A program made the translations under genes and the position numbers. Positions 1 through 44,198 of a stretch of DNA of 44,198 bases are shown here, one piece after another. The stretch is taken from contig NYXZ01000016.1 in the NCBI GenBank assembly GCA_002686595.1, positions 4,115-48,312 of the forward strand, in the 5' to 3' direction. This DNA comes from Planctomycetota bacterium (lineage in GTDB: Bacteria > Planctomycetota > UBA1135 > GCA-002686595). The notes beneath the pieces were generated by a model that searched no databases, had not been told where the DNA came from, and worked only from the letters and a program-made list of their open reading frames with translations. How positions within the stretch are numbered: the stretch's first letter is position 1; the number at the start of each line of letters is the position of its first letter.

Positions 1-1622
1 GGATAGGGCTCGGGCTGTCCTATTCGGCCAGCGGTACTCACCACCACACGGCCGTGGGCCGCCAAGGGCAGGGCCAGGAGGATGGGAAACAGGATGGCTT
101 GGTGCAGACGGCGGGGGCGAGCGGTCGGGGCCAGGATCTGGACTACTAGTGGCGGCAGCCAAACGCCCAGGCCTATGGCCAGGGGGATGAGGGCCAGGTC
201 CGAGAAACGACGCTGGAAGAGGGCAGCGATCAGCAGCGGCGGCAGGCTCACCCACCAGATCAAAGTGGTCTGGCCACTGGCCTTCGAACGCGCCGGGCGC
301 AGGGCCCACCAGACCCAGGGAGCGGCGAACAGGCCCCAGCCCAGGTGGCGGGCGGCCAGGCTGGGGCCTCCGTTCTGGTTGCCCAGGGATTTCAGCAGAG
401 GTTGGGATTCGTGGACCGCGGACATGAAGGGGTCCGTGGCGCCGACCCAGGAAAAGGCCTGGCCCAGGGCCCCGGCCAGGGGCGTGAGCAATGCTGCCAT
501 GAGCAGCATTGCGCCGCAGACCACCAGGTAGGCGGCGCGGCGCCGAGGCGAGGCACCGGGGAACAGGAAGCTGGCTCCCAGGCACAGGGCCGCACCTATT
601 AATAGATGCGTCAGGTGATAGTGGGATAGGTTGACCATGCTCCAGGGCTCCAGGTCGAGCCAGGGGCTGGGGAGCAGGGCGGGCAGCAGCACCACAAGGG
701 CCGTGAGGTGCAGGGCCAGGCCGCCCTTGGCCAGGGCCGCGGTGCCGGGGCGAATCGAGGCCACAAGACCCCAGGCCAGGGCCGCTTCCACCAGAACGAG
801 CAGGGCCAGGGCGGCGACCCAGGTGCCCAGGAGCAGACCGATAAGCAATCCCGCTCCCACTCCCAGGGCGATGGCTCGTCCCTGGCTCGGCGCCGGCGCG
901 TTGCTGGCGCCTGCTTCCAGCAGCCGGGAGATGGTCAGGAAGAGCAGAGCGCTCAGACAGGCGACAAAGGCGTGATGATCTCCGGTGCCCAGGTGGCTGT
1001 ACTTGAGGGAGCCAAAGGCGAAGGCGTGGTAGAGGCCCGCCACCAGGGCTGCCATCGCCGAGGACATTGGCGCCGAGGACATTGCCCGACGCTCCGCGCC
1101 CATGCGGCGTACCAGGTCGGCGGCGCAGAGGGCTACTAGGAGGCTTGTGAGGCCGCCGAACCACAGGGGCAGGGAAGCCACCAACTGCTCGATGCTGCGG
1201 CGCCGGGCCTCTGGCGCGGCGTCTTTGAAGGAACTGCAGAACAGGCCCAGCACTCGGGTGTAGACCGGCGGCCAGGGAATGGCTGTTCCAAGGCTTGTTA
1301 TCTGCGTGCCCGGAGCGGCGGTCGCCGCACGGTCCTGCCCTGCTCCCTTGCCCGTCGTCCTTGATTCGGCCGACACCAGGGGAGTGTCCGCCAGGGGCGC
1401 TCCCAGGAGTGGGTCGGCCGCCGCCACGCTCCCCTCACTCAGGAAGCGCTCCACCCTCCGCATATGGTAGAGGCTGTCCGGGTCCGTGCAGAACCAGCCC
1501 GCGGCGGGATCGCCGGCGGGGAGCCAGGAGCGGCGCAGGTGGTTCGCCCAGCGCACGCTGAGCGAGGCCACCAGGACCAGCACCAGAACGCCCGGCAGGC
1601 GCAAACGACCAGGACGGCTCAC
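1..1622 (-). CDS. STT3/AglB/PglB-like oligosaccharyltransferase-type membrane glycosyltransferase (partial, 3' end beyond window)
   Basis: Hand translation of the minus strand is open from GTG (1620-1622, overlapping the upstream TGA as GTGA) to position 1. It contains WFCTDPDSLYHMRRVERFL (STT3 'DP.YHMR'-like), GTGDHHAF (DHH-type second motif) and TDPFMSAVHESQP (TIXE/SVSE-like), with many hydrophobic segments. Absent from the ORF track because it runs off the window. Confidence 0.72.
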   Translation of the reverse strand, partial: MSRPGRLRLPGVLVLVLVASLSVRWANHLRRSWLPAGDPAAGWFCTDPDSLYHMRRVERFLSEGSVAAADPLLGAPLADTPLVSAESRTTGKGAGQDRAATAAPGTQITSLGTAIPWPPVYTRVLGLFCSSFKDAAPEARRRSIEQLVASLPLWFGGLTSLLVALCAADLVRRMGAERRAMSSAPMSSAMAALVAGLYHAFAFGSLKYSHLGTGDHHAFVACLSALLFLTISRLLEAGASNAPAPSQGRAIALGVGAGLLIGLLLGTWVAALALLVLVEAALAWGLVASIRPGTAALAKGGLALHLTALVVLLPALLPSPWLDLEPWSMVNLSHYHLTHLLIGAALCLGASFLFPGASPRRRAAYLVVCGAMLLMAALLTPLAGALGQAFSWVGATDPFMSAVHESQPLLKSLGNQNGGPSLAARHLGWGLFAAPWVWWALRPARSKASGQTTLIWWVSLPPLLIAALFQRRFSDLALIPLAIGLGVWLPPLVVQILAPTARPRRLHQAILFPILLALPLAAHGRVVVSTAGRIGQPEPY

Positions 1623-3520
1623 AGCTGGCGCAGGAAGCGCGTGCATTCCTCCGCGAGGCGCAACAGAGAGGCATCCTGGGAACGGCAGCGCTGTTCGGGG
1701 TCGGGATAGGGCTGCCAACTCTGGTCCAGGACCTCCACATCACCGGCGCCGGGATCGAGGGGGATATTGAGGATTCCATCCACGGTCCACAGACCGATGC
1801 GATCCCAGGCCGCCACCGTGCGCACACGGCTCGCCGGAGGGGCAAGCAGGTTCTCCCCCAAACACCATGAGGCGCGCTGGGCGGGGTCGGCGCCCAGGAG
1901 TTCGAGGATCGTCGGCGCCACATCCAAATGGCTCGTGGGGCGCTGTTCCAGACCTGCCACAACGCCGGGGCCGCGCATCAGGAAGGGCACGGCCACCTGC
2001 TCCGGTGTGAAGTTGCTCGTGTGTCCCCAGTAGCCGTTCTCGTGGAACTCCTCTCCGTGGTCTCCGGTGATGATGACGAGCGTGTTTTCGTCATAGCCTC
2101 CGCGGGCCAGGGCGTCGATCACGCGCCCGGCCACGCGATCCGCGTGGTGGACCGCGTTGCGGTAGAGGTTGAACAGGCTTTCCCGAAAAGCCTCGTCGGT
2201 ATCACCGCTCAAACGCAGGTAATCGAGCTCCGTGGCGGCCGGTTGGAACGGCCCACCGGCAGGCGCCTGATATGGTTGGTGGGGCGTATCCAAGAGCAGG
2301 AAGGCGAAGAACGGCTGGCTGTCGCGGCGTTCCTCGCGCCCTTCCAACCAGACTTCGAAGCGCCCGGCCACGAGCTCGTCCTTCTCCCAGGACAAACGCG
2401 ATGACCAACTGTCCTCCACCGCTTCCTGGCAATCCACCCAGGCGGTGCTGCGGAACTCAGGGTAGGCCATGGAAGCGCTCGAGAGGATCTTCGTTTCGTA
2501 GCCGACCTGGTCCAGAGCAGCGAGCATGAGCGGCCCGCGGCCTTCCGCCAGAGCCGGGAACCAATAGGATCCGTGCAGGCCATAGAGCATGGAGAAGAGC
2601 GCGAAGCGCGTGCCATTGCCGCCGGAGAAATGGTCCTCGAAACGGCGGGCCTGCGTCGCAAAGTGCCACAGGCGCGGCGTGACATCTGGAGCGAGCATGT
2701 CCTGGCGCCAGGAGTCGAGTACGATGAAGAGCAAGTTGGGGCGCGGCCCAGCTGGATCGAGTCGTGGTTCTTCATGGGGCCAGGCCAGGCCCACGCCCTC
2801 GGGCAAGACCTCGACCTCCGGTAGACGATCGGCGCTCCCTGGCAGGTAGCGACCGAGGCGCAAACCGGAGTAAAGGGGCAGCACCTTGGAGGTGTTCATC
2901 ACCGCGTGTTCCCGGCGGTAGTCCGCCGCCGCGTAGATGGTCTTCTCGGCGAAGACAACCGGCAGCAGCAACATCAGCCACAGGAACAGGGGCAGTTCCA
3001 GGAGTCGCCGCGGCTGGCCATGCCTGACTCGTAACTCCGCCCGAGTCAGGGCCCAACGCCAGACAGCGAATTGCACCGCGGTCATGACAGTCAGGATCAC
3101 CGCGATCGCGAGCCATACGCTGGCCCCGAGTTGCACCGCATCTTCCGATCCCCGTGTCCACATGACATTCAGGACCGCGGAGTTGAAGTGGTAACGCAAC
3201 AGGTTGTAGATGCGCGTGTCCGCATAGAGCAGGGCCAGGAAGAACGCCCCCACGAAGGCCTGCAGACCGCCGGAGAGGCGCACTGGGGATACGAGCTGGC
3301 AAAGCAGGGCGAAGATCAGCCCCGGCACCAGGGCCAGGGTGGCCACCGTGGAGACCAAGGCCAGGGGTACGAACAGGCGCCCCCAGAAGGAGAGGTCGGC
3401 GGGGATGTGGACCAAGTACGAGGTGCCGATCAGCGTGCCCACCAGGACATTAAAAGCCCACAGCTGGAAGGAGGCCTGGGCCCGGGGGGTGGCGAGGAGC
3501 TGAAAGAGGCGCGGTTGCAC
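1619..3520 (-). CDS. Inner-membrane sulfatase-fold protein, YejM/PbgA-like (DUF3413 + sulfatase domain)
   Basis: ORF 1619..3655. The N-terminus LFQLLATPRAQASFQLWAFNVLVGTLIGTSYLVHIP is DUF3413-like with several TMs. The C-terminus RPNLLFIVLDSWRQDMLAPDVTP...NGTRFALFSMLYG...ITGDHGEEFHENGYWGH is sulfatase-like. The GTG start at 3520 is a guess. Confidence 0.85.
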   Translation of the reverse strand: MQPRLFQLLATPRAQASFQLWAFNVLVGTLIGTSYLVHIPADLSFWGRLFVPLALVSTVATLALVPGLIFALLCQLVSPVRLSGGLQAFVGAFFLALLYADTRIYNLLRYHFNSAVLNVMWTRGSEDAVQLGASVWLAIAVILTVMTAVQFAVWRWALTRAELRVRHGQPRRLLELPLFLWLMLLLPVVFAEKTIYAAADYRREHAVMNTSKVLPLYSGLRLGRYLPGSADRLPEVEVLPEGVGLAWPHEEPRLDPAGPRPNLLFIVLDSWRQDMLAPDVTPRLWHFATQARRFEDHFSGGNGTRFALFSMLYGLHGSYWFPALAEGRGPLMLAALDQVGYETKILSSASMAYPEFRSTAWVDCQEAVEDSWSSRLSWEKDELVAGRFEVWLEGREERRDSQPFFAFLLLDTPHQPYQAPAGGPFQPAATELDYLRLSGDTDEAFRESLFNLYRNAVHHADRVAGRVIDALARGGYDENTLVIITGDHGEEFHENGYWGHTSNFTPEQVAVPFLMRGPGVVAGLEQRPTSHLDVAPTILELLGADPAQRASWCLGENLLAPPASRVRTVAAWDRIGLWTVDGILNIPLDPGAGDVEVLDQSWQPYPDPEQRCRSQDASLLRLAEECTRFLRQL

Positions 3521-3720
3521 GATGTCTGGGCCGGCACTGATCGGCGGCCGGGTAGATGATAACGAGCGCGGAGCAAAAGCCGGGGGTTGAGCCCGAGACC
3601 GCCAGGGGATCGCCGCCGGGTGCCGCTCCCCGGACAAGGATCCGCCTTTCCCCACCAGTCAGGGCCGAAAAAGGGTGTCTGCCCCGCCCCTTCCCCGGTA
3701 TGCTCTGCGCCCCTTGTCAC

Positions 3721-3810
3721 GGAGAGGTGGCAGAGCGGCTGAATGCGCAACATTGCTAATGTTGTGACTCCGTTAGGGGTCCGCGGGTTCGAATCCCGCC
3801 CTCTCCGCCA
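3721..3810 (+). tRNA. tRNA-Ser (anticodon GCU)
   Basis: 90 nt: GGAGAGG acceptor paired to CCTCTCC-G-CCA, anticodon arm CAACA-TTGCTAA-TGTTG, long variable arm, T-arm CGCGGGTTCGAATCCCGC, encoded CCA. Confidence 0.95.
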
Positions 3811-3847
3811 TCCACGCCCGGTCCCGCACCGAGCGCGGCCCAGCCCT

Positions 3848-4396
3848 ATGAATCGCTTCGTTGCCGCCACCTGCCTGGCCCTCGCCCCCCTGGTGAGCTG
3901 CGCCGGCGTCAAGCGCGTCCTCACAATCGAGTCGACGCCGCCGGGGGCCACCGTGCGTCTCGACGAGCGCATCATCGGAGAGACCCCCCTGGAGCACGCG
4001 TTCGACCACTACGGCACCGTGCGCCTGACCATGTACCTGGAGAGCCACCGCACCAAATCCGTGCGGGTCGAGCTCAAGCCGCCCTGGTACTGCCGCTTCC
4101 CCCTGGATCTGGTGAGCGATTTCCTGTGGCCCATCGGCTGGACGGACCGCCACCGGGTGGCCATCGCCCTCAGGGCCAAGCCGGTCGGAGCGGACGCGAC
4201 CGATATCGCTCCCGTCTTGGAACGCGCCCGGCTGGCCCGGGAACAATATCTGTTTCCCCAAACTGCCCCGGCTGCGGACCCAGCCACCCCAAACCAGGAA
4301 GAGGGCGAGCCCCAGGCCCCCAACGGAAAAGGCCCAGTCCACGGCCGTACCGAGGACCTGCCAAGGGGCCCCGGCAGCCACCCCAGCCCTGAGTAG
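3848..4396 (+). CDS. PEGA-domain lipoprotein
   Basis: MNRFVAATCLALAPLVSCAG lipobox, then VKRVLTIESTPPGATVRLDERIIGETPLEHAFDHYGTVRLTMY (PEGA-type). Confidence 0.75.
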   Translation: MNRFVAATCLALAPLVSCAGVKRVLTIESTPPGATVRLDERIIGETPLEHAFDHYGTVRLTMYLESHRTKSVRVELKPPWYCRFPLDLVSDFLWPIGWTDRHRVAIALRAKPVGADATDIAPVLERARLAREQYLFPQTAPAADPATPNQEEGEPQAPNGKGPVHGRTEDLPRGPGSHPSPE

Positions 4397-5922
4397 TGAA
4401 GGGCGGCCTGAACATCCTCGATTCTCAGGTGACCGTCATGGGTCTGGGCTTGTTTGGCGGTGGCTCCGCCGTGGCCCGCCACCTGGCCGAAGCCGGAGCC
4501 CGGGTCACCGTGACGGATCTGCGCTCAGCGAATGTTCTGGCGCCGGCCATGGAGGAGCTGGCCGACCTGGACCTGGAGTGGCACCTGGGAGGCCACCGGC
4601 AGGAGGATTTCACCGCTGCCGACCTGGTGGTGGCCAACCCCGCCGTACCCCCTGACAGTCCCTTTCTACAGGCAGCTCGCGGTGCCGGCGTGCCCATCAC
4701 GAGCGAACTGGCCCTGTTCCTCGCCGCCTGCCCCGGCACCCTGGCCCTGATCACCGGCACCCAGGGCAAGAGCTCCACCTGCCAGTTCCTCGCCGGACTA
4801 CTGCGGGCCGCGCCGCCATCCGGCGCCATCCATCTCGGCGGCAACATCGGGCGCTCACTGCTCGGCGAGCTGCCGCAGATGTCCGCCGCGGATCTGGCCG
4901 TGTTGGAAGTCTCCTCCTATCAATTGGCGGCCCTCTCAACTGAGGAGCGCGAAGCCACCAGGGATCGAGGGCGCGTGGCAGCCGTGGCCATCACCAATAT
5001 TCTGGAGGACCACCTAGAACGCCACGGCAGCCGCGAAGCCTACGCCGCCGCCAAGACCAAAATCCTCGACTTGCTTCGTCCGGGGGGCACGGCCCTGCTG
5101 CCGGCCCGGGATGGGCGCCTCTGCACCGCCGCACACGGGGCCCGGGGCAACAGCCCGCAGGGGCAGTCAAAGCCGGACACGATCGTCGGACATCGACAGA
5201 CTATCCCCTTCGGCCGCGGTCGAGCCGCTGAGCGCTTCCCCGATTTGCGCCTGGCGGATGGCCGCATCTACTGCGGCGATACGCTGCTCGGAGATGCCGG
5301 TGACCTGCGCGTGGCGGGCGCCTTCCAAGCCGACAACCTGTTGGTGGCCGCCGGTCTGGCCCGGGTCCTCTCCATGACTCCGGAGACTATCGCCCAGGCC
5401 ATACCCACCCTGCGGGGCCTGCCCCACCGCATGGAGCTTCTGGAACTACTCGAATCCGGGCCGCGACCGATTGATGCCAGCAGCACCGGGGACGCCATTC
5501 CCGCCGGAGGGCCAGTTTTCATTGATAATGGCGTCTCCACCACGCCCGACTCGACTCTCTCCGCCCTGCGATCCTGCCGGCCGCCGGTGGTCCTCGTTTG
5601 TGGCGGGCGGGACAAGGGGCTCTCCTTCGTGGAGCTGATTGCCGCCGCCCGGGGGCCGGTGCGACTGGTGATCTGCTTTGGAGAGGCGGCCGCCTCCTTG
5701 GCGGCGCGCTTCCGGGAGGGCGGCCTGGAGGCGGAAGTGCACGGCGAGCTGACAGCGGCGGCCCGAGCCGCCTGTACCGCCGTCGGCCCGGGGGACACCC
5801 TGCTGTTCTCCCCGGCCTGTTCCAGTTTTGACACCTTCAACAACTTCCGCGAGCGGGCGCTCGCCTTTCGGGAAGCCCTGACGCCATCCGCCCGGGCCCC
5901 AACACCCGGCGGGGCCGGTTGA
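4396..5922 (+). CDS. murD: UDP-N-acetylmuramoylalanine--D-glutamate ligase
   Basis: Mur ligase motifs: ITGTQGKSSTCQF P-loop variant, GGNIG, ITNILEDHLERHGS, GLPHRME, DNGVSTTPDSTLSAL, VLVCGGRDKG. GTG start overlaps the upstream TAG. Confidence 0.88.
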   Translation: MKGGLNILDSQVTVMGLGLFGGGSAVARHLAEAGARVTVTDLRSANVLAPAMEELADLDLEWHLGGHRQEDFTAADLVVANPAVPPDSPFLQAARGAGVPITSELALFLAACPGTLALITGTQGKSSTCQFLAGLLRAAPPSGAIHLGGNIGRSLLGELPQMSAADLAVLEVSSYQLAALSTEEREATRDRGRVAAVAITNILEDHLERHGSREAYAAAKTKILDLLRPGGTALLPARDGRLCTAAHGARGNSPQGQSKPDTIVGHRQTIPFGRGRAAERFPDLRLADGRIYCGDTLLGDAGDLRVAGAFQADNLLVAAGLARVLSMTPETIAQAIPTLRGLPHRMELLELLESGPRPIDASSTGDAIPAGGPVFIDNGVSTTPDSTLSALRSCRPPVVLVCGGRDKGLSFVELIAAARGPVRLVICFGEAAASLAARFREGGLEAEVHGELTAAARAACTAVGPGDTLLFSPACSSFDTFNNFRERALAFREALTPSARAPTPGGAG

Positions 5923-6120
5923 TGGCACCCAGGACCGGCCCTGGGAACTCAACACCCGGCCGGCGCGTCAGAGAGACGCGGTCGTGCCCGCGGGGCCAGC
6001 AATCGCGCACCTGAGGGTTCACCCCTTCAAGAACAGGGGAGAACAGCCCACTCCGGGGCAGAAAGTCCGTACAGACTGCCCGTCCCAAGGCTATATGATG
6101 GAGAGGAAGCCAAGCGCCAG

Positions 6121-6645
6121 ATGAAGCTCTGCGAACACTGCAACAAGAACCAAGCCACCGTGCACGTGACCGAGATCGAGTCCAAGGACGGCGTGCAGGA
6201 GGCCGAGGAAAAGCACCTCTGCGAGGTTTGCGCCCAGGGCCTCGACCTGCCACACGCCGGCTCCTCGAAGCAGACCATGGCTGACGTGTGGAAGCTGTTG
6301 CAGGTCTCCGCCAAGCAGATGAAGCGCGTGGCCTCCCTCACCTGCCCCCACTGTGGCATGACCTTGGAGGAGTTTCGCCGCCGTGGTCGCCTCGGCTGTC
6401 CCAAGGACTACGAGGTCTTCGCGGAGGCCATCGGCGAACTGTTGGAGCGTGTTCAAGGTGCCCGGGAGCACATCGGTCGCGTGCCGGGCGTGGACGACGA
6501 AGCGGTGGCACGCCTGCAACGCATGGCGGAACTGAAACGCGATTTGGACACCGCCGTGGGCGAGGAGGCCTACGAAGAGGCGGCCAGGCTGCGGGATGAG
6601 TTGATTTCCCTAGAGAGCGTCCCGGATCCAGAGGAAGCGGAGTAG
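6121..6645 (+). CDS. mcsA: McsA-like protein (UvrB/UvrC motif, CxxC zinc binding)
   Basis: MKLCEHCNKNQATVHVTEI...CEVCAQG...LTCPHCGMTLEEFRRRGRLGCPKDYEVF, then a UVR motif MAELKRDLDTAVGEEAYEEAARLRDEL. Confidence 0.85.
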   Translation: MKLCEHCNKNQATVHVTEIESKDGVQEAEEKHLCEVCAQGLDLPHAGSSKQTMADVWKLLQVSAKQMKRVASLTCPHCGMTLEEFRRRGRLGCPKDYEVFAEAIGELLERVQGAREHIGRVPGVDDEAVARLQRMAELKRDLDTAVGEEAYEEAARLRDELISLESVPDPEEAE

Positions 6646-6936
6646 GGCTCCAAGACATGCCTCCGGGAGGCCCTTGGCCTTCCGTGGAATGCCCCGAGAC
6701 GCCACCGAAACGCCACCAGGATGCCTGTGGCTGGTGCCCCAGGTGCAAATGTGGCATTCTGTGGCCAAGAGGCCTTTCGGGTCCTGAAAGGGGCAGGGCT
6801 GAGCGCCCATAGCCCCAATCTTCCCGACCAAGGCATCAACCCATGAGGCGGGTTCTGCCGAAAAAGGCTGGCACCCTCACCTCTACAAACCGCCCTTCCT
6901 CTCCGGGGGGGGGCGCCGTCCCCCACAGGAAATCTC

Positions 6937-9459
6937 ATGTTTGATCGTTTCACAGACCGCGCCAAGAAGGTGATGAACCTCGCTCGCCAGGAGGCACAGC
7001 GCTTCAACCACGAGTACCTGGGCACGGAGCATGTACTGCTGGGCCTGGTGCAGGAGGGCAGCGGCGTGGCGGCCAATGTGCTCAAGAACATGGGCATCGA
7101 TCTGAACAAGATCCGCGTCGAAGTGGAGAAGATCGTCAAGACCGGTCCCTCCATGGTCAGCATGGGCCAACTACCCTTCACGCCGCGGGCCAAGAAGGTG
7201 CTCGAGCTCTCAATGGAAGAGGCCGGCAACCTGGGACACAACTACATCGGCACCGAGCACCTGCTGCTGGGGCTGATCAAGGAGAACGAAGGCATCGCCG
7301 CCCAGGTGCTGATGAACCTCAACATCAAGCTCGAGGATGTGCGCGAAGAGGTGCTCGATTTCCTGGGCGCAGACGCCACGGAGGAAGAGGAGGAAGAGGA
7401 CATCCTCTCTGAAGGTGGACCTTCAGGAGGTGCCAGCAAGAGCAAAACTCCGGCCCTCGACTCATTTGGTCGCGACCTGACCGAGCTGGCCCGGGACGGC
7501 AAGCTCGACGTGGTCATCGGCCGCGCCGATGAGATCGAGCGCGTGATCCAGATCCTCTCGCGCCGTACAAAGAACAACCCTGTATTGCTAGGCGAGCCGG
7601 GCGTTGGCAAGACCGCCATCGTCGAGGGCCTGGCCACCGGCATCATCGAAGGTCAGGTTCCCGAACTGCTGCGCGGCAAACGCATCGTGGTGCTCGACCT
7701 GGCATTGATGGTGGCGGGCACCAAGTACCGCGGCCAGTTCGAGGAGCGCATCAAGGCCGTCATGACTGAAGTCAAGCGCGTCGGCGATGTGATCCTGTTC
7801 ATCGATGAGCTGCACACCCTCGTGGGCGCCGGCGGAGCCGAGGGCGCCATCGATGCCTCTAATGTACTGAAGCCCGCCCTTTCTCGCGGCGAGATCCAGT
7901 GCATCGGAGCAACGACTCTTGACGAGTACCGCAAGTTCATCGAGAAGGACGGCGCCCTAGAACGCCGCTTCCAGTCGGTGGCCGTGGAGCCGCCCAGCCC
8001 GGACGAGGCCTTCGCAATCCTGAAGGGCCTGCGCGACCGCTACGAGGCCCACCACCGCGTGAGCTTCACCGACGAGGCCCTACGCGCCTGCGTCGACATG
8101 GCCACGCGCTACATCAGCAATCGTTTCCTGCCGGACAAGGCCATCGATGTGATGGACGAGGCCGGCGCCCGGGTGCGTCTGCGTTCGATGGTGCCCCCGC
8201 CGGATCTCTCTGAACTGACCGAGGAAATCGACCGACTAGAGCGCGAGAAGGACCAGTCGGTCAGCGATCAGGATTTTGAAAAGGCGGCCGAGCTGCGCGA
8301 CCAGGCCTACAAGCTCAAGAAATCCAAGGAAGAACGCCACGCCGTGTGGCGTTCCGAACAGGAAGAGAAGGAAAAGGTCGGCGAGGTCACCGACGAAGTG
8401 ATCGCCGAAACCGTCTCCAAGATGACAGGCATCCCCCTTACTCGCCTGGAGGAGGAAGAGGCCGAACGCCTGCTGCAAATGGAGGACAGCCTCTCCGCCA
8501 TCGTCATCCATCAAGACGATGCCATCAAGGCCATCGCCCGGGCCGTGCGCCGTTCCCGTTCGGGGCTCAAGGATCCCCGGCGTCCCATGGGTTCCTTTGT
8601 CTTCCTCGGCCCCTCTGGCGTGGGCAAGACCTACCTGTGCAAGCAGTTGGCCAACTTCATGTTTGGTGACGAGGACGCGGTCATCACCATGGACATGAGT
8701 GACTTCATGGAGAAGCACAACGCCTCGCGACTGGTGGGAGCGCCTCCCGGCTATGTCGGCTATGAAGAAGGTGGCCAGCTCACCGAAAAGGTTCGGCGCC
8801 GCCCCTACTGCGTGGTGCTCCTCGATGAGATCGAAAAGGCCCACCCGGATGTCTTCAACATGTTGCTGCAGATCATGGAGGAAGGTCGCCTGACCGACTC
8901 CTTCGGACGCCATGTGGACTTCCGGAATGTGATCCTGATCATGACCAGCAACCTCGGTGCCCAACAGATGAAGGCCGGCGCGAGCCTGGGCTTCGGCGGC
9001 GCGCAGGCCGAGGAGGCCAACCCCGAGGAACGCAAGAAACGCATGAACGCCGATGTGATGATCGAGGTGGAGCGCCACTTCCGTCCCGAGTTCCTGAATC
9101 GCGTCGACGAGCTGATCGTCTTCAACCCCCTCACCACGGAAGACCTGAAGTCCATCGTGCACCTGCAACTGGCGGAAGTGCGCCAGCGGCTGACGGATAA
9201 GGGCGTGGACATCGAACTGACGGATGCGGCCCTCACCTTCCTGATTGAGAAGGGTTACCACCCCGACTACGGAGCCCGCCCCCTGCGTCGGGCCATCGAG
9301 CGCTACATTGAAGACCCCCTGGCCGAGCACCTGCTCAAGGGCACATTTGCCGCTGGCGATCCCATCGCCGTGGACACGGACAAGGACGGCGAGGGCTTCA
9401 CCTTCAAGCAGAAAAAGCGCAAGAAGGCGGCCGCGGCCAACGCGTCCCAGGACGAGTAG
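6937..9459 (+). CDS. clpC: ClpC-type AAA+ ATPase
   Basis: [37 protein letters not shown] Clp-N repeats, two Walker A motifs ([30 protein letters not shown]), UVR-like [19 protein letters not shown] ribosome site upstream. Confidence 0.97.
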
Positions 9460-9475
9460 CCGCCGGGTTTAGCGC

Positions 9476-9503
9476 CTGCAGGAGCTCGGTTCCGGGCTCC
9501 TGC
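9476..9503 (+). terminator. Possible factor-independent hairpin after clpC (no T-tract)
   Basis: GCAGGAGC-tcggttccgg-GCTCCTGC, 8-bp perfect stem; no U-run. Confidence 0.4.
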
Positions 9504-9581
9504 GGAACCCCTCCCTGGGACGGGGGTTAGCTCCGCACTATCCTCAGACCCCATGCCCCATCCCGGGGCCGGAGACCACCC

Positions 9582-10421
9582 ATGCGCATCGCCCTGACCA
9601 CCGCCTTTCTGCTCTGCCCCCTGGCCCCAGCCAGCCTATCCCTAGCCAACCAGGCCCAGACCGAGGACCAGCCGGTGCCCGCTCCTGCGGAACTCGATCC
9701 GGCGCGGGTCAAGGTAGCCGTGGAGCAGTTGGAAAAGGCGTTCAAGAAAGGGGACACCATCGACAGGTCCTTGGCCATCGAGGAGAACGCCAAGATCTTC
9801 GATGGCGAAGTGGCCAACCTGATCGCCAAGGGGCTCAAGGACAAGGAGGAGAGCGTGCAACTGACGGCTATCGAAGCCCTGCGATTCTTTGAACACGAAA
9901 AAGCCCTCGACGCCCTGCACAGCACGGCCAAGCGCGACAAGAAAATGCGCAAGGAGCCCGAGCTCTTCAAAGCCCTCATCAAGGCCATCGGCCAACACGC
10001 CAATCCGGATTCCATCGAAATCCTCGGCGACAATCTTTGGTCCCCGGCGGACCATGGTGTGATTCAGGCGCGCATCCTGGGCCTGGGCAACATTCGTGCG
10101 AAGGAGTCCGTGGAGGAACTGATCTCCATGATGCACAAGGCTGGCTGGCGCAAGGTTCAACCTTTCATGGAGGACTTCCGCGTTGCCCTGGTAAACCTGA
10201 CCGGCGAGGATCAGGGCAAGAGCCAGCCCAAGTGGACCGAATGGTGGAACGATGTGAAGAAAACGCTGGAGGTCAGTGAGGAAGCCAGTTCCATGCCAAA
10301 AGCGATGCAACGCAAGTGGGAGCGCTACTGGGATATCGAGGTCGAGGCGAAGGAAGGCGAGGAACCGGAGGAGAAGGATGATGAGAAGAAACGCAAGCGC
10401 CGCAAGCGCGGCGATGACTGA
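9582..10421 (+). CDS. Secreted HEAT-repeat protein
   Basis: Signal peptide MRIALTTAFLLCPLAPASLSLA; HEAT-like helices (DGEVANLIAKGLKDKEESVQLTAIEALRFF). Confidence 0.7.
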   Translation: MRIALTTAFLLCPLAPASLSLANQAQTEDQPVPAPAELDPARVKVAVEQLEKAFKKGDTIDRSLAIEENAKIFDGEVANLIAKGLKDKEESVQLTAIEALRFFEHEKALDALHSTAKRDKKMRKEPELFKALIKAIGQHANPDSIEILGDNLWSPADHGVIQARILGLGNIRAKESVEELISMMHKAGWRKVQPFMEDFRVALVNLTGEDQGKSQPKWTEWWNDVKKTLEVSEEASSMPKAMQRKWERYWDIEVEAKEGEEPEEKDDEKKRKRRKRGDD

Positions 10422-10435
10422 ACTGGCCCGTCCCC

Positions 10436-10631
10436 GGAGCCCGCTCCAGAGGGATGGCTGAGTTCGCGCGCGGGGATTTGGAGTGGTGCTTGCTGGCGGG
10501 CAAGGAAAGCGAAGGCGTGACGGCGGCCGCGGCCCTGTTGGGCCGCTGAGCACTGCACGACGCAGCCTGACGCCGGCGCCGATGACGCCGATGGCGTCGC
10601 CGTAGTAGGGAGTTTTTCAACGGGCTCCCAG
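10436..10631 (+). repeat. CTAG-family MITE-like dispersed repeat, copy A
   Basis: GGAGCCCG...GGCAAGGAAAGCGAAGGCGTGACGGCGGCCGCGGCCCTGTTGGGCCGCTGAGCAC...GTAGTAGGGAGTTTTTCAACGGGCTCCCAG. Aligns over its length with copy D. Confidence 0.75.
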
Positions 10632-10697
10632 TGCGCGGACTGGACAGGTAAACCGCTCGGGGGGCGCGACCTGCGCGCCTCTCGCCCGTCCCAGGGT

Positions 10698-11564
10698 GTG
10701 CGCACTCCCCTTTTGCAGATCTCCACGGCCTCGGAACTCTGGCCCCAGGCCCTCACGGAAATAGATGCAGCTCCGGAGTCGCTTTGGCTGGCTGGCCGCC
10801 GGGACCTGCTGACCGTGTCTCCCCGGGTAGCCATCGTGGGCAGCCGCTCCCCCACGCCCTACGGCGAGGACCAGGCCAGGCGCTTCGCCTCGGCCCTGGC
10901 GGAGGCCGGAGTCCTGGTGGTCAGCGGCATGGCCCGGGGCATTGACTCCACGGCCCACGGGGCGGCCTTGGACGCCGGGGCACCAACCATCGCCGTGCTC
11001 GGTTGCGGGGTGGACCGCCCCTGGCCTGCGGGCGCCCTCTCGGACCGCATGACCCGGGAGGGGCTCCTGATTTCCGAATACGAACCCGGAACACCGCCGC
11101 GGCGACACCACTTCCCCCTGCGCAACCGCATCATCTCGGGCCTCTCCAGCGCCGTTTTGGTGGTCGAGGCGGCCTGGGCCTCTGGTTCCCTGATCACTGC
11201 CCGTTGGGCCGCCGAGCAGGGGCGGGCTGTCTTCGCCATTCCCGGCCGCGTGGATCACCCCATGGCCCGCGGCACGCATCGCCTGATCCGGGAGGGCGCC
11301 AGCTTGGTCGAATCACCGGAGGAGCTCATGGGGGAGCTCTTTGCAAGCGGCGGCGCCGCCGGCGCCCAAAAGCGAATCCGGGCATCAGGGGAGCGCACTA
11401 CCCCCGTCCTGGAGGCTCTGCGCGGGGAGACGCTCACCGCCGATGAACTCGCCCTGCGCCTTGAACAACCCGTTTCACCGGTCCTGACAGAACTCGTTGA
11501 GTGGGAGCTATTGGGACGCGTGCTGCGCCATCCCGGAGGCCTGTACTCCCTGGCGGGCAGTTGA
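10698..11564 (+). CDS. dprA: DNA processing protein DprA/Smf
   Basis: VAIVGSRSPTPYGEDQARRFASALAEAGVLVVSGMARGIDSTAHGAAL...HHFPLRNRIISGLS, plus a C-terminal winged-helix-like segment. GTG start. Confidence 0.93.
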   Translation: MRTPLLQISTASELWPQALTEIDAAPESLWLAGRRDLLTVSPRVAIVGSRSPTPYGEDQARRFASALAEAGVLVVSGMARGIDSTAHGAALDAGAPTIAVLGCGVDRPWPAGALSDRMTREGLLISEYEPGTPPRRHHFPLRNRIISGLSSAVLVVEAAWASGSLITARWAAEQGRAVFAIPGRVDHPMARGTHRLIREGASLVESPEELMGELFASGGAAGAQKRIRASGERTTPVLEALRGETLTADELALRLEQPVSPVLTELVEWELLGRVLRHPGGLYSLAGS

Positions 11565-11586
11565 GCCGGCGTGCACCGAACGACAG

Positions 11587-11709
11587 CTAGGATTCCGTTG
11601 AGGTAGTCCCGTCGCGAGGCGCAGCCAGCGGCAGCGAGGCTGACGCTGCACCGGCGTCTATGGTTTCGCTGGCGCAGCCGTAGTGGGGAGTTTGTAGACG
11701 GGCTCCTGG
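11587..11709 (+). repeat. CTAG-family MITE-like dispersed repeat, copy B (shorter)
   Basis: CTAGGATTCCGTTGAGGTAGTCCCGTCGCGAGGCGCAGCC...GCAGCCGTAGTGGGGAGTTTGTAGACGGGCTCCTGG, same termini as copies A and D. Confidence 0.75.
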
Positions 11710-11711
11710 GG

Positions 11712-11912
11712 TCAGTTGACCGATGCGAGCGTGTGCTCGAGCAGCAACAGGACAGCGGCCACGGCTCCGCAACCGAAGAGAAACACGAGCAAGCGGCGCG
11801 GCACGGACCTCAGGGCGCGCCGGTCGTCTGCCTCCCCGTAGAGGGCGCCCAAGAGGACGACGACCAGACCAGCGACACAGAACAACAGGATGTGGAGCGC
11901 CAAGTCGTTCAT
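11712..11912 (-). CDS. Small membrane protein (66 aa)
   Basis: MNDLALHILLFCVAGLVVVLLGALYGEADDRRALRSVPRRLLVFLFGCGAVAAVLLLLEHTLASVN, two hydrophobic helices, TGATG coupling to the upstream gene. Confidence 0.6.
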   Translation of the reverse strand: MNDLALHILLFCVAGLVVVLLGALYGEADDRRALRSVPRRLLVFLFGCGAVAAVLLLLEHTLASVN

Positions 11913-12778
11913 CAGGCGGGGCCTCCGGTGACTTGTGATGCCTCTTCGCCAGAGTCTTCGCTGGACGCCTCGGCCGGTGAATAGGCATCTAGCATGGCCA
12001 GCACATTGAGCATTCCCGCCACACAGCCAATGACCAAGCCCGCGTCCTCATAGGAAACTGGTCCGGTGACCGGCCCCCGACTCCAAAACGCCTCCGCCAA
12101 GAGGGCCGGGCCGCCCAACAGAAACTGACCGGACCAGTAGTAGAAGTGCCGCTCGCGGATCAGGTTGGTGCCTTCCGCCAGGGTGCTGCCCAGGACAAAG
12201 AGACCCACCAGGCCCAGGAAGATCAGAACGCCGCGCCGGCGCCGCCCCTGGAGCCAATGGCCGAGACCTGGGCAGATCCAGGTCAGGAGTACCCATCGGC
12301 TGGCATTGCTGGAGTCCCCGGACTCGGGGAGTCGGCCTCCGGCCTGATCAAAGCGGGCCAGGGTGTGCGCGTGGCACATGAGGATCAGGTTGAGGATGCC
12401 GCTGGAGGCGGTCAGCAACACGCCCAGATTCATCTGCGCAGGCCAAGGCCGCGGAAAGCCGGGGCCGTAGCCGTAGCTGCGTACCTGCCAGAGCAGACCG
12501 CCGAGGTTGCCCGCCTCAGGCGTCAGGGCCGCGGCAAAGGTGCCCCGCAGTTCCGGGTACAGGTATTCGAGGAGCATGCCGTCCGACAGGAAAAGGCCCA
12601 GGAAGAAGAGGCCCTCCACTACGACGAAGGCCACCAGGGCCTGGGCCAGGCGACCCAGGTAGAGATGGCCCACGCCCGGCATGAACCAGGTCAGAAAGAG
12701 GGCCACCAGGGGCTCGCCCGAGGCCTTCCCCTTTTTCGAACCCAATGCCCGTGGAGGCTTGGCCTTGATCTTATTCAT
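11912..12778 (-). CDS. Multi-pass membrane protein (DUF6677-like)
   Basis: LVALFLTWFMPGVGHLYLGRLAQALVAFVVVEGLFFLGL and VLLTWICPGLGHWLQGRRRRGVLIFLGLVGLFVLG, a duplicated W-P-G-GH-G motif. The longer ORF start would read through repeat copy C, so MNKIKAKPP is chosen as start. Confidence 0.65.
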   Translation of the reverse strand: MNKIKAKPPRALGSKKGKASGEPLVALFLTWFMPGVGHLYLGRLAQALVAFVVVEGLFFLGLFLSDGMLLEYLYPELRGTFAAALTPEAGNLGGLLWQVRSYGYGPGFPRPWPAQMNLGVLLTASSGILNLILMCHAHTLARFDQAGGRLPESGDSSNASRWVLLTWICPGLGHWLQGRRRRGVLIFLGLVGLFVLGSTLAEGTNLIRERHFYYWSGQFLLGGPALLAEAFWSRGPVTGPVSYEDAGLVIGCVAGMLNVLAMLDAYSPAEASSEDSGEEASQVTGGPA

Positions 12779-12856
12779 GGCCCCTGTCTTGATCATGGTG
12801 GATCCCATTGGGTGGGTTTTATCAGCAATGGGGTAGGCGGCGCCACCGGTCAGGAC

Positions 12857-12972
12857 CCAGGAGCCGGTTGATAAGCTCCCTGCTCTGGCTTCGCCGTCGA
12901 TGCCGCTGTGCGGCGCCAGGCTCGTCGCTGATGGCTTCGCGTCGCAACGGGGTTCTTTCAACGGACTCCTAG
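12857..12972 (-). repeat. CTAG-family MITE-like dispersed repeat, copy C (reverse orientation)
   Basis: CCAGGAGCCGGTTGATAAGCTCCCTGC...GCGTCGCAACGGGGTTCTTTCAACGGACTCCTAG. Confidence 0.7.
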
Positions 12973-13049
12973 GCGCCGCCGTCCGACGCCTCCGGTTGAG
13001 CGCCGGAGACCCGCCCTGGGGTGGGCGCGGGAACTCGTCCTTCCCTATT

Positions 13050-13487
13050 ATGTCACCCATGAATCCCTCCAAGACCGCCTTCGAGCACCGCCTCCGGGTG
13101 CGCTATGGTGAAACCGACCAGATGGGCGTGGCCCACCACAGCGCCTATATCCTTTATATGGAAGAGGCCCGGACGCGCCTCCTGGCACACCTCGGCAGCG
13201 CCTACTCTGATTTTGAGCGGGCTGGCTTGGGCCTGCCCGTGCGGCGGGTGAATGTGCGCTACCGCGCCGCCCTACGCTTCGAGGATGAGCTCCTGGTCAG
13301 GCCGAAGGTGACACGGCTCGGGGGCGCCTCGGTGACCTTCACCTATGAGATGGTGCGCGCCAGCGACGGCGAACTGGTGGCCAGTGGAATCACCGAACTG
13401 GCCTGCGTACGCCTCAGCCCTGGGGGCCTGGTCCCGGTTCCCTTGCCGGGGGACCTGCGGGCACTTCTAGAGCGGGCTGCGCCCTAG
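13050..13487 (+). CDS. YbgC/4-hydroxybenzoyl-CoA-type acyl-CoA thioesterase
   Basis: Hot-dog motif RVRYGETDQMGVAHHSAYILYMEEARTRLL. Confidence 0.9.
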   Translation: MSPMNPSKTAFEHRLRVRYGETDQMGVAHHSAYILYMEEARTRLLAHLGSAYSDFERAGLGLPVRRVNVRYRAALRFEDELLVRPKVTRLGGASVTFTYEMVRASDGELVASGITELACVRLSPGGLVPVPLPGDLRALLERAAP

Positions 13488-13662
13488 AGTCACTGGCCGT
13501 CCCTGGTAGGGCCGCCGGCAGGCTGCTCAAAACGCGGTCCATACAGGCCGGACAGGTCTTGCCATCCTCCTGCTGATTCAGGCGGGGCGGAGCCCCCACG
13601 GCTAGACCACAGGTGAAGCAAAGGGTTCCTCTAGGAGCGCTCATTTCCCTCTCTTCGGCCAT
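13414..13662 (-). CDS. Small putative zinc-ribbon protein
   Basis: TLCFTCGLAV...GKTCPACMDRVL, two CxxC knuckles; overlaps the 3' end of the thioesterase gene. Confidence 0.45.
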   Translation of the reverse strand: MAEEREMSAPRGTLCFTCGLAVGAPPRLNQQEDGKTCPACMDRVLSSLPAALPGTASDSRAQPALEVPAGPPAREPGPGPQG

Positions 13663-13914
13663 TCCAGAGCCTTTCCTTGAACGCTAGCGGCCGGGCGAGG
13701 CCATCCCGACAGCCCGCCACAACCCAAGCCCGCGGATTGGGAGGGCCTCCGCGAACTCTTACGGAAAGGTAAGCTTTTCCCTCTATTTCCCTGGCCAGGA
13801 GGCCGATTCAGCTTAGGATAGACAGCAGATACCCGCCGGGTCGCCACTTTTGCAGCCTCGCGGGCTTTCTTTGAAGGGGATATGGCACTAAAATGATGCT
13901 GTTTCCGGCACCAC

Positions 13915-14388
13915 ATGCTTCAGTTCACGAAAAGCACCGAGTACGGCCTGATCGGCCTCGTACACCTGGCCGATCGCCGGGGGGAAGTGGTCAGCGTGCG
14001 TGAGATCGCCGGCACCTACAAAATCTCCCGCCGCCACCTGGGGGAATCCCTGAAAGCCCTTTGCCGAGCAGGGCTGCTCAAATCCCAGCGCGGCGTACAC
14101 GGCGGCTATCGCCTGGCACTGGAGCCGGAGCAGGTGGCCCTCAGCACGATCGTTGCAGCCCTCGAGGGCGAACCGGCTCTGACGAGCTGCGAAACCGACC
14201 ACGCCGAGAGCGCGGGTTGCCATGTGGAACCTCACTGCCCGATCCGCTCCCCGATCCAACGCATCCGCCAAGGCCTTTGGCGCCAGATGGAACAGACCAG
14301 CCTGCGGGCCCTGATCGATGAGCCCCTCGCCCTGCCCGGCGCCCCATCCCCCATCGAACACCTGAACCTCTTTCCCCGGGGAAACTGA
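13915..14388 (+). CDS. iscR: Rrf2-family Fe-S regulator (IscR-like)
   Basis: MLQFTKSTEYGLIGLVHLA...VSVREIAGTYKISRRHLGESLKALCRAGLLKSQRGVHGGYRLA, three-Cys motif C-x9-C-x5-C; directly upstream of iscS. Confidence 0.88.
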   Translation: MLQFTKSTEYGLIGLVHLADRRGEVVSVREIAGTYKISRRHLGESLKALCRAGLLKSQRGVHGGYRLALEPEQVALSTIVAALEGEPALTSCETDHAESAGCHVEPHCPIRSPIQRIRQGLWRQMEQTSLRALIDEPLALPGAPSPIEHLNLFPRGN

Positions 14389-14391
14389 TCC

Positions 14392-15609
14392 ATGAGCACT
14401 CCCATCTACTTGGACTACCAGGCGACAACTCCGGTGGACCCGGCGGTTCTCGAAGCCATGTTGCCCTACTTCGGGGAACGCTTCGGCAACTCCGCCAGCC
14501 GGGGCCACGCCTTCGGCTGGGCCGCTGACGAAGCCGTCGGCGTGGCGCGCAAGCAAATCGCCGAGCTGATCGGGGCCTCACCCAAGGAGATCATCTTCAC
14601 CTCCGGCTCAACCGAGGCCATCAACTTGGCCATGAAGGGCGCGGCCGCCATGTACGGCTCCAAGGGCCGCCACATCGTGACCACCATGGTGGAGCACAAG
14701 GCCGTGCTCGACACCGCCAAGCACCTGGAACAGGACGGCTTCGAGGTCACCTTCGTCGAGCCGGATAGCAGCGGGCGAGTTTCCGCGCAGGCCATCGCCG
14801 CGGCCCTGCGAGAGGACACGATCCTGGTGGCCGTCATGTGGGCCAACAACGAGGTCGGGACGCTCAACCCGATTCGGGAGATCGGCGCACTCTGCCATGA
14901 ACGGGGCGTGCTCTTCTTCACCGACGCCACCCAGGCCGTGGGCAAGGTCCCGGTTGACGTGCTGGCCGATGGTGTTGACCTGCTCTGCCTGTCGGCCCAC
15001 AAACTTTACGGCCCCAAGGGCAGCGGTTGCCTCTATGTGCGGCGCCGCAATCCACGCGTGCGCCTGGTGGCCCAGATTGATGGCGGCGGACACGAGCGCG
15101 GCATGCGCTCCGGGACATTGAATGTGCCGGGCATCGTCGGCCTGGGGAAGGCCTGCGAGTTGTGTGCAACACAGCTCAATGGGGAAAGCGCACGCCTGCT
15201 CGAGTTGCGTGAGCGCTTTGAGGGGCAACTGCTGGGCACGCTCGACTTCACACACCTGAACGGCCATCCCGTTGAACGCATTCCCGGTTGCTCGAACATC
15301 TCGTTCCAGTATGTGGAAGGCGAGTCGCTGATCATGGGCATCAAGGACATCGCGGTCTCCTCCGGCTCTGCCTGCACTTCGGCCAGCCTGGAGCCCAGCC
15401 ATGTGCTGCGCGCCATGGGGGTCTCCGATGAATTGGCCCAGTGCTCGATCCGCTTCGGTTTCGGACGCTTTACAACGACGGCTGAAGTTGATTCAGCCGC
15501 GGCACAGGTGAAGGAGGCGGTCACGCGCCTGCGAGAACTCTCACCGCTCTACGAAATGGCCCTCGAGGGCGTCGATCTCTCGAAGGTCCAGTGGCAAGCT
15601 GATCACTGA
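14392..15609 (+). CDS. iscS: Cysteine desulfurase
   Basis: [68 protein letters not shown]. Confidence 0.97.
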
Positions 15610-15631
15610 TCCAAGGACTAGCGAAACGAAC

Positions 15632-16030
15632 ATGGCATACAGCAACAAAGTACTCGACCACTACAACAACCCGCGCAATGTGGGGACCCTCGACAAGGGT
15701 CAAACCAATGTGGGCACTGGCATCGTCGGCGCCCCCGAATGTGGTGATGTGATGAAGCTTCAAATCGAAGTGGAAGGCGACCGCATCGTGGACGCCAAGT
15801 TCAAGACATTTGGTTGCGGCTCGGCCATCGCATCCTCATCCCTGGCCACCGAGTGGATCAAGGGCAAGACCATCGGCGAGGCGCTGGCTGTTAAGAACAC
15901 CGAGATCGTCGAGGAGCTGGCCTTGCCGCCGGTCAAGATTCACTGCAGTGTCCTGGCGGAGGACGCTATCAAGTCAGCCATCGCCGACTTCAAGGCCAAA
16001 CGCGGCACACAGATTGGAGGCCAAGCATGA
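15632..16030 (+). CDS. iscU: Fe-S scaffold protein IscU
   Basis: MAYSNKVLDHYNNPRNVGTLD...GAPECGDVMKLQI...FKTFGCGSAIASSS...LPPVKIHCSVLAEDAI. Confidence 0.97.
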   Translation: MAYSNKVLDHYNNPRNVGTLDKGQTNVGTGIVGAPECGDVMKLQIEVEGDRIVDAKFKTFGCGSAIASSSLATEWIKGKTIGEALAVKNTEIVEELALPPVKIHCSVLAEDAIKSAIADFKAKRGTQIGGQA

Positions 16031-16353
16031 TTACCTTGACAGAACGCGCCGGCCAGGAGCTCAGACGCATCATTACCGAACAGGAGATGCCCACGGGCAC
16101 GGCCTTGCGCGTCGGCGTCAAGGGCGGCGGTTGCTCTGGTTTTTCCTACACCCTCGGCTTCGATGACGCCGTGGGGGAAATGGACCAGGTTTTCGAGGTG
16201 GACGATGTGCGCGTGGTCTGCGATCCCAAGAGCTTCCTCTACCTGAATGGCACGGAGATCGACTTCGAAGATGACCTGATGGGGCGCGGCTTCAAGTTCG
16301 TCAATCCCAACGCCTCCAAGACCTGCGGTTGCGGCGAGTCCTTCACCGCCTGA
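16027..16353 (+). CDS. iscA: HesB/IscA-family protein
   Basis: GVKGGGCSGFSYTLGFDD ... FVNPNASKTCGCGESFTA. Confidence 0.96.
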   Translation: MITLTERAGQELRRIITEQEMPTGTALRVGVKGGGCSGFSYTLGFDDAVGEMDQVFEVDDVRVVCDPKSFLYLNGTEIDFEDDLMGRGFKFVNPNASKTCGCGESFTA

Positions 16354-16366
16354 CCGCCTACTCGGC

Positions 16367-16999
16367 ATGTCCCCCTGCCCCCAGGACGCCCACTGCCCCC
16401 AATGCCCCCACTGCAATGGTGCGCTCGAAACACCCTTGGCCTGCTCCACCTGTGGCGCCCTCCTCAGCGTCGCGCCGGAGACACCTCCGCACCTCATCTT
16501 GGACATGGAACTGGCCTGGGCCTGTGCCGACGATGATCTGCAGCGCAACCACCGCCGCTTCAGCCGCATGGTTCACCCTGATTTCTACGCCACTGCCGCC
16601 CCGGCGGAACGCGAACTGGCGGAGCACAACAGCGCCCTACTTAACTCCGCCTATGACATCCTCGCCGATGACCTGACGCGGGCCGAATGGCTGCTGGAAC
16701 ATCTCGGTGGGCCGACGGACAAGGAGGAACGCCAGATGCCCCAGGAATTCCTGATGGAGGTCATGGACTGGAACGAGACCTTGGCTGCACATGCCTGCGG
16801 CCAGAGCTCTGACGAGGACCTGGACTCACTGCGCCGCGACTTGCACGCGCGGCGCGCAGCCGTGGCCGCCGACCTCGGCAGACACCTTGACCCCCTGCCT
16901 GAGCCGGGAGCGCCTGCATTGCTGGAGGTGCGACGCCTGCTCAATGCGGCGCGCTACATCGAGCGGTCTTTGGAGCATGCGGCTGCGGACCAGGCCTGA
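16367..16999 (+). CDS. hscB: HscB co-chaperone with N-terminal tetracysteine domain
   Basis: J-domain FSRMVHPDFY, HscB-type C-terminus, position before hscA; N-terminal CPHC-x9-CSTC. Confidence 0.9.
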   Translation: MSPCPQDAHCPQCPHCNGALETPLACSTCGALLSVAPETPPHLILDMELAWACADDDLQRNHRRFSRMVHPDFYATAAPAERELAEHNSALLNSAYDILADDLTRAEWLLEHLGGPTDKEERQMPQEFLMEVMDWNETLAAHACGQSSDEDLDSLRRDLHARRAAVAADLGRHLDPLPEPGAPALLEVRRLLNAARYIERSLEHAAADQA

Positions 17000-17026
17000 T
17001 CGACACCTACGCAACGCCCCCCTGCC

Positions 17027-18895
17027 ATGGCCTACCTCGAACTAAACGTCCTCAATAACAGCCAGACGCCCATGGCCATGGGCATCGATCTGGGAACGAC
17101 CTTCTCCCTGGCCGCCGTGATGCGCGACGGGCGACCGGTTATCCTGCATCCGGAAGGGGGCTCCGGCTCCGTGCCTTCAGTAATTCACTTCCCCGAGCAC
17201 GGCCCCCCAGCGGTGGGCCGCGCAGCCCGCGACCAGGCCCTGGCGGATCCCACCCATACCGTGTTTTCAGTCAAGCGCTACATGGGACGCGGCCTGGCTG
17301 ATTGTGAAGCTGACCGGGAACGCCTCCCCTACCGCGTAACCGAAACCGAGCACGGCGTGGCGCAGGTCGACATTCGCGGCAAGAGCTACACGCCCCAAGA
17401 GCTCTCGGCGCTTATTTTGATGCGAGTCCACGACCTGGGCTGCCGAGCACTGGGGGGAGATGATGTGCGCCGGGCGGTGATCACCGTCCCGGCCTACTTC
17501 GACGACGCACAGCGCCAGGCCACACGCGATGCTGCCCGCCTGGCTGGGCTCGAACTCCTACGCATCATCAACGAACCCACGGCCGCCAGCCTGGCCTACG
17601 GCCTCGACCAACGCGAAGACGGAATCGTGGCCGTCTATGACCTGGGCGGGGGCACCTTCGACATCTCGATTCTCTCGATAGAGGATGGTGTCTTTCGGGT
17701 GCTCGCCACCGCTGGTGACACGCGTTTGGGGGGAGATGACTTCGACGCCCTGCTGGTCGATCTGGCGCGCCGAGAACTCGCAGCTGAACTTGACGAGCAG
17801 GCGTTACGCGACCCGGCCTTCCTGCAAGGGGCACGCCTAGCGGCGGAACGTTGCAAACGAGAACTCTCCATCCACCCCCAGGCCGAACTGCACATCTCAA
17901 TCCCGTCCAGCGGAGTCCAATGGCGGCGCACGGTGAGCAGGGCGGAGTTTGATGCCTGGAGTGCGCCCTTGATTGAGCGCACCCTGCACTGCTGTGCCAA
18001 AGCTCTAGCGGATGCCAAGCTCGACGCCAAGGCCATCGACGAAGTGGTCCTGGTCGGCGGTTCGACACGCTCGCCCCTGGTGCGCTCAGAAGTGGCCAAG
18101 TACTTCGGAAGGCTGCCGCACACGGAACTCAATCCAGATGAGGTGGTGGCCCTGGGCGCCGCCATTCAGGGGCACATTCTAGTGGGCGGAACCCGTGACA
18201 TCCTGCTGCTGGATGTCACGCCGCTCTCCCTGGGCGTGGAAACCATGGGTGGCGCCATCTCCGTCCTTGTTCCACGCAACTCGACTGTACCCTGTTCGGT
18301 GACCGAAGGTTTTACCACCTACGCCGACAATCAAACCGGTATCGAGTTTCATGTCCTGCAGGGCGAGAGAGAGCTCGCACAGGACTGTCGCAGCCTGGCG
18401 CGCTTTACCTTGAAAGGCATTCCCCCCATGCCAGCTGGCATGGCGCGGGTGGCCGTGCGCTTTCACCTCGATGCCGACGGTGTACTAACCGTCAAGGCCC
18501 GTGAGGAAAGTACCGGCGCCACGGCGGAGATAGAGGTACAGCCGACCCATGGCCTGACTGACGCGGAGGTGGAAACCATGCTGCGGGATTCCTACGCCCA
18601 TGCCCAGGAGGACTTCGACAAGCGTCGGTTGGCCGACCTGAGGACGGAACTGGGCGTCATGCTCCAGGCCACGGAAAAGAACCTAGCTGTGGCGCGCGCC
18701 GAATTGGATCCCGAATCCTGGGCCGAACTGGAAACCGCCCTAGAAGCTGCTCGTGGTGCTGCGGAATCCAGCGACGTGCTCGCCACCCAAGCATTGCGGG
18801 ATGGCCTGGAACGGGCCTCGACGCCCCTCGCCGCTCTGTTGATGGATAGCGTTGCCAAGTCCGCCTTGCGGGACAGGACTTTGGACGAAGTATGA
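17027..18895 (+). CDS. hscA: Hsp70-family chaperone HscA
   Basis: [52 protein letters not shown]. Confidence 0.95.
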
Positions 18896-19104
18896 ACGAC
18901 TCCGAAATCACCTGGAGCGATGCCCAGGAAATCGGCTTTCGCCTGTGGGAAGCACACCCGGAAGTGAACCCCCTCGCCGTACGATTCACTGACCTACATG
19001 CCTGGGTCATGGCCCTCGACGGCTTCCGCGGAAAGGCGGAAGAGAGCAGCGAGGGAGCCCTGGAGGCAATTCAGATGGCCTGGCTCGACGAAGTCGAGGA
19101 GTAG
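18892..19104 (+). CDS. iscX: IscX family protein
   Basis: [44 protein letters not shown] overlap with hscA. Confidence 0.92.
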
Positions 19105-20637
19105 TCAGGCAAACAGGCTCACGCCGTCCATCCCAGGACTCTTCTGCAGCCCCGCCACCTCCAGCAGCGTCGGGGCCACATCCGCCAGCAGCCCGGCCGG
19201 GCGCAGCAGCTGGCCTTGCAGTTCATTTGCGCAGAAAACGATGGGTACTGGATTGGTGGTGTGCGCCGTGTGGGGTTGATCAGATTTGGGATCCCAGAGC
19301 TGTTCCGAGTTGCCGTGATCAGCCGTGATCGCCACCAGACCTCCGCGGCGTGTCACTTCTGGCACGATGCGCGCGAGGCAAGCATCGACGGTGCGCACGG
19401 CACGACAGGCGGCCTCGAAGATACCCGTGTGCCCGACCATGTCCGCGTTTGCAAAGTTGACAATGTAAACATCGGTTTCGTCCCGGCGCAGCGAAGCCAG
19501 CAGGGCCTCGGTCAGTTCCGGCGCACTCATCTCCGGCTGCAAGTCATAGGTAGCAACCTTGGGGCTCGGAATGAGAATGCGTTCCTCACCCGGTAGGGGC
19601 TCTTCCCGTCCGCCGGAGAAAAAGAAAGTCACATGGGCGTACTTCTCCGTCTCCGCAGCCCGCACCTGGCTCAGACCCGCCTGGGAGATCAGCTCGGGGA
19701 AGATCCCGTGCACCTCCTCTGGCGGGAAAGCAACCGGGAATGAGTAATCCCGGCGGTAGGAAGTCATGGTAGTGATGCTCGGCTTGACCCGCGGCTGGCG
19801 CTCAAAGCCCGTGAAGGCGTCATCCGAAAGAGCCAGGACGATCTGGCGCATGCGGTCCGAACGGAAGTTGAAGCACAGCACTTCATCATCGGTTCGAATG
19901 CGCCCTTCGTTCGGGGCACCGACACAATGGGGTTGGACGAACTCATCACCCACATCCGCCGCGTAGCTGGCTTCGATGGCCTGGGCGCTAGTGTCCACGC
20001 AAGTTCCTCGGCCGCCGCTGAAGAGGTCATGGGCGAGGGCCGTGCGTTCCCAGCGTGTATCGCGGTCCATGGCGTAGTAGCGTCCGATGACCGAAGCAAC
20101 GCGCCCCACCCCGGCCGCCGCCAAATCATCTTCAAGCGCGCGAAGAAAGGCGGCACCAGAACGGGGAGGCGTATCGCGACCGTCGAGAAAGGCGTGGACG
20201 AAAACCGATTGGGAAGGCACGCCGCGCTCCGCTGCCATTTCCAAGAGGGTGCGCAGATGTTGATCGCTGGAGTGCACGCCCCCATCCGATACAAGCCCCA
20301 TAAAGTGCAACCGGCGTCCGCCGCTGGCGGCGCGGTCCATGGCCGCTGTCAGGGCCCCCAACTCGAAAAAAGAGCGGTCAGCGATCGCCTGATTGATACG
20401 GGTGATGTCCTGGTGCACGACCCGGCCAGCCCCCAGGTTCAGGTGGCCGACTTCGCTGTTGCCCATCAGGCCCAGGGGCAGGCCCACTTCCTTGCCACTG
20501 GCGGAAAGCAGGGTATGCGGATAGCGCCCGAGCAGCTCGCTGAAATAGGCGCCCTCGCGCTTGATGGCATTGTTCTCACTGGACTCGGAATAGCCCCAGC
20601 CATCCAACACAACCAGCAGTAGGGGACGCTGTTTCAT
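19105..20637 (-). CDS. gpmI: 2,3-bisphosphoglycerate-independent phosphoglycerate mutase
   Basis: LLVVLDGWGYSESSENNAI, GNSEVGHLNLGAGRVVHQDITRIN, ITADHGNSEQLWD. Confidence 0.97.
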   Translation of the reverse strand: MKQRPLLLVVLDGWGYSESSENNAIKREGAYFSELLGRYPHTLLSASGKEVGLPLGLMGNSEVGHLNLGAGRVVHQDITRINQAIADRSFFELGALTAAMDRAASGGRRLHFMGLVSDGGVHSSDQHLRTLLEMAAERGVPSQSVFVHAFLDGRDTPPRSGAAFLRALEDDLAAAGVGRVASVIGRYYAMDRDTRWERTALAHDLFSGGRGTCVDTSAQAIEASYAADVGDEFVQPHCVGAPNEGRIRTDDEVLCFNFRSDRMRQIVLALSDDAFTGFERQPRVKPSITTMTSYRRDYSFPVAFPPEEVHGIFPELISQAGLSQVRAAETEKYAHVTFFFSGGREEPLPGEERILIPSPKVATYDLQPEMSAPELTEALLASLRRDETDVYIVNFANADMVGHTGIFEAACRAVRTVDACLARIVPEVTRRGGLVAITADHGNSEQLWDPKSDQPHTAHTTNPVPIVFCANELQGQLLRPAGLLADVAPTLLEVAGLQKSPGMDGVSLFA

Positions 20638-20868
20638 GCCCTTTAGCTAGGCCCCTTTCCCGCACTTTCGGAGGGAGGCATACTTTTGGTAGCGGCGCGC
20701 TGCGCCGGGCTAACTGTGGCAATCACCATGGATGGAAAGATGATCAAAATGGACACGATGGAAAAAAGACAGCGATGCTTGCCGCGAGTGTCGGCTTTCG
20801 CCCACTCGCTTTCCAGGGCCGTTCGTGCCTACAGCACTCGGCGGACTTATCGGCCAGGGCACTCCACG

Positions 20869-21714
20869 GTGAACCGCGCGCCGCTCTGGCTCTGCTTGGT
20901 GCTGGTGCTGTTCGCCTCATCCTGCCAAAACCTGAATGTCTTCAGCCTGAATGACGACAGCCGCCTCGGAAGCCAAGCCTACGCCGAGACCCTGGGCGAG
21001 ACCCCCCTCATCACCAGTGGCCCAGCCTGGCAGCAGGTCAAGCGGGTCACCGATGACTTGGTGCAGGCCGCCCGCCAGCGAGATCCAGGCGTGGCGGATT
21101 CCTTTTCCTGGGAGGTGCGCCTGCTAGCTGATGATGAGACCATAAACGCCTACTGTCTGCCCGGCGGTAAGATGGCGGTTTACAGCGGCATCCTGCCAGT
21201 GGCCCTGGACGACGCGGGCTTGGCGACGGTGTTGGGCCACGAAATCGCCCACGCAACCCTGCGCCACGGCACGGAACGCCTGACGGAAAGCCTGGGCCTC
21301 GAACTTGTTCTGGCGCTGGCCCTTGGAGATGGCGACGCGGAAACCTGGCGCTTGGCGACGAGCCTCCTATTGACCCTGCCCCACGGACGAGAGGCTGAAC
21401 TTGAAGCAGACCGCCGGGGCCTCTTGTACATGGCGGCCGCCGGCTATGACCCCCGGGCCGCGGCTCTCTTCTGGGGCCGGATGGCCAAGGCGGGCGGCTC
21501 GGCACCGCCTGAGTTCCTCTCTACCCACCCCTCGGACGAACACCGAATCAAGGCCATTGAGGCGGCCTTGCCGGAGGCTCTGGCCATCTGGGAAGAGGCC
21601 CGAACAATTTCTTGTCGCATTCCCCATCTTCTTATGCGGCAGACGGTTAGCGCATTTTTGCGCCATCCTGACGCAGTTTTTGACGGGATTTTTCCAGGAA
21701 GGTTGCCAGCATAG
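20869..21714 (+). CDS. M48-family metallopeptidase lipoprotein
   Basis: VLFASSCQ lipobox after a GTG start; VLGHEIAHATLRHG zinc motif; EADRRGLLYMAAAGYDP. Confidence 0.88.
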   Translation: MNRAPLWLCLVLVLFASSCQNLNVFSLNDDSRLGSQAYAETLGETPLITSGPAWQQVKRVTDDLVQAARQRDPGVADSFSWEVRLLADDETINAYCLPGGKMAVYSGILPVALDDAGLATVLGHEIAHATLRHGTERLTESLGLELVLALALGDGDAETWRLATSLLLTLPHGREAELEADRRGLLYMAAAGYDPRAAALFWGRMAKAGGSAPPEFLSTHPSDEHRIKAIEAALPEALAIWEEARTISCRIPHLLMRQTVSAFLRHPDAVFDGIFPGRLPA

Positions 21715-21806
21715 GCGCTCCCGGGGCCGGATATATGGCCGTCCCATCCCGCCGGCATCCGCCGGCTGCTTGATTAGGGCGGCCCCCCCGGGCCGCCGCC
21801 AGCACC

Positions 21807-23294
21807 TTGCGCGTCGCCTTCGTCACACCAGAACTGCTCTCCCTGGTCCGCCGGACATCCCTGGCGGAAGTGGCTGAATGTCTGCCCCGTGCCCTGCGCC
21901 AGCACAATATCGACGCCCGGGTTTTCCTGCCCTACAGCTCCGACATTGATCCCCAGTCCATCGCCGATCTGCGTTCGGCGGGGGAAGTAAGTGTAGTGGC
22001 AGACGGTGACCAGGGCGGTCAACAGGAACTCACCCTGGAGATATTTACCGGCCTGGTCAGCAACCTGCCCGTGGTGCTTATCTCCGAGCCAAAACTGTTC
22101 CGGGCGCGCCACCCCTACGGCGACGAAAACGGCCCCTATGATGACAACTGGCAGCGCTTCGCGGTCTTTGCCCGCGGTGTCCTGGAGGCCTGCGAACTCC
22201 TGAAGTTCTCCCCGGCCGTAATCCACTGCCTGGATTGGACTGCGGGCCTCTTACCCCTCATTCATCGACTCGAGTACCAGCAGCGCGCCAGCCACCCCAC
22301 GGCCAAGGCCGGCATCTACTTCGCCGCCCACAACCTGGCCATGCAGGGTGCCTTCGAGCGTGACATCCTGCCCCGCATCGCCATCCCCCACGACCTGTTC
22401 CGCAGCACGTATGGCTTGGAACTACACGGGCGCGTTAACTACCTGAAGGCCGGCATTGAGTTCGCGACCATCATCGGCACCCATTCTCCCAGCCATGCTC
22501 GGGAGATCCAGGAGCAAGACCGCGGCTACGGGCTCGAAGATGTCTTCGCCAGGCGCAAGAAGGAGTTGGTCGGGATTACAAACGGTATCGATTACCGCGC
22601 CTGGGACCCCGCCACGGACCAACTCCTAGCCCAAACTTTTGACAAGGCCGACAAGGAACTCAACTGGCGCCGCAAGTGCAAGGCCATGCTCCAGCAGAAC
22701 CTAACCCTGGACAATGGGCCGCGCACGCCGGTCGTGGCGCTCATCGGTCGCCTCGACACGGACAACGGCTTCGATCTCTTTACCCAGGCCCTGACCCCCA
22801 TCCTGGAGCGCAACCTTGAACTGGTTGTAATGGGCACTGGGTCACCGGAGGTGGTTGAACGCCTGCGGACTATCGAGGAGACATTCGCCGGGCGGTGCCG
22901 TCTAATCGACGGTTACCATGTGAACATCGCCCACACGATCTTGGCCGGGGCGGATATCCTACTGATGCCCGCCCATCATCACCCGACCAGCGCCCTCTGC
23001 GCCATAGCCATGCGTTACGGTTGTGTGCCCTTGCTTTACGCCCAATCCGGCCTGCAGGACATCGTCACCGACGCTGCCTCAAACCCCAAAAAGGGCACGG
23101 GCTTCACCTTCGAACGCCACAACCACGAGAGCTTCCTCGAAGGGCTGGACAGTGCCCGCGCGCTCTACAAGAAAGCTGCCGATTGGAAGGCTCTAGTACG
23201 ACGCTGTCTGGCCCAGGACTTTTCCTGGCACACCACCGCCGAGGACTACATCAAGGCCTATCGGCGGGTCACGAGACGCATCAAGGGCCGCTAG
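21807..23294 (+). CDS. GlgA-like GT5 glycosyltransferase with altered active-site motifs
   Basis: HNLAMQGAF, GLELHGRVNYLKAGIEFA, NGIDYRAWDPATD and VALIGRLDTDNGFDLFTQAL align with the glycogen synthase scaffold. TTG start. Confidence 0.82.
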   Translation: MRVAFVTPELLSLVRRTSLAEVAECLPRALRQHNIDARVFLPYSSDIDPQSIADLRSAGEVSVVADGDQGGQQELTLEIFTGLVSNLPVVLISEPKLFRARHPYGDENGPYDDNWQRFAVFARGVLEACELLKFSPAVIHCLDWTAGLLPLIHRLEYQQRASHPTAKAGIYFAAHNLAMQGAFERDILPRIAIPHDLFRSTYGLELHGRVNYLKAGIEFATIIGTHSPSHAREIQEQDRGYGLEDVFARRKKELVGITNGIDYRAWDPATDQLLAQTFDKADKELNWRRKCKAMLQQNLTLDNGPRTPVVALIGRLDTDNGFDLFTQALTPILERNLELVVMGTGSPEVVERLRTIEETFAGRCRLIDGYHVNIAHTILAGADILLMPAHHHPTSALCAIAMRYGCVPLLYAQSGLQDIVTDAASNPKKGTGFTFERHNHESFLEGLDSARALYKKAADWKALVRRCLAQDFSWHTTAEDYIKAYRRVTRRIKGR

Positions 23295-23351
23295 CGAAGG
23301 TGCCTGAGCGGTGCGATTCACAAACAGGATCGTGACCATGGAATACCGGCA

Positions 23352-24302
23352 ATGATCCTGCTCGGAGTCGACATTGGCGGCACCGCCATCAAGGCCGGAG
23401 CCATCACCCCTGAAGGCACCATCCTGCGCGAGGCCACCGGCCCCACACCGCGCGAGGGAAGCGCGGTCGAAATCTTCGCCGCCGCGGCGGCGCTGCTCCA
23501 GAGTGTGGCCGGAGACAACGGCGGCGGCCATATCGGCTGCCACATTGGCTGCGCCTTGGCAGCGGGCCTAGCTCCCCTGGCAGGCCGCGTCCTCGCCAGC
23601 CCCAACCTAGCGTGCCTGGTGGGTTCGACTCCCCGCTCAGCCTTGGGCCAGGCGTTGGGGTTGGACCAGACGGACGCGGAGAACATCGCCCTGGAAAACG
23701 ACGCCAACGCCGCAGCCCTCGGCGAGCAGTGGCTGGGCGCTGCCAAGGGTGAGGACAACGTGGCCGTTCTGACACTGGGCACCGGCGTGGGAGGGGGCCT
23801 GATCCTCGGCGGTTCCCTGGTCACCGGTGCCACGGGCTGCGCGGCTGAACTGGGACATGTGCTGGTGGACCCACAGGGCCCAGCATGTGGCTGCGGCGCC
23901 CGCGGTTGCTTGGAGGCCATGGCCTCCGCCTCTGCCGCCATCCGGCGAGCCAGCGCCGCCCAACTGCCGCCAGCGGACCCGGGCAACCTGCCCCTATTGT
24001 GCGAGGAAGCCCGCCGCGCACCTGGCCCGGAACGGGAACTCATCAGCGCCATCGGTCGTGATCTCGGCCAGGGCCTAACAGCTGTCCTTTCCATCCTAGA
24101 CATCGACCTGTTCGTTTTCGCCGGCGGATTCTCCGCCGCCCTGGACATTCTGGAGCCCGGCATCCGCAGTGGCCTCGACCGCGGATCAACACCCCAGGGA
24201 CGCCAGGCCGTGCGCCTGGTGCGCGCCGCCCTGGGCAACCGCGCTGGCTGGATCGGCGCCGCCCGCCGGGCGTTGCCCGCCGCCGGCTATTCACAGACTT
24301 AG
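23352..24302 (+). CDS. ROK-family sugar kinase (probable glucokinase)
   Basis: LGVDIGGTAIKAGAI, ENDANAAALGE, LTLGTGVGGGLILGG, ELGHVLVDPQGPACGCGARGCLEAMAS. Confidence 0.92.
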   Translation: MILLGVDIGGTAIKAGAITPEGTILREATGPTPREGSAVEIFAAAAALLQSVAGDNGGGHIGCHIGCALAAGLAPLAGRVLASPNLACLVGSTPRSALGQALGLDQTDAENIALENDANAAALGEQWLGAAKGEDNVAVLTLGTGVGGGLILGGSLVTGATGCAAELGHVLVDPQGPACGCGARGCLEAMASASAAIRRASAAQLPPADPGNLPLLCEEARRAPGPERELISAIGRDLGQGLTAVLSILDIDLFVFAGGFSAALDILEPGIRSGLDRGSTPQGRQAVRLVRAALGNRAGWIGAARRALPAAGYSQT

Positions 24303-24337
24303 CTCAACCCCCCTCACCCATCTGCTAGGCTCTGCCT

Positions 24338-25333
24338 GTGACCGCAACCAATCAAACCGCAGTGGCTCGCGCGACTCCAGCGGACAAGGCCGGAGAGCCC
24401 ATCCTGTCAGTGCAGGACCTCTCCAAGGTTTTTCGCCAGGGGGTTCTGGGCCGCGGCGGCTTTCCAGCCCTCAAGGGCGTGGACCTCAGCGTTGGCCGCG
24501 GCACGGTCTTCGGCCTGCTCGGTCCAAATGGTGCCGGTAAGACGACCCTCGTCAAAATCCTCCTAGGCCTGGTGCGTGGCTACGGCGGCACGGCCCGTGT
24601 CTTTGGCCGTCCGCCGAAGCAGGCCAACGTGCGCCGCCGCATCGGCTATCTGCCCGAAGCCCACCGCATGCCCGTCTACCTGACCGGTCGCCAGGTCATG
24701 CTGCTCTTCGGGATGCTATCGGGCACGCCGCGCGCCCTCGTCGAAAAACGCATTGACCCGCTCTTGGAGCGCATGAACATCCTGGATGCGGCCGACCGCA
24801 AGGTGCGCGAATACTCCAAGGGCATGCAGCAACGCCTGGGCCTGGCCCAAGCCCTGATCCATCAGCCCGACCTTTTATTCCTCGACGAACCCACCGATGG
24901 GGTCGACCCCGTGGGGCGCATGGTGATCCGCACCGTGGTCCAGGAATTGCGCGCTGCCGGCACGACGATCTTCATCAACTCGCACCTGCTAATGGAGGTC
25001 GAGATGATCTGTGACTCAGTGGTGATCATGGACAAGGGCCGCATCCTGCGCGAAGGCACCATCGCAGAACTCACGCCCCGCACGGGCCGTGTACTTTTTG
25101 ACTTGGTCGGCGAACAAGAAGAGTTGCCCACACTGCTGTCGGGCCTGGGCGCCAACTTGCATGTACACACGCTTTCCGACAGTACCGCCCTCGAACTCTC
25201 CGTGGAGGGCGCGGAACAGGACCTGGTCATCGACCGCCTGCGCAGCGCCGGCATTGGCATCCGCGCCGTTACGCCACGCCGCACGAGCCTGGAGGAGGCC
25301 TTCGTCGACCTCGTGGAAGGCACCCAGCAATGA
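24338..25333 (+). CDS. ABC transporter ATP-binding protein
   Basis: Walker A GPNGAGKTTLVKILLG, signature YSKGMQQRLGLAQAL, Walker B LLFLDEPTDGVDP. Confidence 0.96.
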   Translation: MTATNQTAVARATPADKAGEPILSVQDLSKVFRQGVLGRGGFPALKGVDLSVGRGTVFGLLGPNGAGKTTLVKILLGLVRGYGGTARVFGRPPKQANVRRRIGYLPEAHRMPVYLTGRQVMLLFGMLSGTPRALVEKRIDPLLERMNILDAADRKVREYSKGMQQRLGLAQALIHQPDLLFLDEPTDGVDPVGRMVIRTVVQELRAAGTTIFINSHLLMEVEMICDSVVIMDKGRILREGTIAELTPRTGRVLFDLVGEQEELPTLLSGLGANLHVHTLSDSTALELSVEGAEQDLVIDRLRSAGIGIRAVTPRRTSLEEAFVDLVEGTQQ

Positions 25334-26868
25334 ACAAGAGCACCGCCAGCGCCCTCCTCCTCGATGCCTTCTACCAGGTCCTGGACGACAAGATATTTCG
25401 GCTCCTGGTAATCCTGACCATCGCCATGGTGGCGCCCACGGTTTTGGTCGGCTTCCAGGAAGAGCACATCTCAGTGCTCTTTGGGCTGAAGGAGTACCCC
25501 TATGACACGCTCGTACAATTCTTCGGCATGCGCCTCAGCGCCGATGCCGAGCCAAATGTCTTCATCATCCAGTCGCTCCAGACTCTCGTCATCGAGGGCC
25601 TGGCCGGTACTCTCGGTATCGTCTTCTGCATCGCCGCCACCGCCTTCTTCATTCCCCGCATTCTCGAAAAGGGCGCCGCTGATACGACCTTCTCACGCCC
25701 GGTCTCGCGTCTGACTCTGCTGCTCTCGCGTTATTTTTCGGGCCTGCTCTTCGTCACTATCCTGGCCGTCATCTTGATCGGCGGCATGCACCTAGGCTTT
25801 TTGATCTTCTCCGGCTACAGCGACCCAGGGTTCCTGTGGAGCGTGCCAACGCTCATCTACCTGTTTTCCATTCTGCACGGATTTTCTGTGTGCGTGGGAG
25901 TCTTCACGCGCTCCAGCACAGCCGCCGTCCTCGCCACCCTGATCCTGTTCATGTTCTCCGGTTGCATCCACAAGGGCTGGGAAGCCAAGGAGTGGAGCGT
26001 GAACCAGGACATACTAGAAACCATGCGTTACGACCTGGGCGGGCGGGACGACATGCCGGACATTTCCCAGGATGACGATGAGCCGGAAGTGGCCAGCGGT
26101 GTGCTCGGTTTCATCTTGACCTCCCTGGATGTGGCCCACTTCATCCTGCCCAAGACCGGAGATGCGGACCTGATCACACGCAAGGTACGCGCCCTGGTCA
26201 CCGAGCCCACACCGGTTTTGGAGGACGAGGACGCGCACCTGACAATTACTCATCACCCCAGCGATTTCGAACTCGTAGCCACAGCGCCCACCCTGGAAGA
26301 GCCTGGGCTGGAGTGGATTCACCACGATGAGGACGGGCGCTTGGTCGGCACAATAAGGGCCAGCCGCCGTTCACGTCTGCCAGACCCAGACGCCGCGCAA
26401 GCCGATCAGCAGCGCCGCCCCAAGAAAGTTCGCGCCGTAGACGCTGCCAAGCAACTACACGAAGAGGTGACGGGACTCGCATCTACTAGCGGCACTCCGA
26501 GCCAGGGGCGGGAGCCAGTGGAAACTCTCTACACCGCCTACGTCTCCTGGACGGAGGAACGGGCAGGAGAAGAAATCCGTCACATCGCGCACTTTTTCAC
26601 TTTTGGCAACAACATCTTCAGAGTGGAGGGTGAATTCGCCAGTGATTGGGCCAACCAAGATCACCAGGACACACGCATGCTGCGCTTCATCGGCAACTTC
26701 AGGTTTGCGGGCTTTGGCGTGCAGGGCTCGAATGCCTGGTACAAAGATCAATTCGATTGGGATGCGCCCTTGCGCTACAACATCTTCTTCTCCATCGCGA
26801 GCTCCCTGGCCTTTTGCCTGACATCCTTGGCCTGCGCCGCATGGCGCCTCTCGCGCCTGGACTTTTAG
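25330..26868 (+). CDS. ABC-2-type permease with large soluble insert
   Basis: Overlaps the ATPase ORF. Several N-terminal TM segments, then a roughly 250-aa hydrophilic acidic segment before a final TM (FFSIASSLAFCLTSLACAAW). Confidence 0.8.
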   Translation: MNKSTASALLLDAFYQVLDDKIFRLLVILTIAMVAPTVLVGFQEEHISVLFGLKEYPYDTLVQFFGMRLSADAEPNVFIIQSLQTLVIEGLAGTLGIVFCIAATAFFIPRILEKGAADTTFSRPVSRLTLLLSRYFSGLLFVTILAVILIGGMHLGFLIFSGYSDPGFLWSVPTLIYLFSILHGFSVCVGVFTRSSTAAVLATLILFMFSGCIHKGWEAKEWSVNQDILETMRYDLGGRDDMPDISQDDDEPEVASGVLGFILTSLDVAHFILPKTGDADLITRKVRALVTEPTPVLEDEDAHLTITHHPSDFELVATAPTLEEPGLEWIHHDEDGRLVGTIRASRRSRLPDPDAAQADQQRRPKKVRAVDAAKQLHEEVTGLASTSGTPSQGREPVETLYTAYVSWTEERAGEEIRHIAHFFTFGNNIFRVEGEFASDWANQDHQDTRMLRFIGNFRFAGFGVQGSNAWYKDQFDWDAPLRYNIFFSIASSLAFCLTSLACAAWRLSRLDF

Positions 26869-26882
26869 GAGCCCGCCACACT

Positions 26883-28322
26883 GTGGATCGCTCCCTGCTC
26901 CGGGCCTTGTATGAGGTGGTTGGTGAAGCTGGTCTGATCAGCGACTTCGCCGGTTGCCTGCCCTATGAGTGTGACGCCCTGGCCATCATCAGCCAGCGTC
27001 CGGAGCTCGTGGTACTACCGGCTGACACGGAAGAAGCCGCCAGGGCCATGGCCATCCTGCATGCGGCGCACATCCCCGTCGTGCCCCGAGGCGCTGGCAC
27101 GGGCCTGGCCGGTGGCGCCACACCCCGCGCCGACGCCGCGGTCCTTTCCGTGGCGCGCATGAAACAGGTCTTCGAAATCAACGCCGCCGATCGCTGCGCG
27201 CGCCTGGGCGCGGGAGTGGTCAATGCACACATCACCGAGGCTTGTAATCACCACCGCCTGTTCTACGCCCCGGACCCCTCTAGCCAACGGGCCTGTACCA
27301 TCGGCGGCAATGTGGGCACCAACGCCGGCGGCCCCCACGGCCTGCGTTACGGCAGCACGACGCGCCATATTCTGGGCCTGGTCGTCGTCGCACCCAACGG
27401 GGAGATCATCGACCTCTCCCATCCGCAGCCAGATCCCACCGACCTGGACCTGGTCGGCCTCTTCACGGGTTCCGAAGGCATGTTCGGCGTTGCCACCGAG
27501 GTCACCGTCAGCCTTTTGCCACAGCCCGCCGTGACGGAGACGCTGCTGGCCATCTTCAGCAGCCTCGACCACGCCTGTGACACAGTTTCCGCCATCATCG
27601 CCGCGCACCTCGAACCCGCGGCCCTCGAGATCCTCGACGCCCTGACGATCAGGGCCGTGGAGGACAGCGTCTATGCTGCGGGTTACCCGCGTGCGGCCCA
27701 AGCAGTGCTCCTCGTCGAAGCCGAAGGCTCCGAGTTCGAAGTCGACACGACTATGTCTGCCATCAGCTCACTCTTGACCGAACACCGTTGCATTGAGACG
27801 CGCCGGGCTCGGGACGAGAGCGAACGCACGCGCCTGTGGGCTGGCCGCAAGGGAGCCTTCGGTGCCATGGGGCGCATTGCCCCCGATCTGTTCGTGGCGG
27901 ATGTGGTCGTGCCGCGCACACGCCTGCGGGAAATGGTCCGTCGAGCCACTGACATCTGCCAGGAGTTGGGCTTGCGCATGGCCAATGTCTTCCACGCCGG
28001 GGATGGCAACCTGCACCCCAACATTTGCTTTGATCGGCGTGATGCCGAGGAACTGGGCCGCGTACTGCAGGCCGGTGAACAGATCATGGCTGCTTGCCTG
28101 GCCATGGGCGGTTCGCTGTCCGGCGAACATGGCATCGGCTTGGAAAAACAAGCCAACATGGCAAACCAGTTCGAGGCCGCGGATCTCTCTGTCATGGAAC
28201 GAGTACGCGGCGCACTCGATCCAGAGCGCCTGCTTAACCCGGGCAAACTGCTGCCCAACCGTTCCTGCCTGGAGCTAGGCGATGGATGGCTTCCCCCCAC
28301 GACAACTGGTGCGCTGCGATGA
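26883..28322 (+). CDS. glcD: FAD-linked oxidase, glycolate oxidase subunit GlcD-like
   Basis: VPRGAGTGLAGGATP, GGNVGTNAGGPHGLRYGSTTRHILGL, MANVFHAGDGNLHPNI, GEHGIGLEK. GTG start chosen. Confidence 0.9.
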   Translation: MDRSLLRALYEVVGEAGLISDFAGCLPYECDALAIISQRPELVVLPADTEEAARAMAILHAAHIPVVPRGAGTGLAGGATPRADAAVLSVARMKQVFEINAADRCARLGAGVVNAHITEACNHHRLFYAPDPSSQRACTIGGNVGTNAGGPHGLRYGSTTRHILGLVVVAPNGEIIDLSHPQPDPTDLDLVGLFTGSEGMFGVATEVTVSLLPQPAVTETLLAIFSSLDHACDTVSAIIAAHLEPAALEILDALTIRAVEDSVYAAGYPRAAQAVLLVEAEGSEFEVDTTMSAISSLLTEHRCIETRRARDESERTRLWAGRKGAFGAMGRIAPDLFVADVVVPRTRLREMVRRATDICQELGLRMANVFHAGDGNLHPNICFDRRDAEELGRVLQAGEQIMAACLAMGGSLSGEHGIGLEKQANMANQFEAADLSVMERVRGALDPERLLNPGKLLPNRSCLELGDGWLPPTTTGALR

Positions 28323-29497
28323 CAACTCTCGCCGCATCTCTCGCCAGCTTGCTCGGACCTGCTGGCAATGGGCCGAACCCGGCAGGCCTCGCCCTGCCCG
28401 TCGCCGCCCCGGCGGATGAGGCAGAACTGTTGGAGTTGCTGGCCTTCGCGCGCAGCGAACAACTGAGGGTCATCCCCATGGGCAGCGGCACCGGCCTAAC
28501 CCGCTGGCGTGCCGGGACCGGAGCCGACTTCGCCCTGTCCACGCGCCGTCTGACCGGCGTGCTGGCCTTTGAACCAGACGACGGAACGCTGGCGGCGCGG
28601 GCCGGCACTCCGCTCCATGAACTGGCCGAGTTGGCCGCCGGGAGCGGCCATCACCTATCTCCGCGCCTGCGCCACGCCCCCACAGCTTCTCTTGGGGGCG
28701 TCCTGTCCGCCGGGCGCGCCGGACCAGATCGGTTGCGCCTGGGCCCGCCCCGCCACCAGCTCCTGGGCACGCGTATCGCCCTCTCCGACGGCACCGTGGC
28801 GGCCTCCGGAGGACGGCTGGTCAAGAATGTGGCCGGCTTCGACCTGCACCGGCTGCACTGCGGCTCAAGGGGCACTTTGGGCATCATCCTAGAAGCCTGC
28901 CTACGGCTCCATCCGGCGCCAGAGGTTAGCTCGCGACTTGCCACGCGCTTTGCTGGTCCGGACCAGGCCCGGGCCGCCGCCGAGTTAGTGCGCCGGGGCC
29001 CGCTACGCCCTTGGGCCCTGGTGCTGGAGGAACTTACCGGCACGGATGGTTCATGCACATTGCACCTGGAGCTCGGCGGCGCCGAACAAGTCCATGCCGC
29101 CGAGCTGGCCTGGGTGCGCGCAGCAATGGCCGAGTTGAATGGCGCAACGCTAGCCCCGGCCAGCGGCGAGGAACTCGACCACTGGGCCGATGGCGCGGGG
29201 GCGCGCTTGACGGTTACTTGCCAAAACTCACGACTCGCTGCAGTGGCCCCTCTGTTGGCAGAGCTTGTGCCAGGCCCGCAAGTCACCCAACCAGATTTGT
29301 CACAGATACATGTCTTCGGCCATGGCCCACCACTGACAGAAGCTGAACGACATCCCCTGGCGCAACGCCTCGCCAGGCAGGGCGCGCGGATCACCGGACA
29401 CGCTAGGGCCGCTGAACCCGGAGCCGAATGGTCGGCGCGCATTCGCGGCGCTCTCGACCCGCTCTCCATGTTCGCTGAGACTGAGGCAGGCTCGTGA
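28319..29497 (+). CDS. glcE: Glycolate oxidase subunit GlcE-like FAD-binding protein
   Basis: VIPMGSGTGLTRW, LRHAPTASLGGVLSAGRAGPDRLRLG, VKNVAGFDLHRLHCGSRGTLGIILEA. Confidence 0.85.
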   Translation: MTTLAASLASLLGPAGNGPNPAGLALPVAAPADEAELLELLAFARSEQLRVIPMGSGTGLTRWRAGTGADFALSTRRLTGVLAFEPDDGTLAARAGTPLHELAELAAGSGHHLSPRLRHAPTASLGGVLSAGRAGPDRLRLGPPRHQLLGTRIALSDGTVAASGGRLVKNVAGFDLHRLHCGSRGTLGIILEACLRLHPAPEVSSRLATRFAGPDQARAAAELVRRGPLRPWALVLEELTGTDGSCTLHLELGGAEQVHAAELAWVRAAMAELNGATLAPASGEELDHWADGAGARLTVTCQNSRLAAVAPLLAELVPGPQVTQPDLSQIHVFGHGPPLTEAERHPLAQRLARQGARITGHARAAEPGAEWSARIRGALDPLSMFAETEAGS

Positions 29498-30927
29498 ACG
29501 GCACCCAATCCTGCCCCGCACCGTCCGACCTGGCGAGCATCGTCGACTACGCCGCCAGCCTCGACTGCATCCACTGCGGCCTGTGCTTGGAGGCCTGCCC
29601 GACCTACACGCTCACGGGCCGCGAGGGCTCCAGTCCCCGGGGACGCATCCACGCAATGCGCGCCGTGGGCGAAGGTCGCTTGGAGGCGGGCAGCGCCCTA
29701 AAGGAGGAACTCTCCTTTTGCCTCGGTTGCCGACGCTGCGAGAGCCTCTGCCCGGCGGGCGCGCGCTACGGTCACATGCTCTCGGTGGCGCGGGACAGCC
29801 TCGCTCAAAGGTTCACGCCCTGGCCTGCGCGCCTGGTGCGCTTTTTGAGCCTGCGCCTTGTGGTGCGCAGCCGACTGCTGCTCTCTGGCGCCGCCTCAAC
29901 TCTTCGGCTTTGCCAACGGTCCGGCCTGTTCCAAGCCCTAGCGCGACTCTTCCCACGCTCCGCCCGTCTGGCAGCCCTGGCCGCCTTGCCCGCGGTCCCA
30001 GCGCGGGCCGCGCGCCGCCCTTTGCCTCCGCTGACCCCGGCCACTGCCCCAGGTCCCGCGGAGACAGATGCAAATGATGCCGAAGTCGCCATGCTCGAAG
30101 GCTGCGTGATGCCAGAACTCCTGGGCCGCGTGAACCGCGCGACGGCGCGCACCATTGCCGCCGCCGGCTCATCCTGTCGCACGGCTCCCGGCCATGTTTG
30201 TTGCGGCGCCCTGAACGCCCACAACGGAGACCTGGCCGGAGCCCGCGCTTTGGCGCGCACCACCATGGACGCCTTCGACGCGCTGACGGGAGCAGCCGAC
30301 GCACCCCTGACCGTGGTGGTCAACTCCGCCGGCTGCGGCGCGCACATGAAGGAATACGTCGAGCTCTTCGAGCCCGGAACACAAGACCACGCAAGGGCCC
30401 AGGCCTTCGCGAGTCGCGTACGGGACTACGCCGAGTGGCTGGCTCCACGCCTCCCGGCCCTGGTCTCCCCCACTGGCATTCAGGCCCCGGTGGCGTATGA
30501 CGATCCTTGTCACTTATGCCACGGCCAGGGCATCCGTTCTGAACCGCGGGCGATCCTCGATGCACTACCAGGCGTCCAACGGGTCGAAATGGAAGACAGC
30601 GAAGCATGTTGCGGTTCAGCCGGCACCTACGCACTGCAGCGCCCGGAGGATGCCCAGGCAGTTTTTGCCTCGCGGGAACGGGCCTTCGGCGAGAGCGGCG
30701 CCGGCATCCTGGTCACGGCCAACCCCGGCTGCGCCCTGCAATGGATTGCCGGCTTGGCTACTAGCCACCCGCAGGCACGGGTGCTGCACCTGGCGGAGGT
30801 AGTTGAACAGGCGCTCGTGGAGCAGCCTGACGAGCTAGGAGCCCGTTGGAATAGTCCCGTCGCGAGGCAAAGCCATCGGCGACGAGGCAAGGAAGGCGAA
30901 GGCGAGACGGCGGAAGCGGCCCTGTAG
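29494..30927 (+). CDS. glcF: Glycolate oxidase iron-sulfur subunit GlcF-like
   Basis: CIHCGLCLEACPTY, CLGCRRCESLCPAGARYG, CCG-type motifs (VCCGALNAH, EACCGSAGTY). The last ~30 aa are encoded by repeat copy D. Confidence 0.9.
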   Translation: MNGTQSCPAPSDLASIVDYAASLDCIHCGLCLEACPTYTLTGREGSSPRGRIHAMRAVGEGRLEAGSALKEELSFCLGCRRCESLCPAGARYGHMLSVARDSLAQRFTPWPARLVRFLSLRLVVRSRLLLSGAASTLRLCQRSGLFQALARLFPRSARLAALAALPAVPARAARRPLPPLTPATAPGPAETDANDAEVAMLEGCVMPELLGRVNRATARTIAAAGSSCRTAPGHVCCGALNAHNGDLAGARALARTTMDAFDALTGAADAPLTVVVNSAGCGAHMKEYVELFEPGTQDHARAQAFASRVRDYAEWLAPRLPALVSPTGIQAPVAYDDPCHLCHGQGIRSEPRAILDALPGVQRVEMEDSEACCGSAGTYALQRPEDAQAVFASRERAFGESGAGILVTANPGCALQWIAGLATSHPQARVLHLAEVVEQALVEQPDELGARWNSPVARQSHRRRGKEGEGETAEAAL

Positions 30928-31013
30928 GGCCGTTGAGCACGGCTCGACAAGCCTGACGCCGCATCGGCGGCGATGGCAAAGCCGCAGTAGGGAGTTTTTC
31001 AGCGGGCGACTAG
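30835..31013 (+). repeat. CTAG-family MITE-like dispersed repeat, copy D (179 bp)
   Basis: CTAGGAGCCCGTTGGAATAGTCCCGTCGCGAGGC...GGCCCTGTAGGGCCGTTGAGCACGGCTCGACAAGCCTGACGCCG...GCAGTAGGGAGTTTTTCAGCGGGCGACTAG. Confidence 0.85.
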
Positions 31014-31676
31014 TGGTCGAATAGCCCCCAGCACCTCCCGCGCCAATCCCACCGACCCCGGCAGACCCGGGTCCCAGGAAACAAAGAGCAGGCAGGTCTG
31101 GCCGCCACTGCTGATGTTTGCGCGCACGGAGTCGTGGAACACAGCCCCCGGCCCATAGCGGCGTTCGTGCACAAGGGGCACCTCTAAACTGCCCCAGGGC
31201 ACTCGCTCGGAATGGACCACAACAGGCCCCCCGGCGGGCTTCAGGTCCTCCGGGCCATCGCTGGACAGGCTGCCGAAGGCCTTTTCCAAGGCACCCGCCG
31301 CCAGGCTCTGGGGATACCAAACCAGAGCAGCTTCCGCGGGTGGCTGGTTCTTGGCTCCCACCGGCAGCTGGCTCCAGACAATCGACTTGCCGTCTGCTTC
31401 CGCCACAGTTCCGGAGACAGACGGTGACTCTGAATCCTCGGATACGCCTCGCTCGCGGGTCAGCCGCAATACGCGCTCCCCTAGGGGCAGGGTGGCGGCG
31501 CTGTGGGGCTGCAAGTCAAAGGGCCAGGCCTCAACCGCATAGGATCGGCCCAACAACTCCGCGCAATCCTCGACGCTGCCATCCAGCGAGCTCAAGTAGG
31601 CCACCAGGGCAGCCATGAGCGCCAAGCCCAGGCCGGTCAGAAAGACAACGACATTGCTCTCCCGGCCAGCATTCAC
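30999..31676 (-). CDS. Hypothetical membrane-anchored protein
   Basis: N-terminal TM VVVFLTGLGLALMAALVAYL; ATGA overlap with the upstream gene; stop codon lies inside repeat copy D. Confidence 0.65.
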   Translation of the reverse strand: MNAGRESNVVVFLTGLGLALMAALVAYLSSLDGSVEDCAELLGRSYAVEAWPFDLQPHSAATLPLGERVLRLTRERGVSEDSESPSVSGTVAEADGKSIVWSQLPVGAKNQPPAEAALVWYPQSLAAGALEKAFGSLSSDGPEDLKPAGGPVVVHSERVPWGSLEVPLVHERRYGPGAVFHDSVRANISSGGQTCLLFVSWDPGLPGSVGLAREVLGAIRPLVAR

Positions 31677-32377
31677 CGCGGACCGTCGACGACCGGTTCG
31701 CCGGCGCTGGAGAGATCAAAGGGGCTGATAAGCGCCACCAACTGTTCGTCGGTCGGGCGCTCGCTGGTGCCGCTGGTTTGGACTTGCAAGTAGACAAACT
31801 GCCCATCCGGAACGGTCACATCGATAAAGGCCATGGAACCGGAGGCGGCCTTGAGGCCCTCTTCGGGCATTAACTTCTTCAGAATGCCAGCGATCTTCAT
31901 GTCCACGCGCACTACCGCCAGGCTGCGCCCCTGAGTCACCAAGTCGCTGCGATCGAGCCCTTCGAAGTTCACTTGGCCGCCAACGGAATCGGGGAAGTGC
32001 ACCTCCTCGTCGTAAAAAAGCTCTTGGCGTGCTTTTGCGCCATCATCGCCCTCAATGGTAACCACGACAAACTGCCAGCCATTATCCAAGTCGACAAACT
32101 GAAACTGGTCGTAGTTCAGGATGTGCATCCCCATCATCAGTTCCAGATTGTCCGGTCGCTCGTCATAGGACAGGACCTCGGACAGCAATGCCCACTGCGT
32201 TTCATCATCAGTGGCTTCTTCGATCTTGTTGAAGACGAAGATGCCTCCGAGAATCACCAGCAGAATCGCCAGTAGGCAACCGCCGCCACAAAACCACAGC
32301 CAAGTGGGCAGGCGCCGTTTGGTCGGTTTGGAAGCCAAGGCTTCCAAGTCACCGAAATCATCTTTGGATTTAGTCAT
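31673..32377 (-). CDS. Hypothetical single-pass membrane protein
   Basis: Basic N-terminus then LWFCGGGCLLAILLVILGGIFVF, followed by a soluble domain. Confidence 0.7.
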   Translation of the reverse strand: MTKSKDDFGDLEALASKPTKRRLPTWLWFCGGGCLLAILLVILGGIFVFNKIEEATDDETQWALLSEVLSYDERPDNLELMMGMHILNYDQFQFVDLDNGWQFVVVTIEGDDGAKARQELFYDEEVHFPDSVGGQVNFEGLDRSDLVTQGRSLAVVRVDMKIAGILKKLMPEEGLKAASGSMAFIDVTVPDGQFVYLQVQTSGTSERPTDEQLVALISPFDLSSAGEPVVDGPR

Positions 32378-32396
32378 GGTTGGCCTGTCAGGGGTT

Positions 32397-32598
32397 CTAG
32401 CCCGGGTTATTCATGAACCGAGATGCAAGACGCCTCGAGTCAGTTCCTGGTGGCGCCTTGTGCGTGCTGGCCCCGGAGACGACCTTTACAGGTCGTCGAG
32501 GACGCCAGTGCGCGCAAAGTGCCGCCGGGGGCCGAGAGGTCGGCGAAACCGGCCGTTCGTGGTGTTTGGCGCTCGTGTTCATGAGTAATCCGGGCTAG
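32397..32598. mobile_element. Second CTAG-bounded MITE-like palindromic element (202 bp)
   Basis: Left CTAGCCCGGGTTATTCATGAA versus reverse complement of the right end CTAGCCCGGATTACTCATGAA (19/21). Central perfect hairpin GACGACCT-TTAC-AGGTCGTC at 32478-32497. Confidence 0.8.
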
Positions 32599-33821
32599 GT
32601 TTGGGCAGTGCGGCGAGCTGAGGCAGCGAGGAGCTTATACTCCTTCTGCCAGCGTTCATTCAATGCGGCCCGCAGGGGCGGCTGGCGTGGACCGGGCCAG
32701 GCGCTGGCGGCCTCCAACATCAGGGCCAGGAGTCCCTCGAAATCAAACCAATCGACGAACTCCTCTGCGATGGTCTGCTGGGGGCCCGTGTTGTGGTAAT
32801 TGCCCAGGGCCAGACAGAGGCCGCCGGCGGGTACGCCCCACAGGTTATAGGCCGTGGACTCGCAGGAGCCTCCGTCCATCAGGGCCCGCTGCACGGGAAA
32901 CCCGCCGCGTTTCTTGGCCAGGGTCGCGGCGGCTGTCTGGAGGTGAGCGCAGATGGCGGGATCGAAAACCGTGCGCCCGTCGCCAACCCTGATCACCGGG
33001 CCCAATCCCACCTTGGCGGTCGTGCGCCGGGGCGAACACTCCAGGCCGATGACGTGCACATCGCCCAGGGCACGGCCCAAGAGGCCAGACCGCAGCAGAC
33101 CCACACAACCCACAAACCCCGTCTCCTCGGCACGGGTGAAGATGGCGGTCACCGGGCGCGGGTGGCGGCGCTCCGCCAAGAGGTCGAGCAGGGCCAAACT
33201 GGCGGCGGCGGGTAGCAAATCGTCGCACACGCGCCCCCGGAAGCGGCGCCCGCTGATGCGCCCTGGAGTCAGGTCCCAGGCACCAAACATCCCCCGACGA
33301 GCGCGGCCGCGGAAGCGTGAGAGCTCGCACATAGCGGTGCCATCGGGGCGTTTTTCCGCGCGCCGCACGCGCGCCGTGGCGCAGGCGGCGTGGGTCTTGG
33401 GATCGAAGAATCTCACATCGCCCCCAACCATGTACTCCAGGGGTACGCCGCCGTGGAAGCTGGCTCGCCGGCGGCCGTCCCGCATGCCCCGGTAGTGAAA
33501 GCCCGGATGATCCAGGTGAGCGCTGAAGGCGAGCTGGGGAGCCTTGCTCGTCCGTCCGTTGCCGGGCCAGGTGAGCAGCAAGTTGCCGTGGGGATCACGG
33601 CGGCGCACCAGGGTCGGGCGGGCGGCGGCAAATGACTCCACCACCGCCAGAGCGGCGTCCTCGGCATAGGGCGCCGTGGGTGCGCATAGCAGGCGTTCCG
33701 TGTGCCCCATGAGGAGCTCGCCATCGTCCGCTGTGAGCACGCTGGATTCTGAACGGGGCAGGCGAAAGCGCGCGCCAGGGGCCTCCGGCAGGGATGCGGT
33801 GGCGCGTTTGGACTTGGTCAT
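32595..33821 (-). CDS. M42/M20-like zinc aminopeptidase
   Basis: AFSAHLDHPGFHYRG, GRVCDDLLPAAASL, FTRAEETGFVGC, LGNYHNTGPQQTIAEEFVD. TAG stop is part of the terminal CTAG of the 202-bp element. Confidence 0.8.
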   Translation of the reverse strand: MTKSKRATASLPEAPGARFRLPRSESSVLTADDGELLMGHTERLLCAPTAPYAEDAALAVVESFAAARPTLVRRRDPHGNLLLTWPGNGRTSKAPQLAFSAHLDHPGFHYRGMRDGRRRASFHGGVPLEYMVGGDVRFFDPKTHAACATARVRRAEKRPDGTAMCELSRFRGRARRGMFGAWDLTPGRISGRRFRGRVCDDLLPAAASLALLDLLAERRHPRPVTAIFTRAEETGFVGCVGLLRSGLLGRALGDVHVIGLECSPRRTTAKVGLGPVIRVGDGRTVFDPAICAHLQTAAATLAKKRGGFPVQRALMDGGSCESTAYNLWGVPAGGLCLALGNYHNTGPQQTIAEEFVDWFDFEGLLALMLEAASAWPGPRQPPLRAALNERWQKEYKLLAASARRTAQT

Positions 33822-33852
33822 GGCTTGGTGTCGCGTAAACATCCCAGCGGGA

Positions 33853-34905
33853 TCAGGAAGCGGGCACGAGGACGATTTTGCCCAGGACCGAACCAGCCTC
33901 AAGCAGTCCGTGGGCTTCCTGAATGCGCGCAAGGGGCAGGGCACGGTCGAGCACCGGGCGCAGGCGGCCGGCGGCCACCTGTTCAAAAATGCCCGGCAGG
34001 CAGGAGGCGGGCCCCATGGTGGAGCCGTGAATGGATTGGTTCTTGATGAACAGGTGTGGCAGGGTCAAGGGCACAGTGGGGCCGGTGGTGCCGCCGCAGG
34101 TAACCAGGCGCCCGCGGCGAGCCAAGACGCGCAGGGAGGTTTCCCAGGTGGCGGGCCCAACATGCTCGATAACCACCTCGACGCCACGCCCCCCGGTCGA
34201 GCTCTTGACCATGCGCCCCCAGTCTGGGTCGTAATGATCCAGCACCTCCTCCGCGCCCAACTCACGGCACAGTTCGCGCTTGGCCTCGGTGCCGGCGGTG
34301 GCGATCACCCGGGCACCGGCCTCCCGCGCCAGTTGGATGGCGGCCGAACCCACGCCGCTCGTGCCCCCCAGAACCAATACCGTTTCACCCGCCGCCAGTT
34401 CGGCGCGCCCCATTAGCATTTCCCAGGCTGTCATAAAGGCCAGGGGAACTGCGGCACCGGCCACCGGATCCACCGCCTCCGGCAGGGGAAAAATGTAACG
34501 CGGCTCGAGGGCGAGCAACTCACGGTGAATGCCGTCAGCGTGTTCGCCGCGGATGCCATAGTCATCCGCCAGGTGGTCCTGTCCCGCCAGGTCATGGGGC
34601 GACTTGCCGGAGCTCATCCCCGGTTGAATCACCACGCGTTGACCTATCTCCAGACCGGGACGCTCGCTGAGTCCAGCCCCCAGGGCTTCGATTACGCCGG
34701 TGCCATCGCTCCCTGGAATGCGCGGCAGGGGAATCTCCAGTCCGGGCATGCCGCGGCGCACCCACAGGTCCAAGTGATTGACCGAGGCCGCCAGCACTCG
34801 GACGAGCACCTCCCCCGGCCCGGGCTCGGGTTGGGGCAGGTCGACGACCTCTAGCACCGAGGGCGGTCCGTGACTCGGGATCTGGGCAGCCTGCATGGCA
34901 CCCAC
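33853..34905 (-). CDS. Zinc-type alcohol dehydrogenase / quinone oxidoreductase (MDR family)
   Basis: PQPEPGPGEVLVRVLAASVNHLDLWVRRG, VLVLGGTSGVGSAAIQLAREAGARVIATAG. Confidence 0.92.
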   Translation of the reverse strand: MGAMQAAQIPSHGPPSVLEVVDLPQPEPGPGEVLVRVLAASVNHLDLWVRRGMPGLEIPLPRIPGSDGTGVIEALGAGLSERPGLEIGQRVVIQPGMSSGKSPHDLAGQDHLADDYGIRGEHADGIHRELLALEPRYIFPLPEAVDPVAGAAVPLAFMTAWEMLMGRAELAAGETVLVLGGTSGVGSAAIQLAREAGARVIATAGTEAKRELCRELGAEEVLDHYDPDWGRMVKSSTGGRGVEVVIEHVGPATWETSLRVLARRGRLVTCGGTTGPTVPLTLPHLFIKNQSIHGSTMGPASCLPGIFEQVAAGRLRPVLDRALPLARIQEAHGLLEAGSVLGKIVLVPAS

Positions 34906-34944
34906 CCTTGTAGCAGAATCGGAGGGTGCCCTGAAGGGTTGGGC

Positions 34945-36492
34945 TCAGAGGTCGACCTGGACCGTGCGCCCACCGGTGGCCGCGCACATTTGTTCCCAGT
35001 GGCGACGCAGGAAGTTCGAGGTGTCCACCAAGAGGGCATCAAAAGCGACGCGCCGATAGCGGTTCAGCTCCGGTAGCAGATCCGCCATCAGCTCCAGGTT
35101 CCAGCGATGTCCGCCGGTGGGAGCGCCATCGGTCAAGGCCATGATCGTATCCACGCTCTCATCTTCTAGGGCGAGCCGGGCCGCATCCCAAAAATTCCCC
35201 GTGCCGCGCTCATTGCAGCCGTCGAAGTAATCCAGGGCCGCGCGCACATTGCGCTTGGTGGCGGGCACCAGCTCATCCTGCCAGGGGTGGGGCTTCCCCG
35301 TGTAGGGGATGACATTGAAGTGGGTCGTTTCCGGCAGGGACTCCAGCGCCTTGCGCAACTCCTCACCCGCCACATCCTTGCGCGTGCGATCGCCCCGGTC
35401 CTCCCAAATGGAACCGGAGAAGTCCACCAGGAAGCACAGGCGCTCGGAGATGACCGGTAGACCGACGAAGCTCGAGGTGGCGTCCTCCGCCGGGGCCGGA
35501 GCGGAAGATGCGCTAGAGGCAGGCCGCCAGTTTTGGTCCAGGCTCTCCACCAGCCTGCGCCAGGGTCGCGGGTCCAGCCGGTGCTTCATGCCCGTCAGGC
35601 GCCGCAGGTGATCCACCGCCCGCCAACGCAGGCGCAGTTCGCTCTCCGCTTCCAGGCGTTCGACCATGACCATCAGCCCGGCCCGAGATTCCTGGGCCGC
35701 CAATGAATCCAAGGCCGCCTTGCGCACGGCCATTTCAGGCGCCGCCGCCAGGGGCTTGATGCGGCTGGGAACAGCATCGCCAGGACGCCGGGCCAGCACC
35801 TCCAGCGCCGCCACTCGCAGGGCGGGGCGTTTATCCCCCAGGGCCGTGGCGAGATACTCCGAGAAGTTCGGGGCCGGTGGGCCGCCAGCGTCGATGGCTT
35901 CCAGGGCCAAGAGGGCGGCGGCGCGCACTTCCTCGTCCTTGTCCCGCTCGCAGGCCTTCTCCAGAGCCGGCATAACCTTGCGCCCCAGGTCTCCAGTCAG
36001 GTTCCCCGCCCGGGCCAAGCGCTCCAGGCTCCAGGCCGCCGTGCGCCGCAGCTCGGACTGCTTGCCACCCAGACTCTTCTTGAGTAGCTCGCCGTCCACG
36101 GTCTGGGGCATGCGTCCCAGTGCTTCCGCCGCCCGCAGAACCACCAAGTCGTCCCGGGCCCCGAGCCCCTCCTTGCCAGACAAAACCTCCAGTGCCGCCG
36201 GCGAGGCACTGCGGCCAAACTGGATTTGGGCTTCATCCGCCACCATGGGCTCTTCGTCTCCCAGGACGCCGGCGATCAACTCCCAGGCCTCTTCCACCTG
36301 AGCAGGAGAGCTGATCTTGGCCAACTCCTTGACCGCATTGCGGCGGGTCTTCTCATTGTCCGAGCGCAGTTCGCCCTTGAGCGTCGCAAGATCCTCGGGA
36401 AGGTTCACCCCTGCGGACGCGACCGGCAAGGCGGCAGCTCCCTTGGCAAGGGCCAGCGGGCATACCAAAGCCACTAGGATGGCGAGCGTCAT
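34945..36492 (-). CDS. Secreted HEAT-repeat plus VWA-domain protein
   Basis: Signal peptide, HEAT-like repeats, then CFLVDFSGSIWEDR (DxSxS MIDAS) and TIMALTDGAPTGG. Confidence 0.78.
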   Translation of the reverse strand: MTLAILVALVCPLALAKGAAALPVASAGVNLPEDLATLKGELRSDNEKTRRNAVKELAKISSPAQVEEAWELIAGVLGDEEPMVADEAQIQFGRSASPAALEVLSGKEGLGARDDLVVLRAAEALGRMPQTVDGELLKKSLGGKQSELRRTAAWSLERLARAGNLTGDLGRKVMPALEKACERDKDEEVRAAALLALEAIDAGGPPAPNFSEYLATALGDKRPALRVAALEVLARRPGDAVPSRIKPLAAAPEMAVRKAALDSLAAQESRAGLMVMVERLEAESELRLRWRAVDHLRRLTGMKHRLDPRPWRRLVESLDQNWRPASSASSAPAPAEDATSSFVGLPVISERLCFLVDFSGSIWEDRGDRTRKDVAGEELRKALESLPETTHFNVIPYTGKPHPWQDELVPATKRNVRAALDYFDGCNERGTGNFWDAARLALEDESVDTIMALTDGAPTGGHRWNLELMADLLPELNRYRRVAFDALLVDTSNFLRRHWEQMCAATGGRTVQVDL

Positions 36493-38042
36493 CGGCGTCT
36501 CCGGTAACGGTTCTCCGTGGGCGGAGTGAGCACTCCGGCCTGGGCAAAGGCTTCTTCCATCACATCTCTCAGGGCGGCGCGGTCGTCCACGCGGTTGAGT
36601 TCACCGCCCAGCTCCAAGTAAGCATCACCGCCGCCGGCCAAAAATGAGTTCAAGGTCACGCGGTACTCGCGCTTCAGAGCCAAGGGTTCGCCGCCGATCG
36701 CGACACCCAAAACTTCATTGCCGGAGGTCCCTTCGCGCACCTCGAGCACCAGACCGCTGAACTCCAGGCCCGAGTGGGCTTGCCCCTCCACGGCGCGCCG
36801 CAGGGTCGCCAGGAGCTCGGCCCCGGTCAGGGTCACGGTGACGAGGTGGTTGCCAAAGGGCAGGATCTCGAACAGATCTCGGCGCGTGACCGGACCCGCC
36901 GCCAGGTCACAGCGAATACCGCCCCGGTTTTGCAGGGCCACATCGGCATCCGTACGCCGACGCATGACATCCGTTATCAGATTGCCCGCCGGTGCTGTCT
37001 CCAGGGGATGGCGGCTGCGCGACAGTGGAGTAGCCAACTCCCCCACCACACTATCCATGTGGCCAGAACTACGCTTCACCAGGTGCTCACAGGCCCTAAC
37101 CAAACCCGGGGGGAGGTCATCCGCCCGCGCCTCCTCCATCAGGTCGATCAGGCGCGAACGACTGCGCAGACATTCACCGCTCTCGCGATCAAACCACAAA
37201 TCCACTCGGCCCAAGGCGCTGGCCTTCGAGCCAGCCTGGGCGATGAGCACCTCTCCCTCGCGCAGGCCTTCCGGTAGATAGGTGTGTGAGTGGCCACCGA
37301 CGATCAGGGGCAAGTCCCCATGGGCCCGAGCCAAGTCCCGATCCCCATTCACGCCCAGATGCGTCAGGGGTAGCACCAGATCAACGGAATCACGCAGCTC
37401 GCGGCGCACCTCTTCCAGGGCCAGGGCCGGATCCACGAACTCGAAAGCGCGCACGGAATCATCGGTAATCTCAGGTGTGGCCGGCGTCAGCAAACCGACC
37501 ACAGCAATCTTGAGGCCCGCCCGCTTGAAGATGCGCCAAGGCTTGACCCAAGCCGGACGCTTGCCATCTGCCCGCCCCCTTAGATTGGCCAGGACCGCCG
37601 GCAGCTTGCTGGCCTTGAGGTGCGCCTCAATGGTCTCCACTCCGTGATCGAACTCGTGGTTTCCCACACAGAGCACATCATGCCCCACGCGGGCCAAGGC
37701 CTCCAAAAAGTCCCTCCCGTCCTCAAGCATGCCCTCGGGTGTCCCCTGGAACCAATCCCCCCCATCCACCACCAACACGCCCGCGCCGCTCCTGCGCGCT
37801 TCCTCGCTCTCCTGGGCGATACGGGCGGCCAAACGCTCCAAGCCTCCGATCAGGGGCGGATGCTCATCGTCGAGCCAGGTCGCATCCCGGGGCAACACCT
37901 GCCCATGGATATCGTTCGTGTGCAGCACGACCAGGTGCTGTGGGCCCGTGGCGGCCTCGGGAGCTCTGGCAGGCGCCCAACACGACAGGCACAGGGCCAG
38001 CAGGGGCAGCAGCAGTAACTTGCGACGGTTGAAGTGAAGCAC
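36489..38042 (-). CDS. UshA-like 5'-nucleotidase/metallophosphatase lipoprotein
   Basis: LALCLSC lipobox, VVLHTNDIHGQVLP, VVDGGDWFQGTPEG, VGNHEFDHG, VGGHSHT, QNRGGIRCDLAAG. Confidence 0.92.
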   Translation of the reverse strand: MLHFNRRKLLLLPLLALCLSCWAPARAPEAATGPQHLVVLHTNDIHGQVLPRDATWLDDEHPPLIGGLERLAARIAQESEEARRSGAGVLVVDGGDWFQGTPEGMLEDGRDFLEALARVGHDVLCVGNHEFDHGVETIEAHLKASKLPAVLANLRGRADGKRPAWVKPWRIFKRAGLKIAVVGLLTPATPEITDDSVRAFEFVDPALALEEVRRELRDSVDLVLPLTHLGVNGDRDLARAHGDLPLIVGGHSHTYLPEGLREGEVLIAQAGSKASALGRVDLWFDRESGECLRSRSRLIDLMEEARADDLPPGLVRACEHLVKRSSGHMDSVVGELATPLSRSRHPLETAPAGNLITDVMRRRTDADVALQNRGGIRCDLAAGPVTRRDLFEILPFGNHLVTVTLTGAELLATLRRAVEGQAHSGLEFSGLVLEVREGTSGNEVLGVAIGGEPLALKREYRVTLNSFLAGGGDAYLELGGELNRVDDRAALRDVMEEAFAQAGVLTPPTENRYRRRR

Positions 38043-38100
38043 GGGCCCAGGTTAACGGAATGGAGTGCCGGGCGGGACAATTGAACTGCCGACAAACCAA

Positions 38101-38132
38101 GGACGGGCGAGCCCCGGGGGAGTCGCCCGTCC
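38101..38132 (-). terminator. Probable terminator hairpin after the DUF4139 gene
   Basis: 10-bp perfect stem GGACGGGCGA/TCGCCCGTCC with 12-nt loop; followed on the minus strand by TTGGTTTGTC. Confidence 0.55.
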
Positions 38133-38146
38133 AAACCAGAATACTA

Positions 38147-39847
38147 TCAGCGCAGGCGAATCTGCTCGCCCCGGGGATAGGCGATGCGCACCTGGTAGAC
38201 AATATCCGCGCTACCGGCGGCGGGCACCGGCAGGGCCCAGGTCTGGATGCCCTTTTCCTCCGCATCCTGGCGCCAGCGCTCGTCCTCCGAAGGCGTGGGC
38301 TGGGCCTCGGCCAGGTCCACATCCAGGCGATCATCCGTGGGACGCGGCAGAACTTCCCGCACCAGCACCGTGACGGAACCGTCCTCCGCCGCGGCCGGCG
38401 AGCCGTTGTTCTCTATGTGGATGCGGTAGCCATTGATGGAGGTCTCCTTGTTTCCCAGGAACCCCGGGCCCTTGCGCCGATCCTCGATCTGGGTGCGTTC
38501 GAGCACGAGCCCGGACACCGCACCCAGGTGCAAGGTGAACTCGGCCCCTGGCTGGACCGCATCGAGCGTGGCGTGGCCGAGGAAATCAGCCCCGAAGAAA
38601 ACCGCCGCCCGTCCCGGCAAGAGGGTCCATTCGCTGTCGTTGGTCGCTCTCCCGCGCAGCCAAACAGTTTTGTCCAGGGCCGGAACGCAGACGTGCTCCG
38701 GTTCCGCCCCCAGGGAGGTGCGGCCGACAAGAACGGTGGTCGGCTGGTCGCGGGATTCGATGGTCTCGCGCCGGGCCAGGCGGAAGCGGGCCGAAAGCCC
38801 CTCGTTTTCCACGGCCGCGAAGGGCCGAGCAGTGACCTTCAGCCCACGCACCGAATCCGCCGCGGCGTCTTCGTATTCCTCCTCGGGAATGCCGGAGTAG
38901 CCCAAGGAGCGCAACTGCTTGCGAGCCTCAACGCGGCCCCCGTACTTGGACGGCGGCTCAACGATATCCACCCAGCTAGGTTGCGGCTCGGGCCCCTGGG
39001 CGCCCAGCTTCGGCCTGGCCGTGGACAACAGCACCGCCACATCGCTCCAGTCCTCGCCGGTCTGCTGCCAGATATCCGCACGATAGACGAGCTCCACTGC
39101 TCTGGCATCCTTGGCCGCCCGCAGATCGTACTTGGGACGCCAACCGGCGCTGCCGACGATGTAATCGACACCCAGGGAGGACTGCTCGCTGCCATGGGAG
39201 ACGACCACCACTTCCACATCGACGACATGGATGCCCGAGGTCTGGCCAATCCGTCCCAGATCCAGTTCAAGGTCTCTGATCCGACGATCCACATCTTCGA
39301 TTTCCCAGGCCTTGGCCCGTGCTTGACGCCTGTTTTCTCCCAGGCGCGTGGCTATGAACTCGTAGTTGGCGGCCCAGGCCTCGGGGTTCGGCCGTCCTGA
39401 TCCCACCTCGCGCCCATGGGCCGCCTCTTCCTGCTTGAGCAGGCGATCCAAATGGCGCCCGAGGGCTTCGATTACCTGGGACTCGTCCTGCAGTCCGGCC
39501 CGCTCGCGCTGCAACTCCTTGAGTGCCTCGCGCAGCATGCCCAACCGTTCATCCGGCGGCGACTCCGCATAGCGATCCTTGATTTCGACACTGACTACAT
39601 CGCCTCCCTGACAACTGAGGCGCAGGTTTTCCCGGTCGAGGGCGCGTGTCAGTCCCTGCAGCACAAAAGTGCGCTCCTCGCCGGGCTGCATGGCCGGCAG
39701 CGGCGCGGCGCGGTGCACCAGGGCCGAAGAGCCATAGACGCTGACCTCGGTGATGGTCGAGGCCAGGGCGTCCTGGGCCGCAGCCGGCCCGGCCAAGGCC
39801 GTGGCGCACATGAAGCAGGCGGTGGATAGTAGCTTGAGTCGAAACAT
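38147..39847 (-). CDS. DUF4139/mucoidy-inhibitor-A-like secreted protein
   Basis: Signal peptide MFRLKLLSTACFMCATALAGPAAAQ; ITEVSVYGSSALVHRAAPL; coiled coil; YIVGSAGWRPKYDLRA...VELVYRADIWQQTGEDWSDVAVLLSTARP. Confidence 0.85.
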   Translation of the reverse strand: MFRLKLLSTACFMCATALAGPAAAQDALASTITEVSVYGSSALVHRAAPLPAMQPGEERTFVLQGLTRALDRENLRLSCQGGDVVSVEIKDRYAESPPDERLGMLREALKELQRERAGLQDESQVIEALGRHLDRLLKQEEAAHGREVGSGRPNPEAWAANYEFIATRLGENRRQARAKAWEIEDVDRRIRDLELDLGRIGQTSGIHVVDVEVVVVSHGSEQSSLGVDYIVGSAGWRPKYDLRAAKDARAVELVYRADIWQQTGEDWSDVAVLLSTARPKLGAQGPEPQPSWVDIVEPPSKYGGRVEARKQLRSLGYSGIPEEEYEDAAADSVRGLKVTARPFAAVENEGLSARFRLARRETIESRDQPTTVLVGRTSLGAEPEHVCVPALDKTVWLRGRATNDSEWTLLPGRAAVFFGADFLGHATLDAVQPGAEFTLHLGAVSGLVLERTQIEDRRKGPGFLGNKETSINGYRIHIENNGSPAAAEDGSVTVLVREVLPRPTDDRLDVDLAEAQPTPSEDERWRQDAEEKGIQTWALPVPAAGSADIVYQVRIAYPRGEQIRLR

Positions 39848-39852
39848 GATTG

Positions 39853-39961
39853 GGCTCCGTTGACGCCCGGCAGATAGCTCGAGCAGGTGGGTTTGGGCGG
39901 CCTGATAAACGCATTGCTGGCGGGCCAGAATCCCATTAACGGAGCCGCCGTAAGAGCGGCT
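39853..39961 (-). promoter_or_regulatory. Structured 5' leader with mutually exclusive hairpins sequestering the SD of the DUF4139 gene
   Basis: GGCTCCGTT (39946-39938) pairs with AACGGAGCC (39861-39853), which contains the SD GGAG 7 nt before ATG. Competing hairpin AGCCGC-tcttacg-GCGGCT at 39943-39961 shares 4 nt. Confidence 0.4.
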
Positions 39962-40053
39962 AGGCCCAGCCCTGATTTTATCCAATCGGGCCTTCAAACT
40001 CACAATCTAGGGCGCCGCCAGGTCCCTGGGCAGGCCTGGGCGACGGGGTCGAG

Positions 40054-40213
40054 CTAGGAACCCGTTGATAAACTCCCTACTACGGCGCCGCCATTGACGC
40101 CATCGCTGCTATCGAGGCCATCGACGCCATCTTCGACGGCGACGGCGGCGGCGGCATCAGCCCCGTCGCCGCCGGCTTCGCCTCGCGACGGCCCTGTTTC
40201 AACGGACCCCTAG
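40054..40213 (-). repeat. CTAG-family MITE-like dispersed repeat, copy E (160 bp, reverse orientation)
   Basis: CTAGGAACCCGTTGATAAACTCCCTACTACGGCG...GCCTCGCGACGGCCCTGTTTCAACGGACCCCTAG. Confidence 0.85.
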
Positions 40214-41070
40214 CACCAGGAGTTGTTGAGCACTTCTCCCATGCCTCCGGCCCCGGGGACGATGTAGGATGAGTCGTCGAGACCTCGCTCCCGGTCCCAC
40301 AGAGTGCCTGGCACGGTCGTCAGGACTTCCGGCGGGGAGAGTCCACGGTCCAACCGCGCGGTGTAGATGACCGTGTTGGCACAATTGTCCAGGACGGCGC
40401 GCATGTACTCGGGCGTCGAGATCATTGGCATGGCGATAATCAAGGCGGGCTCGCCGTGGTGCTCGCGGTAGTGGCGCACGGCGCGCACGGTGGTGGCCCC
40501 GGTGGCTCCCATGGGATCTGGCAGGATCAGGATGGCCCCCTCGACCGTGCCACCGATCTTGCTACCGGAGAGATCCACACCGGTGACGCGCCCCTGCTCG
40601 TCGGTAACGCGGGCCATGGTCAAGTGATCCAGGCGGATGTTTTCAGTGGGCAAGACCGTGTTCAACAGCTCGAAGCAGGTCTGGGAGGGAATGATGCCAG
40701 CGCGAATGATGTCGGCCACCACGACGCGCGTCTCCGGTGTAATGGCCGGCCCGCGGTAGACGCCGGCCCGGGGATGGACGGCGGACATGCGCGTTTCGAT
40801 TTCGGCCCCTTGCTCTGGGAACTCCTGGCCGCAGGCGGCGATGCACAGGGAGATATAGGTGGTACGCAAGGTGTTGACCATCTCCGGGTGCCCGACCTCG
40901 TCGCTGCCGAGGCGTGCCAGGGCAGTCAGCAAGAAGAGGTTGTTCAGGATGTGCACCCGTGAACCGTAGAGGTGCGCACGTTCCCAACCGGCGGTGCGGG
41001 AGCCTTGGTTGGTGGTCGGGTCCGGCATGGGGATGGTCTTGGTGTATTCTTCGGTGCTGTTCTCGTTCAT
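40210..41070 (-). CDS. Uracil phosphoribosyltransferase-like protein
   Basis: VVVADIIRAGIIPS, AILILPDPMGATGATTVRAV (PRPP-loop-like), SSYIVPGAGGMGEVLNNSWC. TAG stop is the terminal CTAG of repeat copy E. Confidence 0.78.
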   Translation of the reverse strand: MNENSTEEYTKTIPMPDPTTNQGSRTAGWERAHLYGSRVHILNNLFLLTALARLGSDEVGHPEMVNTLRTTYISLCIAACGQEFPEQGAEIETRMSAVHPRAGVYRGPAITPETRVVVADIIRAGIIPSQTCFELLNTVLPTENIRLDHLTMARVTDEQGRVTGVDLSGSKIGGTVEGAILILPDPMGATGATTVRAVRHYREHHGEPALIIAMPMISTPEYMRAVLDNCANTVIYTARLDRGLSPPEVLTTVPGTLWDRERGLDDSSYIVPGAGGMGEVLNNSWC

Positions 41071-41077
41071 GGCTGAT

Positions 41078-42478
41078 TCACTTGCTGGTGGTGTCACCGG
41101 AAGCTCGGGCGGCGTCCACGGCGGCGTCGATGCCGCGCTTGAGAGCCGCCACCAGACGCGGAATGGCTGGTGTGGGAGTCGAGCAAAGGGCGACGCGCAC
41201 GGCGCCCTTCATGGGGACGATGTAGACGCCTTCGGCGCGCATGGTGGCGGCGGTCAGTTCGGCGTCCGGCGTGAAGAGCGAGACGAAGAAGCCACCCTCG
41301 TAGCGCGGATAGACCAAGCCCAGGGCCTCGGCTTCGCGATTGAAGACTTCCACGCGAGCGCCCAGGTCGCGGATCAAGCCGGCGCGCTCAGCGTCTACCC
41401 GTTGACGCAACTCGGCGTTTGTCAAAAGCTCCGTAATGGCCAATAGGCCCAGGTGATTGCAGTTTGACCAGGTGCCACGGCAGGAGAAGGAGATGGCGTT
41501 CGCGATGCGCTCGCGCTCATCGGCGTCGTTCGCCAGGGCCACCAGGGCACCGATGCGCGCGCCGTATTGGGCAAAGGTCTTGGAGGCACTCCAGGCCACC
41601 AGCACCACGGCTGTTTCCGCCATTGTATCCAGGTGCTGAATCCAGGACTCGGAGCCCTCCCGCCCGTAGCGCGCGTAGGCCAAATCATTGAGGAAAGCCA
41701 CCGGTGCCTGGCGGCCGGCCTCGCGCACGATGTTCGCCACACCCGCCCATTCCTCATCGTCGAGTGAGTAACCGGTGGGGTTGTGGCAGGGGAAGTTGAA
41801 GATGACCAGGGCCCGTCCTTGGCGGGAGATGGACCAGGTCAGGGATTCCTCGAAGGCCTTGAGGTTGAAGCGGCCTGACTCATCGAACATCTCGAAAGTC
41901 TCGACGGCCCGCCGCGTGTGGTTGGCGATGATCTTGTAGGGCGTCCAGAAGTACTCGGTCGTCAAGAGCGCCTGACCGGGATCGAGGAAGTTGACAATGG
42001 CGTGGTGCAGGGCGCCGGTGCCACCGGCCGTGGCCACGGCTACGGAGTGCGCGGAGAGCGTGCCGGGTTTGCTCGTGGGCGCGCCGAAGGTGTCCTCGAT
42101 CACCGCCCGCAGAAAGGGTGGATCGCCGGCGATGGGCGCATAGGCGGCGGCCTTGGTCGGCGGTACCGAGGCATAGGCCGTGAAGACCGCCGGCATCACA
42201 CACAGGCGTCCATCGTCCTCCATCAACGCTCCGATGGTGGCATTAAGAATGTCCTCCCCGGCGGCGGCGCGGGCCTTGGCCTCGCTGTTGAGGGAGAAGA
42301 TGGGGTCGTCACCGGGGCGGTCGGTGGCGGCGTCGATGAGGTGGGAGATCTGGTCAGTGGTCAACGCGTCGTTCACTGGCAATGTGATGGAAAGCCCGCA
42401 GGCGGGATTGCCCAGGCCGCTGGCGCCCGAGCGAAGTTTGGTGAGGTCACCGTGAATTGAGGCCCTAGTGTAAGGCAT
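41078..42478 (-). CDS. Class I PLP-dependent aminotransferase (aromatic/aspartate type)
   Basis: LVIFNFPCHNPTGYSLDDEEW, AFLNDLAYARYG, WSASKTFAQYGARIGALV (PLP lysine). Confidence 0.88.
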   Translation of the reverse strand: MPYTRASIHGDLTKLRSGASGLGNPACGLSITLPVNDALTTDQISHLIDAATDRPGDDPIFSLNSEAKARAAAGEDILNATIGALMEDDGRLCVMPAVFTAYASVPPTKAAAYAPIAGDPPFLRAVIEDTFGAPTSKPGTLSAHSVAVATAGGTGALHHAIVNFLDPGQALLTTEYFWTPYKIIANHTRRAVETFEMFDESGRFNLKAFEESLTWSISRQGRALVIFNFPCHNPTGYSLDDEEWAGVANIVREAGRQAPVAFLNDLAYARYGREGSESWIQHLDTMAETAVVLVAWSASKTFAQYGARIGALVALANDADERERIANAISFSCRGTWSNCNHLGLLAITELLTNAELRQRVDAERAGLIRDLGARVEVFNREAEALGLVYPRYEGGFFVSLFTPDAELTAATMRAEGVYIVPMKGAVRVALCSTPTPAIPRLVAALKRGIDAAVDAARASGDTTSK

Positions 42479-42668
42479 GGATGCCTGCCTGACCGGCAGA
42501 ACCGGGAGAATGGGGTAGCTGGGGCAACTCCCTGGGGGGGGTGGGTGCGGGTCCTGTATGCCTCCTGAAAGACCACCTCCGGGAGAGACCGGGACTGTGG
42601 ACAGGTCGGGGCACGGCGTTATGGTGGTCACCTGCGAGTTTCCTCGCCCCCGAGGCCTCGTGCCACCG

Positions 42669-42731
42669 GTGGCCGCCGTGGCCATTTATGGTCCCCGTGG
42701 CCCCCGTGGCCCCCGTGGCCACCGTGGCCAT
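42669..42731. repeat. 9-bp tandem repeat (TGGCCNCCG unit)
   Basis: TGGCCGCCG TGGCCATTTA TGGTCCCCG TGGCCCCCG TGGCCCCCG TGGCCACCG TGGCCAT. Confidence 0.8.
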
Positions 42732-42782
42732 AAGAGGCCCACCACAAAATTACTGGCACCCCACTAACACAGGAGCCCCACA

Positions 42783-44009
42783 ATGTTGCTCTCCGCCCTT
42801 TTGTTGACCGGCAGCGGCGCCCTCGCCGCCCCGGCCCCCGCCCCCGACCACGGCAAGCTCGCCTGGGTCGACGGAACCTTCGAAGCCTTGGTCGAGCAGG
42901 CCGAGGCGGCTGACAAACTTATCTTCCTCGACTTCTGGGCGGATTGGTGAGGCTGGTGCAAACGGTTGGACAAGGACACCTTCTCCAACGACTCGGTGGT
43001 CACCGAGATGGGCGACATCCTGTGCATGAACCTCGACAAGGACAGCAAAGCTGGCGGTGAGGTCGCCGAACTCTTCGGCGTCGGCCCTCTGCCGACCCTG
43101 CTGTTCCTGGACTCCGACGGCTCCCCGCGAGACTCGATCATCGGGTACCTGCCACCGGAGTCCTTCCTGGATGAGGTCAAGCGCATCAAGAGCGGCCGGG
43201 GCACGATCTCCGGCCTGCGCGCCGAGCTAGAGAAAAACGGCGATGATGTTTTGGCACACCTCCAGTTGGCCTCGAAGCTCGGAGGCTTCAACGACAAGGA
43301 AGGTGCCGCCGCCCAGGTAAGCGCCGCCACGGCTCTCTTGAAAGCGGAAAGGGGTTTCGATGCCTCTAGCGTGGATGAACGCTTCGCCATCGCCCTGGCC
43401 CTGCTCGAGCACGAGTTGGAAGACCTCTATGACCAGCAGGTGGCCGCCATTGCCCGTTTGGATCCAAACGGCGAGAGCATGCCCTCCCGGCGCTTGGCCC
43501 TGGATGAAGCCATTGACACCTTGATGGCAACTGGCGACAAGACCGCACTCCTGGTATTGCTCGGCAAGGAGACCTCGGGCGAGCTCCTCTTCGAGGGTTG
43601 GGGCATGATCCAACGCTATGAGGCCTGGAAAGGTGGCAAGGCCAGCAATGACGGCGACGCCGACGCCGCCAAGAAGCACGGTGCCGCTGCCCGCCATGCC
43701 GGAGCCCAGGCTTGGAAACACTGCCCCGAGGACAAGCATGGGTCGTTTGGCAATTCCCTGGCCTGGAGTTACTACGAGGCCGCGGAGGAGCTGACCAAGG
43801 AGGAAATGGACTACGCCATCGACGTCGCCTACAAGGCCCTGAATGCCGCGCCAGGTGATGTGAACGTCATGGACACCGTGGCTTGCTGCCTCTACATGGC
43901 CGGCCATGTGACGGATGCGGTGAAGATGGTCAAGGAGTGCCTGAAGATCGACCCCGACAATGAACTGTGGATGGAGCGCATGAAGGAGTTCCACCCGCAG
44001 ATGAAGTAG
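42783..44009 (+). CDS. Putative selenoprotein: secreted thioredoxin-fold protein with UxxC motif (Sec at codon 56, TGA 42948-42950)
   Basis: AGGAG SD 9 nt before ATG; MLLSALLLTGSGALAAPAPAPDHGKLAWVDGTFEALVEQAEAADKLIFLDFWADW[TGA]GWCKRLDKDTFSNDSVVTEMGDILCMNLDKD...FGVGPLPTLLFLDSDG. Frame is intact on both sides of the TGA (codon 56 of 409). cis-Pro motif GPLPTLLF present. Confidence 0.9.
42965..42989 (+). promoter_or_regulatory. Candidate bacterial SECIS hairpin
   Basis: GTTGGA-C-AAG-GACAC-CTT-C-TCCAAC: 6-bp lower stem, C/C mismatch, 3-4 bp upper stem. Apical loop starts about 24-25 nt after the TGA. Confidence 0.65.
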
Positions 44010-44018
44010 ACCGCGCTG

Positions 44019-44055
44019 CGCGGGGCCGGCGGTTGCGCCGGCCCCGCGTTTTTTT
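44019..44055 (+). terminator. Intrinsic terminator of the putative selenoprotein gene
   Basis: 12-bp perfect stem CGCGGGGCCGGC/GCCGGCCCCGCG, loop GGTTGC, followed by T7. Confidence 0.93.
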
Positions 44056-44198
44056 GTGCCTGGGCTCGCCCGCTACCTTTACCTGGGCGGCCCTACCTGA
44101 TTAGCACTGCACGCGGGACGCTACCTTGCAGAGCTGATGCCATACGGGTGCACGGTCTGTAACGCCACGGCATCAAGGCCGCCAGCATCTCCCCCGCT

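Follow-up and report, generated by a model that had tools for sequence, protein, structure and literature searches.

Organization of the locus and reading frame of the gene

The window analyzed, a stretch of 44,198 nucleotides, comes from contig C21 of a planctomycete draft genome (3.38 Mb, 150 contigs, 86% complete), for which a search with the planctomycete marker PF07583 was negative. Toward its right end, a gene predicted to encode a selenoprotein was found on the forward strand, opposite a divergently transcribed neighbour, with the following features:

41078..42685, − strand: class I/II aminotransferase, the divergent neighbour; a similar divergent neighbour lies beside the Sec genes in L064 and L027
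42771..42775, + strand: Shine-Dalgarno sequence AGGAG, 7 nt 5' of the ATG, read directly from the sequence
42783..44009, + strand: predicted selenoprotein gene, 408 residues with Sec at position 56 and a TAG stop; homologues align over its full length
42783..42830, + strand: hydrophobic leader MLLSALLLTGSGALAA, a likely signal peptide judging from its sequence and the similarly hydrophobic N-termini of homologues
42858..43193, + strand: thioredoxin domain, residues 26-137 (PF13098, 41.4 bits against a cut-off of 27; DsbD-gamma fold)
42948..42950, + strand: TGA, predicted Sec56, the first residue of UxxC (TGA in five genera, Cys in 35 homologues)
42957..42959, + strand: resolving Cys59 of UGWC, a nearly invariant alignment column
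42965..42989, + strand: candidate bacterial SECIS hairpin, 14 nt 3' of the TGA
43092..43094, + strand: Pro104, the cis-Pro of the thioredoxin fold, invariant in 30 sequences
43206..44003, + strand: C-terminal TPR-type helical superhelix, residues 142-407 (AlphaFold pLDDT about 98; matches to consensus TPR and OGT TPR)
44020..44056, + strand: Rho-independent terminator, a GC-rich inverted repeat followed by a T run, read directly from the sequence

With TGA translated as U, positions 42783-44009 encode 408 residues with one TGA, at codon 56, before the TAG stop. A standard ORF list begins this gene at the internal TTG at 42966. A preliminary description of this DNA had placed the start further upstream, and the ATG at 42783 with its AGGAG 7 nt before does lie in the same frame as the listed ORF. 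Translation likewise confirmed the single TGA that it had located at the first redox residue (FWADW-U-GWCK), and its resolving cysteine corresponds to Cys59 of UGWC, which hardly varies in the alignment. If translation instead began at the TTG, as in the ORF listed by the standard gene finder, the product would have 347 residues and only the second half of the thioredoxin fold, and the upstream part would be a separate short frame. Such a product would lack the leader, first strands and active site common to the homologues. The upstream part, however, is in the same frame, closely resembles residues 26-55 of relatives, and has a similar GC3 (0.87 5' of the TGA and 0.81 3' of it, with lower values in the two other frames), making an internal start highly improbable. 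A standard gene finder would truncate the gene at an apparent stop, which almost certainly encodes selenocysteine at the thioredoxin active site.

A scan of the whole window returned 25 TGAs flanked on both sides by at least 40 open codons with coding-like GC3, and only that at 42948-42950 was surrounded by a UxxC motif. Of 21 major ORFs examined in the window, 13 end with TGA, so it serves as an ordinary stop here, without genome-wide reassignment, in agreement with the view taken in the preliminary description.

The window ends where contig C21 ends, and positions 43829-44198 overlap the reverse-complemented right end of contig C144 at about 97%. The two contigs diverge between the end of the gene and the last 31 bases, probably reflecting strain variation that broke the assembly.

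Conservation of TGA at the redox position

Alignment of homologues showed TGA at column 56 in five genera: our gene (WUGWCK), G032 and G034 (both WUSWCK), G080 (WUGYCK) and G007 (WURFCK). The same column is occupied by Cys (TGC or TGT) in 35 homologous sequences, matching the Cys/Sec column that had been anticipated, and by Ser, Asn, Glu or His in five distant homologues; neither TAA nor TAG was found at this position among the homologues compared. The gene selA is present in all five TGA-bearing genomes, and also in most Cys-only genomes of the family.

With TGA present in four other genera, neither a stop arising by chance nor one isolated sequencing error can account for the codon. A pseudogene or a misread TGC or TGT codon might be suspected in a fragmented draft assembly, as TGC and TGA differ by one base and Cys is the commonest residue at column 56. 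The preliminary description had itself named sequencing error among the ways in which its reading could fail, all of which were checked here and none of which was borne out. Independent genomes of other genera, four in number, carry TGA at the same codon, no second disruption occurs across the 408 codons, and the genome encodes the full Sec machinery, leaving this explanation with very little probability. Reading of the UGA as another amino acid, through readthrough or a suppressor tRNA, would also be expected to yield a full-length product. Against it, the codon is always at the redox Cys and always TGA, never TAG or TAA, among the five genes; selA accompanies it in every genome, and TGA elsewhere acts as an ordinary stop. 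We thus regard decoding as a different amino acid as extremely unlikely.

Additional TGAs in or near matches at L031, L067, L068 and L071 were off the redox column where checked (L031, L068 and L071). A class-wide search for Sec forms outside the family (E 1e-25) added one genome, from another family of the same order, with no TGA. A tree of 30 proteins, with 15 of its 27 inner branches open, is compatible with one or with several origins of Sec. In three distant members (L040, L039 and L070) the first redox Cys is replaced by Ser or Asn, with the second Cys kept in L039, so that part of the family probably lacks redox activity, like E. coli CnoX.

A candidate SECIS hairpin downstream of the TGA

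The sequence immediately 3' of the TGA can fold into a hairpin, GUUGGA-C-AAGG-ACA-CCUU-C-UCCAAC (42965-42989), with its loop 25 nt past the UGA. The predicted fold exceeds synonymous recodings of its peptide in stability (z = −3.25), while comparison with dinucleotide shuffles gave a z of −1.45, with 18 of 200 shuffles as stable. Because the latter value is modest, the assignment of this hairpin as a SECIS is likely, not proved. Of its 10 pairs, 9, 9, 7 and 8 are retained in the four other Sec genes (mean 8.25), compared with a mean of 5.09 of 10 in the 35 non-Sec homologues (p = 0.001, uncorrected for relatedness). In both G034 and G007, the second stem pair is C-G instead of U-A; one side of this exchange is a synonymous change in a Leu codon, and the other turns Asn into Ser.

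All 10 pairs are also intact in a Cys homologue (L022, from G015), which is sister to the Sec gene L020 in the 30-protein tree with support of 100/98. The simplest reading would be that this hairpin is a relic of a recent Sec-to-Cys change. As one family includes Sec forms and Cys forms, among the latter one whose SECIS-like hairpin seems to have been preserved, the exchange of Sec for Cys and the decay of the SECIS become directly testable.

Selenocysteine machinery and further candidate Sec genes in the genome

The genes selA, selB, selC and selD, which the preliminary description had suggested looking for, were all detected in the same assembly with scores above curated cut-offs (selA 483 bits, selB 346 bits, selD 332 bits and tRNA-Sec 73 bits), and the anticodon of the tRNA-Sec is TCA. 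On contig C14 (L061, G000:C14:26000-38000), selC, selD and selA lie near one another on the same strand. The selD gene is a selenoprotein gene too, with TGA in frame at the catalytic position (CAGUAAK). Together, the sel genes, the tRNA-Sec and the TGA within selD indicate that the Sec machinery is present and very likely in use. The TGA stop of selD is followed, in the same frame, by a glycerophosphodiester phosphodiesterase-like frame (L061).

A search of the genome with two thioredoxin-fold families revealed five more genes with an in-frame TGA at the redox Cys:

G000:C94:4133-4507: peroxiredoxin with TPTU (L076)
G000:C136:3849-4205: TlpA-like protein with FWGFWUGPC (L078)
G000:C8:11899-12246: TlpA-like protein with FWATWUGPC (L080)
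G000:C20:51239-51547: peroxiredoxin-like protein with UPTC (L081)
G000:C60:140-436: DsbD-like domain with FTGFTUVNC (L089)

With the gene studied here and selD, at least seven genes in the genome carry such a TGA. This points to a sizeable selenoproteome, which standard gene calling would truncate, and the at least five further thioredoxin-fold genes make the genome well suited as a model of a redox proteome rich in Sec. Each of the two TlpA-like genes has a long extension that looks helical, at the N-terminus in L078 and at the C-terminus in L080; fusion to regions of this kind is therefore shared by several of the genome's Sec redox domains.

Sequence and its comparison show the Sec codon and its conservation, as well as the decoding machinery and the predicted fold. 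The selenoprotein interpretation first offered in the preliminary description is borne out by the conservation of TGA in five genera and the complete Sec machinery, and insertion of selenium at residue 56 is predicted with near certainty.

Protein architecture and gene neighbourhood

The N-terminal leader, which had been described as a signal peptide, is hydrophobic and is likely to be one, although its n-region contains no K or R. Nearly all members of the 30-sequence alignment have a hydrophobic leader, which argues against a cytoplasmic location, and export of the protein is probable from these features.

The AlphaFold model has a mean pLDDT of 95.1 and shows helices in succession from residue 142 to 407. 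Three Pfam thioredoxin-domain models exceeded their cut-offs, namely PF13098 (the best match, scored with U written as C), PF13899 and PF00085, while TPR_20 scored 21.8 bits, below its 25-bit cut-off, and none of the NCBIfam models exceeded its cut-off for this protein. In Foldseek searches, the thioredoxin part matched DsbD C-terminal domains and the tail matched consensus TPR and OGT TPR structures. The first-ranked match over nearly the whole chain was E. coli YbbN/CnoX (3qou). The preliminary description had suggested that the attachment of a helical tail to a Sec-thioredoxin domain might be a new architecture. This stands for the Sec form of the TPR fusion, which seems unreported, but not for the architecture itself, as this GTDB family has many Cys forms. 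The TPR superhelix is also present in the Cys-type homologues from many other genera of this family, so the combination of folds is not unique to this protein.

The divergent class I/II aminotransferase also adjoins the Sec genes of G080 and G007, which supports orthology, not function, and no clear redox partner was found in the gene context. Between the aminotransferase and the selenoprotein gene, short GC-rich repeats of the type GGCCCCCGTGGCC occupy window positions 42664-42730. In G032, the Sec gene (L020:2321-3529, − strand) lies downstream of a Cpn60/GroEL-family gene on the same strand, an arrangement that was absent from the other Sec loci inspected; this neighbour is of interest because CnoX cooperates with GroEL.

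Proposed mechanism

We consider it very probable that the gene encodes a selenoprotein in which UGA42948 specifies Sec, a probably exported UGWC thioredoxin with a TPR tail that most likely binds clients or a partner. In the proposed pathway, SelB and the Sec-tRNA (UCA anticodon), guided by the hairpin just 3', would decode UGA42948 as selenocysteine, giving a 408-residue product that is probably exported. Established thioredoxin chemistry assigns to Sec56 the attack on a client disulfide, after which Cys59 would resolve the mixed intermediate and a selenenylsulfide would close. This redox step appears well supported by the residues present, and reductase or isomerase activity is likely. TPR tails usually bind proteins, and the superhelix most likely holds either client polypeptides, in the manner of chaperedoxins, or a partner protein; by this analogy, the balance leans slightly toward client binding by the tail.

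With CnoX as the nearest whole-chain analogue, the leader and the redox residues favour an exported reductase or isomerase with a client- or partner-binding tail. A more specific proposal, which we offer tentatively, is an exported Sec-dependent chaperedoxin, in which Sec would provide a client-binding chaperone with fast, oxidation-resistant redox repair, in a lineage where much of the thioredoxin-fold proteome would have shifted to Sec and this gene would switch between Sec and Cys. The main rival to the favoured reading is a role as a dedicated electron carrier, a relay resembling DsbD-gamma, with the TPR tail as a scaffold for one partner. DsbD C-terminal domains are among the best matches to the thioredoxin domain in both sequence and fold, but the transmembrane domain of DsbD is absent and it is a thioredoxin-TPR chaperedoxin that the protein matches along its full length, and we view a relay role as possible though somewhat doubtful.

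Comparison with known systems

Selenoproteins have been reported in planctomycetes (PMC4807772). UxxC thioredoxins were seen in Sargasso Sea data (PMC1088965), and UxxC thioredoxins and Thioredoxin_2 thiol:disulfide interchange selenoproteins (PF00085, PF13098) are already listed in inventories (PMC13188914, PMC9312934). The protein studied here shares with these the replacement of the first Cys of CxxC by Sec in a thioredoxin fold; the listed proteins are entered by their thioredoxin domain, whereas this one also has a leader and a TPR superhelix of 265 residues. The word 'Tetratricopeptide' is absent from the 2026 inventory paper, and no description of a Sec thioredoxin-TPR fusion was found in the literature and inventories searched, a coverage that leaves out many subscription journals. 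UxxC thioredoxin selenoproteins are thus already known, and the Sec form of the TPR fusion appears to be unreported. The thioredoxin-TPR fusion joins the thioredoxin selenoproteins, and proteins of this kind would be stripped of the half that bears the active site if the lineage were annotated automatically.

The rhodanese/DsbD fusion TsoB (NF045694) is likewise a selenoprotein with a DsbD-like thioredoxin domain, and matches locally at residues 34-135; its architecture is different, and the NF045694 score is 54.5 bits against a cut-off of 805. The DsbD gamma domain (PDB 2fwg, 1uc7), an extracytoplasmic CxxC domain, resembles the thioredoxin domain of this protein in fold (TM 0.72-0.76, target-normalised). 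DsbD has membrane and N-terminal domains, both of which are missing here, and the full-length DsbD model NF001419 gave 58.7 bits against a 330-bit cut-off, matching through its C-terminal domain alone. YbbN/CnoX (PDB 3qou, 3qdn), which in Caulobacter acts as a redox-active holdase (PMC6282202), is the best near full-length fold match, with the same N-terminal thioredoxin and C-terminal TPR. Global superposition is poor (TM 0.21-0.29), indicating that the two have their domain order in common, but not the relative placement of the domains. CnoX has SxxC or CxxC and cooperates with GroEL and DnaK in the cytoplasm, in contrast to the probable export leader and UxxC motif of the protein described here.
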